From the NCBI GenBank assembly GCA_009760855.2, contig WPIO01000021.1, positions 4,713,501-4,777,500 of the forward strand: a DNA stretch of 64,000 nucleotides, written 5' to 3'. This stretch comes from Cristatella mucedo (Eukaryota; Bryozoa; Phylactolaemata; Cristatellidae). Below the pieces are notes generated by a model. The model had not been told where the DNA came from. It made no database searches and saw only the letters and a program-made list of their open reading frames with translations. The position numbers and the translations under genes are program-made. Below, piece after piece: positions 1 through 64,000 of the stretch; position 1 is the stretch's first letter, and every line of letters begins with the position of its first letter.

Positions 1-1090
1 GCATGGTAATCAACGGCAGTGGAAGTGGCTCAGCTCAAAGCCGTAATCCGCTACAATCCACAGTAAGTTTACTAGAAACTAACTGTGCGAAGCTCCAAAT
101 CTCATGGCATATACAATGTCACTGCGTTCAAAGTGCAGTCGTCTAGGTTATAAGTTATTTTGCACGTACATTTCGCTTGACAATGCAAGGCAATCGACCG
201 CAATGACCCGGGCCATTATCGCAGTGCATTTAAAGCGACCAGAATTGGATGCTCCAATTTTCGTTGCAGATAGAATGTTACATGTTTGAAGTATGCCCGC
301 ATAGTTTCAATCCGCTGTGCACGTTAAATCGCGAACTATCACGTGGTAATCGACCGCAGTGACCCGGACATCCAGCGGCTCTTCTGCAAAGGCTCCACGT
401 GCGTCGGTGTCAACAAAAAGGAAAACGTCGGCAAAGAAGCGTTCGCCGCTTCCTAAAAGGCGGCTGTCTATCCTCGGCGGCACTGGAAATTATTCCCTAT
501 TCCGCTAAGGCCGCTAATTGCAATTGGGGATTTGACAAATGACACATTTTTTAAGTTGTTTTCGTCGCCACCGGCTGTCTCTGTACGCCACAAGTGCGGC
601 ACAAGCCGCAAGTGCTCGAACTTAGAAAATGGATTTGAACTTGGACGGGCTTTTTAAAGGGTGGCCATTGCATTCCTGCAGCTTAACTCTGTGCCCTACA
701 TATATCTGTGCCTCTCTGCACTACGCCCAATAGTACGCCTGCAGCTGCCCGTGGCACTTCCGTGGCTTCCGGTTTGGCGGAGCTGAGTTGGCCGCAACTG
801 GAAAGCCGGCCGCTTTGTGTCGAGTGCGAGTTTTACGCTTGCGCGCTGATGTCCTTTGTGTTGGCCAGTTTGGTTAGAGGGCAACAAATCAATGGCGGAC
901 TTTAAACTTGCAGCCATCTGCCAATTCGCCACCCACTCGTTGAATGAATGTATCAAGTAGAGATCAAGCATAGGCAGAAGCTAAAAGGAAAAGGCGTTCG
1001 CGCCAGCAGATTCCGATGTCCGACTGCGTCAATAAATGTGTGTGCATTCAAACTGCAGGTTTTGGCTCCGCAAGCAGCAGCCCGAGCAAG

Positions 1091-1129
<39 letters not shown>

Positions 1130-1500
1130 GGTGTGGTCCGCCGCCGGGATGCGGAGTTCGAATCGGCTGCTCCGTTGCTTACGTGACCTCTCGCCGACAT
1201 GCCTGTGTCGGACGACGGGGGAGGGGGTGCGGAGGTCTTACCCTTTTTATCTTTTACACAAACAACCGCATCAAAAATAAAGGTAAGACGCTGAAAGCAT
1301 GTAAAACATGCTAGGAATATCCAGTTGTCCTGACTGCAACGATGGGCTTCCTTCCAGTGTCAAAGCGTTGCAGTGCAAGGTCTAAATACCTAGACAAAAA
1401 GATCAAGCAGGGAGTGCTTCGGTGAAAGCTCAAGTTACTGATTAAGCTGGCGATGCATGATTTTGTAGACGAGGAAATGAAAGTGACTTACCAGTATATA
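1..1500. other. No supported gene
   Basis: GC-moderate unique-looking DNA. Apart from the CTG run I see no exon, repeat match or signal. A box B-like word (gagttcgaatc, about 1152) has no partner box A at the right distance. Confidence 0.5.
1092..1127 (+). repeat. (CTG)12 trinucleotide repeat
   Basis: Twelve uninterrupted CTG units. It puts a Leu or Cys run into overlapping ORFs that I do not consider genes. Confidence 0.95.
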
Positions 1501-1504
1501 AGGT

Positions 1505-1595
1505 AATAATAATGATAATAGTGATAAAATAATGAGACATTTATATAGCGAAGTCAGAGAACGAAAGCTCTTTTTACGCACTTGACATACTCATT
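1505..1595 (-). mobile_element. Family A tail fragment
   Basis: ATT-like run and degraded hairpin tail (agcgaagtcagagaacgaaagctc), directly next to a SINE A copy. Confidence 0.55.
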
Positions 1596-1602
1596 TGACC
1601 GC

Positions 1603-1753
1603 CTCTGTTATATAGCGACAGAAGAGCCTTTACGGCTATCACCACCGTTTGCAGCGGCGATAAAGAATCACCCACTGCAGCATTCGAACTCACGACCTCA
1701 GTCCCGAGGTCGAGAAAAGCTACCGCCATACCTAGTGTGCCATCACGGCTCAC
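1603..1753 (-). mobile_element. SINE A (tRNA-derived) copy
   Basis: The − strand starts with a tRNA-like head containing box A-like and box B-like (gttcgaatg) segments, then a body shared with the copies at 34268, 31035 and 59595, ending in ctatataacag. These are likely transcribed by RNA polymerase III and moved by a LINE. Confidence 0.75.
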
Positions 1754-2039
1754 ATAAGAAACGCAGAAAGTAAGCCAATTGTTTAGTGATGATGTGAGCA
1801 ATTTCATCTCGCATGAGCACCCAAGAATATTTCACTCCGGTAGAGCTAGGAGCAGCTAAATTTTCAGCTTCTTCATAAAATTCAAGTCAGTGAACGTGGT
1901 GAGGTCAGTCGAAAGTGAGTTTTAGTCTCATGGAGCGTAAGGAGCTTTTCCTCTGGATTTCTGGTTGGTGAGAGGCGCAGCTCGACGACTGGAGTCGCAC
2001 CGTCGCTCGGGCGGCCACGGTGGTAGTAGTAGTCCGAAG

Positions 2040-2166
2040 TACTATCTAATATAAATATAGTCCGAAATATATATAAATATATTTAAATATATATAAAATA
2101 TATAAATATATAATATATAATATATATTTATATATTATATAAACATATATATAATATACTAAATAT
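2040..2166. repeat. AT-rich (ATAT/AAATAT) tract
   Basis: Almost pure A/T with short internal dyads, between two copies of 'tagtccgaagtact'. Confidence 0.85.
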
Positions 2167-2167
2167 A

Positions 2168-2226
2168 GTCCGAAGTACTGTCTAATCAGGCCACGGTGCG
2201 TGGCCTGATTAGACAGTACTTCGGAC
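2168..2226. repeat. 28-bp perfect inverted repeat, 3-nt spacer
   Basis: Arms 2168–2195 and 2199–2226 are exact reverse complements. A near copy of the left arm's first part (one mismatch in 20) lies at 2032–2053, across an AT-rich stretch. Confidence 0.9.
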
Positions 2227-2505
2227 GAGCACGCCGGAGCAGAGAATAAAAGGACCTACACCGCAGATAAAGAACCTCAAAAAGTCAATACGCTGCTTGA
2301 AGGGGAGCCAGTGCAGAGGGTGAAAAATGGTCAGCGAGTTACAAAAGTCTATGTGCAATCTCATGATTGTGCGGACCGGCTTTTTTGTGGTATCCTCTTC
2401 CAAGCGAGTCCGAGTTTTTTTGTAATCTTGCGTACCTAAAAGTAGACAGACTTGAATATGGAGCTCGTGTGGTCTCCTAGTAAAAAGTCATTTTGGAAGC
2501 TCAAA
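2209..2505 (-). mobile_element. Decayed LINE fragment
   Basis: The − strand reads RLHIDFCNSL and LHWLPFKQRIDF, the C-terminal signature of these LINEs, then the RT-side blocks up to 2505. Much shortened. Confidence 0.7.
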
Positions 2506-2509
2506 TTTC

Positions 2510-4830
2510 TGATTAATGGTGGCGATGCGTGATTTTGTGGACGAGAGAATGATAGTGGCTAGCACTATGCATTGCATTAAGATAATAATAATAGTGATAA
2601 TAATAATTACTGATAACAAATGTGGTAAGCGAAATTAGACCCTTAATTTATCTCTTGTTTTGTCGATTTTTACACGGTCAAACGCTGTGACCAGGACAGG
2701 AAACAGTCGTCTCAATAAGTTCAGCTGATCTACGATTCCGTTTGTAAGATTGTGTCAAGTTCACATGGGATTTTCTTCGAGTGCTATTGCCGTATGGGCT
2801 ATCTTGATTAAATTGACCGCGTATTGTTTATGGTCCGTAGACCAGGCCGAAACTTGACGGTGAGCTAGGGAAAAACTCTGCAATGACACAATATTTTGGG
2901 CGCTAAACAGTAGATATAGGAGTGCACCATTTGAAATGGTAATTCGGGTTTCTTAGAGCTTATGTGCGGTGGATTGAAGTAGATCAGAGGAGATTGCCGT
3001 GACTGCTGTTGCCAGTCAAAGTGAGACTCTCCATCCCATCGTGTTGCCAATGCATAATCTGTTGAATAGTGACTTATTAGACTTTCAAACTAATGAGAAT
3101 GATGCTATGGCATCTCGAAGTTGAAAAAACGTTATTTCTCTTAGAATCGTGCTGCGGAAAGGTACTTGGTAGAAAATTAAAGTTGATTTTATAAAGCGCT
3201 AAATATCCCGAATAGGCGCAGCAACTCACGGATAAGAACTAGGAAGCATACGTCTTTCTTAGTGCATGTATATCATTAGGGCATACCACAGTAATTGAGT
3301 AAGCGTAGCAGTAACGTTCCGGCCGTTTTGCCTAATCTATCCCAAATCTGGCCGAAGTCACTTGCTCCCCTCGAAAAATCTGTCAGAACATATCAGCATC
3401 GGATACGAGTTGACGGAGTACGTGCACAGCGAGCTCCTCTTGATTCGGTTGTCCGAAGCAACGACTTGCTGCAAGCAATCGTCGCTTTCCCTCCCGTCAT
3501 GGAGGTATCCTGTACCGGCGTCATTGAACTAGGAGTGTTTGCGTAGGCAAGGAGCGGGGTCTGCTTATTTACGAAGCAGGAATTAATTGTATCGTAGTCA
3601 AGACTCAATGCCGATGGGCATTAGAAAGCTATGCGTAACGGAATAGCTCAATAAGTGGAGACTCGTTCAGGGGCTACGTACCTGTTGAACTAGTTCTATA
3701 ATAGGGCTATTGAGACCTAGAAATTTGATTACTTGACGTAATTTCCTCGCCCAACAATGAGTTGAAGAATAAAGGATCTGACTTGTTGTGATCTCTGAGC
3801 CTTCCAAATACGCACCGAGAGCAAACGAGTGTGAAGGCATGGCCAAGCAGCATTTCTCCGAGGTTCCGGGTCTCAATCCAGCATTGCGAAACTCTGCTAA
3901 TTTTACCCCATTTGTCCCAGAGGATATTTATCGTCAAGGACGAGGTGTATACCTCTTTCGCCAAAACCTGCCCGGCCCTTATAGATTCGACAAACTGCAG
4001 AACGTTTTCTACTGGAGACTGTGCTCGCTGCTTAGGATTTTCATTGCTTTTAACAGCTGCTCCTGCTCCTCTGCAGTTATAGTTTGATATCAAGTAATTG
4101 CTCTGCCAGAACTTACTGGATATCTCAATGGACCAGCATTTACTCAGTTTTTTCTGCGCTAGTGAGTCACTGAAAGAAGGCTTGGTCATACACTGCATGT
4201 ACGCCCACACGAAGAGTACGTACGGTTGGTATTACAGCCTGAGTTTGCTAATAACGTCATATTTTGACTAGCCAAGAAGTGTATCGAGCGCCAGAAACCA
4301 ATTTTGTTCTGAAAAACCTATACGACCAGTCAATCATCGTAGGAGCACGCTAGGACCTTTGCTTTGTAGGGCGCACTTACAGATGAAGCTACCGCGGAAC
4401 GCGTAGCTATTGCCTGCTTGAAAGCATTGTATACGTAGTGCTAGCGGAATCGGTAGCCTCCTTCGGCACAAACATTAAAATTGTGTATCTATCAGATAAT
4501 TCGTTGAGAAGATCTTGACTTACTTCGGTCGTGCTTACTGGTTGATCTGGATGGTCTTCGTAACGTGGCCATGCTAGTCCTTACTCGCCGCTCATACTAC
4601 TAGATCTGTCACCAATACATTTTCGAAAGATATGTGATATTCTGAGCGCGTATGCATCGAACAATAACTCTGGAAATAGCGTCTTGCAGCATCAGATAAC
4701 ATGCATCTGAATGCAAAGCCACGGAGGCGGTGAATGTTGAGCCCCCTGGCCTTGACAGGTGGTGGGTGCTTAGCAACGGCGGATGAGTCAAAGCTTCCCA
4801 CAATTCCAGGGGAAAGCAAATCGGTCCTGA
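2510..4830. other. No supported gene upstream of DCDC2
   Basis: AT-moderate DNA. Short AAT-rich scraps near 2580–2620 may be old LINE tails. A 167-codon − frame (3707–4210) has no recognisable domain. The promoter of the DCDC2-like gene is expected near 4300–4880, but no clear TATA or initiator stands out. Confidence 0.4.
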
Positions 4831-4887
4831 TAACTGCGTACCTACTTGCCAGCGATAGCTGAGCAAGCTAATGCCGCCTTGCGTACG

Positions 4888-5413
4888 ATGCTGATGGCTG
4901 AGACGGACGTCGCCGAAGGTGCTGAGCCCAGGCTGCTGCCTTACATAGGAAAGGTGGAGGTTGCAAAGAAAGTCCATATTTACGCGAACGGTGACAAGTT
5001 CTTTGCGGGAAGGAACTTCGTCTTGAATCGCCGACAACTGAGGAGCTTCGACGCGTTCCTCAATCAGGTTACATCGGCACTGAAGCCCAATTTCGGCGCT
5101 GTAAGAACAATCAGGACACCGAATCAAGGTCATAGGGTCGATGACCTAGCCGCGCTGGAAAGCGGCAAGTCGTATGTGGCTAGCGGCCAAGAGAAGTTTG
5201 TCAAGCTCGGGTAAGACGCTTGACCGCTAATGGCTAGCACAAGCACCCGGTGAGATTAAAGAAACAGGCGCTTCCGGGAATCGCAAGTTCAGTTAGATAG
5301 GCATTGTAAAGCTACAGCCAGAAACGACAGGGTCTGGTTTTAACAGGTATGATCAGATCGCTACGTCAGTGCAGAAGTCCGGCAACGCAGGTCAAGCACT
5401 GTCGCCAAGAGAG
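4888..5413 (+). CDS. DCDC2: DCDC2 exons 1–2: first doublecortin domain
   Basis: Exon 1 (4888–5210) encodes a short acidic leader, then a full DCX domain: [11 protein letters not shown] opens it, [11 protein letters not shown] sits in the middle, and [17 protein letters not shown] closes it. These are the β-grasp hallmarks of the family (NGD, FGAVR, YVA.G.E.F). The donor is GTAAGA at 5211, phase 2. Exon 2 (5347–5413, 67 nt) supplies GYDQI straight after KLG, exactly where DCX domains normally continue, and ends phase 0 before GTGAGG. The 67-nt length makes the phase change needed to join exon 3, which is independent support for this tiny exon. The open frame extends upstream of ATG 4888 to a stop at 4831, so the 5′ UTR or another exon could lie just upstream. 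Confidence 0.85.
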
Positions 5414-8400
5414 GTGAGGGCTAGGCATCTTCATAGGCTCAGCTCAGCTTAATTCCATCTGCAAGATTGCGTTGCGTATGCGAGCTCCCCCCCCCCTGAG
5501 TGCTACTGTCATCTGGAGTGAATTTAGTTGGCCTCGTGTCGGCAGTGAGACATCGCTACCATCATCATCTTCCTCTCTCTCTCTCTCTCTCCCCATCTCG
5601 TGTTGCCTGGATAGTGCTTCTAGGTGCATCATTTTTCTACATTACAGAGGACCAGTCCCGGTAGTTATAAAATGCATTCGTACAGTCTTTCCCCGATCTC
5701 CCCGAGTTCGCGTTTGGACATTCTCTGGAATGGGTCATCGCTCAGTAGATGGCAAAGGGATGTTGCCCCTTGGTCTTTTGCGTGGAGGTCCTCAGGTGCT
5801 CGCTCTTCACGAACCAGGTTGGGTTTTAGTGCTGCAGTGGGTGAGTCTTAATTGCCCACTGCAAGTGGTGGTGATAGCCGTGGAGGCTCTTCTGCTGCTA
5901 TACAAACGAGCCTATTAAATAAGCTCAGCTTTACTTTAAGTTTATCTCACTTTTCATAATTCTCGCGATTTCATTTGCATACTCTGTAATGGTATTTTCT
6001 GATTCGGACTAACGGCAAACCTCGATGGTGCCGCCACGCCCGTAGCATGACTATACTCTTCAGGTGGATACGCTAGAAGCACCAGCATTGTGCCGGCTCA
6101 TATATAGCACTCAACGCCTCGGCCGGAGCATGCACGTGGTTATCGTCATCGGCCCGGCAAGCAAAGTCTTGCTACATGCAGCCTTTAGTCGGTTAGTCAG
6201 TGGTAGCACGGCTGTTGACTTGTTGCTAGGGCTATGCTCTCGGGCTGCCACTGCTCGCGTAACCTGAGACGAGCGAGCGAGGCTGGCTGGGTGGCTTCTG
6301 GTCGGCCGACTTCTGGTCGGCCATCGGGTCAGTCATGCTACCCTGGAGCTCCGGAGTGAGCTCGGAGGATCAATGCTGAATAATGCTTTCTCGATGCCTC
6401 TTGCTGTCGCCTAAAGTACGTCGTCGGTTCTTCCATCGGCTACGAGTGTGCTGTATGAATAGATCCAGCCGACCAATGCAAATAGGCCAATAACGGACCA
6501 ATAACGTGTATGTTGTTGCATAGGACGTCAATCTGGCCATTTAGCTATTTCGCGAACGCAAAGGCAAGAATAGGAAAGGCCAGTTAACGATCGCTGACTC
6601 GACTTTTGCCATAAAGACACGGTCTGTAGAGCTTTGCGTGCTTTGGGGACCACTACTTTTGCCAGCACCACCGCACGCACTATCTGCCTTGCTTATGCTT
6701 AGTCACTATCCGTACGCTCTGCACACACCTCAGGGCTTGGGCTCGCGATCTTGGTCGTTAAAGACAACCATATTACCTCTGGACAAAACCAGGGCGTCGC
6801 CTTGTTTTTGCACGAAAAGGTTTGCTCTTCTGATGAACTTGCTTCAGCGTGCACTTCTATCTCCGCTTATAACGATAAGAATCGCCTCTGCCAGCACATC
6901 CCCTGTTGAATCTGCACGTAATCTAGGTGTCCTGTTCCGAAGTGACCTTTTATTAGATGACCGCATCAGCTCCACTGTCAAGTCTTCCTACTTTTAGCTA
7001 CACAACATTGCCAAAATTTGGGCTTGCTTAGTTAGACAGGGATACTATATCCAAATTGGTCGATGCATTTGTAAGATCCCACCACAACTTCTGGAGCTCA
7101 GTTCTTGCTGGTCTCCCTGTGTGTGAAATCAGGGGCTTAAAGTTGGTGCAAAGCTCTGCAGCTAGGCTCGTCTGTCAGGAGCATCGCAATTGCCACATCA
7201 CACCACTTCTCGCCGACCTGCACTGGCTCCCAATCAAGCAGCCCATCGACTTCAAGGTTCTGCCACTTACTTTTAGGTCCATTTTTTTGGCTCCAGCCCA
7301 CCTGTCAGAACTAATCCCCACCGGACAAAGAACCGTAAAACCTACTGCTCTGACTCGATCGTCTAGCCATATCTCGTACAAATCTCGTACGAATCTCAAA
7401 CCATTGGAGACCGCGCCTTTAGTTTCAATGCTCCCAAAGCCTGGAACTCACTACCAACGCACGTCACAACGTCCCCTGACATGACGACATTTAAAAAGAA
7501 ACTTAAAACGCACCTGTTTATTACAGCATTTGGTGGGTCTTTGTGATTCATTCTTCGTTTGCATATACCTGTTCGTTCTTCGTTTGCATATACCTGCTTA
7601 CACTATTCCTGCTGATTGCGGATGTTACAGCTAATCATTTGGTAATGCTCGCTGTATAGCATCTGTAAAGTGCCTAGAAAGAGATTCAGTTTTCTGAGGG
7701 CGCTATACAAATGTGTTTTTATTATTGTTCACAGGGAAAAGCAAGTAGCAGTAATAACACAGCTAACATGTAGGTCATATTTGTTGCACTATCCATTAAT
7801 TGAGACTCATAGAGTGACGAGCCTGAATTGGCAGACGTTGCTCACTTATAGTTCATTTTTTTAAGCACCCGAAGAAAACTTAATTTGTATCCATGTGGCT
7901 TACATGTGCCACAAGGCTCGAGCCCACGACGGTTGCTCAATCAAGTGCATTATTATTATTGCTCTGCCTAGTACACAGTAGAGGCTGCTTTCTGGCTGGG
8001 CCATCCCAGTGCAGCCATGCTTGATATGCTCTTTCCAATCGCCTAAGCACAAGCACACTCCACCCTCAAAGGAGTCAGGCGACGTGACGAGCCCGAAAGC
8101 ACACCCGAGCCGCATCTGCCGTTTCGCTCTTTACCAGGCATGCACGGACATGCCTAGGACTTTGAGCTGTCGTTAGGCAACCGTGCTCGAGGCTGCCCGG
8201 CAACCTGCTCAGGTGACACTGAAGAAATACGAGCACAGCAGATCGCTTGCGCCATTAAGTAAAGTGAAAACGTCATGGCAAGATGGCCGACATACTACTT
8301 GAATAGTTATTTTTCGTATGTGCTTGGTTCTGCCAGACTACAGAATAGGATGGTGGAGTGCTGAACGATGGAATGCTTTCAAACGAACGGGGGGGGGCTA

Positions 8401-8418
8401 AAAATACTACTGGCTGAG

Positions 8419-8516
<98 letters not shown>

Positions 8517-8914
8517 TTAGTAGTGGCTAAACTGATGCTGCTGCCTCTTTTTACTTGTAGTCAGTCCTTAAAAGAAAAATCCAGGTGTCTGGACGCATCA
8601 AGAAGATTAAGCTCGAGCCGATCGCCGTCTAGTGAGTGTTGGCTCTGGCCTCTGCTCTTCGCGATTGGCTTCCGAGCGGTCGCTCGCCTGCCGCTGGCTG
8701 CGCGGCGGCGCCTCGAGCTGGGGCAGGAGCGCCGCCTGCGGCAGGCGCGAGATGCTCGCTCGCTCGGATCGGTTGCAGTGTCTATCCTAACGGCGAGAGC
8801 CGCGAGCCGCCCAAGCGTCTGCTCGTCCAGCCGTGGATCGTGCGCGGCGACTGGCAGGCCGTGCTCGCCCTGGTGAACGAGAAAGTGAAGCTGTCGGGCG
8901 CCGTGAGAAGGTGA

Positions 8915-9008
<94 letters not shown>

Positions 9009-10854
9009 TTTTTTATTTGGCTGCCGAAACTTGCTCTGGGAAAATGTGTGACTTTGTCACCGACCGCCGACAGTTGTTGGCTGTCGGACTGACTAACCTG
9101 TGATCTTTCGGAGCCTATCGTTGGCAATGCATATCTGAGGGCCACTGCCGCCGCCTCGGGCGGCTTCTAACAGGCAGGCTCTGTTATTATTTTCTTGCCT
9201 GCTGCCCGGCCGAAGCTTGCTGCAAGGTGCAGCTTAGCTTCAGGGAAGCTTTGGTAAAAGCAGGGGCCGCCTGAAGCCTGAAGTCCGGCCGTGCGCATTG
9301 ATGACGCTGCTACATTTTTATCCTTGCAGGCTCTTCGAGTTGGACAGCAAGCAAGAGGTTAGCAGCTTAAAGGAGCTGAAGAACGAGGGATCCTACGTGG
9401 CCGCAGCAAATGAAAAGTTCAAGGATGCCCAATATGGGGTCTCGTACAACGGTCTGTCTCCAAGTCTGCAACAGAAGCGGTACGGATTACTCTCTGCGAA
9501 ACCAGCTGTTATCGCATCCATATACAATAATAATAATAATGGCAGTAGTAGGAATAATAACAATAATCTTAACTGAGGTGTAAGAAGCTATAATGATCAG
9601 CTTGTGTGCTGATTAGAAACGCCCACCAATTAGAAAACTAGTAGAGCTGCATTACTACGCACGTCTACAAGAAGTGGAGTAGCCAGAGAAATTGCACTGG
9701 GAGACTGCTTCCCACATTCTTAGCGAGTGCTAACTCTGTGACATCATACAGCGGTCATTTCACAAGCAAGTGAACAGAACTCGTGACGCTCAAGCAAGCC
9801 CCTTAAGTGGAGAAGGGTTCATCTTACGGAAAACGGAAAAGACAGTGCAGAGGCTACTGCAGAGTGCAGAGGCTACCGCTGCTGCCGCTGTGCCTTCTAG
9901 TAGCTACTGCAAGACTCGCTGCTGCAAGCGAAAAGCAGCAGCGAGTAAAGGTCAACATGATGCTCGGTATCGTTAAAAATTAGGGCGCCTAAACGAGACC
10001 GTGACCTTGCTAACCTGACTGGTCGATGCATTGCCTCCTAAATAGCCGACCGGAGGTTTTCTCTACTGCAAAGCTCTACATACTGAGATTTTCCTTCGCG
10101 ATACATTCCTGATCACCACGCTATGCAAATGTACCTGATAAAATCCAAATTCCAGTGTATAAGCGAACTTTTTCTGAAAGTCGTCAGCTCATTAAGTAAC
10201 ACGTCTTAGTAGCGTATGTCGTCTGTGCAATGTGTGGAAAGCCGAGTAAGCAATATCGATGCAGTAGCAAATGTGTAGTTATTGTTAAACTAAACGGTGA
10301 TATTCAGTAGAATACCCGTTTTCTATAGAATGAGACGGAGAGTGAACTAGTCGAACGACTGAGCGTCCTTATCGATGACCTAGAAAATCGAGCACCGGAT
10401 ACAACGTTATGCGCCATCGTTTTTTGTGACTCATCTCAATTGCTGGAGGAGCGGGGTGCTTTAGTCGATGAGAGAAGACAATTTCGCTAGCTAATTTCTG
10501 TGGAGTCATGAGGTATATTGACGCCCTGTGTTACTACTCTGCATGTTCGCAAAGCTATAACAAAGCTTCGCGGCCTTTAAAAAATGAACGATTTTAACTG
10601 GCCAAGTAAGAAACAATAAGAGTTGACCTACATTGAAATTGTAACTCTTTGCGGAGATTTTCGCAGTAGGTAAAAATTAAATAAGATTAATTAGCAGTTC
10701 AACCTAGATGAGAACACAGTGGGTTGTACAACGAAATAAAGAATGCATCGGGGGTACATCATATATTTCGTTTGCGTGTTCGAGACAGCATGTATATTGT
10801 ATTTGAGTGCATATGTGATGTACATACCGTACATCATCTATATGTTTACCTGCA

Positions 10855-10941
<87 letters not shown>

Positions 10942-12973
10942 ATGCATGTGTGTGTGTGTGTATGCATATAAACAGTACGTGCATACAATATATTCAGGAT
11001 TTATATCATTCGCGTATATCTTTGTATACAGAGGATTTTTAACTATTTCTATGAAAATACATTTGCACATACAAATTATATGTGCCGGTAAAATGTGCAG
11101 AGACGAATTGAAATGGCAATAGCATTGCAGGTAACAAGCTGATTCTGCAGCCTCATTTATATAGGGGTAGAAGAGCAATAATAGCTACTGTAGAGATCGA
11201 ACCCACGACCGACGTTTGCGAGGAGTGAGCAGCTCACCTCTGCGATAAGACAAAAATGAATGGTTCCAACCGGATAGGAGTGCTTCTTAGATCGGTGCAC
11301 CAGTGATAACTGATCATCGGGCTCGTGTTTAGCGTTTCCAGACTATACATAGTCAAGAACAATTTCTTCGAAAATCAGCAGTATTCTCGACATTTATTTT
11401 ATCCAATAGAATGGCAAGTGATGGTGGCCAATGGCAGCGAATGTCCCTTCGCCAGGTCGCCAAGTTTAGCTCTTTTTTGCTGAAAAAATGGTTCAATCGG
11501 TAATAGTAAGAGCCTCTAGTTTCCTCCCGAAAACTGTACCATATACTAGCCGTTCCTTCTCGAGCTATATCACCTTATTGCGGCGCCCAGCCCTTTAAAT
11601 CTTCTGACTGATTGTTACGCTACGTTGTTTTCTGCGTTCTCTTATGGGTGTAATAATGTGCAATAATGTGCTGTGCAATAGTGACCAATGGCAGTGATAA
11701 CTGGAAATCAATCTCAGCACTATTCATGAGGGTTCGGATCATGCAACGACAATGATATTGTTGGTATATTGATACGATGGTATGTTGTTAATGGTGGTGT
11801 TGCTTTTTTTAATTTTTAATTTCGTATTCAGCCTATACAATTGAATTTTCGTCCATCTGTACGTGCATTCGTCCATTACAAAGAAGAATCTTCAACTAAC
11901 TATTAACTTCAAAAGACTTAATAATCGTAAGACTTCACGTAATCGGATTGCTCGTGGAACTATTCAATTTGGCCGGCGAATGGCATCACTGAGAGGGTGC
12001 CGGTGGGGTCCGGAGAGAAATCGGTTGCTCTGCAGAGAGGAGGGGTGCGGGCTGAGGCGCATGAGGAGGAGGGGGAAGCAGCTCGTCTATAAGCTTCCTA
12101 CCCACTTCAATCTCGACGGGCTCGATGCGCTGGTTATATAAATACAAGTGCCGTCAAAATGTTTAAGCAAGTGCCAGAAAAGCGGCAACTCTGCCGATTA
12201 AGACCTTTTCCGATGAAAGTGACTTCATATCTATTCCTCATTTTTTATGCGTGCAAAACGAAGCAGTTCCCACTGCATGCAAGAGCAGGATAAGAAAATA
12301 TTCTTCAAGAAATAACTTCCTAAAGTGTGAAAAAACGTGAAACGATAGCGTTTGCGTAGGCGGACATGGCTGCCGCAAGTATCAAAAGCTAAAGTGCTTC
12401 TGTTTGCCAAGCGTTATTTCAAGAGAGCCAGTTTAGATTTCAAAAGAACTTCAGCAGGAAGCAGCTTCAAGCTTCCGATTGCCGCCAACTTTGGAGGCGG
12501 CAGAGAGTAGCTAACAAGCTTGCTGGGCAAAGTAACAATGGGAATGCAATGCCTCCATGAAATGACGAATTTGGCGACTGCATTTTGTAGGCTACAATAA
12601 GATACGAATTGCATGAGAGATTTTTTATTTCAGAACAATTTTTTTGCAATAATATTTCAGAAGCAGTTGCAGCTCGGTATGCTGGAAATTAGGAAGTACT
12701 ATGGTTGCCCTTAGCTGAAAAACAAGCGATATGACAGGGCGACATACGAACGCGAGCTTTTAAAGAACGGATTTGCTCCTGCAAAAAATGCTTCTAGGAC
12801 ACCAACTTATAGCCGGGCCTAAGCTGAGCGACCAAGCCTCACCGAGTGGAGGTTACGCTAGCAGCATGTAACGCAAGTCGAGAGAGTACGTGGTGCTATG
12901 CCTCAACCACTCAATTTAAAATCAGGTCACACACAAGTGCACACGAATATACTCGTTCCCCAGAAGTACTCAA

Positions 12974-13061
<88 letters not shown>

Positions 13062-14270
13062 GCTCTCACTCGCTCTCACTCACTCTCTTCCTCCCTTCCT
13101 CTCTCTCTCCCCCTCACTTCCCTTCGCTTCCTCTCTCCCTCGCTCTCTCCCTCTCTTTCTCTCTCTCTCCCTTCCTCTCTCTCTCTCTCTCCCTTGCTCT
13201 CTTCCGCCCTCCCCCTCTCCCCCCTCTCTCTCTCCTTCTCTCCCCTCTCTCTCCTTCGCTCTTCCTCTCTCACGGAGCACCTCAAGAGGGGCCTCTAATT
13301 TGAGGCCCCGTGTTTAAGCTGACGAGAAATGGCTCCGGATTTATGTACAAGGACCCTGGCCGACCCGCATACAGCAATTGCTAAGCAAAATCATGCTGGA
13401 GCCACTGCCTACTCGCCTCGGTCAGTTGTTAATTAAATCCTGAAGCGTAGCGTGTTTCTCTGAATCGCCGCGGCCGTATGAGTGCGTAAGTATTGCACTC
13501 TGAAAGTGGGACGCGGGACGCTGAATTACCAGAGAAAGCAGCAGCAGCGACGGACTCTCTGCTCTCCTAGCGAGGCAGGTTGCTTAAGCTTACGACGGCA
13601 CCTGTTTATCGTAGATGCTCGAGCTGACGTATACTCATAATGGACGCAAACGTACTCTCGACGTTTGGACTTGTTCTTCTGCTGATGCTCTTAGTTGAGG
13701 CTCTAGCGAGCCGCCGCTGCGAAAGCCGCTCTTTCGCCGAGTTTGAAGAAGGGAGCCTTTGCGATTGGTCGCAAACGGCGCGAACCGGCGAGGTCGACTC
13801 CTCGCGAACACTGTCTGTCGCCGAGAACGTGGGGGATAGGGGCAGTGTACTGGCTGTTCGTCATGCGCCGCCAGAGGGCGTGCCAGTACTAGCGCTCGAT
13901 TCTCGTGTGCGCGGTTTCCTATAATAATAATAATAATAATGCACTTGATAAAGCATCCTCAGAGGACTTGAGTTTTGCGCCATCTGTAATCGCCTGATTG
14001 CACATGCCGGTAGGCCAGCAAGCAGGGAGTTACAGAAGTCAAGACGGGATGGTCACAAATGCATGGACCAACTTAGATGTGGTATCCTTATCTAAACAAG
14101 CCCGAATTTTAGCAATGTTATGAAGCTAAAAATAGGCAGACTTGACTGTGGAGCTGATATGGTCGTCTAACGAGAGGTCGCTTTGGAACATGACTCCTAG
14201 ATTTCGAGCTGATTCAACAAGAGATATGCTTGCAGAGCCAATTTGAGCATCAGTCTTTCCAATTTAGTGA

Positions 14271-14350
<80 letters not shown>

Positions 14351-17300
14351 TAATAAGCTGTGGTTAATAATCCTACAATTACTAATGGTTATTATCTATA
14401 GTCCGCATAGAAGTGAAAGCCTAGATTGTGCTTGGCAATCACATCAGCAAGAGGGAGAGTATAAACCGTGAAAAGAACCGGACCTAGCACGGAGCCCTGA
14501 GGTACCCCATATTTCAGAGGTACCTCGGAGCATCTTTGTCCATTCACGTCAATACTCTAGAGTCTGCCACTGAGATAGGACCTGAACCGTCGGCTGGCGT
14601 TGTTCGAGTCCCGCATGCGGAATGTGCACTCTGCCGGCCTCGTCGATGCGCACGTGCCCTCGGAATTCGGAGCGAGCGGCTCGACCGTTGGCGTTAGAGC
14701 GCAGCGATGCAGCGGCAGGTGCTGGTCGCCGCGCCTGGAGGTCAGGGTCATTGCCAGCTAGTCGGCGCTCTCTGCGTTGCAGGCGCTACCCGCAATTGGC
14801 GCCGCTCAAGAAGAAGTCTCCGCACGCGAGTAGCAGTGACATTGCGACGTCAGCTGCGGCCTCTACAGTTTTGACCAATAACGTGCACAGCGACAGCAGC
14901 ACCTCGTCCAGCGATGCGGCAAAGATGGGCGCCGACGCATCCGGCCGCGGGAGCCCGGAGGCATCCGCTTCGAAGTGAGCTGACGCACGCGGGGCGCGGC
15001 CGGCGATTGGCGCGTCGGCGGTGGCGTGCGCCCGAAGCGATTCGTGCGAGGCAGCGACGAGTCGGCGCTCCGCCGCCGCCGCTGCTGCTACTTACTGATA
15101 CAATGTCTCTGCAGGCCCCATCCTCCGGTCGTACCGCGGAAGCAGCACGCGGCCAACGAGTCGTCGCCGCCTGTCGTCCGGAATAAGGGCGGCATACCCG
15201 TGAGGCCGCTGAAGCACAAGAGGGAGCTAGTGAAGGACAAGGTCATAGACCTCGATAAAGGTAAACGGTTTGCCGCGAGCTAGCCCGTTGACGAAAAGGA
15301 GTAACGCTGCGACGTGAGCCGTACGACGGTCGCTTCGCTGTTTCAGACGAAGGCGGGCTGTACAAAGCTAAGAATGCCAGCTCTGGTGAAGCGGACACTG
15401 TGGACGATACTGGTGCTAAGACAGAGGTTCCTGTTGATGAACAGAAAGCCGAGGAGGTAGACGAGGTAAGATTGACAACGCAATGCGACGCTTGGGTAGG
15501 CTAGCAGACGCCCGCCCCCTCTTTTCCGGCAAAGCCGCTACGGCGCTGCTGCGGCGGCGGCAACGACTTGGGGCAACTCCGCCGATGCCGAAGCTGTGGA
15601 TAGCGGGCGCGGCGCGGCGCTTTGGGTCGGGCTCTGAGTCGCGGTCCGAGTTGGTCTCGACCGAAGCGGCCGCGTTCGACGACTACTTAACCGGCCGCCG
15701 TGCATAACCTCGCAAGACGGGACTATCGGCGAAAGACCGTCTACTTTTTTAAACAAGAATTTTGAGCTATTGAAAAGACAAAGTCGCAACGCTAATCGTT
15801 TGACCCTATTAAAACCTATTTTAAGTTGCGTACGAGCCAGCCAATTGAAAATGATTCATAGTTAGAACGCGGGATGTCGCTCGTCGCCCACATTAGGGCG
15901 AGTCGAGATAGGCAAGGCCGGGCCCTTGTTAATATTGGCGGTCTCTGTAAGCGATACAGTCTACAAATAATAATAAGTGTCTTACACAGCACCTTAAGAG
16001 AAGCTTATCTGCTGCTTGTCGGCGGTGTTGCACCCTGGGTCGTATGTGCTCGCTCTTGTCCGGGTCGCGGATTTGAGAGGTGCAGTAGCAGACGATTCTT
16101 TATTGCTCACAGCAAGCGGGAATCGATGGCGGCTCTTCTACCCCTAAATAAATCGTGAGGCCGACGACTCGGCTTACCGTCGGCGAGGCTGGCGATAACC
16201 GGGCGACCGCCGCGGGCGGTGCGCGACCTGATCCGACCGCGACGCTCGTCGGCTCAGACGAGGAGCGCCCTCCATCTTCAAAGTGCGCGTGCTCGCGAGC
16301 GCCGGCTGCTTCGCAGAGCGGCCAGACCCGGCGGCGGCGGCGGGCGGGAGTGAGAGGTGGACGGCGGCCATGTCGGGCGTTCGCCGCCGAAGCGTTCGCC
16401 GCCGCGGCGGCCGCCGCGCTCCGCTGAGTGGCTCGTCCGTGCGGTAGGATCCCCGCGAGGCGCGGCGGGAGCGACTGCGTCGCCGACGCGAGAGGCTGAG
16501 GAGAAAGCGAGCGGCGGCGGCCGCCGCCGCCGCTCGCGCGGTCCTGCTGAGCTCGGCGGCCTCGAGGATACAGGCCGCCGCGCGCGCGTTCCTGAGAGGG
16601 CGCGCGGAGGCGAAGAGAGCGCGCGCCGCCAGGATCCAGGCGAAGCTGGAAAGCGCCAGGCGCACGGCGGCCGCCGTGCAGATACAGGCCGCCTATCGGG
16701 GCCACAGGACGCGCGAAGCGCTGCGCGACCGGCGGCGGCGCGAGGCTGCCTCGCAGCAGGCCGCCGCCGCCGTCGAAGCCGCCGCCGCCGCGGTGAAGAT
16801 TCAGGCGGCCTACCGGGGCCACAGGGCCCGAGTCGCCGTGCGGCCGCAGCTTGAGGAGCAAAGGCAGCGGAGGAGGAAGGAGGGGGACGAGCGGAAGGCG
16901 GCCGTCAAAATCCAGGCGGCGTACCGCGGCCACCAAACTCGCGCCAAGCTGCGCGAAGCGGTCGCGGAGCGGCAGCGGACCACCGCTGCCGCTGCCGCTG
17001 CGGCCTTGGAGGCGGCGGCGGCGGCGGCGACCAAGATACAGGCCGTCTATCGTGGGCATCGGTCGCGTCGGCTGGCCGGCGAAATGCGGCGACGCGAGGC
17101 CGGCCAACGGACGGCGGCCGTCAAAATCCAGGCGGCGTTCCGCGGTCACCGAGCTCGCGGCGAGCTGCGGGAAGCGGTCGCGGAGCGGCGGCGGACCACC
17201 GCTGCGGCGGCGGCGACCAAGATTCAGGCCGTCTATCGTGGGCATCGGTCGCGTCGGCTGGCCGGCGAAATGCGGCGACGCGAGGCGAGCGGCAAGCGGA

Positions 17301-17815
17301 CGGCGGCCGTCAAAATCCAGGCGGCGTACCGCGGCCACCGCGAGCGGAGGCGACTGAAAGAGGCGGCTGCCGACAAGTCCAGGACCGCGGCCGCCACGAA
17401 GATACAGGCCGTCTACCGCGGGCATCGGGCGCGCGCGGCGGCGGAGACGCAGCGTCGGGCGCTGGCGCACGCCGTTCGCCGGCACGTCGCCGTCGTGCAG
17501 ATTCAGGGTGCCTACCGCAAGTACCGGTCGCGAAAGGTCAGTCGGGCCGAGCTGGCGGAGCGAAAGCGCCGAGCCGCTGCCGCCACCAAGATACAATCCG
17601 CCTTCCGAGGCCACCGAACGCGCAAGAAGCTGGCTGCCGAGCGAGCGGACGACGGAAGCGTCCACGAAGAGCCCCAGGCCGTCGACCGGCGAGAGGAAGC
17701 GCCGGCCGCCGCGGAGCCGCCGTCGACCGTCGACGGCGGCGACGCGAGCGTTGCGAGCGTCGGCAAGGAAACGGCGAAAGCGGCCGCAGAAAGCGGAGCC
17801 TCGTCTTCGTCGTGA
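4888..17815 (+). CDS. DCDC2: DCDC2-like doublecortin protein with C-terminal IQ array (nine-exon gene model)
   Basis: Seen: exons at 4888–5210, 5347–5413, 8561–8631, 8779–8910, 9330–9479, 14783–14974, 15115–15260, 15347–15465 and 16448–17815, each bounded by GT donors and AG acceptors. The phases run 2,0,2,2,2,2,1,0 without conflict, giving about 855 residues. Two doublecortin (DCX) domains come first, then a Ser/Ala/Lys-rich linker, a short acidic segment ([15 protein letters not shown]) and an IQ array. Family knowledge: DCDC2 proteins bind microtubules through tandem DCX domains and act in primary cilia and the mitotic spindle. The linker lead-in to DCX2 and the acidic tail both resemble vertebrate DCDC2, which argues for this subgroup over DCX/DCLK. 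Start: ATG 4888, with a second in-frame ATG at 4894 in better context. The join to the last exon is the least certain, because its acceptor (16446–16447) has a weak pyrimidine tract and another exon could lie in 15466–16447. Confidence 0.82.
5795..5925 (+). mobile_element. SINE A copy
   Basis: Diverged head, with the conserved body gtgctgcagtgggtgagtc … tagccgtggaggctcttctg … ctatacaaacgagcc. Lies in DCDC2 intron 2. Confidence 0.75.
6868..7725 (+). mobile_element. Family A LINE copy in DCDC2 intron 2
   Basis: RT C-terminal part, thumb and C-terminal block (7056–7484 open), hairpin tail (7665–7715) and short T/ATT run. TAG at 6995–6997. Same strand as the host gene. A 22-bp stretch is duplicated in tandem near 7550–7595. 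Confidence 0.88.
7875..7960 (-). mobile_element. SINE B scrap next to an ATT run
   Basis: A short box B region (ggctcgagcccacgac on the + strand) and part of the tail, followed by gtgcattattattatt from another insertion. Confidence 0.4.
8421..8511 (+). repeat. (GA)n, about 45 units, DCDC2 intron 2
   Basis: Uninterrupted GA ending about 50 bases before exon 3 of the DCDC2-like gene. Confidence 0.97.
8561..9479 (+). CDS. DCDC2: DCDC2 exons 3–5: second doublecortin domain
   Basis: Exon 3 (8561–8631) encodes [20 protein letters not shown], exon 4 (8779–8910) encodes [18 protein letters not shown] and on to KLSGAVR, and exon 5 (9330–9479) encodes LFELDSKQ through [11 protein letters not shown]. 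Joined, they form a DCX domain with the expected order PNGE, LL.., W..VL..V.EK, GAVRRLF and YVAA..EKF. Introns are 147 and 419 nt. If the exon 5 donor at 9480 is not used, the frame runs on to a stop at 9574–9576 and adds an Asn-rich tail translated from an AAT microsatellite, giving a 279-aa two-DCX protein. The long intron before exon 3 holds SINE and LINE copies and a GA tract. A CGG tract begins a few bases after the exon 4 donor. Confidence 0.85.
8915..9001 (+). repeat. (CGG)n, about 29 units, next to a DCDC2 splice donor
   Basis: Uninterrupted CGG/GGC starting just after the exon 4 donor GTGAG (8911). It yields poly-Ala and poly-Arg runs in false ORFs. Confidence 0.97.
9526..9571 (+). 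repeat. Imperfect (AAT)n
   Basis: AAT repeats with one interruption, encoding Asn runs if exon 5 reads through its donor. Confidence 0.85.
10857..10970 (+). repeat. (TA)n–(TG)n microsatellite
   Basis: TA tract followed by TG tract with short interruptions. Confidence 0.97.
11150..11255 (-). mobile_element. tRNA-related SINE fragment, diverged
   Basis: On the − strand, box A-like (atcgcagaggtgagc) and box B-like (gtgggttcgatctc) segments are spaced as in a tRNA, followed by a short SINE A-like body. It does not fold as a clear functional tRNA. Confidence 0.4.
12977..13280 (+). repeat. (CT)n and CT-rich tract
   Basis: Pure CT to about 13057, then a degenerate CT-rich stretch, ending about 360 bases before the MAM ORF. 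Confidence 0.97.
13640..14761 (+). pseudogene. Secreted MAM-domain ORF split by a LINE insertion, inside DCDC2 intron 5
   Basis: ATG 13640 opens a signal peptide ([15 protein letters not shown]), then a MAM-type start with [11 protein letters not shown], and GS.L.V strands. The frame ends at TAA 13922–13924, which is formed by the ATT-repeat tail of a − strand LINE. Beyond the LINE (from about 14591) the same frame continues with [20 protein letters not shown], which fits the next MAM strands (L.F.Y.M.G..VGTL.V), and reaches a stop at 14759–14761. The C-terminal MAM strands are missing. MAM domains are extracellular adhesion modules in receptors and proteases. I infer a small secreted gene or exon that the LINE broke. 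A splice donor at 14719 could give other products. Exon status is unproven. Confidence 0.5.
13921..14590 (-). mobile_element. Family A LINE copy interrupting the MAM ORF
   Basis: The ATT-repeat tail lies at 13921–13941, followed leftward-to-rightward by reversed RT sequence up to about 14588 (…FRSYLSGR). The 3′ UTR and most of the C-terminal coding part are missing through an internal deletion near 13977, and a CA/TA microsatellite (about 14274–14350) interrupts the RT region. A TAG codon lies at 14126–14128 (−), at the same place as in two other copies. No target duplication is clear. Confidence 0.85.
14783..15465 (+). CDS. DCDC2: DCDC2 exons 6–8: linker and acidic segment
   Basis: Exon 6 (14783–14974) is Ser/Ala/Asp-rich, exon 7 (15115–15260) is basic ([12 protein letters not shown]), and exon 8 (15347–15465) is acidic. 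Exon 5 ends in phase 2 and exon 6 starts in the matching phase, so a 5.3-kb intron joins them. The exon 8 stretch EGGLYKAKN through [15 protein letters not shown] resembles the acidic tail of vertebrate DCDC2 closely enough to tie these exons to the doublecortin exons far upstream. No ATG could start this part on its own. The exon 6 acceptor is also in phase with a possible donor at 14719 in the upstream MAM-like ORF; I regard that as coincidence. Confidence 0.7.
16045..16160 (+). mobile_element. SINE A copy in the last DCDC2 intron
   Basis: Diverged copy of the same body (gacgattctttattgctcacagcaagcgg, ggcggctcttct). A family A tail-like scrap precedes it at 15963–16015. Confidence 0.6.
16448..17815 (+). 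CDS. IQ-motif exon (ten canonical IQ motifs), probable last exon of the DCDC2 gene
   Basis: An open frame of 455 codons encodes ten IQ motifs of the form [VT]-[KQ]-I-Q-x-[AV]-[YF]-R-G-H-x-x-R (number nine is [13 protein letters not shown]), with one or two decayed motifs before them. Ala/Arg/Glu helices separate the motifs and a short Ser/Ala/Asp tail ends at TGA 17813–17815. IQ motifs bind calmodulin or calmodulin-like light chains, often without calcium. No ATG lies ahead of the first IQ motif and an in-frame stop (16445–16447) lies just before the proposed acceptor, so this is a downstream exon, not a gene with its own start. Two IQ pairs are nearly identical in DNA about 186 bp apart, a recent internal duplication. 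The exon is extremely GC-rich. The alternative is a separate IQ protein whose 5′ exons are hidden in 15466–16447. Confidence 0.75.
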   Translation, partial: DPREARRERLRRRRERLRRKRAAAAAAAARAVLLSSAASRIQAAARAFLRGRAEAKRARAARIQAKLESARRTAAAVQIQAAYRGHRTREALRDRRRREAASQQAAAAVEAAAAAVKIQAAYRGHRARVAVRPQLEEQRQRRRKEGDERKAAVKIQAAYRGHQTRAKLREAVAERQRTTAAAAAAALEAAAAAATKIQAVYRGHRSRRLAGEMRRREAGQRTAAVKIQAAFRGHRARGELREAVAERRRTTAAAAATKIQAVYRGHRSRRLAGEMRRREASGKRTAAVKIQAAYRGHRERRRLKEAAADKSRTAAATKIQAVYRGHRARAAAETQRRALAHAVRRHVAVVQIQGAYRKYRSRKVSRAELAERKRRAAAATKIQSAFRGHRTRKKLAAERADDGSVHEEPQAVDRREEAPAAAEPPSTVDGGDASVASVGKETAKAAAESGASSSS

Positions 17816-18018
17816 GGATGCGCTGCCTACGTGAGTCTGGCTGCTGGCCGTGCGAGGCCACGCCCAACATACGATGGCGAATTGGCCGAAGGTCCGGCGG
17901 CGTGGTTAGCGAGCTCGGTCCGAGCCATTCGGCGTCCTCCGCTGACTACGTCACCTGAGCTAACCCCCATCCATCCAGCCAGTGCGGCAGAGTGCGGCAC
18001 GAGCCGGTGCAAACAACA

Positions 18019-18334
18019 AATGGCGTCTTCTGCTGCGCTGATGCTCAAGCCGACCCCCCCCCCACTAAGCGTACACTCCCCTAACCTGCGGTTAGCTACC
18101 AGGCTTTCTGCTGTTCACCCGCGCGTACTGCAGCTAACGCGTCGCTTGCAGCGTGGCCGAAACGGTGGCTTGCTTTTCGAATCTAGCGAAGCTTATTTGC
18201 AGGAGCTAGCCGGGTAAGCCGTGCTCGCGCTCTTTTTCCTGCACACTGACGCGTTTCACCTTTTCAGCCATTGCCGTCGGACTGTGGGTTTTCGCACTGA
18301 CTCTGGCATTAACAAGGAGACCCGGCTGCGGTAG
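18019..18334 (+). CDS. Possible small two-exon gene, about 85 aa
   Basis: ATG 18019 sits in a strong context (acaaATGG). The first exon runs to 18213 (phase 2, donor GTAAGC), and the second starts at 18268 after a pyrimidine-rich acceptor and stops at TAG 18332–18334. The 54-nt intron suits this genome, and an AATAAA follows 44 bases after the stop. The product is basic, with an Arg-rich N-terminal half that could be a mitochondrial presequence. I do not recognise it. It could equally be 3′ UTR of the DCDC2 gene, with which it would share the polyadenylation signal. Confidence 0.33.
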
Positions 18335-18377
18335 CTGTCTAGCCAGCAAATTAAGGTCGCTCGCCAAACGACCATGA

Positions 18378-18383
18378 AATAAA
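18378..18383 (+). terminator. Polyadenylation signal AATAAA
   Basis: This is the first canonical signal downstream of the DCDC2/IQ stop codon (about 560 bases away) and of the small ORF at 18019–18334, so it may end either transcript. Confidence 0.45.
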
Positions 18384-18399
18384 CGTGGATTGTTCTCTC

Positions 18400-19600
18400 T
18401 TTTTTTGTAGGAGCCAGGAAACGTTTAGCGTGAGTACGCTGTGCAAAGTACGCGCTATGCCGAGCCGCCTGTCTGTCACGTGGATGACGTGTCCTCCGAG
18501 CTGTCACGCTGCCGTCGCGGCTGCTGTTGGCCATCTGTTGCTCTCTGTTGCCGGCAGCGCTTCTCGTACGGCGTTCTGTATGATTTTTCCCCTTCAATGG
18601 CTGCGCGAGTAACAACAACGCGGTTTGATGTGCCACTGGCCGATTTCTCGTCAGCAGTCACTGAAGTTTCTAGCTGGTTGAAGTTCGTTTTCAGTCTCAG
18701 TTCACTTCAGTTAGTTTTCACTGGCAAAACATTTCCGTTTTCTCCCGAACTTAACAGTCTACAGCGTCGGCCCAAAAAATTTAGCGCATCGCGAACAAAC
18801 AAAATAATCTCAAACCTTGCAGGTTCTTACCAAATTAATGCCTGCAGGTTCTTACCAGATTAATGCCTAAAATGATACAGCATGGCAGCTGATGCTTACT
18901 AGGTGCGAAAAGCGTGTGCATTGACAGAGTTTCGAGTGGGTGGGCAAGTCAACCATTGAGCCATTGAGCCACAGCGACTGCCGCAGTGCTGGGCAGCACT
19001 TTCCTTCGTCAGTGCTGCTGCTGCTGCTGCTGCATCGTGCTGCTGCTGTGTCAGTGCTGCTGCTGCTGCGATAACTTGAACTGCGGCGGAGCCGCCAGAG
19101 GAATGTGACGCCGATGCGTTGGCAATGGCCGGGTGCTGGACCGACTTAATGTCATCCTTAATTAAGCAGCGCTTACTTGGGCTAGCCCACTGCTGACTCT
19201 AGAGGTAGCTTGAATTCTCACCTCTCGCTAGCCCACCTGGCCTGCTACCAGTTTCTGACGACAGCGTTGGAGGTTTCTGGGTCAAGGTGCACCTGATATT
19301 CCCAGCTCTGCTAGCTGACATCTGAAGCACAAGTGTAGGAAGACGGGGAGGCGTAGACGCCTCGTTGACTCGCTAGGCCGCGGTACTTACCGACACGGGC
19401 TGTGATCTGTGGCAACAGTGCCATGCAGTTGAAATGCGCCAGAATCAGCCAGAATGGGCCGGAAAGAGAGAGAAGCTTTTGTCAAGACGTGCTTTAGCAT
19501 AGTTGGTGTACTCCCCAAATGAATCAGTTGCTACTGATCAATCAAAAAGCATAACTTTAGCTCGGAACTAACTTTTAACAATGTAAACGGCACGGGACTT
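18400..19600. other. No supported gene; CTG-rich patch
   Basis: A 25-bp direct tandem duplication (tgcaggttcttacca.attaatgcc) lies at about 18820–18866 and a CTG-rich patch at 19013–19070. A 140-codon frame (18441–18863) is unrecognised. Confidence 0.4.
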
Positions 19601-19604
19601 TCAA

Positions 19605-20135
19605 GCAGCCTATCGAATTCAAGGTTCTGTCACTTCTTTTAGGTTTCTCCACTCTTTGGCTCTAGCCTACTTATCAGAACTCTCCTTCAGCGGGACAAGC
19701 ATCGTACAACCCGCCGTTCTGAGTCAAGCCGTTAGACTATGCCTCGAGAGAACCTCAAATCCTTTGGAGACCGCGCCTTTAGTTTATATGTCCCCAAAGC
19801 CTGGGACTCACTCGCGACTGATGTCATGACATTCACTGACATGACGACATTTAAGGAGTAAATTTTTAGATTTAAGTTTAAAGCACCTGTTTATTTAGAG
19901 CATTTAGTTGTCCTTAAGATTCATCTTTCGCGTGCTTATGCACTTGTGGACACTTTGAATGCTGCCGCTAACCACATTTTCAAGTTGACCAGGTGTATGT
20001 CGCATCTAACAATGTTATACTTGATGACATTGCAAATTTTACCACTAATCACTTGTTAATGCTTCCTTTACAGCCCAAGTAAAGTGTGTAGAAAGAGACA
20101 CAGTTCTCTGAGAGCGCTATACAAATGTAACCATT
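19605..20135 (+). mobile_element. Family A LINE 3′ fragment
   Basis: The C-terminal block (RTNLKSFGDRAFSLY-like) and hairpin tail ending at about 20125 are recognisable with many changes. Confidence 0.8.
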
Positions 20136-20220
20136 TTCTTATTAGTAAGTAATAGTCATGCTCATCCGAGTTCACCCTTAAATGGCCAAGAGGTCGACCA
20201 GACACTAATGTGCCGAGATT

Positions 20221-20559
20221 TTATGGTAGGAGTCTTGTTTCCATAAAACTCAGGTGAACAGACCTCCACTCATCATAGCTCGGCGTTGCAATGTCCCTAG
20301 CCTGCAGTTGCGTGTAGGTGCTAAAGCCTGTTGTTAAATAGCAGTGAGGACAATGTAGGCTTCCATTTGCTAAGTTTGCATATCGAGCTTGGCTAGTGCA
20401 CCATTCGCGGTGTAGCATTAGAGCATGTCCTCCGATGAATACATCAGCTATGTATATTGCTGCTGTCGACCAGGACTCTCTGCCGCCGCTTATGTTCAAG
20501 CACGCGTAACAGAGAATGCACCTATAGCGAGCACATGCACCTATAGCGAGCACATGCAC
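20221..20559 (-). other. Isolated ORF, unsupported
   Basis: A 112-codon − frame contains a CPHC pair and HREWC, and overlaps a 19-bp tandem repeat at its start. Composition is protein-like but there is no splice support or recognised domain. Confidence 0.15.
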
Positions 20560-20623
20560 CTATAGCGAGCACATACACCTATAGCGAGCACATGCACCTA
20601 TAGCGAGCACATGCACCTATAGC
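20521..20623 (+). repeat. 19-bp tandem repeat, 5.4 copies
   Basis: Unit cctatagcgagcacatgca, with one variant unit (…cataca) and a broken last unit. Confidence 0.95.
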
Positions 20624-22385
20624 AACCATCGGGGCGCTTGTCGCATTCGCCAAGCAAAAACTGCTGGCTTTCTTCTACGCGGGTGGTTGTCGGGTTTGAT
20701 TGTCAAGTGTGTCACTGCTGTTCCGGTCGTGCTCGAATAGCATGGCTCTTTATATATACGAGCCAACTGTTTCTTGGAGAAGACCAATGGGCAAGTTAGA
20801 GAGACGGAGAGAGAGTATAGCCCCTAGCTAAAGTTCGTGTTCAAAGAACTAGATGCTGGAGAGTAGAGCTGGTACAGTATGCTGGCTACATATTGAAACT
20901 CTTTCCCAGCGCTATGATATCGATTATCGAGCAGTCGAGTCTCTGCGTGGGTGCTATCCAACTCCTTAAATGGTCGCACGACTGAGCTACTGTGACTCCA
21001 CAATAAAATCACTCTTGCTTTTGTTGCTGCTGCACACACAGGAGTGCATCACACATATTGTTCACACAAATAGAATGGTTTGCAGACTCATTGATGTTGG
21101 ATAGTCGCTCAAAATCTGGTGGGACTTGGCGTCTTCGATGGAATAGTGCGGACTAGGCCGGTGGGACTAAGCTAAGCATACATAGCCTCCATCTACCGAC
21201 TGCTCGACTCGGCTGCGATGGCAGCAATAGAACTTGTCTTTCCAAAGAATCAGAATTCGAATGCAGGCAAGCGTGTCTGCATGTCTATCCTCCATCATCT
21301 GGCTGAATCACGCTCCGGCATTTGCCAGGATGGCTCCTTTGACCGCCACTAGAAGAAAGTAAAATAATAGCAGAGCTTGTTTGGATACTCCCCACTCCTA
21401 TAATTAGCATGTGTATCTATGAGAGCTGAATATAAAAGACTTGCGCCTCCAGAACTTGATGCCAGAGAGTTAGGTTGGCATCAGGCTTTTGCTTCGTCGA
21501 CTTGTTTATGCTGCATTATGTGTGCTCAATGTAATAGACAAATGCATATATTGCAGGCTCATAAAGTCGCAGTACATATCTAACTACCAGAGAGAACAGT
21601 CGATCGTGCTGGCTCAACTCGCTGTTTCACTGTGATGACGACGTCGCAGTTTCTCAAAAGTCACTCCGAGTCACTTGATAACAGTGCCTTGCTCAGCTAC
21701 ATTCACAAGGAGTGTATCTGCTGAACACCCTCACTGTTAAATTGAAGGCTCACAGACAGCTTGGAACTACAAAGTCTTTGAAATGTATGAGAGTTTTCTA
21801 TTGGTCAGTCTTCCACACTTCATATTTTATGGAAGATCTGCATTTATTTGTTGAAACTTGTAACCACTAGTCGAGAGGGACAACCATTGAAAACTCTGCT
21901 GAAGGCATTTATCTGGCTTACAAAATACTACGAAATAAGTCGGTTAAGACCTAAAGCTAGACCTTAATCAAGAAGTGCAGACGAAAACAATTTGCTGTAG
22001 TCGTCACTCAGTCTCATTGATAGATCAAGTCCATGGTAGCCGTTGTAGTTTTGGACACCTGGACTGATTGCCCAAGTACAGTGGCAAGATTTGGAAGTGT
22101 CGTCTAGGCTGGAACCTGGATGCCTGTCATGCTGGTGCTGGCTGACCAAATTCGAGCATACGCTTATTGCTTCTAGTTCTTTCGTAGTTATGCTACACGA
22201 AATATAAATAATTGTACTATGTTGACATCTACCTTTTTCTATTGAGTTGAAAGATTCTGCGGTTGCAACACTCATGTTGGCTGTTCAACTATTGGTGTGT
22301 TTGTGTATTTGTAATGTACTTGAAGCCGCTATGCTTGCTAAACATACCAAGTCAAGAGAGCTTGCCAGAGGAAATAAGTTGCCAT

Positions 22386-22580
<195 letters not shown>

Positions 22581-22599
22581 TAAGCGTTCGTGTGTACAA

Positions 22600-25030
22600 G
22601 TCGAGTCGAGAGACAGACCAGAAAATCCGAAGAAGAGTAGCTCTCTTAACCCGTAACCCTTAACTTGCTGCAGAATGGCTGCTGGATGGTAGGGGCATGA
22701 TTTCAAGAGACTTGGTTACTAACTAGCTTACGCAGCTATTCAACTGCTTCTGCACTGGAAGGATGTGAGTGTCAAGCGGAGAAAAGTTACTCGCTGACGA
22801 CCACAGTCAGACGTTTACATGAAGTAGTCTCTTGAGAACTACTGAATGTGGTCAGCCTCGTGAGTTCTCATTGAGCAAGAGCTATATTCGTGCTAATTAT
22901 CAGGATGCAGCAAGGCGTAAACTGGGAGACACTGCCGAGCGTCACCGTCGCCCTGACCACCATGCGATTCCAGCAATGTGAGGGTAAATAGATAGTAAAA
23001 AGTGCGACATTCAAGCAAACCATCGTGGCACTGCCACCAAGTAGCTCCTGCGACTGGCTATTCCCGGTGCTGTATCCCTGGGTGTGCTGCCCAGCTTGGC
23101 ATGCTGGTAAAGATTACCACGAAATCATGATTGATCTTACTGCTGCTCGGCACTCCATTGTGGCGATAGACGTTCCACGCTGCGATGTAATAATAATAAC
23201 AAAGGCATTCACATAGCGCCTTTAGAGAACGAAAGCTCTGTCTGTGCACTTTACATATAATGTACGGTGAGGATGTCAATATGGTTAGTGATAACTTGCA
23301 CAGCGTCAGCACGTTGTGTCTGGCCTAGCGACTCTCGACATGTAGCGGCACAACGCGTGCAACGTACAAAGACCTGAAGCTCACAATATGCCGAAGATAA
23401 CAAACAACACAGCGCTCGATATTTTGCTGGGGGGGGCTTACCAAAACACCATATTATATATAAAAAGCGCAACAATAACCTGCATATTACGGCTGGTATG
23501 ACAGGTATTTTATGGCGTGGTCCAATTCATACGCTGGGGTATATTATGACCAAGGCCCAATAATAGCCATCTAGTAGGCCAAAGTATACCCTCCATGATA
23601 TCACTAGTGTTGAGCGATAAACACATGAAAAAGATTGCTAAACTTTTTCAAAATATTATAAAAGCTGTAAACACATAGACCTTAATTGCTTCAAGCAGAA
23701 AAAATTCTAATCCGAAAAAATGATCAGCTGCCATAAAAATCAAAGACTGTTATCATTCTTCTCAGTAGGGCTAATCCATAAAAATATATCACATATAATG
23801 CTCGCTACAGTGTAAATGTTCACAGCTCAATACTGATAACAACGTCAAAATGATCATGCTTATTTTCAAGATGAAGTGCATGATTTTTTGTTGAACGCAG
23901 ATTCAAGCTTGCGGGATAAGTCAACGAATCCATGGAGTCTTGACTTTTTTTTGGATGAAGATGTCACAACTCAATAGATTCGCTGGGGCCGTGATTTCGG
24001 TAACTTCAGCGCAGAGTCAGTCACGAGAGATATGCCAGAGGTGCATACATACTAATTCGCGTCTTGGTTCAAATAGTCCTGTTGTTCTTTTGTCGAGGCG
24101 GTCTTCATGTGGTGGATGCCTTTATCTCTGAGAAGGGAATGGTTGTTTTCTGATCTTGTCAAGATGCAGTTGATGGCCCGGAAGTAGCACGTCTCGTCAC
24201 CTTTCATTTTGCATATGGTCCCTCCTCCTTCTTCTTCTCCTTAAGATGAGTGGAGCCAAGCACACGAGCAAGACATTGTGTGGTGCTACGATGCTTTCTT
24301 CACGAACATGTCAATTGGTTGAAAGTTTGAGTCTGCTCGTGTTTCACTTAGATAATAGACTCCATCTAGTCTGGTTTTTTGAGTGGCCTTTTTGAGCGTC
24401 TTTTGCTTTGTGCATCCATCGGCAGACTCAGACTGTGATAATTATCGGGTGATTGGCATGCTTCACTTGCTTCGACTGCATGTCAGAGAGAATTAAATTC
24501 AAAATAATGTAGCGTCATCTTCCATTGTATCGGAACTGCCAGTCTTTCGAGTGCAATACATACGGAAAGGCTTTGTAAAATACACCTCGCACTTTACATC
24601 GGCTCGCGTCTACTCCGTCCAAGGCATTGCAGATCAGAAGCATTATCACAGAATGTGGCGACTGCTTGGCCAGTAATCACTGACTCCAGCCAAGGGTAGC
24701 GCACCCCGCTTAACTTACATTGCATGCCAGTCTCAAGCTTCGGGTAAACTCTTAGCCAATCGCAGCGCAGCTCATTTCCATGGTGTCAGTAACTGCGTGC
24801 AAATGCAGTATGTGAGGGCCGCTGCCGCTCATCATACCGAGTTTGAGTGATTTGTTACCTACCGTTTGCTGTTCAGCAACTCGACGCATACCAAACAAGA
24901 ACGATATACCTCATGTGGCAGCCGGGACGTTCACGACAGATCAGCTTGAGGTGAAGTTACTCACCATCTGTAAGAATCTCATTGCAGCCGCCTAGGGAAA
25001 AACCTGCCAGGAGAGAATTATAGATATCGA
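22600..25030. other. No supported gene
   Basis: Apart from a LINE tail at 23189–23320, AT-rich DNA without recognisable elements. Confidence 0.4.
23189..23320 (-). mobile_element. Family A LINE 3′ UTR fragment
   Basis: Short AAT run, hairpin tail (23215–23260) and the 'ggttagtgataac…cagcgtcagca' block of the 3′ UTR. Confidence 0.75.
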
Positions 25031-25039
25031 GGCATATTG

Positions 25040-25420
25040 GGATCTCGCAAATGTACGAACAAATTGTTCTGTGGTAAAATTATCGCAGCACGTCTAAACT
25101 TGTTTGCAATTATTACAGCCAAAAGTCGGCAGATTTGATCTGAACTTCCACGTGGTCTCAAGCGAAATATCACATCTGAAGAGGACACGCAGATTCCGTG
25201 AATGAAGGCAATGAAGGACAGGCTGGCTGAGCCAATCTCGAGGTTACGGTTCTTCAGTTTCTTATGGACACTATGTTTGACCGAAATTATTTGGATGGTC
25301 TTGCTGCCACTCAATTTAAGAATCATGTTAGTTGGCATTAAAATTCGAATATTGGTAATACAAGCTGCGAGGGAGTTGGGAGAGAATCTGAAGTACTGAA
25401 AGTCTGGGAAAAATTAGAGC
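25040..25420 (-). mobile_element. Family A LINE RT fragment
   Basis: The − strand reads RNLEIGSASLSF, aligning with LTIGSASISP of other copies, plus neighbouring blocks. Decayed. Confidence 0.6.
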
Positions 25421-25539
25421 ACACAAAGATCAAATTATTATCTGTAGTATTGCACGACGGCCCATTCTCGGTCCTTTGCTATTCTCCATTTATACTGAAC
25501 CTCTAGGATAAGTAGTTTGGGCGCATGGAATCGATCTAA

Positions 25540-25715
25540 TATAATATAATATGTAATTCATTTGTATAGTGACCTAAGCGAACTTAATCTCTGCCCAGCC
25601 GCTTCACATACGCCACAGGGCTCCAGCTCATGACCTCGGCCGTCAAATGAAATGACCTCGACCTCAGTCTTCAAAGGCGAGCACCTTAACTACTGAGCCA
25701 AACAAGGGCCATCAC
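25540..25715 (-). mobile_element. SINE B copy
   Basis: Same head-plus-tail layout as 35755–35893, with an extra duplicated 'gacctcg' stretch in the head. Confidence 0.7.
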
Positions 25716-25904
25716 TTCTGCTGACAATACTCAGCTGTATTTGTCGTTTAAATCATCGGAGTCTGTTGCAGCGACTGATAAAATAATGCTTGCCTTACTA
25801 ACATTCGATCGTGGATGTCAGCAAATTTCCTTAAACAGAATGACGATAAAAGTAAACAGCTACTCGTAGGACACCCTAAGCGTGTGGCTGGACTTGAATG
25901 GCAA

Positions 25905-26515
25905 TAATTATACATTTGATATAGCGCCCCCAGAGAACTCAATCTCTTCCTAGGCACTTTACATTTGCTGCAGGGGAAGCACGATCGAATAGTTCATGGT
26001 AGCATGCTCAATAAACAACAAGAATAACATGCTTAGGGGTGACATGCACAGGGCCAGCATGCAAGTTTGGTTAGTGGCAGCATGCACAGTGTCAGTAAGC
26101 ATAAGCATATAGAGTGAACGAATTAAAGAATGAATAAAAACAGAACGAATCACAGGTACCCACTAAATGCTGTGATAGATAGATGCGTTTTTAGTTACTT
26201 TTTAAATGCGGACAATTCAAGAGATGTTGTGACACAAGTCGGAAGTGAGTTCCAGGCTTTGGGGGCATACGAACTAAAGGCACGGTCTCTAAAAGATTTG
26301 AGGTACGTACGAGAGGTAAACAAATAGATCCCGAAAAAGGTACGATGCTTAGCCAGGAGCCAAAGAAAGAAGGAACCTAAAAGTGAGTGACAAAACTTCG
26401 AAGTCAATGCGTTGCTTGACTGGGAGTCAGTGCAGGTCGGTGAAAAGTGGTGTCATGTGGCAACTGCGACAGTTACGACAGACAAGCTTAGCTGCAGAGT
26501 TTTGCACTTTCAGTT
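25905..26515 (-). mobile_element. Family A LINE 3′ fragment
   Basis: Hairpin tail at about 25915–25965, then 3′ UTR and the C-terminal coding block up to 26515. Confidence 0.85.
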
Positions 26516-26534
26516 AGCGCCTGACTGCTCAGGG

Positions 26535-27330
26535 CGGTAGCAGTAATGTAATGTATCTCCGTCTGTAACTCCACAAAGTCATAAAGACCACGTGGGTGTT
26601 ACGCAGGAGAGTTTTGTATAGCGAATTCACAGCCTACGCGGCTTTCGGTACGCATTCGATAGCCAACAGACTTCGTCTCACGCAACAAAGAGAAAGTGGG
26701 AAGCATAGCAGAGTCAGGAGACCAGTTGAGGTAGTGAGTAGCATAGAAGTAGCAGCTCAGGACCGCTGAAAAGGATGAGCCATAGTCGGCAGTAGTAGAG
26801 TAGTTGTCGTTGCGTAAGAATAGTTGAAGCGAGTTCCACAGTCTAGGACCTGCAGAGCTAAAGCTTCTGTCGCCAATGGTCTTTAAGCGGAGGAATGGGA
26901 CAGCTAATTTATTGTCCACACAGGACCTGAGGGCGCGAACAGGCTGAAACTGATGCAGCAGTTCAGCTAGGCACGAAGGAGCCAAGCCGTGGCTCAGGGC
27001 CTTGTGGGTCAGTGAGTTACAGAGGTCAAGACGGCATGTCACAAATGCATGTTAGATTTAGAAATTTAGATGCCGATCCCTGTCTAAACAAGCTCAAATC
27101 TCAGCAATGTTATATAGCTGAAAGTAGGCAGACTTGACTGGGGATCTGATGTGATCATTTAATGAAAGGTCACTTTGGAATATGACACCTAGATTTCGTG
27201 CATATTCAACAGGAGATATGCTGGCAGAGCCGATTGTGAGCGTTAAATTTTCTAATTTCCGAATCGAACTTGGTTTTCCCATAAATAGTAATTCTATTTT
27301 ATCATAATTAAATTAAATACTAGAAGACTT
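26535..27330 (-). mobile_element. Family B LINE copy
   Basis: A CR1/L2-like C-terminal block distinct from family A: LAPSCLAELLHQFQPVRAL, DNKLAVPFLRLKTIGDRSF, GPRLWNSLQLFLRN, with its own 3′ UTR. Upstream RT (MGKPSSIRKLENLTLTIGS) is shared in type with family A. Confidence 0.8.
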
Positions 27331-27354
27331 TGCTTTTCTAATTGGTGATATTAT

Positions 27355-28747
27355 TGTAGCGCCCTGCTAGCCTTGGCTGAATTTGATCGCGAACAAGAGC
27401 TGTTCGGCGGCGGGTAAGAACTCCTTTGTCCTGGAGCAGTGAGTCAGAGAGGAGCGCCAGAGCGGTTAGAGAGCAAGAGCTTAAGAGCAAGCCAGGAAGC
27501 TCTGAAACCAGCGGTGGCGATTCGGCCTTTAGAATTGGTCCGATACCCACTGGAGCGGCTGATTGATGCTGGCTGGCCTGTCAACCTCCGCCTTCACTCG
27601 TTCCAAGAAAGAATAGTCTGGAACACATTCGCCATTAAAGCTGGACAGATGTGCCCTTCCAGTGGCCTAGTGCCGGTATTAATTCCTGGCCGTAATGGGC
27701 CGGGGTGTCGGGCCCAATACCACTAAGCACTTGCTCCATTGTCTCAGCTAAGTATTTAAGAGTCGAGCGACGCTCGCTCTTGGTCTTTTGTCTTTTGTCC
27801 GGCTCCGCGCTTCGGATATTCGCCATCGGACTCATTTCTCTGAAAGCGAGGGAGGAGGGCGGGCTGTCCGCCGACGATGGACGGAACAGGACAAGACAGC
27901 GCTGGGAGAATTCGGTGGACTCCACCGAATACGGTCGTATCGCGCCCGAGCTGGCATGTTGTGTTTCTTTTGTGTTTTGTGTGTGCGCGCTAGCACATGG
28001 TCTCGGCATAAGGATTTGCCGGTGCAAGCTGGACGTAGTTGGCGTGTGTGGAGTCCTAGTTCTCCGGTTAGGGTTTAGGCTCCAGTTCGAGGTCTGTCTA
28101 TTTGGGTCGTTCCCCTGTATAGATGTAAGTAGCTTAAGTGTGGAGACGTATTTCATCCGCAAGAGTGCTTGAGGTGACGTGTGTAGTATTCCTGCCGCAC
28201 TGGTGGAAACCGAGTCCTAGTTCTCCGGTTAGGGTTTAGGCTCTGGTTCGGGCTCTGTCTATTTGGGTTGTTTCCCACTATAGAGGTAAGTAGCTTCAGT
28301 GTAGAGAAGTATTCCCTCCGCAAGAGTGCTTAAGTTGGCGTGTGTGGGGTATTCCTTCCGCACAGGTGGAAACGGAGTCCCAGTTCTCCGATTAGGGTTT
28401 AGGCTCCGGTTCGCGCTCAGTGTGGAGAAGTATTCCCTCAGCAAAAGTGTTGGTGCTGTTGAGAGCGTGCGAGGAGTGTGGAGATAAAGCTGAGCTAGGC
28501 GCGCAGCGACTTTGTGCGCTTGCGAATAAAGTTCAGTAAAATCCCCAATTTTTGTGTCTCGCTTTCCAATTCACGCCGCGGACTCACGACCCCCTTTAGT
28601 AATGGTAAGCAGGTCGGCGCCAGAAACGCTCGTTTCGTGGCGGCCAGCTTATTGCGCCTAGGCGCGCACCGAACGGCATTAGGCGCTAGGTTACGCCGCT
28701 AGGTAAGTGGCAGGTCAAGCCTACTCCGCCGAGCCTTCGGCGTTACA
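27355..28747. mobile_element. Candidate solo LTR or LTR-like element
   Basis: The 1393-bp segment begins TGTAGCGCC and ends GGCGTTACA, short inverted ends of the TG…CA form. Inside are a TATA-like stretch (tatttaaga, about 27752) and an AATAAA near 28525, an order that fits U3–R–U5. About 2.5 tandem units of about 165 bp lie at 28046–28450. The flanking 5-mers (attat and ctgtt) do not match, so the boundaries are unproven. ORFs on both strands inside look incidental. Confidence 0.42.
28046..28450 (+). repeat. Tandem repeat, about 165-bp unit, 2.5 copies
   Basis: Units begin at about 28049, 28211 and 28376 with gagtcc[tc]agttctccg, each followed by a telomere-like ggttagggtttagg. The third copy is partial. 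Confidence 0.75.
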
Positions 28748-29019
28748 CTGTTGTGCGACTGTCAGCATGTGCTCGGAATTTAGGTTTAATCTTGAACAAC
28801 TGCTTAAGTTTTGAGAGATTCATTAAGGATACTGCCTCCGTAGTTAGCTATCACGTCCGATTCCTATCTAAGACTAGGGACCTCTTCTGCTGTGGCTTGA
28901 AACAATTTAAATAACTCCGCGGTTCTGTCTAGGCTAGATAATTGCCATTCCATTTGACTGTGTTACCGAAAAAATGCCATTAGACCACTTCAGCTGGTGG
29001 TATTGCTGCTAGGCAAGTG

Positions 29020-29360
29020 AGTAAATCCCAGAGGTTCAGCCACCACGTGTCTCCTTTGTTGAAGGCACATCGGTGGCTTCCGGTCGATCGACAGTTACAG
29101 AGCAAAGTTCTTACACACTTTCACAACTCCTGCGAAAAGATATCTACTCCCATGGGGCACCTCCTTTTCGGCCGTCTTGGGCAGCTACTTCCACTACTCA
29201 CTACCTACACTGCTCTCCTGATTCAGCTGTGTTTTCCACTTTCCCTTTATTGAGTGAGATAAAGTCTATTGGTTTCCGATTTCGCACCGAAAGCTGCTTA
29301 GGATTTGAGTGTGGGATAGAAAACCTCTCCGGCGTGACACCTTGTCAGTGAGACGAAGTT
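29020..29360 (+). mobile_element. Family B LINE 3′ fragment
   Basis: Matches the family B 3′ region in order (cggtggcttcc, ctacactgctctcctgattcagc, tctattggtttccg). Confidence 0.7.
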
Positions 29361-29364
29361 ACAT

Positions 29365-31030
29365 TACGTCGTCAAAATAGAAAACTAAGCCTAGATTGCT
29401 ATTGGCAATGCGATCGAAAAGAAAGATAATAATAAGAAGGATAATACATTGTGAAAATAATGAATCCGTGGAGCAGATCCGTGGGATACATCAAAGGCCT
29501 TTGACCTTTGCACCGGATGTAACCTTTGCCATTGACGCGTACGCTTTTAAACTTCCCTCTACGACAAAGCCTAAAAACTATTATATGGTGCTAATGGTTT
29601 GCGGATGAGACGATAAAAGCTAAAGATAGAATTGTGACCTGCGACACCTAACATCACTGCGAGATCCAGCATTACAAGCAGGGAAACTCTACGTGAGTCA
29701 ACAGCAGGAGATTTGTATACACCAGCTAGTATGGGGTCAGTGGTGTAATTAGCTATAATTACTGACTAAAACTTACCTGTCAAGTTTGATGTTTTAATAT
29801 TGGAGCTTACCCGATTTTACCTTTGTCATTCAAGTGTCTTCACTAAGAGCGACAGGCGGAAGGCTTAGTCGAAGCTACCAACCTAAACTCTCACTGTCTC
29901 ATGTTGAATTCTGGAAGGGAAAAAATCGGTGGCTTATGTAGGACATAGTGATTCTATTAGTTAAGATAGTCGGCAGCAAATCTAGGCATCTCTATGGGGC
30001 AACAGTAGTTGCAAGGTCTAGAGTGCTAGTAACTTTCAAATAAACTTGGATATTAACTACAAATATACTTCAATTATTTTGGAAGTTAACACCATAATAA
30101 TTACAAGGTCACCAGGTTCAGGCTGTCTAGATGGAGAAGAAGAATAGAGAAAAGAGGGTGAAGAGTCTAGCTGGATTGCTACACTAGAGGTAAACTCCCT
30201 CTTCCCGTCTTCTGCTATCGTGCGTATTCTAGGATTGCAAATCTGAATTTGACAATGGCTTAGAGAAGGTTGCACTTAGTCTGATACCAAGATGGATTGA
30301 CATAATCTGCAATAGTCTTCACATTTCATTTGATAATGGTCAGTCTTGATTGTGTTTTCTTTTAATTTACGCTTAGTAGCCAACTTAAAGTCTGCTGCAA
30401 ACTAACCGAGAAACTTGGCGTCTTTGCTATTAGCTAGAAGAGAAACATCGTCTACAAGTTTGGTTAGCTCTGTGTCGTAGCATTCCAAAATTGAACTATG
30501 ATTGTGTGAACACTTCACCAGATGGGGAGAGGTTGTTATTTTATTGCAGACAGCAGCATCGATGTCAAGGGTTTTTGAAGTTTTGCGAATTGCAGACGAT
30601 TGTAATGTCGTTGTAGGTCGTACCAGTCTATCCTATCTAAAGACAAGTCCTTATTCTATATAAAAGTATAGAGGGGTTAAAGGTGCATATTATAATCATA
30701 CTGAAATAAACTATAATGTACCTCCTTGACTTCACTCGAGTCTGCGTCATACGTAGCAATCCTTGTGGGAATCCAGGAGATAGTTTCTCAAGCTTCTTTT
30801 TCAGCGAGATAGACGAGATCACAGAGTTCAATCCAAAGTAACATATTTCCATAAAAACGTAACGTCCCTGCTGCCCTCGGCCTTGAAAGTTTACCATCCA
30901 GTACGAGGGCACTACTATTCCTATCTATACATCCATCTATGTACTTATTACTTAGCTTCCGAGACACATCGACTTATGGCTACCCAGCATAACTATCAAA
31001 GTATATGTGTCCTTAGCCCTAGGACGTTTT
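29365..31030. other. AT-rich DNA with a possible very old RT trace
   Basis: On the − strand around 30390–30510 one frame reads TELTKLVDDVSLLANS, which resembles the catalytic region of a reverse transcriptase of another LINE type. No other block supports it. Confidence 0.25.
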
Positions 31031-31034
31031 TCCA

Positions 31035-31168
31035 TGCAAGCTCTTCACGACCCGGGCCGCGGGTTCGAGTCGTGCAGTGGGCGATTCTTTATTGCCCAGT
31101 GCAGGCTGCTGTGATGGTGGTTAAAGCTCTTCTGTCGCTATATAAATGAGGCTGTTAAACCAGCCTTG
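31035..31168 (+). mobile_element. SINE A copy
   Basis: Clear box B (gggttcgagtcgtgc) followed by the shared body and a ctatataaatgaggctg end. Confidence 0.8.
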
Positions 31169-31219
31169 ACCTTTATATTTTCAGGCCACTCGCAGAGTAG
31201 TCGACACTAGACCCATAGA

Positions 31220-31440
31220 GCTTTAAAAACGTTCGCACAGTCTCCTTATTGCTGATCCTATCAAAGATACTGGAACGACGCAAGTAGCAGACCAGCTTAA
31301 CTCGTATATATAAATTATTCAAACATAGGACGCAAGTATTCGTTTTGTTTAAGAGCAATTCACTCTACAGATTCAGTGCTACTGCGAGTGCCTAACGTCA
31401 TTTCTAGGGATGCAGACTTAGGCAGAGTTTTTCTACTGCC
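31220..31440 (+). mobile_element. Family A LINE RT N-terminal fragment
   Basis: Reads LLILSKILERR and, in another frame, SNHSTDSVLLRV and DADLGRV, blocks that precede the RT palm in family A. Confidence 0.6.
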
Positions 31441-31589
31441 TGTCGTCTATACTTAACATCAGAGCCATTGGGCTACAATATTTCAGTTTTTATCTCTGTA
31501 GGGGGTTCGGGGTCAACGGTCAAGGATCATATAGTGAGCCATTAAAGCGTAGGGGTGCCCTTTGGATCCACTTTTAGGTCCACGTCCTT

Positions 31590-32560
31590 TTGTAATGTAT
31601 GCATGCACGTATCTCCGTTTGCTACTCCACAACGCAGCCGCAGTGATTAGGTGGGCGCTACCCTGAGGCGTTCTCTCTCTTTTTTCAAGTAGCCCTCAGT
31701 AGCCCTTCGATGCTCAGAGTCTGCAGCGCCATTGCAGCATGCTCTAGCGCACACAATGACAACGAGACAGTGAGAAGCATAGCTGAGTCACTAGGGCAGT
31801 TGAGGAAGTAAAAGTAGCGTGGAAGAAGCAGCAGCGGCAATGAAGCGGCGATGAAGCGGCGATGAAGCGGCGATAAAGCGGCGATGAAGCGGCGATGAAG
31901 CGGCGATGAAGCGGCGATGAAGCGGCAATGAAGCGGCGACGAAGCGGCGATGAAGCAGCGATGAAACAGCGATGAAGTGGCAATGAAGTGGCAATGAAGC
32001 GGCAATGAAGCAGCGATGAAGCGGCAATGAAGCAGCAATGAAGCGGCGATGAAGCGGCGATGAAGCGGCGATGAAGCGGCGATGAAGCGGCGATGAAGCG
32101 GCGATGAAGCGGCGATGAAGCGGCGATGAAGCGGCGATGAAGCGGCGATGAAGCGGCGATGAAGCGGCGATGAAGCGGCGATGAAGCGGCGATGAAGCGG
32201 CGATGAAGCGGCGATGAAGCGGCGATGAAGCGGCGATGAAGCGGCGATGAAGCGGCGATGAAGCGGCGATGAAGCGGCGATGAAGCGGCGATGAAGCGGC
32301 GATGAAGCGGCGATGAAGCGGCGAAGAAGCGGCAGAAGGCGGGAGAGCATGCCGTGGCATGCCACAGCCTAGGAGTGCAGAGAAAAACCTTTTGCCATCA
32401 ATAGTATTCAAGCAAAATGAATGGAGCAGTTAACTTATTGTCCATGTACGAGCTGAGGATACAGAGAGGCTGAGGCTGGTGCACAATTCTTGGTAAGAAG
32501 GAGCCGAGCCATGGCGGGCCTTGCGGGCCTTGCGGGCCTTGCGGGTTAGAGTAAGAATTT
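31590..32560 (-). mobile_element. Family B LINE copy expanded by a minisatellite
   Basis: Family B 3′ end (31590–31830) and C-terminal block (32380–32540) flank an 11-bp minisatellite that replaces the sequence between them. Confidence 0.75.
31830..32330 (-). repeat. 11-bp minisatellite, about 45 units
   Basis: Unit gcggcgatgaa. The left third has variant units (gcggcaatgaa, gcagcgatgaa); the right two thirds are nearly uniform. Since 11 is not a multiple of 3, every reading frame repeats each 33 bases (11 residues), and the − strand is open throughout in more than one frame. Confidence 0.95.
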
Positions 32561-33402
32561 GTCTGTGTATCGTCGATCAACCGGGAGCCATCACAGCTCC
32601 CTCGGTAACAGAGGCAAATTGCGGAATCTCTGAGATTTATTGACTTACCCTGAAAACCTATTCACCACTACCTGCAGAGACTTAACGGCTTATTTTCGCT
32701 GGGTGACAAGAACTGCATTGCCTTTGTCTAGCCTAGACGGAACCGGGGAACTAGTAAGATCTGTAGCCGGTCACCGTTGTAGGCGTCCCTAATCTCGGTC
32801 AGGGATCGAACGTGATGACTAGCTGCGGATGCACTAATCTGAATGCAACTATTAACATCGAGCGGCTATCAAGGAGCTCACCTAAATTACACACCGTGAC
32901 ATTGGTCGTACTTCAGCACCGCCAATAACAAGAGCAATAATAAAAATAATAATAGTGAAGCTTGAAATCGCCCTCGGCGAACTTCATCTTCTTATAGACA
33001 CTGTACATATCCTTTAAGGAGAGCAGGTTGATATGGTTAGCGGTAGCGTGAACAGCGTCAGCATGCCTTAGCACACACAAAGATTCACACGGACAAGCAA
33101 ATGCTGTGAGGAACACGTGCGTTTTTAGCTTCTTTTTGAATGTCATCAAGTCAGGAATGCCTTTTGGAGCTTACGAACTAAAGCCGCGGTCTTCAAAGAA
33201 TTTGAGGTTGGTTCGAGGCACAGCAAAACGAGTTGAGTTAGAAGAGCAGGTACGATGCCTGGCCTGATTAGGAAGAAGTTCGGATAGGTAGGCTGGAGAA
33301 AGAGAACGAAGGACCCTGAAGTGAGTAACGACACGTTGAATATGATATGCTGACTGACGGGAATTAGGTCGTTAAGAGGTGATGCAATGTAACAACTGTG
33401 AT

Positions 33403-33837
33403 GTTTCGTGGGGGCTCGGGCGCGCGACGGCGGCGTGACGAAGATGAACTTCGCCCCCACAAGTGAGTTGTTGCGTCGACGACGACGGCTGTATTGCATT
33501 ATACACAGGCAAAGCAAGCGTGCGAGCGTACATGAAGATGTAGCAGCCGTCGCAGAAGCAGCGACGGAACGTCAGTGGAGAGGAGACAGTAAGAGAAAAG
33601 GGAGAGAGGCAGAGAGTGGATAGCGTGCGACGCACAGGCAGAAAGTTCCGTGCTGCAGGACTAGCGGTCACGAGACCACAGCCGACCCGTTGCAATTAAA
33701 TACAGCTTAGTCAGCCGATGCTGTTCTACTGCAGCTCCTAATGAGGCGGTACTCAGCTCGCCCGTTGGCCGGGCGGAGTGATGTGAGTCCAGCTGGGGCT
33801 GAACAGCATTGTGGGCGTGTCCACGTCCACAGTTTAA
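33403..33837. mobile_element. Unclassified insertion of about 430 bp in a LINE
   Basis: Family A LINE sequence stops near 33402 and resumes near 33838. The GC-rich insert can be read as TGT…ACA on either strand and includes an ATTAAA and an AT-rich stretch. It may be a small solo LTR, but no target duplication is clear. Confidence 0.5.
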
Positions 33838-34267
33838 GACAGATAAGCCTAGCTGCTGAGTAAACACTTTTGCACAGGGCAGAAGAACTACGAGAAGTGA
33901 GTTTCAGGAGTTAACAAAAAATGTAAAAAAATGCATATTCCGATGTATTATCCCTGTTTAAGCAGGCCCAAATTTAGGTTTGCAATGTTATGTTACTGAA
34001 AGTAGGCAGACTTTACTGTCAAGCCGGTCTAGAAAAAAGGGTCACTTTGGAATAGGACGTCAAGATTTCGTGCAGATGATATACGGGGCAAGCTGGCTGA
34101 ACCCTTTTAAGTGTTAAGTTTCCAATTTACGAGTAATACTTGGTTTTCCCGTAACTAGTTGGTTAGTTTTAAAGTAAATCAGTTTGAGAAAGTTTGTTGC
34201 CATCCTAGTGCGAATGTCAGCAATAAACGTCAGCAATACAATACGTCCAGCAAAAAAAATCCTAGCT

Positions 34268-34430
34268 GTTTAAACAGCCTCTGTTTGTATAGCGACAGAA
34301 GAGTCTCGATGGCTATTACCACCGTTTGCAGTGGCGATAAAGGATCGCCCATCGCAGGAATTGAACCCACGACCTCGGGACCGAGGTCATGAAAGCAACC
34401 GCCTTACCTAGTGTGCCATCGCGGCTCACC
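34268..34430 (-). mobile_element. SINE A copy nested in a LINE
   Basis: The most complete copy. On the − strand it has a head ggtgagccgcgatggcacac, box B gggttcaattcctgc, body and tail. LINE sequence lies on both sides. Confidence 0.82.
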
Positions 34431-34620
34431 AAGAGAGCTGAGAAAATTTAACGCGCTGGACGGCTGGAGGGATTAAAGCAAAAGTACGGGGTGAGTGTCA
34501 CTTGCATACAAGTGAACGCCAAGATTGTGTTTGGCGATCAAATCGGAAAGAGGGATGAAGTAGAAACTATTAAAAGAAACAGACCGAGCACAGAGCCTTG
34601 AGGTACTCCGTGCTATAGAG

Positions 34621-34818
34621 CAGTGGCTCTCTACCTTCCTAATGCCCTTTAATGCAGTTCCTTATGTTGTGGCGACCCCCAACCATAAAACTATAGTGTG
34701 CGAAATGTGTGTTTTCCGATGGTCTTAGGCGACCCCCCCTGCGAAAGGGTCGTTCGACCCCCAAAGGGGGTCGAACGACCCAAAGGGGGTCGAACGACGC
34801 ACAGGTTGAGTACCGCTA
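34621..34818. mobile_element. SPIN-like hAT MITE, copy 2
   Basis: A 198-bp relative of the 46679 element in the same orientation, with the same end and middle blocks. Flanking 8-mers ctatagag (34613–34620) and ctttagag (34819–34826) match at 7 of 8. It lies inside a family A LINE whose sequence resumes directly after it. A GACCCC/GTCGAACGACC block near the right end is locally duplicated. Confidence 0.85.
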
Positions 34819-34889
34819 CTTTAGAGAAGCTCCTTGAATGACGGTTGCTCGTTGGCATCAATGTTCTTGAGTCTCCCATATGAGATATG

Positions 34890-34966
34890 AGTTATATGAT
34901 ATCATTTACACTATTATATTACATATATATATATATATGACATTATTACGATATGTGATATTATAC

Positions 34967-35003
<37 letters not shown>

Positions 35004-35010
35004 ATTGTTA
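34890..35010. repeat. (AT)n expansion inside a LINE
   Basis: Two AT tracts around a short A/T-rich dyad separate adjacent LINE blocks. Confidence 0.85.
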
Positions 35011-35164
35011 TAATATCCCACAGAGATATGACGTAACCTTTGAAGGTCAGTGCGAGCGATGCCCAGGTGAGATGAGAGGAGCTCGAGAAAGACGATCAAT
35101 AGCATCAAACGCTGCCATAAGATAAAGCAAAGCGAACGGAGACTCTACGCTGAATCGATACAGC

Positions 35165-35592
35165 TCGGTATTCCTCTTGCTGATGTGATCGCTAAGCACA
35201 AGAAAAGCTTTCACTTCTATGCAGGTGACACTCAGTAGTTTTGTTTTGATCTCTCACAGCCCTCTAGCACCTCGAATTCTTTACGCACCAATGCTGCATG
35301 TATTGTGACGTCCGAACATGGATGGCAGCAAAATTTCCCAAATTAAATGACCGCGGAACCAACTTACTAGTTATGGGCAAGCCAAGTGTAAATCAAAAAA
35401 TTGAAAAGCTTAACGGTAATAAACGGTTCTGCCAGCATATCTCCTATTAAATCTGCACGAAATCTAGATGACCTGTTCCAAAATGACCTTGCACTACAGG
35501 ATCACATTAGCTCCACAGGAAAGTCGGCATACTTTCTGCTGCATTTACATTGCTAATTTAGGCTTGCTTAAACAGGGATACTACATCCATGT
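35165..35592 (+). mobile_element. Family A LINE RT fragment, 3′-truncated
   Basis: Covers the RT catalytic region, where the box reads FYAGDTQ (35217–35237), an Asp-to-Gly loss, and stops before the thumb. It lies head to head with the 32940–35125 copy. Confidence 0.8.
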
Positions 35593-35754
35593 TGCAAGCA
35601 GCAGCCACTCTCGCGCCGAGGCGAGGCCGCCCGACACGCCTCTAAAATCTCGCCCCAAGGCTGGTGGCCTCTTTTTTTTATTTCTTGTAGCCATTCGGGA
35701 AGAGCCGGGAGCTTCGGGGAGGGGGTATGGAGGGATGGGGATGGCAATATGTAT

Positions 35755-35893
35755 ATATAATTCATTTATATAGCGCCCTAAGAGAACTTAATCTCTATTC
35801 AGGCGCTTCACATATGCCTCGTGGCTCGAGCCCACGACCTCAGTTAGACCTAGGTCGGGGCGAGCACCTTAACCGCTAGACCAAACCAGCTAT
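35755..35893 (-). mobile_element. SINE B: tRNA-like head joined to the family A LINE tail
   Basis: Read on the − strand: a head with box A-like (ctagcggttaaggtgctcg) and box B-like (gtgggctcgagcc) segments, then gcgcctgaatagagattaag and gttctcttagggcgctat, the family A hairpin tail. Confidence 0.75.
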
Positions 35894-35978
35894 GTTCTCG
35901 GCGAATTAATGACTGCGGCAGCCCGGCTCGCCTCTTCAGCCAGACCTACCAGGTGGGGGGAGGCGTTAGCCCCTTTAG

Positions 35979-37089
35979 CGCCCCTCTACCTGCACCCGCT
36001 GGCGGCACTTCGTCGGCTCTGCACGTGGCCACTCAAGATCCGCGCCTCGAGAGCTCGGTTACGTGTTTAGCGAGATCGGCCTACGCCACCGCCGCCGCCG
36101 CCGCGAGGTCGAGGCGCCGCCCGAGCGGTTACCGAGGTGCGGTTACATCCGTGATTACTGCGAGGGCTGCGCTCAAAGAAAGCCGCCGGTCGATTGCGCT
36201 ACGGCTGCGTGCACGCTTGAGCAGCGTTGCCACGGCAGTCGATGACGTAAGGCGCTGGCGCGAGATTCGCTGAAGCCTCGCACTTGCTGCTCTGCACCGG
36301 TGCTTCACAGGTGACGCAAGGTAGCGTTAGTTAGCGGGATCGTTAGCAGGATCACTAGCAGGCGCTCTCCAAATCGACCTAGGCCCGGGCCCGCCTAGGC
36401 GGCACAGGACCTCGGCCTACCGGCCTGGCATAGGCCCGGCGCCACGCAGCCCAGGCCCGACCTAGCCGGGCCTGGGCTGCGTGGCTATGCGCGTGATCGC
36501 TAGCAAGTACGTTTCGGCAACTTTTGCTGCGATACGTGTCACGATAGCCCGCGAGGTCCGGCTCACGACTCCGTAGCGTGACCGCGGACTCATCGCAGGC
36601 CTCAGGTAGCGGAAAGAAAAAGAAGCGGATGCTAGCGGGGATATGTCCCACCGCCGGCTCATCGCACCGCTATAACCGGCGTGAGTTTGTACTTTACTTT
36701 CCGGTCACCTGTCATAGCTTACTTAGCCCAGCCAGCGCCCAGAGGCGACCCAGCACTTTCCGTGGGCTCCGGACCAGCGTCTGGCGAGGCCATGGGCGCC
36801 ATCTTATATAAATAGCCGCTCGTAACGGGTAGGCCGCAGATTGTTTCAATTGCCAGACGCGCCCGAATAGGCTGCACAATGTGGCGATTGAGCGGCTCAA
36901 TGCAGACCAACGAGGCGCGCAACGGTGCGTGCTCCAGCAGCTCCGGGTCGAGAAGAGCACGCCGAGGCAGCGCCGGGCGGCAGCCACGAAACAGACCTGC
37001 GGCCACATCTCGCGAACCGGCGGCTCGCGAGCGCGCCGCTCAGATCACCCAGTCGCTGCTTTCTACGACGACCCTCTTAATCAGCCGAG
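35979..37089 (+). other. GC-rich gene-like island with weak exon candidates
   Basis: This stretch stands out from its AT-richer flanks and holds several open frames without repeats. The best exon candidate is 36833–37089, from an acceptor-like gggtag to a donor GTAAAT, encoding ADCFNCQTRPNRL and AIERLNADQRGAQRC. Others are around 36594–36680 (SGSGKKKKRMLAG, donor GTGAGT) and 36018–36247, where one frame gives a Cys-rich CGYIRDYCEGC stretch and another frame ends at a good GTAAGG donor. Phases do not chain into one model, and the − strand is open too (36719–37006). It may be a CpG-rich promoter with 5′ exons of an unidentified gene. Confidence 0.3.
36441..36485. repeat. 19-bp perfect inverted repeat, 7-nt loop
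   Basis: Left arm 36441–36459 and right arm 36467–36485 are exact reverse complements around a 7-nt loop. A further 5-bp complementary pair (GCATA/TATGC) lies outside with a one-sided bulge. It sits in the GC-rich island. Confidence 0.85.
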
Positions 37090-37124
37090 GTAAATCCAGA
37101 GCGACAGCAGAGACTTGACAGTGA

Positions 37125-37395
37125 ATGAGTGAGTGCGAGTGAGTGAGTGAAGGAGTGAGTGAGCTAGGGACACAGGAAAGGCGAGAGAGTGTGTGAGAGA
37201 GAGAGTTTGAGAGTGAGAGAGGGAGTGAGAGAGGGAGAAAGAGTGTGAGAGAGTGTGTGAGAGAGAGAGATAGCGGGGCAAACAGTGACGAAGAGAGACG
37301 GCAAGGGAGATGGATGTCGAGACTAAATGAGAGAGGGAAAGAGAGACAGAGAGCTATAAAAAGCGGCTGGGAAAGAAGAAGAAAAATGAGTGCGA

Positions 37396-37452
<57 letters not shown>
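37125..37452 (+). repeat. GAGT/GAGA-rich tract
   Basis: Degenerate GTGA/GAGA repeats turning into pure (GA)n at about 37400–37450. It begins right after the last exon candidate of the GC-rich island. Confidence 0.95.
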
Positions 37453-37849
37453 GGTGGAAAAATGAGAGAGATAGAAGCAGAGAGTATTAGACTGGGTGGC
37501 ATAAAGAGCGAGAGAACATTAGAAGGTATGCAAATTGATGTAACCGTAATAAGGTTGCACTGATTTCCTTTCGTTCAATTTGTATTGATCGTTCCCGCGT
37601 ATAGTGCTTGAGCCAGGGGGCAGGGTTCATTCCCTCGCCTTAGCGGGACAGTGACCAGGGCCGCCCCTCTACGTACGGATCAGGACATAGGCGATGTCAA
37701 ATTGTCTCCGTGGGAGAATGTAGGGCGAACCGAAAGATCGGCCCTGAGATTCCGACGTTGGATTCCGTTGCCATCGCATGCTCGCGGCATTGAGCACTAA
37801 GCTGCCCCATCCTCACTCTCGATCGCATTACAAATGCTACATTTTTCCG

Positions 37850-37925
37850 TACAGCATATGCAACGTACCTAGAAGTAGATTATGTTTTCATAGGGCACTA
37901 CACAACTGTATTATTTTTATTACTA
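37850..37925 (+). mobile_element. Family A tail fragment
   Basis: Degraded hairpin tail ending in a T/ATT-rich run. Confidence 0.5.
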
Positions 37926-38144
37926 CTCAGCGTAAAGCGAGCGCTCCTTTCGGTCGGCGTCGGGCAGCCCGGAACCGCCTAGCCGACGTGCCTCAAGCGA
38001 GCGCTAGCCGACGTAGCAGTGGCACCGAGTTCAGGTGCACACGCGGCAGTAACTGCGATTGCATCTCAGGACGCTGCGAGAGAGACTCGACTTCGCTCTT
38101 TCCACCTGCGTAGGTCTGTACGTCAGGGGCTGCAACCGTTGTCT

Positions 38145-38422
<278 letters not shown>

Positions 38423-38424
38423 TA

Positions 38425-39690
38425 GTACTTGTAGCCAAGCCCATCTAGTTTGGGCTTGCCAGCTCACTTACCAACTTGGATCCTCTTAGGTTGAGCCTTA
38501 CCGACGAGAACCTAATCAGAAGTCTCCCTGCGAGTGCATTTCATTTTTTTGTGCATCAAAAGCTCCCTATCAATGCCTGCGGTCTAGCTCACGCGTAGCC
38601 TAACGTTCCAAAGTGGCCGCAGTTTCGCAAACCGGGGCGGCCGAGTAGCCAGCCGGTGGCCCTTTCATTCTGCACATCTAAATCGCTCATTAGACGACAA
38701 TGGCAGGCTGGCGGTGAGCTTGTAGAGGCGTTCCTGCTATTGCAAAGCACATTGAATAGGGTGCACTGGAGATTTATTTGGAGCGGTCCCTCTCGGCTAC
38801 CCGTTAAGCGGGGAGTTCTTGCCGCCTGAGCTGCGCTACCCCAGATGGATAGGGCGGTTTCGAAGGCGAATTCCTCGGCCCCGCTGTTCCGCGCCTGTCT
38901 CGGCCACGCCCCCTGCGACTCTCTCTAACCTACCTCGGTTGCTGGCGAGAGTACGTCATCTAACTTCGCGCCACCAACCCACGCTGTTTCCACTAATTTA
39001 CCACTCCGTGCTTTGTTTTGTTTGTGCGTTGCTTGCCAACGAAAGCGGACAAAATGGCTGTGTAATAAAAATTTCCCCTAAACTTTTCCAAACCACCTCT
39101 GAGGTACCGGAACTCTAAATGTTGACAAGCCCAATCAGAGCGTTAGCATGCGAGCTTATTGCTTGTCCTTGGCGTTTGATAATCTCTTATATGATCCCTG
39201 TCAACCTCGGCTCGTGACTACTACGTCCTGGGGAGGCGGTAAAACTGAGCGGTTAGACAACCTTTGCCCATGTTGAAAAGAACGCTAATCAATAAATTGG
39301 GCTTACAAGAAGACGGACGTAGATAATCTAGTAGTGTGCTAGCATGCCACTTGAGTGGGCTAAGGAACGATAGAGCGATTAGGAAGTAACAACAACAGCA
39401 GCTCGTGCAAATTGAACTGTTAGACCGACCACTGAAAGCCAGAACTTATGCCAAATTGCGAATTAGCTAAATGTAATGGAATGAACGGCTGCCGGGTAAG
39501 AACTCAATTCAATGGCCCGCGAACCTGCGATTAAAAAAGTACAGCATGGCGAGCGGGCAGTTCAGTCATAACCCTCCAGACCATAGCGATTGTGCAGGCT
39601 TTGCTGCCAGCAGCCAGTTGAATTACATCGTCAAGTTTCAATCTGGATTCTCTTATTTACGTGCACCCGACGAGAGAGAAGAGGGACGGA
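38425..39690. other. No supported gene
   Basis: Mixed composition; one 99-codon frame (38819–39118) without support. Confidence 0.35.
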
Positions 39691-39691
39691 G

Positions 39692-39692
<1 letters not shown>

Positions 39693-39776
<84 letters not shown>
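39693..39776 (+). repeat. (GA)n tract
   Basis: Uninterrupted GA of about 42 units. Confidence 0.97.
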
Positions 39777-39779
<3 letters not shown>

Positions 39780-39883
39780 CATCTTGGCGCAGAGTATAGG
39801 GTTTAAATCCATGTTGTACAGAAAATACTGGAGATGCTCCCAGCTCTTTGGCTTCATTCTTCTCCAGTGTCTTTCGTCGTCAT

Positions 39884-39964
39884 CATCTCTCTCTATCTCT
39901 CACTCTCACTCCCTCTCTCTCTCTCTCACTCTCACTCCCTCTCTCTCCCTCTCTCTCCTTCTCT

Positions 39965-40031
<67 letters not shown>
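39884..40031 (+). repeat. (CT)n tract
   Basis: CT-rich, pure from about 39968. It lies only about 110 bases after the (GA)n tract at 39693, so the two tracts are complementary and could pair. Confidence 0.97.
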
Positions 40032-40034
<3 letters not shown>

Positions 40035-40468
40035 ATACGTCTGTCTGAGTGTCTCTGAGTTGTTTAGTCAATTGACACTTGCCTTTAAACATACGGTCCA
40101 CCGTGCCAATGCGGTACTTGGGAAACTATGTTGAGGTAAAGTATCTGAGGCAAAACATCTCGTAAATAAGCAAATAGTTTACCGTCCTTTTATATTCTGT
40201 AAAGCCCTTTTTTATAACCCACTAAATTAAGTAGTAAGTAATCGGGGTTTCTGAATAGTCACGTAGCGAACTAGTACTGATGAAAAACAAGTTGAATTAT
40301 TTTAAGCTCTGATGACAAAAGATTTTCAAGTAGTTCAGGCGTCTAATAAAATGCTCACGCTTCTTCGATTCCCTCAACTTACGCACGTGTATCAAGCTCC
40401 ATTAGATTGAGCTTCTTCCACATTCTCTTGCAGGATGTCCAGCTAGCTTTTCCTTGCGCTTTCAAAGG

Positions 40469-41260
40469 ATGTCGGACAAAGAAGAAGACAGCTCAATTGA
40501 CATTGGCCGGAATCTCACCAACTGTTTTTTCATCGGCGAGGAAGGTTTGTCAGGCCTCCGCGGCAGAACGAGACTCAGCAATGCCGAGCACCTGTCGCAT
40601 AGAGGCATCGTGCCGGAAACGAGGCTAAAGAAAGCTCTGCTGCACGACAACGCCGGAGACGAAAGGCGCCTGAGCAGAGATCTCGAGAAGCTCAGCGCTC
40701 ACCGCAGGAGGGCGCTCTTCAGCAACGTCCGCAGCTCGAGAGCCTTTCAGGCCAGTCAGCATCGCAAGAAGGAGACGTGGAAACGCGAAGATCGCGACCG
40801 CCTGGCCAGGATCAACATTCCCGTCCTGCGAGCGGCGGCGCAGCCGAAGCCGCAGCCGGCGCTGCCGCGGAGCGGCAAGAGCTCGCAGGACGACTCCGAG
40901 CGGCGGCGCTCGCACGACGCTGGCGCGCTAGCGAGCGTGGAGCGCATGTACACGTCGCCGTGCTACTCGGGACGCCCGAGGCTGTACGTTCCGATTCTGC
41001 CAGTCATGGTCTTGCGCTCGGACAGCATCGAGATAGTGCGACACCGCGAGCAGACGTTCGTGTCGAGAATGCCGTCGATCGTCACCGTGCCGTCGCAGCG
41101 ACTGAACAGCTACGATCGCTACCGCGGGAAGAAATACCTCGAGTGCGGCGAGGCGGCTCGCGACGAGCGATTCGTAGCCTTGACCCAGTCGCTCTCGGTC
41201 ACGGACGGCCGTCAGGCCGCACTCGACCGCCTGCTCGCCAGATCCAAAACCGTAGCATGA
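40469..41260 (+). CDS. Uncharacterised 263-aa charged protein
   Basis: ATG 40469 (MSDKEEDSSIDIG) opens a 264-codon frame ending at TGA 41258–41260. A strong acceptor (tctcttgcag, ending 40433) lies 35 bases upstream, so a 5′ exon or leader intron is likely. The protein is hydrophilic, with a helical basic middle (GDERRLSRDLEKLSAHRRR, then a Lys/Arg/Glu run), a Pro/Ser-rich stretch and a more ordered C-terminal part (RLYVPILPVMVLRSD). There is no signal peptide or membrane segment. AATAAA follows at 41634–41639. GC-rich codon use matches the DCDC2 exons and differs from the AT-richer flanks. I do not recognise the family; the region around residues 55–100 could form a coiled coil. Confidence 0.72.
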   Translation: MSDKEEDSSIDIGRNLTNCFFIGEEGLSGLRGRTRLSNAEHLSHRGIVPETRLKKALLHDNAGDERRLSRDLEKLSAHRRRALFSNVRSSRAFQASQHRKKETWKREDRDRLARINIPVLRAAAQPKPQPALPRSGKSSQDDSERRRSHDAGALASVERMYTSPCYSGRPRLYVPILPVMVLRSDSIEIVRHREQTFVSRMPSIVTVPSQRLNSYDRYRGKKYLECGEAARDERFVALTQSLSVTDGRQAALDRLLARSKTVA

Positions 41261-41633
41261 CCGTGAACGGACGCCGCCATTGACCTCGAGCTTGCCGCGA
41301 GCATGGGAGCTTTGAATTTTAACGACGGAGTTCAGGCGAGACGGGGAGCGAGCGAGCGAGAGGTAGACATCTTTGATGAGACAGCCGCCGCAGCATCGAG
41401 CCCTCGACATCGGTCCGCGACGACGTCGTAGAGGCCAGAAGAAGAAGTTCTGGTGAAGGCGCCGAACGTTGCGTGACGCGGCGTCCGAGCTAACAGTGCT
41501 CTCGTCGTGTGTAACCCCAACCCCAACTTACGGCATGTGCAAAACTGTTAGTTAAAATATTAGTTAAAGCAAGTGTTTTTGTTAACGATTCGCACGACAC
41601 TCGTTACGTTGCGCCCTGAGCGAAGGTACTAAC

Positions 41634-41639
41634 AATAAA
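41634..41639 (+). terminator. Polyadenylation signal for the 40469–41260 gene
   Basis: AATAAA lies 374 bases after the stop codon, followed by a T-rich stretch at 41645–41657, as expected for a 3′ end. Confidence 0.5.
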
Positions 41640-42012
41640 CCAAACGTTTTTTTTGTATTCAATTCAGGGCACCACTACTCCGCTGGCTACAGCTTCGCTT
41701 GAATTTAGTTTGAAAAAGACGTGTGCGGCGTGTGCGGCACTTCATGCAAAAGAGGCAACAGATTTCATTCAAGAAGCTCAAAAGCGAGTTCCACGCTCTT
41801 TCACTTCCACTTTCACTTTCACTTTCCCTTGCAGCACACTTTTCTCACCGCCCGCGTGAGCTGAATCCTTTCAGGTCCAATCCTGCGCTCGGTTTTCCAT
41901 TTGCCTTGTTAAGAAAAAACACGCATCGTCGGAGCGTGCGTGATGCGCAGCAGAAGCAGGAGCAGGAGTTCTGAAAAAATGTTCATGTCGGAACTAATAA
42001 TGCGCCTATCTA

Positions 42013-42285
42013 TCAAACGACGCACTGTCCGTAAAACCTGTCGGTCTCTACGTCCGTCAAACCGGAGCACTTTATGAAGCCGCACTGCATTACTGCGGTC
42101 ATAGAGTAAGCCAAGTCTTGCAAACGAGTTCGCAATTTCTGTAGCTTAGCTTCACTTGGTGAGTCACTATGAGTCGATGGCCTGTGCTGAGATGCACTGG
42201 CCGAAGCCAGTTTCCTTTGATAAGGTAACCAAATCTCCTTCACGACGACGTCTTTTTCCACGCCGTGACTCCGTCGCATTAGCTG
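42013..42285 (-). CDS. Possible C-terminal exon of an unknown − strand gene
   Basis: An 87-codon frame (MRRSHGVEKDVVVKEIW … ETDRFYGQCVV) ends at a stop at 42013–42015. It has natural-looking composition with a helical stretch (KLQKLRTRLQDLAYSM). Upstream on the same strand a TAG followed by CAG could be part of a splice acceptor, and the in-frame sequence before it is also protein-like (ELEDGKLHGEDDTD). It would face the 40469–41260 gene tail to tail. The + strand also has an open frame here (42156–42425), so the strand is not certain. Confidence 0.35.
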   Translation of the reverse strand, partial: QLMRRSHGVEKDVVVKEIWLPYQRKLASASASQHRPSTHSDSPSEAKLQKLRTRLQDLAYSMTAVMQCGFIKCSGLTDVETDRFYGQCVV

Positions 42286-42566
42286 CTAATCCGTATCGTC
42301 CTCTCCATGGAGCTTTCCATCTTCGAGTTCATTTACACGGTCACTCACCAGAGTCACCCGGGCTCAATGAAGCCATCGCGAACCCGGTGAACCGCTTCTC
42401 CAGGGGTGTGTCAGTCCCTTTATGACCACCAACCCGTTATGTCCGTTAGGCAGACGCCGCACGAGAAGTGGGCAAATGTCGATGACAAGAGTTCAATACT
42501 GCACCGCCGACACGGCGACTACAGGTCTACTGACTATTCGCAGCAAGTTGAGGGACGAGAAGAGTT

Positions 42567-42750
42567 TGCATGCTGACCCTGTGCATGTCACCCCTAACCA
42601 TATTATTCATTTCGTTTGTTTTTCAAGCAGGATTTTACTCACCATTCAATTGCATTTCACTTTGCAGTAAATGTAAAGCGCCTAGAGAGAGATTGAGTTC
42701 TCTGAGGGCACTTTATCAAGTGAATTATTATTATTATTATTATTATTAAT
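42567..42750 (+). mobile_element. Family A LINE 3′ UTR only
   Basis: A 5′-truncated copy of just the 3′ UTR, hairpin tail (42670–42715) and (ATT) run, ending at about 42750. Confidence 0.88.
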
Positions 42751-42839
42751 GCTGTCTTTTACTTGCTTCTGACAGCGGTAATAGTCGGGCCTACACTCAC
42801 TAGAAACAGCCTACCCTATATCGTCAAATGTACGCAACT

Positions 42840-44312
42840 TTCTTCGAGAGTCTTCCTTCTGCAATTCTTATCCAAGACACTGGAATAAGTAGCCGCCCAG
42901 CAACGATTGCATCAATTCATCAGATCTCTGTAGAAAGTTCTAATCAGCATTTAGAGCTGGCCGTTCCAAGGACACAGCTCTGCTTCGGATTTACAGCGAA
43001 CTTCTAAAAGATGCTGATCAGGGTATCAGGCCTCCATTTTTTCTCGATGCTCCTTGATTTATCAGCAGCATTGGAAACCGTCGACAGGATTGGAAGCTTT
43101 CTTCTGAAGCGCCGTGACTCGACCCGCCGGCCCAGTACTAAACTGCGTTAGATCCAACCTCAGTGAGAGATATGTCAGAGTGTAGATGCTAATGGCTGTA
43201 AGCCATCTATGGAGTTCCAAAAGTGCCGGGTCGTACCTCAGGTTTCGGTCTCAGGGCCCTCATCTTTTCGCTATCCATACTCTCCCTCTGGCAAATGTGA
43301 TAACCAAACACGATCTTGACTTTCATTTCTAAGCCGATGACACCCAGCAGGTCTATCAATCCTTCGAACCATCAAAGCCTTGCTCCTCATCGACTTACTT
43401 GATTCGCACACATCCTGTATCGACAACTTTCGTGTTCGGATGGCTATTAACATACTAAAGCTTAACGATTGTAAGACTAATCTAATTATAGACAAACTTC
43501 GGCGTCGCGTGAAATGTGGATAAATTAGCATCATTGGTTAAGCTAACATCACTTCGGTGACGTTTGCTCGTAATCTAGGCGTACTGTTTCAAAACGACTT
43601 GTCATCATGTGAATACATTTCCTTCACTGTCGTTGGCCTATTTTCAGTTAAGATAGATTTCCAAAGTCAAGACCTGCATAGATAAGAGACTGGCTGCCAA
43701 ACTAGTTCACGCTTGCGATGCACCTCGTCCGGATTACTGTACCATTCCTTCAATGCACTGGCTACCAGTCAAGAGACGGATTGACTTCAAGGTTTTGTCG
43801 CTCACTTTTAGGTCACTTCGTTCTTTGGCTCCAGCCTATCTCTCAGATATACTCCTCCACCAGACCACGCATCGTACCACCCGCTTTTTGGAATCCAACA
43901 GTTAACAAATACCTCGTACAAACCTTAACTCCTTTGGAGACCGTGCATTTAGTTCGTATGCTCCAAAAGCCTGAAACTCCCTTCCGACTTGCGTCAGAAC
44001 ATCCCTTGACTTGACCACATTAAAAAAGAACTTGAAAACACACCTATTTAGGGCAGCATTTAGTGGATCCCTTTGATTCGTCCTTCACGTGCTTATGCGT
44101 GCTGACACTGTGCATGCTGCCACTAACAACATTTGGATGCTGACCCTGTGCATGTCACCCCTAACCATGTTATTCATTTTGTTCGTATATCAAGCATGAT
44201 ATTACTCACCATTCAATTGCATTTCCCTTTGCATCAAATGTAAAGCGCCTAGTGAGAGATTGAGTTCGCTGAGGGCGCTTTATCAAGTGCATTGTTATTA
44301 CTATTATTATTC
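42840..44312 (+). mobile_element. Family A LINE copy, RT to tail
   Basis: It starts in the RT N-terminal region (ILSKTLE), passes a catalytic box in which the Tyr codon is now TAA (43328–43330, followed by ADDTQQ), and reaches the C-terminal block (43760–44030), hairpin tail and ATT run (44220–44312). Many frames are broken. Confidence 0.85.
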
Positions 44313-44314
44313 AA

Positions 44315-45435
44315 TCCGGGATTTCCGGCCCGTGCCCTCCTTGGTCTGTGTGCTTCCCGGACCTTCACCGTTAGATTCGTCTCTCACTGGTGCGAAACTC
44401 GGCGGCTCCTCAATGGGGACAATGGCGCAGCTGCCACATCACCTGCCACTGCATATACTCTGCTGCCACTTCGGGGAGATTCTCGACAAAAGAGCAGCGG
44501 CTACGATTATCATTATTATATTCACCAAACAAGTGTTGTGCGAGCGAACCATGCGGCCATTTGACGTAACAATAATCTGAAGGGAAATAATGGCACAAGT
44601 TATCTGAATCAAACGTCTGGGTCAGCCTGCCAAAAACCATCACTAAATGTGTCATAAAAGAAAGAAATCTCTTATATTGCTCTAACAGTTTGGGTCGTTG
44701 ATGAGGTATCTCTTTTGAAATACTATGGTGGCAGGCTCACCTCCTGCTGCATATAAAATGCATATTGGAGGTTACTGTAATATTGATTATTGACTAATAC
44801 AGTGGCTCTCCGACATCGCTGATGTGTTACCGGTTGTTAACTAGCACCTGAAAGTAGCAGTCGGTTTTGTGGCAAGGTTTGTCTGGTGGCAGCGGTATAA
44901 TTTACTCGCCGCTTTCTAAAAATAACCTCTGTGTTTAACAGATTAAACAGTCTCGTTGATATTATTACGACAAGGCCTAAACGTAGGGAATTACGAGCAC
45001 GCACCTTACAATTTTCGAAGACCTCGGCTGATTAGTCAGCTTTAGAACTTTCAGATGTTGGAGATCAAGATATGACACGGGCACCACAAATGGTGTGAAA
45101 GCCGAGTGTACAAAATTTGAGACAGTGAATTAAAGGTAAAACAAATGCATGCCTCTTGGATTAGCGATGTTTTGGAGAGATCAAACTGACCGTGTTTCGG
45201 ATTGCTGTTTCTGCATCACTAACGTGAAGGGCTTCAGCAAGAAGAATAAGCATACAATTCAATATCTATCTATTTCTACCTACCGTCAGCGATGAGAACT
45301 GAAAGCACATTGAGGAGGTGGGAGTTTCTGTTCCAACTGTTATACTTGACGATATATTGACTGAGAATGACTCGAGCTCAACTAAATGTGAACTTGATGA
45401 CATGTAATGTAAATTAATGAGTTTTTTTTGATGTT
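44315..45435. other. No supported gene
   Basis: Nothing recognised between the LINE at 42840–44312 and the pseudogene at 45440. Confidence 0.4.
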
Positions 45436-45439
45436 CCAA

Positions 45440-46610
45440 CGCCTAAAATAATTCGAAATCTGATCTTGATGACTTAGTGAGAGTCCTTAAACTGCCCAAA
45501 GAGTCGGCTGAAGTCTTCATTTCTAGATTAAAAGAGAAAAATTTTCTTGCACCGGACATACATTTTCGTGGTAAAGACATCGTGAGATGGAATTTATTTC
45601 GTTCTTTTCAAGAAAGAATTCACTTGTCCGTTGCAGCAACGTCGAAGGTTGGGGTTATCAATTTGAGACTAAGTGCTACGATCCAAAACTTATCTGAGAC
45701 TCTTCGCTGATTCATCGAACCACAGTTTAAAGGGAGTTTTACTTCGCAGTGGAAACAAACTATCCTTTTTGCCGATTGCGCACTCTGAACAGCTGGAAGG
45801 AACTTACGGAACACGAAAATACTACCCGGTGAAATAAAATGGGATAGACACCGAGTGGCAGATATGCATGCGGCTGGCGGCTACACGACGCATCCGTGCC
45901 TTGCACGTCTGTGAGGCATTTTTGATCATGCCCTTCATAGGAAATCAAAATTCATAGGATTCGTAGTCTCGAGCTCGTGCTCTTCGTTACCGAAAGAAAG
46001 GCTGACCAGAGCAAACACATTTCGTGCCAGGTAGTGACAACGTCCGAGAGCCTCTACGTGTCGACAGCGAGAAACTGCTCCTTCCTCCCTTGCGCATGAG
46101 GGCTGGACAAATGACAAACTATTTTAAGGCTCTGAACCAAGACGGTGACATCTTTAAGTACTTACAAGAAAAGTTCCTCGAATTAACGAAGCAAATATAA
46201 AAGCTGACATTTTCTTTGGTCCAAAGATCAGAGAATTTTTCAAAAACAACCGACGGTTTAGATGCAAAAAATTGCTGAGCCAGAGCTGCAGGCAAGGAAT
46301 GGATTTTAAGTGCGTAGTAGAGAACTTTCTCGGCAATCAAGTCTGTTGACTACGAGCGAATAATTTAGAACACGATTTAACGCTACGTGGAACTGGGCAG
46401 CAAAATAAGTGTTACGATACATTTTCCAAACTCTCGCCTTGCCTAATTCTCATCAAATGTAAGAGCATTCATCGAGGAACAGTGTGAGAGGTTCTAGCAG
46501 GAGACGTGTGAAGTGGAGCGTAGATATCAAGGCCGTTGAGATGCTAACATGATGGCCGATGATATACTGTTGGCGCCTGAGGCTCAGCTGCTGAGCATAG
46601 CAGAAAGTCA
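45440..46610 (+). pseudogene. Decayed copy of a widespread uncharacterised animal multicopy protein family
   Basis: Broken frames in order read LVRVLKLPKESAEVFISRL, EKNFLAPDIHF, ADSSNHSLKGVLLRSGNK, an IAHSEQLEGTY stretch, NVREPLRVDSEKLLLPPL, MTNYFKALNQDGDIFKYLQ, IFFGPKIREFF, ENFLGNQ and finally RRYQGR and ANMMAD. I recognise this order from proteins annotated only as uncharacterised and present in many copies in arthropod, cnidarian and other animal genomes. I know no name or function for them. At least five stops or frameshifts separate the pieces, so it is not functional. It may come from a transposable element, but I see no termini. Confidence 0.55.
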
Positions 46611-46678
46611 AGAAAGAGCTTAAAAGCATTAAAAGCTAAATGAAGGAAGACTGTGTTTAAACTGTACATTATCTACAT

Positions 46679-46865
46679 CAACGGTTCTCAACCTTCCTAA
46701 TGCCGCGACCCTTTAATACAGTTCCTCGTGTTGTGGCCACCCCAACCATAAAGTCATTGTGTGCGAAATGTGGAAATGCGTGCTTTCCGATGGTCTTAGG
46801 CCACCCCTGTGAAAGGGGCGTTCGACCCCCAGATGGGGTTGCGACCCACAGGTTGAGAACCGCTG
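46679..46865. mobile_element. SPIN-like hAT MITE, copy 1
   Basis: The 187-bp element starts caacggttctcaacc and ends ggttgagaaccgctg, with the subterminal GACCCC-type motifs and the internal 'ttccgatggtcttagg' block that I associate with SPIN hAT transposons. It is flanked by 8-bp repeats, atctacat (46671–46678) and atctaaat (46866–46873), which match at 7 of 8 bases as expected for an aged hAT target duplication. There is no coding capacity. The attribution rests on memory of the SPIN consensus. Confidence 0.85.
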
Positions 46866-47359
46866 ATCTAAATGGTATTGTTATTTAACGATTGTAAAAA
46901 CTCCATGCATTGCATGTGAAAGTATTATAAAATAGAAATGCAGAGTGCTAAAAGATCCCAACAGGCTGGGTTAAAGCGAGTTACAGATTTTGAAAGGGCA
47001 TCCCCAAATTTACTTGAATCACTTACTAGATTAAGAAAATGAAAAATTTTTCCATTTGCAGGCCGGTGCGCGATCACGCCAAATAGGAGTCGTACTAATT
47101 GGCATGACCATGCATTCCTATTGTCAATAAGCTGCGCTGGCTGTCGTTCAAGCGCATTTTTGGATGCTACTGCTGATGTCCCAGTGTTGGAAAATTGGGC
47201 ATCTCTCGAAGGACGCGTAGACAAAGCAAGTGGTGGTAAAAGCGGCAAGACAGAGCAACGGCGCCATCTACATTATTTCCCATCTGTTTTGAGCCGCCCG
47301 GCTTGCTCTCCCAATCCATTTCCACTAGAATTTGCTTACAGAATGCAAGTTTAATGTGC

Positions 47360-50060
47360 AATACATCCCCCCGATGATACACGACACGACTCTTGATTTA
47401 TTAGCAGAATGCGAATAACTTGGCTGAATAGAACTAACCGCCCGACTGAACTGATGCCGTTACTGCAAGTTTCTCATTCTTCCATACCCCGCGGTCTATT
47501 TAAGTCTGTTATGAAGGAGAAGTTGTCGTCAACTGCTAATCATTGAATTTTTAGGCGCTTGAAGTCCCTTCAAGGCAGTCCTTCGATTCTTGCGTACTGA
47601 GTACCTCTAACCGTCAGCAGTCAGTTGTGACGGAAATCTATTGCCTCACCAGGAAGTGAATCTTTCTGTTTTTCAGATTTTCGCCTCTCATCATTGATTA
47701 GCAGATTAATTTTCTCTAGTGGCTCACGTGCATTGCCAACAAAGGTCAAACATTTGATCAGATATTCTCCCAAAATTGGATGCCACCAACTGCTATTATT
47801 ACCCAATTCTTCCCATCTGAACAAATGCGGTTCAAATTCGTTCAAGCTTCTTCCGTTAAAGTCTCCGTCGGTATCCAAAACTTCCACCTCGGAATCACGC
47901 ATCCTTCAGACCCGGATGCATTAATATTATCAGCGAAAAATATCCACCTCCTGGTTCTCCATCTGTCTTCCGTGCAGCCTCCTTTTCCTGGTGGAATGGA
48001 GTAACTAGAAACTTGTTGACACTCTATATGAGCTTGTTCCTCTGACTACGCACATTCCACGCCCTCGCCAAGATGAAAAATAGGCTACTGCAGACATTAA
48101 ACTACCCAGGACATGTAAACGCAAGCTTGATACAGCTAAAGATCGAGACTGAATATCCATCGACTGGCAAACGAAGACTGTTGTAGAACGGAGCAATCCA
48201 TCATGGCCAAGTCTAGCCTCAGTAACAAGAGGATGAAATTGCAGATGCCGCATCTAAAGCTTCTGATAGCAACCTGCAACAATCTCCTTTACCGCTGAGG
48301 TCAGCATTTTACCTAGTGATTTTTGTGGCTATTTAGATGATGGTTTATCTTTTATGTAGAATCAATGAAGCCGCGACAGATGCGCTCAGAGAATCCATCT
48401 ACAAAGGAATATCCCGGCTGAAATTACCACCTTACATTCCTTGCTCCACATCGATGCCCACCTTCAAGGCTGCCACTTTGACCTTATCTCAAAGTTCATC
48501 GCTAAGTCTAGGAAGCCCCAGCCCTCAAGCACCTCCACACCTTTTCCTTCTGCCCTTCTTCCAAGGATCACAGATTCTCTTCTGATCAGATTAGCTAACG
48601 GAATCAGTATGGTCTTAGCATCGGACCGAGTCCCTGTATCCTTCAAATAGGCTCATGTCAGGCCACTAGTTAAGAAGTCATTACTAGACCAGGAGAACTT
48701 CAGAAACGTTCTCCAAGTCTCATTACTACCACCCTGATCAAAGTCAATGGGACTTGTAGTGGCAGATCCGTCAGCCACTTTATCAATTACTTCAAACCTA
48801 GAAAGTGAGTTTCAGTCTTGCTTTAGAGCTAACTAATTCAGAGAGTCAATTGTCGACATTGTATAATGAAGTTTTCAGGAGTTCTGACTTTATTAGAGTC
48901 TGGCTGCCAGTTCTGCAGGACCTCTGGGCGTCACTTGAGACAATTGATCACCGCAAATCCTGCTTGAGCGAAACTTGTCTCGCTCGAACATTGCTGACAC
49001 TGCAACGCAGTTACTTAGCTCCCATCTCATTGGGGAATTTTGGAGCATTTGTGTCAATGGACCGCAGTCACCAAAAAGCATTGAAAGCGTGGGCTGCTCC
49101 AAATATCTGCACTTGGTTTATTTCTTTCCTCAATTTGTAGTCTCCTCATTTATTCGGCCATCACAATCTAGGCTTTCATTTTAATGCAGATAACATACAG
49201 CTGCACGTATGCTCTGATACCCCACTGCCTTCAACTCGTCTAATCCAGCTAGCTCTTTTGTATTGTGTACGTCTGACTGTTGCACGTTCTTGGCAGCAAG
49301 CTTTTTAAGGTGAATAACAATAAAATCAATTTACTATTTATAGCATATTATAGAGATACTCAGAAACTTTAAGACCTAAACTAAAAATGGGCATGGCTAG
49401 CTATCTCGTGTAGATTCTGCACGTGATCAGTGTGTCGTGTCCCCAAGTGACCATTCACTAGGCGACCACATCAGCTCCATTGTCAAGTCTGCCAACATTC
49501 AGCTCCCCAACATCAAACAAAATTGTATCTGCTAAGGAAAGGGTACCAGAGCGCAACTAGTCCATACATTTGTCCTTTCATGTCTAGACATCTGTCACTT
49601 GCTTACTGCAAGTCTTCCAACCAATGCAATAAGACGCTTATATTTTATGCAGAAGTCAGAAGTTAGCTTTGTCTGTCGTGAACATTCCCGCTGCCACATT
49701 GCGCAACTTCTTAGTGACCTGCACTGTGTAAGGGACAAGCAAGTCGACTTCAAGAACTGGTCACTCGCTTTTAGGTTTCTACATTCCTTTGCTCGGGCCT
49801 ACAAATCCAAAAGAATTCCTAATTAGATCCCATATCGTCCCACCCAATCTTCTGGCTCAAGTCATCTAGCTGTCCCACAAAACCTTCGAAGACCATGCTT
49901 TCAGCTCCCATTCAGCTTTCAGCTCCATTCAGCTCCAAAGACTTGCAGCTCGCTCCCGGCTATCGCATTGACGTCTTCTGGCATGAAGACATTGCATAAG
50001 AACCTGAAATTTCTCACGTTTCTCAATTGATTTTACTTTATGTGTGGGAACTGGCAACTG
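47360..50060 (+). mobile_element. Old, long family A LINE copy
   Basis: Decayed endonuclease/linker-region sequence (47360–48300) aligns with 55770–56700. It is followed by RT (the catalytic box now reads FNADNIQ near 49190) and the C-terminal block (to about 50000). There are many stops and frameshifts. Confidence 0.75.
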
Positions 50061-50062
50061 TA

Positions 50063-51172
50063 ATATTAATAATAATAATAATAATAATTCACTTGATAAA
50101 GCGCCCTCGGAGAACTTAATCTCTCTCTAGGCGCTTTACATTTGCTGTAAAGTGAAATGCAATGGTAAGTAAATGGTAATGGTAAATGGTAAGTAAAATC
50201 ATGCTTGAAAAACAAACGAAATGAATAATATGGTTAGGGGTTACATGCACAGGGTCAGCATGGAAATGTTGTTAGTGGCAGCATGCACAGTGTCAGCACG
50301 CATAAGCACATCAATGACGAATCACAGGGACCCACTAAATGCTGTCCTAAATAGGTGTGTTTTCAAGTTCCTTTTAAATGTGGTCAGGTCAGGGCATGTT
50401 CTGACGCAGGTCGGGAGGGAGTTCCAGGCTTTGGAAGCATATGAACTAAATGCACGGTCTCCAAAGGATTTAAGGTTTGTATGAGGTATTTCTAGACCGT
50501 TGGATTCCGAAAAGCGGGTGGTACGATGCTTGGCCTGATGGGGTAGCATATCTGAGAGATAGGCTGGAGCCATGGAATGAAAGGACCTAAAAGTGAGCGA
50601 CAAAACCTTGAAGTCAATCCGTTGCCTCACTGGTAGCCAGTGCAGGTCGGCGAGAAGTGGAGTAATGTGGCAACTGTGACGCTCACGACAGACAAACCTA
50701 GCTGCAGAGTTGTGCACCAGCTGCAATCGCCTGATCGCGAATGCTGGTAGGCCAGTAAGCAGTGAGTTGCAGAAGTCGAGACGGGATGTCACGAATGGAT
50801 GGACCAACTTGGACGTGGTATCTTTATCTAAACAAGCCCGAATTTTAGCAATATTATGAAGCTAAAAATAGGCGGATTTGACTGTAGAGCTGATATGATC
50901 GTCTAACGAGAGGTCGCTTTGGAATATGACGCCTAGATTTCGAGCTGATTTAACTGGAGATATGCTGTCAGAGCCAATTTTGAGAGTTCGCCTTTCCAAT
51001 CTCTGGATCACACTGGGTTTGCCCATAACTAGTAAGTTAGTTTTATCATCGTTAAGTTTTAGAAAATTTGCTGCCATCCATGTGCGGATGTCATCAATAC
51101 ATGCAGCTAGTGAGTTTAGAGAATTTGAGGTGCTCGAAGGCTGGGAGGGATCAAAGCAAAGGTACATTAATG
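50063..51172 (-). mobile_element. Family A LINE copy, 5′-truncated
   Basis: The ATT tail is at 50066–50093, then the hairpin tail and the C-terminal coding region (50322–50807), a TAG at 50862–50864, and more RT (to about 51170) ending at YLCFDPSQPSS. Apart from that stop the frame is open, so this is among the younger copies. It abuts the 3′ end of a + strand LINE. Confidence 0.9.
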
Positions 51173-51534
51173 ACAATTTATATTGTATAGCATCCTAAGC
51201 AAGCGAAACATCTAGTTGGGTGCTTTATAAAATGACTTCAGAAGAGGTAATAACCAAGGGTTGACGACTTGAATGTTGTCACGCTTGGACAAGCGTGACA
51301 AATCGCAGAAGCATCATAATTAGACCAGCATGTAAAGCACACAAGAAGACACCCGAGGCCAACGGTCAGTAGAAATCGCTATTTAGTAACGCGCACAGTG
51401 CGAACCATAGAAACTATGCAAGGTTATTGTGCAGGTGGTGACATATCTAACAAGTGAATTCCTTACTTTCGGTGCATGCGAACTGAAGGGCGACATCACC
51501 AAAAGGTTTCAATCTAGTCGAGCTTCCTCTACGG

Positions 51535-51600
51535 CACATGTAAAGTGCCTTGAAAGAGATTCAATTCTCTGAGGGCACTAGACAAAGTTGTTATTATTTA
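51535..51600 (+). mobile_element. Family A tail fragment
   Basis: Well-conserved hairpin tail (gtgccttgaaagagattcaattctctgagggcac) and a short ATT run. The 51180–51535 stretch before it shows only faint LINE similarity. Confidence 0.65.
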
Positions 51601-52209
51601 AAGGACGGCGAGACGACTGGACAAAAATAGTTGGATGGTGCGAGAGCGCACTCAATTACTATGGAAGTCGTATGACCGGCGGGGGGGGGCGGGGCGGGTG
51701 CAAGAGGGGTGACCTGTGACCTGTGGGCCAGAGTGAGCATCTTAAACGAGTCAATTCGGTGGTTTTAATAGGAAGCTTTAGGATCCGACAGAAGTAATGT
51801 GACTTGTAAGTTACAAAGATTACAATAATCGTACTAGCTGCCCGAGTTTCATTCCAGCTGCATGTGGTGGCCAGTTTAAATCGCGATGACATTCGTTGCA
51901 TTGTCGATCTCAGTGAGGCCAGTTTATGGCCCATCGACAGACATATGAGGCCTTCTTTACCGCGATTTGTTCGGTGTATAGCCCATTTATGAGCCATTAT
52001 GACCACAGATCGGTGGATATAACGCCGGCCGAGGTAGAAGTGCTTACGAGATGGGAGCTGGCACGGACGTTCGCCCAAGTTCGGCCAAGTGGTGAAAATG
52101 TACCTGTGTGCCTTCGTGGACGCGTAGATTTGCACTGAAGCCGTCATAATCGCGCCTCACCCGTTTTTCGTTAAATTGTATGTGATTAAAGGTTCAATAG
52201 TTTGGCGGT

Positions 52210-52650
52210 CGACTCTTGTCTAAGCAGGACCTAATTTTGGCAAAGCTCCTTAGCTGAAATTAGTACCACTGGGCAACGGCGATAACGTGCTCATCCAATA
52301 ACAATTTTTGTCAAAGCACACCGAGATTTCGACACACGCTACGGACGTGATGTTTGATGAATCAATACTTAGTGTGAGGTCTTCCAACTTGATCGAAGTG
52401 TCGCTATTAAGTTGGTCTGATCGTAGTTCAAGCATCAGGAAGTTATTAGCCATCTGAGTGTGTTCTCATCAGACAAGGCTTAAACGAAGGTAAGTAAGTT
52501 GGATTCAGAGAAAGGCTAAGAACGCTTTAAGGATAGGCATAGCTGAGTGTCGTCTGCGTAGAAATGAGAGCCGCGTTGCGTTTAGAGATGACGTCGGCTA
52601 GCGACGAGGGAGATTATCGAAGTGAAAAGAAGGAAGGGCCTTAAAGTGAT
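52210..52650 (-). mobile_element. Decayed family A LINE RT fragment
   Basis: RT blocks align in order with other copies (…LEDLTLSIDSSNITSV…), and the YADD area is at about 52555. Many changes. Confidence 0.7.
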
Positions 52651-52714
52651 TAATGCTGACGTACCACGTGGTTTGAGGGCATCTCGGATGACTACGGCCA
52701 TTTAGATCTGCACT

Positions 52715-53125
52715 ATAATAATAATAATAATACAGTTGATAAAGCGCCCTTAGAGAACTCAATCTCTTTCTAGGCACTTTACATTTGCTGCAAAGGGAAA
52801 CGCGATTGAATGGTGAGTAATATCTTGCTTGATAAACAACATGAATAGCATGTTTAGGGGTTCGCAGGGTCATGCGCAGGGTCAGCACGCAAGTATGGTT
52901 AGTGGCAGCATGCACAGTGTCAGCACGCATAAGCACATAACGGACGAATCACAGGGTGGACCCACTAAATGCTGTCCTAAATAGGAGTGTCCTTTTCTTT
53001 TTAAATGCGGTCAAGTCAGGGGATGTTGTGACGCAAGTCGGGAGTGAGTTCCATGCTTGGGGAGCATAGGAACTAAATGCACGGTCTCCAAAGGATTTGA
53101 GTTTTGTACGAGGTATTGGTAAACT
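52715..53125 (-). mobile_element. Family A LINE 3′ fragment
   Basis: ATT run (52717–52730), hairpin tail, 3′ UTR and the start of the C-terminal block. Confidence 0.88.
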
Positions 53126-53129
53126 ATGG

Positions 53130-54180
53130 CATCTGTTACGCAGGTAGGACCTAATCGAAGTTCACACTGTGCCTGTGACCCCTAGGCCAGTCGGGGGGGG
53201 GGGCGTTTCGCAGGAATTTGGTGGTCCACTGTGTAAAATCCTGCTGAGAGATTTAGGAGTACTAAAACATACAAGTAGGTCGTACCAAGATCATTCGCGT
53301 TCAGAAGGTCATCTTAAAATTACCGCTCAGCAGTTTCCTTCACTGTGAACTTACAGCTGAGCAGTTTTTGCCCAGCGAGATCTCATGAACTGGTGAAATC
53401 ATTAGCAGGTCTGACGGCTGTCACTAGTTAAAATGTCTTGGATAAGAATATCAGAGGAGCGGCTAGACGAACATTACTAAGGTTCTCATTATCTACAGTT
53501 GGTTTCTTCAGGGTAAAAGTCTTGTGAATAGAGGAAAAATTGGTTTAGCGATTGAACCTTCGCTTAGGGTGCCTTTCAAAAGAAAACATGTGCTTGCCCC
53601 CCCCCCTAGATGAAGCTCCGCCACTGACGTCACTGGCCTATCCTCCTCCCTCATGCGGAGAATAGTTGGGGTAGGGTTACGAGACATGTGTTGTTCTTAG
53701 CCTTGGAGACAAATTTAGCGATGAATTATATAAAGACAGGCAAGGAAAGGAGGAAAAGATAGAAGACCTGGGGCTGCAGGGGATGCAGTCCGGCTGCAGG
53801 CTCGGCAGGCTGAAGAAGTGGAGTATCTAATCCGTTGTATCTAACCTTCAAGGAATTTAGAGAGCCGCTACGCTAACCTAATGTACTATCGGGCTTATTG
53901 CAATGCACCATGCTTGTTTGTGAGCGACTGAGCGAATAGTCGATAGTGGATATAAATATATAAATGCTTTTGAGTTATCTATCTGCCCTAGGCTTCCAAA
54001 TCGCCAAGCGCGACTTGCAGTTTTTGAGTGGTGAGGAATTTTCCTAACTTCAAAGTTCTGACGACCCTGCAACTCGTCATTCGAGACAGAGAAGACTTGT
54101 TACAGAACTTTTTATTTGTGTGAGAAGTAAGAGACTAGTCTCCAGCATTTATTGCAACGGTTCAAGCTGCCCCGCACTGG
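53130..54180. other. No supported gene
   Basis: Two mononucleotide runs, poly-G at about 53191 and poly-C at about 53598, and nothing else recognisable. Confidence 0.4.
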
Positions 54181-54184
54181 GATC

Positions 54185-55644
54185 TCTTGGCTTTAGAGCT
54201 AATCACTCCACAGAGTCAGCAGAGTCAGTTGCTTAGGGTATACAACAACGTACTTAGGAATGCAGACATGGGTAGAGTGTCTGCTTGTTTTGCTCGATCT
54301 TTTGGCAACTTTTGATGCCATCGATCACAGAGTACTTCTAGAGCGCCTCTCATCTCGCCTGGGCATCACTGGCACTGCTCTGCAGTGGTTCAGGTACGAT
54401 CTCAGTGGCAGACTACACAGTATTGACGTGAATGGACAAAGATCATCTGAAGTACCTCTGAAATATGGGGTACCTCAGGGCTCCGTGCTCAATCCGGTTC
54501 TTTTCACGGTTTATACTCTCCCTCTTGCTGATGTGATCTCCAAGCATAATCTAGGCTTTCACTTCTATGCGGATGACACTCGGTTGTACCTTTGCTTTGA
54601 TCCCTCCCAGCCTTCGAGCACCTCAAATTCTCTCGACTCGCTTGCTGCATGCATTGATGACATCCGCACATGGATGGCAGCAAATTTTATAAAACTAAAC
54701 GATGATACAACTAACTTACTAGTAATGGGCAAACCCAGTGTGATTCAGAAATTGGAAAGGCTGATGCTCACAATTGGCTCTGCCAGCATATCTCCTGTCA
54801 AATCAGCTCGAAATCTAGGTGTCATATTCTAAAGCGACCTTTCGTTAGACGACCATATCAGCTCCATGGTCAAATCTGCCTATTTTCAGCTTCATAATAT
54901 TGCTAAAATTCGGGCTAGTTTAGATAAGGATATCACCTCCAAGTTGGTCCATGCATTCGTTACATCCCGTCTCGACTTCTGCAACTCACTGCTTACTGGC
55001 CTACCAGCATGCGCGATCAGGCGATTGCAGCTGGTGCAAAACTCTGCAGCTAGGCTTGTCTGTCGTGAGCGTCGCAGTTGCCACATTACTCCACTTCTTG
55101 CCGACCTGCACTGGCTACCAGTCAAGCAACGGATTGACTTCAAGATTTTGTCGCTCCCTTTTAGGTCACTTCGTTCTTTGGCTCAAGCCTATATCTCAGA
55201 TATACTCCTCCATCAGGCCAAGCATCGTACCGCCCGCTTTTCGGAATCCAACATTCTACAAATACCTCGTACAAACCTCAAATCCTTTGGAGACCGTGCA
55301 TTTAGTTCGTATGCTCCCAAAGCCTGGAACTCCCTCCCGACCTGCGTCAGAACATCCCCTGACCTGATCACATTTAAAAAGAATTTAAAAACACACCTAT
55401 TTAGGACAGCATTTAGTGGGTCCCTGTGATTCGTCCTTCATGTGCTTATGTGTGCTTACACTGTGCATTCTGCCACTAACTACATTTGCATGATTAACCT
55501 GTGCATGTCACCCCTAGCCATGTTAGTCATTTTGTTGGTTCATCAAGCATGGTATTACTTACCATTCAATTGAATTTCCCTTTGCATCAAATGTAAAGCG
55601 CCTAGAGAGAGAGATTGAGTTCTCTGAGGGCGCTTTATGAAGTG

Positions 55645-55680
<36 letters not shown>

Positions 55681-55690
55681 CTTGCTCGGG
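54185..55690 (+). mobile_element. Best-preserved family A LINE copy (RT to 3′ tail)
   Basis: One frame covers 54260–55429 apart from a single TAA at 54830–54832. It encodes the reverse transcriptase palm ([22 protein letters not shown], and the catalytic FYADDTRLY at about 54568), the thumb, and the C-terminal [14 protein letters not shown] / LHWLPVKQRIDF / [18 protein letters not shown] block typical of CR1/L2-group LINEs. The 3′ UTR ends in a hairpin tail (55591–55645) and an ATT run. Frameshifts lie upstream of 54290, and the 5′ half is missing. It copies its RNA by target-primed reverse transcription when intact; this copy cannot. Confidence 0.92.
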
Positions 55691-55769
55691 CAATGCGCTA
55701 AATTGCTCTAACTTATTATTCATTCAGCCCTCTGCAGTCACACAGGCTACTCTTGAAATCTGCTCATTG

Positions 55770-56760
55770 ATCGCATGTTTGATATGCAATAAACACAACA
55801 CGTGACATGATTCTTGACCCACTCTAGATTTCTTTGCCGTGACCAAGACCTAGCTGAAATTCACCAACTTCTCGACCATGATCGATGCCACCCTGAAAGA
55901 GTCGATTTTTTCATATTTTGAGGTTTATTGCAGCTAGAGATGGAGTATCAATTGTCGCCCATTCCCCGATGAATTTAAAGTAATTTGCACTTCCTTCGAA
56001 GCAGACCTCTGAATCTCACGTACTGAGTTTCTCCAACCATCAGCTGCCGATAGCGGCTATAATGCCGAACGTCCATCGGCTCCTTCCGCAGCCCCACGAT
56101 TTCCAATTTTTCCATCACATTTTGATCCTGTCGTCAAGAAGTCGTCTCCTATTTATGCTAAATGACTTTAAAACTTGTTTCGATAGCAAAGTCGACCTCC
56201 TATATGCCGAATGTCCTGTGCCTGACTGATTCAAGTCCTCCCACGGCTCGTTTACACGTACTCTCGATCAGATATTCCCCCGCGATGGCACACCGACGAC
56301 TCCTACTGCTATCAATTTCGGCCCATCCGATCACTAGCGTATCTCTATCTCTCGGCAATATTTTAGCCTAGCGGTATCAAAAGTTGTCTTTGAATCCCGA
56401 AACCTGAAGAACCTTGATTTTGAAGCTCGCCCTCAAAAATATCGTCCAATGCAATTCTTCTCTGTCCTTCATCTGATCTACCACTCTTGGTGGAATGCCC
56501 CAGCACGTAGCTTGCCTATTTTCCGGAGGACTTCGCTCCTCTGACAAAGTACAGCTTACGCCCTCGCTAAGATTGGCAATGGTTTACTGCAATGTTCAAC
56601 TGTCTTTGACTAGAAGCTTGCAAAAGCATGTACGAGTCAGGACAATTTGTCATGCAGACTGGCATATGAGGATTATTGTAGGTTGCGCAAATCCATAATA
56701 GCCAAGGCCAAATTGGCAGGCCAGTTAGATTCTTATTTCCTAGCTTCAAACCTCGAACGT
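55770..56760 (+). mobile_element. Family A LINE 5′-half fragment
   Basis: It shares blocks with 47400–48300, for example the 'cgtactgagt' and 'gatcagatattc[tc]cc' stretches in the same order. It is heavily decayed and has no RT. Confidence 0.6.
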
Positions 56761-57243
56761 AAGCTCCAGACAGGTTTTCGAGAGCTTTACTCGGCACTCA
56801 TAGTCAGCACTGCTGCGAGGGTACAAGGACTTTCCCAGTCATGCTGACTGCGCACAGCCTCTGTGGCGGTTCATACAAGATGAATATGAGCCCGATGAAG
56901 CACGACGCTACGAAATACGCCTGACGGGAAGGAACGAAGCTTCGGCACAATCTGCACGAGTCCACGAAGGTTTATTTCGAACGCACCCTCCTCACTCGAG
57001 CAGGCACGCTATACGGCCAACTTCCTTAGAACTCCTGCCTCAACCCTTACATAGCTACTCTTATCCAAGGACACAACCAGAAATACATTTCAGAGGACCA
57101 GGCCATACGTAAGTCACCTAGACCATCACGGGCTCGCCCACACAGACATTAAAGCGCCGTGAAATAGCCGAAGAGCATCAATGCACAGTTAAACTGCGTC
57201 TCTCGACAGCTTTTTATACCGTTCATCACCAAATCCTTCTTGG

Positions 57244-58250
57244 GTGCTGAGCGTCTTGCCTAGGCATTACGCTCAGTGGGACATTGGCCGTGCTGCCACT
57301 GCCCGATCGACCAACCCCGGCCACGCCCCAAGCGGGAGTACCGACCGACGAGTGAGAATGGTAGGCTATAATATGCTATCAGCTGACGATGTTTCAGTAC
57401 TGGCGATGTGCGTCGAACGGCTACGTAGAATGCCCGTACCTTTCCACCGGAGTGGGAGCGCATCCCTTCGGACCGCACGGACGTAATTGCAAACCCGCCC
57501 ACGTTGCTGCTAGGCAACGGACTGGGCGGTCGTCGCCGGTGAGGCGGTCTCGGTTTTATCATCGTCCGTCGACCGACTGCCAGGTACGAACTCGATCCAC
57601 TCCTATGGCACGTTCGCGTGGGGTTTTGTATCGTTCGCGCCAGTCTCAGAAGCCACGGAGAAACTCAGAAACCGCGGAGGCTGCGAAGTATTTTGCTGCA
57701 CAGCTGTACGGGCTGTAGGTTTGGGTACCAGCTCGCCGCAACGCGGCAGCTGGGTGGTCAGCGCCTGCTGTCACCCGTCCCGTTAAGCCGGCGGGTTGGC
57801 TAACTGTCGAGCTCTATCTAGTTTGCTACCCTTGATAGCGGCGGGAAAAGTGCTACTCGCCTGCGCCGCCGCTCTGTGGCGCCGCGCTAGCAGCCTGCCA
57901 ACGAACTTCGCGTTTAAGTTAGTAGCAAAGCTGAAGATAACGCGTCGTGCTCATCGATCTGCGCGGCTGGAAACTAGACGAAGCCCTGCCGCGAGCGCGA
58001 TGCATCCATCTCAGTCGTGGCGCGGCGGCGTCAAGCGGCGGTAGCGACGCTGGTGATCTCGCCGCACCGACCGCAGGCACTGCGGCCAGACTCAAGGCAG
58101 ATTCGCTCCAGCGAATCGCCAGCCTACCCAGTCTGGCTAGCATTACGCACCGGTCGGCTTTTTGCCGCTCAGAGACTAGGCAGCTAGACGTCATCTGGAC
58201 GGTCATGCAGCAAACTAGCCGTTATCGTTGACCTGCGCCACTGAAGCCTC
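57244..58250 (+). other. GC-rich island with overlapping ORFs, possible exons
   Basis: Non-repetitive GC-rich DNA between AT-richer flanks. A + strand frame with a real ATG runs 57389–57718 (109 aa, MFQYWRCASNGYVEC … AAKYFAAQLYGL). It includes an acceptor-like tttcag just before 57398 and a donor-like GTGAGG after SSP. A second + frame (57947–58231) and a − frame (57919–58206) overlap further on. None is recognised and no single model stands out. Confidence 0.28.
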
Positions 58251-58744
58251 TCAATCGCCAGAGATAGACCCGGAGCGACCATGCACACGAGAGGAAATTT
58301 CTGCACCTGTACTCTATATACGTCGGTGCTGTCCATGCAAAGTTGGGCAGCTTGCAAGTAGACTGCTCTAGCCCTAACTTGTTCGAGTGCTGCTCGAGGT
58401 GCCCTTTGTTGTTTTTTTTAAACGCATGCGCTCGGATTTGCTAGCAAGTACTTCCGAAGACGGTGCGAGCCACGTTTTCTCCATTAGGCTACACTACGCC
58501 GAGTCGGTATTCGAAGTGACTACTACTACTACATTCCGGTCTGTGATCCGGAACTGATTTACACACATGCATTCCGGTCAGTGCCGATTCGGGCCAGCCC
58601 CCATCCACCCCCCTCTTTAGTTCTGTGAGTAATGTCTCCAAGTTGCTAGGGGCAACCCGACAGGACGACTCTCTCGTTCTTGGGTGGTCTGAATACGAAC
58701 TAGGCCGGCACTACGCATGAAAATGCCTTCTTATCGATTCATAT

Positions 58745-59010
58745 ACACGTATCTCTGTCTCTAACTCATTAGAGCCGTCAAGACAAAGTGGATGCCATGC
58801 TGGAGAGCTATCTGTGATGCCTTCAAGGCCTAAACAGATTTAGGTGCACATGCCGTAGCCAACAGACTTTGTACTTTGTATCCCACAGCACTAAGCAAGT
58901 GAGATGCATAGCTGAGTCAGAAGGCCAGTCGAGGAAGCGAGTAGCATGGAATTAGCCTCGCAGGGACGACTGGACAGGGTGTATCACTTTTTGGCAGTCA
59001 CAGAGGAGAC
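58745..59010 (-). mobile_element. Family B LINE 3′ fragment
   Basis: Carries the family B blocks tgccgtagccaacagactttgt and gcatagctgagtcag in the same order as at 26650 and 61090. Confidence 0.75.
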
Positions 59011-59133
59011 GTCGTTACACATGTATTGTGAAAGCAAGCTCCTACTAGGGAAGGAGGACCTTTAAGTGCTTAGCTGCTGCAGTCGCCTGCATGCTAAGCT
59101 TCAGTGCTGTACTTCCTTGCTCCACATTTCCAG

Positions 59134-59322
59134 GTCAAACGATCAGCACCTTCGTCCTGCTTAGCCAGCAAGGCTGTCTTTGGGGCTACCCTCGTCTGCG
59201 TTCAGTTCAACCGCAGTCAAAAAAGGCTGCTTTCGAAGCTGGCCCATCTTGCTACGAAGCGACAGCAGCACAGCACAGCCACTGTATGGCCTGCTCTAAA
59301 GCATTTCCGGAGTGGCTTCTAG
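59134..59322 (+). CDS. Possible terminal exon, unknown
   Basis: After an acceptor-like ccacatttccag, a 62-codon frame (VKRSAPSSCLASKAVFG … WPALKHFRSGF) ends at TAG 59320–59322. A second frame is open over the same bases (59091–59351). No domain is recognised. Confidence 0.22.
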   Translation, partial: VKRSAPSSCLASKAVFGATLVCVQFNRSQKRLLSKLAHLATKRQQHSTATVWPALKHFRSGF

Positions 59323-59594
59323 CTCTTACCAAAATGACCAGTAACGGATAGGACACGTCTGCCCTAGCAGCGGCATGCCGCTCTAAGAGCGATGCTCCCT
59401 GTAAACTGCCAACAGGCTCTGAGCTTTGACTTGAGCTGCATCGGTAGATAGAATCGGTAGTGCTACTATTATGCTATACCTAAGATAATTTAAGAAAAAT
59501 AATGAAAGATTTATGAATTATTACAGTATTGGCTGTTGGAGTAATTAAGTTTAGGTGATGCATACAGGGTCGATAATAAATAGGTAGCTGATTT

Positions 59595-59734
59595 AACAGC
59601 CTTATTTGTATAGCAGCAGAAGAGCCTTATTGGCTATCACCACCGGTTACAGTTGGCAATAAAGGATTGCCCAACTGCAGGATTCGAACGTCGTGAAGAG
59701 CGAGCACCTTACTCTCTGAGCTATCACGACCCTG
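59595..59734 (-). mobile_element. SINE A copy
   Basis: Body and head as in other copies, with part of the head after box B missing. Confidence 0.75.
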
Positions 59735-59877
59735 TGATGAGATCTGCTTCCACCTTAAAAGGCTAGTTATGATTATGGTAGTGTCTAGGAAACTAGATTT
59801 TTTCCGGCCCTGCTGATCAGAGGAGTGCTGCTGTCAGCAATTGCTTGGGCTGGATCTGTCGTGCATTCTGTCGTGAA

Positions 59878-60000
59878 TTATAAAATACAATTAATTCGTT
59901 CGGCGTCCTAAGTGAACTCGGTCTCTGTCCAGGCGCTGCTTTACCTATGCCAAAGGGCTTGACGTTCACGACCTCGGTCCCCAAAGGCGAGCTCCCTGGG
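59878..60000 (-). mobile_element. SINE B copy, head truncated
   Basis: Carries the family A hairpin-type tail (gcgtcctaagtgaactcggtctctgtccaggcgc on the + strand) and part of the tRNA-like head. Confidence 0.6.
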
Positions 60001-60004
60001 ACGC

Positions 60005-60730
60005 CTGGACCGAGCACGGACAGCGTGCACTCTGGCGTGCACCCTGTATGCGCATGTGCGTGCAAAACTATGGAAATGGTCTGCTCGACCGTCAGCTGCA
60101 GCAGCTGCAGCTGCTGCAGCTGCTCCTCCTCCGAGCAGACTCTTCAAGATAGCTCGCTAAACTTGTGCAGAGTATAAACTTAAGCAGAGCATCTAAAAGC
60201 ATCAGGCATCCGAAACAATTCATTTCAAATGGCAACAAAATCTAGATGCAGGCCCGACGTTCATAGATCAGTTGAAGCGGTTAACAGTTGGTCAACAGCC
60301 GAGACATTGAGAGCATTCGGTCGGCCCGAGGTGCCTGAGGGCTATGTGTGTAATGTGGGCTCTGGCCCTCGTCCTCAAATCTCACGTGTAGACAGACGCA
60401 TTTAAGCCAGTCGGTCTCTTGCTTGGCCATACTAAGCCAGCACAGCCGAGGTCACAAGTTCGTGCGACTGACGGAGCAGCCCATGCAGTGAGTCTTACTG
60501 GCCTGCCCAAAACTTTGACACCGTGCAAATTGAGTGCTATTTACAGCCTCCTCCTCCCCCCCGTCACGTTTTGCCTGAGAGTTTGGTTTTCCTGACCTGT
60601 TTGAAGTGCTATTAAGAGTTAGGATTAGTTATCGATTAGATTCAGCTGGCTGATCTCGGTGTCATGTTGCATCAGCGCATCAGCGCACTGTCACGTAAAG
60701 CTTGCATGAATGTTTGCGGTCCTCTTTACT
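60005..60730. other. No supported gene; short CAG/CTG dyad
   Basis: A CAGCTG-rich palindromic patch lies at 60092–60125. The rest is unremarkable. Confidence 0.4.
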
Positions 60731-60737
60731 TAGAGGT

Positions 60738-60886
60738 ATGGTCATCACTGACGTGCCGTTTGATGCTAAGGAGAAAACCAGAACCAGCCGGTATGCATTC
60801 ATACGCAGGCCATCCAGCGAGATGGGTTTGGCCGCCGACGAGGAAACGGCAGCAGAGGAGAGCAGCGCTTATGCTGCCTTTCTGAA
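60738..60886 (+). CDS. Possible first coding exon, unknown protein
   Basis: A pyrimidine-rich acceptor (cctctttacttag) is followed four bases later by ATG 60738. The 49-codon frame is charged (MVITDVPFDAKEKTRT … EETAAEESSAYAAFLK) and ends at a consensus donor GTAAGT (60887), phase 2. Downstream DNA turns into LINE family B by 61000, so any next exon would lie beyond the repeats or the window. The family is not recognised. Confidence 0.4.
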
Positions 60887-60994
60887 GTAAGTCTAAGTCG
60901 CTTCACAAGCATAATACCAAGCCCGTAATGCAGAAGCAACATTGCTTTGCTTTATATATTGTAAACCATTTCCATATGTCACTCTGAAAAAATT

Positions 60995-61540
60995 CTAGGA
61001 CTGAGTGGGCGTTACATGTGAGTTTTCCGTTGCGCACTCAAAGCCTAAGCGGCACTTTTCTTTTGGTAAGCGTACTGTAGCTTCAGCAGACTTCATCCCA
61101 CGAAACAAGGAGAAAACGAGAAGCATAGCTGAGTCACGGACAGTCGAGGAAGTGAGTAGCATGAAAGTTGCAAAGCATCTAGAACGAGATTGCTTTCTCT
61201 GAGGGTACTTTGTCGAATGCATTATTATTAGTATTCTTACTACTATCATTAAGTGGCAGCTCAGGACGGCTGGAAAGGAGGTGCCACAGTCAGCAGCAGG
61301 AAAGTAGCTGTTAATGCCTACAAAAAGTGGAAGTGAGATCCACAGTCTAGAGCCAGCAGAGCACAAGCTTCCATCGACAACGGTCTTTAAGGGTTGGAAT
61401 TGAACAGCCAATTTACTATCTATAAATGACTTGAGGCCACGAGGAGGCTGAAACTGTTGCTGCAGTATATCTAGGCATAAAGGAGCCGAGCCACGGCAGG
61501 CCTGTGGGTCAGATTAAGAATACGGTGTCATGTCTCTGCT
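60995..61540 (-). mobile_element. Family B LINE copy with a family A tail inserted
   Basis: Family B C-terminal block and 3′ UTR on the − strand; between about 61165 and 61245 a + strand family A hairpin tail with an ATT run interrupts it. Confidence 0.75.
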
Positions 61541-61754
61541 GATCGGCAGGGACCTTCCATTCTTCAGTGAAGGAAAAATGTGGCTGAATTATCTCTAGGA
61601 TTTGCTGAATAGCTGCTCGCTGCCATATCTATCGCCAGCTGCAGAGACTTGGTGGCTTTTTCGGTAGCATAGCCAAGACACAGTTGATGTGGTCCAGCCT
61701 ATACAGAGCTTTTTAGATTCATAGCAAGTCGCCATGATAGAAATCCCTTATCTT

Positions 61755-64000
61755 AGACAGGGGTAATAATAACATAATATTATTATCGATAAATGTATAT
61801 AGCACCTTCAGAGAATTTAATCTGTTTCTAGGCACTTTAAGGATGCTGTAAAGAAAGAATGATCGAATGGTTAGTGGTAGCATGCTCAGTGCCAGCAAGC
61901 CTAGCATGGATAGAGGTGACATGCACAGGGTCAACATGCAAATATGGTTAGTGGCAGCATGCACAGTGTCAGCATGCTTACGCACACAACCAACAAATCA
62001 TAAGGAACCTGCTAAATGCTGTCATAAAAAGGTGCATTTGTGGCTTCTTTTTAAATTTCGTCAGCTCAGGGGATGTTGTGATGTCAGTCGGAAGCGAGTT
62101 CTAGGCTTTGAGAGCGTACGAGCTAAAGGCACGGCCTCCAAAGGATTTGAGGCTCACGCAAGCTATAGCTAACGGATTTGATTCAGAAAAGCAGGTGGTA
62201 CGATGCCTAGTCTATTGGGAGAGTAGGTCTGATATGTAGGCTGGAACCAGAGAATGAAGGGACCTAAAAATGAGTGATATAACCTTGAAGTCGATGCGCT
62301 GCTTGACTGAGAGTCAGTGCAGGTCGGTGAGAAGTGGTGTGATGTGGCAACTGCGATGCTCCTGACAGACGAGCCTAGCTGCAGAGTTTTGCCCAACTAC
62401 ATGTGCATGAGTGAGCACTCTGGTGGACCAGGAAGCAGTTGAGTTGCAGAAGTCGAGACGGGGTGTCACAAATGATTGAACAGATTTAGATGTAGGATCC
62501 CTGTGTAAACAAGCCCAAATTTTGACAATGTTATGTAGCCGAAAGTAGGCAGACTTGACTGTGGAGCTTATGTGGTCGTCAAGTGCAAGCTCATTTTGGA
62601 ATAGGACACCTAGATTTCGTGCATATGCAACAGGAGATTTGCTGTCAGGGCCGATTTTGAGCGTTAATTTTTATAATTTCTGAATCACACTTGGTTTACC
62701 CATAACTAGTAAACTGGTTTTATTGTCATTCAATTTAAGAAAATGTACTGCCAACCTTGTGTGGATGTCATCAATACATGCAGCAGGGGAGTTGAGAGAA
62801 TTTGACATTCTGGATGGATGGTAGTTATCAGAGTAAAGGCACAACTGAGTGTCGTCCGCATAGAAGTGAAAGCCTAGATTGTGCTTGGCAATCAAATCGG
62901 CAAGAGGGTCAGAGTAAACTGAGAAAAGAAGCCGACGAAGCACACACACGGTACTCCAGTGATTCCTCGGATGATCTTTGCCCGTTTGCATCGATGCTCT
63001 GGAGTCTCCCACTGACATAGGACTTGAACCGTTGTAGTGCAGTGCAACAGTGATGTGCAGGCAAAACAAGAGGCTCTCGAAAAAGACCTGGTGATCGGTA
63101 CTACGAATGTGGTCAGATAGGCAGAAGATTTTGTCGAATGTGTGACCCTTGATGTGATAAGGGTCGTCCACATGAGCCACGAGAGAAAATGAGTCAGTCA
63201 GTGCACGAAATTCGGTGAAGAAAGCATGAGATAAGTTATCGCAATGTCAAAATCACTCAATAACGAGGGAAGATCGATTTCTTGCATGCAGAATCGAAAT
63301 GAGATCAAAGAAAACTGGGATAAAGGAAGCTTTGGCACTTGGATGAGATAGACTGCTGCAACCATTGGCAGCTTGTTTTCGGGTGAACTCAAAATACGAG
63401 ATTCGAAAGACTTCTTCTTCGAGGAGACTGAAAATGGCTTGATATTGAGGGTTGGACGTGCGACAATGGCGACTCCGGCACTGACTGCATTGATTGATCC
63501 AGGGCAGAGGTCGGCAAACTCCTGCCTTTTGGCCAATTATGGCCTAGCTATTACTCCCGTCCGGCCTAGCGCCCCTAGTTATTTATCCGGCCTAATTGAA
63601 CTGTCGTGGTTTTTGTTTCCCTTCATTACTAGTGGTTGGAAATCAAGCTGTGACCCGTGTTTATTTCTAGAGCTGATGTCAGGCGCTTGTGTGAAAGAGA
63701 AGCACCTGACCTGGTAGGTGTGATAAATGTCGACCCCTATAATGTGCTGCTGTTTCGCCTGTTTGTTCGTCTGAACACTCTTCACCCCACGGGCCCGGTA
63801 GAGCGGCTGGTTTCTTCTGGCGTAGCGTGCCTTCTTGATCTCCTGAAATGGACTAGTAGTTCGAAAAGTTTTCCGACCGCTGATCTAGGGGTATGAAAGA
63901 TGGATAAGTTTGTCTGGGTGCATCGGTTGTGGTCGGCCTGGTAGCCAATTCCAGCCAGTTCTTGGTCAAGGCGAGCAGTTCGAGGCCGTTTTCAGTAATC
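61755..64000 (-). mobile_element. Family A LINE copy with endonuclease region, internally deleted
   Basis: Tail at about 61755–61850, C-terminal block, then RT with an intact catalytic FYADDTQL (about 62845) up to TDHQVFFESL near 63095. There it joins directly to an AP-endonuclease-type stretch (GHTFDKIF, LELLALTKNWLEL) that runs to the window end, so the RT N-terminus is deleted. A hAT MITE sits at 63505–63882. Confidence 0.8.
63505..63882. mobile_element. hAT-like MITE of a second family
   Basis: The 378-bp element has termini CAGAGGTCGGCAAACT and, read from the right end, CAGCGGTCGGAAAACT (14 of 16 identical). It is flanked by 8-mers atccaggg (63497–63504) and atctaggg (63883–63890), 7 of 8 identical. 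The ends resemble the CAG.GGTCGGCAAACT class of hAT elements. It interrupts the endonuclease region of a − strand LINE. Confidence 0.8.

Follow-up and report, generated by a model that had tools for sequence, protein, structure and literature searches.

The window, a stretch of 64 kb of the Cristatella mucedo genome (C133:4713501-4777500; the genome was searched as 572 Mb in 688 contigs), contains a gene of the DCDC2 type on its plus strand. When its nine exons were joined in phase, they yielded 855 residues that end at a TGA stop and contain no internal stop codon. AG and GT borders are present at all eight introns, and the splice phases are compatible at each of the eight junctions. Two DCX domains, an acidic segment, ten IQ motifs and eight compatible phases had been proposed in a preliminary description of the locus, and all of these were reproduced by exon joining, Pfam searches and motif counting (Table 1).

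Table 1. Features of the DCDC2-type gene, in positions of the window.
Feature	Position	Strand	Remarks
Exon 1	4888..5210	+	Start codon and DCX domain 1 (5020-5199); exit phase 2; Pfam DCX E 6.7e-21
Exon 2	5347..5413	+	Exit phase 0; counterpart exon on C442
Exon 3	8561..8631	+	71 nt, C442 exon equally long; exit phase 2
Exon 4	8779..8910	+	132 nt, C442 exon equally long; DCX domain 2, first part
Exon 5	9330..9479	+	150 nt, C442 exon equally long; DCX domain 2, second part
Exon 6	14783..14974	+	Linker
Exon 7	15115..15260	+	Linker containing PLKHKR and IDLDK; exit phase 1
Exon 8	15347..15465	+	DEGGLYKAK..., acidic segment; exit phase 0, as on C442
Putative intron 8	15466..16447	+	Contains dispersed repeat 16036-16153
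Exon 9 (IQ exon)	16448..17815	+	455 codons and stop; single helix predicted, residues 2-399
Ten-IQ array	16673..17635	+	Delimited by motif pattern count

The joined protein was matched by Pfam to DCX in two stretches arranged in tandem at the N-terminus (E 1.4e-34) and to IQ in five stretches (E 3.2e-40). These were the only domains found at E ≤ 0.001, so that a kinase domain was not detected; p25alpha and motor domains were likewise not found by Pfam, and the NCBIfam search matched no family. Compared with solved structures, DCX domain 2 alone was most similar to human DCDC2 (2dnf) with 48.4 bits, followed by doublecortin with 33.1 and DCLK with 19.7 bits. With both DCX domains as query, doublecortin came first with 68.6 bits and 2dnf, which is a single-domain entry, second with 45.7 bits. 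The acidic EVPVD segment following the DCX domains was seen at both the window and the C442 locus of the C. mucedo genome, and it may resemble human DCDC2. The gene is very probably a member of the DCDC2 family in a new form that carries an IQ tail. A perfect (GGC)29 repeat was observed at 8915-9002, a few bases into the intron following exon 4; it represents an unstable kind of sequence within the intron of a presumed ciliary gene.

The IQ exon was examined with the pattern [FILV]Q...[RK]....[RK], which occurred ten times, while its strict form with G occurred nine times. In 2000 residue shuffles of the exon, the relaxed form was found 0.18 times on average and at most twice, and the strict form 0.0085 times on average and at most once. 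The pattern was absent from the five remaining reading frames of this stretch. Pfam applied to the IQ exon alone gave an IQ match in eight stretches (E 2.9e-43). The isoleucine codons of the ten motifs lie at 16682, 16799, 16910, 17036, 17126, 17222, 17315, 17402, 17501 and 17591, and a degenerate eleventh motif was recognised at about 16568 by eye only. Calmodulin-binding IQ arrays in series on a long helix occur in unconventional myosins and in ASPM. The spacing of 29-42 residues in the window array is wider than that of myosin lever arms (roughly 23-25 residues), and the window protein lacks their motor domain according to Pfam.

Part of the array is the product of a duplication, as a self-alignment over 366 columns showed 77% identity at a shift of 216 bases, which corresponds to two motifs. 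Two pairs of motifs are almost identical, with 1 and 7 differences per 54 bases, respectively. Among the nine strict units, 170, 163 and 360 differences were counted at the first, second and third codon positions, and this third-position excess, taken as a raw count, would be compatible with selection at the protein level. The helix predicted for the IQ exon by AlphaFold2 from the single sequence had a mean pLDDT of 72.7 and a pTM of 0.27, with internal stretches below a pLDDT of 50; if it is real, its length would be about 60 nm at 0.15 nm per residue. The IQ exon had no match among solved structures at E ≤ 0.001, and Foldseek returned no match for the predicted helix in the PDB. Viral contigs scanned with a two-protein alignment gave 248 pattern matches, none of which was confirmed.

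The junction between exon 8 and the IQ exon is the critical point of the gene model. The splice from 15465 to 16448 is one that we infer from the sequence, and it had already been named as the weak spot of the preliminary description, rightly so, given that the acceptor at 16447 scores poorly. With a hand-entered splice-site matrix, the donor of exon 8 was good (6.1), while the acceptor at 16447 reached only -1.8 and rank 9 among the 69 AGs present from 15466 to 16600. Scores from -1.0 to 7.4 were obtained with the same matrix for the remaining seven acceptors of the gene. The acceptor at 16447 has no clear pyrimidine tract; still, it is the best of the ten acceptors that enter the IQ frame in one step. 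The strongest acceptor of intron 8 (score 5.7) would start an exon at 16113 and, as read by eye, lead to twelve residues and then to a TAA overlapping AATAAA. It is part of the dispersed repeat listed in Table 1, which is matched at seven further genomic positions. Because of this repeat and the stop after twelve codons, 16113 is less likely to be the true start of exon 9. A two-step route via a micro-exon at 16317-16349 gave a score sum of -0.6, slightly above the direct route; as this best sum lies within the noise of such a hand-entered matrix, micro-exon routes were not preferred. The IQ ORF is directly preceded by an in-frame TAG, and its first ATG is codon 213 of 455. An independent IQ gene in the window would therefore need an upstream exon of its own. 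This makes it less likely that IQ transcripts begin downstream of 15466, though a start via an unseen 5' exon is conceivable.

A second gene of this type was found on contig C442, minus strand, when the genome was searched with exons 1-8. It has 58% identity to the window gene in exon 1 and consists of eight exons with entry and exit phases identical to those in the window (exit 2,0,2,2,2,2,1,0), and the lengths of exons 3, 4 and 5 are the same at both loci. The search with the IQ exon, in which 48 candidates were scored, reached E ≤ 1 at two places only, namely, the window itself and C442:14017825-14018115 (E 4.9e-5, 47% identity to the window IQ exon). The latter lies about 4.3 kb downstream of the second DCDC2 gene and on the same strand. 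A model with matching phases leads there from exon 8 (phase 0) over a proposed intron of about 3.9 kb to a 170-base exon and then to a 463-base IQ exon. In total, this model comprises thirteen in-phase exons up to the stop and encodes 852 aa with two IQ motifs, and Pfam matched both DCX and IQ in the protein, as it did for the window protein. The exon structure after exon 8 differs between the two copies, and on C442 an ATG in frame with the IQ motifs precedes the proposed acceptor.

Past its IQ exon, the C442 gene seems to continue with exons of 15 and 39 bases to a terminal exon of 167 codons at C442:14016519-14016019. No convincing counterpart of this tail exon was found genome-wide: it matched 12 other places weakly (best E 0.05), none of them on the contig of the window. 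Its matches in a direct comparison with the window appear to be of low complexity or out of frame, the best having an E of 2.6e-4 without composition correction.

The genome contains at least six DCX loci (nine matches among 14 candidates) and at least 104 IQ matches. An IQ match lies nearby at two of the six DCX loci found, namely those of the window and C442. None of the listed IQ matches is located within 1 Mb of the other four; the nearest one is more than 1 Mb away at the loci on C66 and C222, and none is on the same contig at those on C561 and C653. The chance that a random IQ locus falls within 5 kb downstream of a given place on the same strand is roughly 1-3 in 10,000, assuming 30-60 IQ loci, a figure that we estimated from the listed IQ matches. 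Since two unrelated IQ placements directly after a DCDC2 gene are unlikely, it is simpler to assume one fusion event that both genes inherited, and the IQ fusion probably predates the duplication into the window and C442 genes. The claim that a DCDC2-type protein is fused to a ten-motif IQ array thus gained support from the second DCDC2 gene with its identical eight-exon phases and its IQ match downstream on the same strand. Judging from the two loci, the fusion looks old and real and not like a misreading.

The same data were weighed against a pair of neighbouring genes, in which DCDC2 would end with exon 8, or with a short exon 9, and a distinct IQ gene would follow downstream, both co-duplicated or kept together. 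The weak acceptor at 16447 and the stronger upstream acceptor with its quick stop would suit such a pair, as would the long intron proposed after exon 8 on C442 and the upstream ATG of the C442 IQ frame. Conserved neighbours would also look alike, and the exons following exon 8 differ between the copies. However, the window IQ ORF is closed by the TAG just upstream and has its first ATG only at codon 213; the acceptor at 16113, although stronger, sits in a dispersed repeat; and exon 8, which exits in phase 0, can be joined at both loci to an open exon downstream that leads into IQ. Two separate genes are considered improbable. It is somewhat easier to envisage, yet still rather unlikely, that two transcript forms coexist, a short DCDC2 stopping at 16149-16151 and a long form with the IQ array. 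The strength of the 16113 acceptor, which is soon followed by a stop and AATAAA, and the weakness of the one at 16447 favour this, but the alternative acceptor lies inside the repeat matched at seven other places. Coexistence of two forms modifies the fusion explanation and does not contradict it.

The IQ array could also be suspected to be an open frame that arose by chance in repetitive, GC-rich sequence, given that an even longer frame, of 601 aa, lies antisense to it at 16100-17905 (-). ORF length alone is therefore no evidence for the IQ exon. The antisense frame had no Pfam match, though, and is probably a by-product of GC-rich codons. In contrast, the IQ frame combines ten motifs, compared with two at most in any shuffle and zero in the five remaining frames, with its strong Pfam match and a related exon at the C442 locus. 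On the basis of the motif count in relation to the shuffles, a chance product was rejected; it would be an extraordinary coincidence. We are quite confident of a DCDC2-family gene with nine exons, the last of which contributes an alpha-helical rod bearing the ten IQ motifs, so that the product would be a microtubule-anchored calmodulin scaffold.

Other features of the window and the genome were recorded as well. The Rfam and tRNA scans of the 64-kb window gave no hits. Judged by their translations, 54203-55429 (+), 50322-51194 (-) and 62314-63246 (-) are fragments resembling non-LTR retroelements; of four frames scanned with Pfam, one had a reverse transcriptase match (E 5.4e-13) and three had none. 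A minisatellite at 31833-32333 consists of 45 copies of 11 bases with 95% matches and is open in three frames on the minus strand. The best COX1 match was located on C688, an apparent mitochondrial contig of 21 kb, where the gene reads through with TGA as tryptophan and several AGA/AGG codons sit at what we take to be serine positions, a pattern that points to an invertebrate bilaterian. Further COX1 matches at C166:4375626-4376390, C83:2826-3735, C549:2641741-2642010 and C299:634220-634540 are possibly nuclear copies of mitochondrial DNA.

Vertebrate DCDC2 is localised in cilia and binds microtubules (PMC3116825), and RPI-1 of C. elegans has been described as a DCDC2 ortholog (PMC10388106). 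The window protein shares with DCDC2 the two N-terminal DCX domains, the second of which is matched best by 2dnf, but would differ from it in its IQ motifs, which number ten in the window and two in the C442 model. The IQ motif is unmentioned in the consulted sections of the papers on DCDC2 and the DCX superfamily (PMC1550402, PMC10388106, PMC3116825). Tandem DCX domains are also found in DCX, DCLK1 and DCLK2; unlike DCLK, however, the window protein has no Pfam kinase domain, and its DCX domain 2 is less similar to DCX/DCLK. A survey of the DCX superfamily from 2006 lists kinase, ricin, HELP and WD as extra domains, and the terms calmodulin, IQ motif and IQ domain do not occur in its main text (PMC1550402). 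One of the proteins treated there, DCX-EMAP (EMAL_DROME), resembles the window protein in that DCX is combined with extra domains, but the added part consists of HELP and WD domains instead of IQ motifs (PMC1550402). IQ motifs, which are described as calcium-independent binding sites for calmodulin and other EF-hand proteins, are carried by TPPP-like multidomain proteins, and apicortins combine p25alpha with DCX (PMC3498115). IQ and DCX are found in different proteins there (PMC3498115), whereas the window protein would join both, and Pfam found no p25alpha in it. A protein with DCX and IQ was not described in the titles or abstract openings of the literature searched, and animal protein databases may already contain this combination.

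By analogy with the DCX family and with vertebrate DCDC2, the N-terminal DCX tandem would anchor the protein to microtubules, with cilia as the most likely site, while calmodulin or related EF-hand proteins would attach to the C-terminal IQ rod. Ciliary microtubules, in the axoneme or at its base, might thereby be provided with a fixed store of calmodulin or a calmodulin sensor. Microtubule and calmodulin binding, the ciliary location and any calcium response of the window protein are properties that we infer. On a more speculative level, and with the balance somewhat against it, the ancestral animal DCDC2 might have been a microtubule-bound calmodulin scaffold. The vertebrate form would then have lost the IQ tail, and some invertebrates would have kept it, with an expansion here from about two to ten motifs that was partly due to the duplication of a two-motif block.

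In humans, DCDC2 mutations lead to disease of the kidney, the bile ducts and hearing, and knowledge of what the gene does in cilia is still limited (PMC10388106). That a DCDC2 occurring in nature has a calmodulin scaffold built in, as seems to be so at two loci of one genome, suggests a connection to calcium and calmodulin that can be tested. It also offers an evolutionary test, namely which animals retain the IQ tail and which have lost it.
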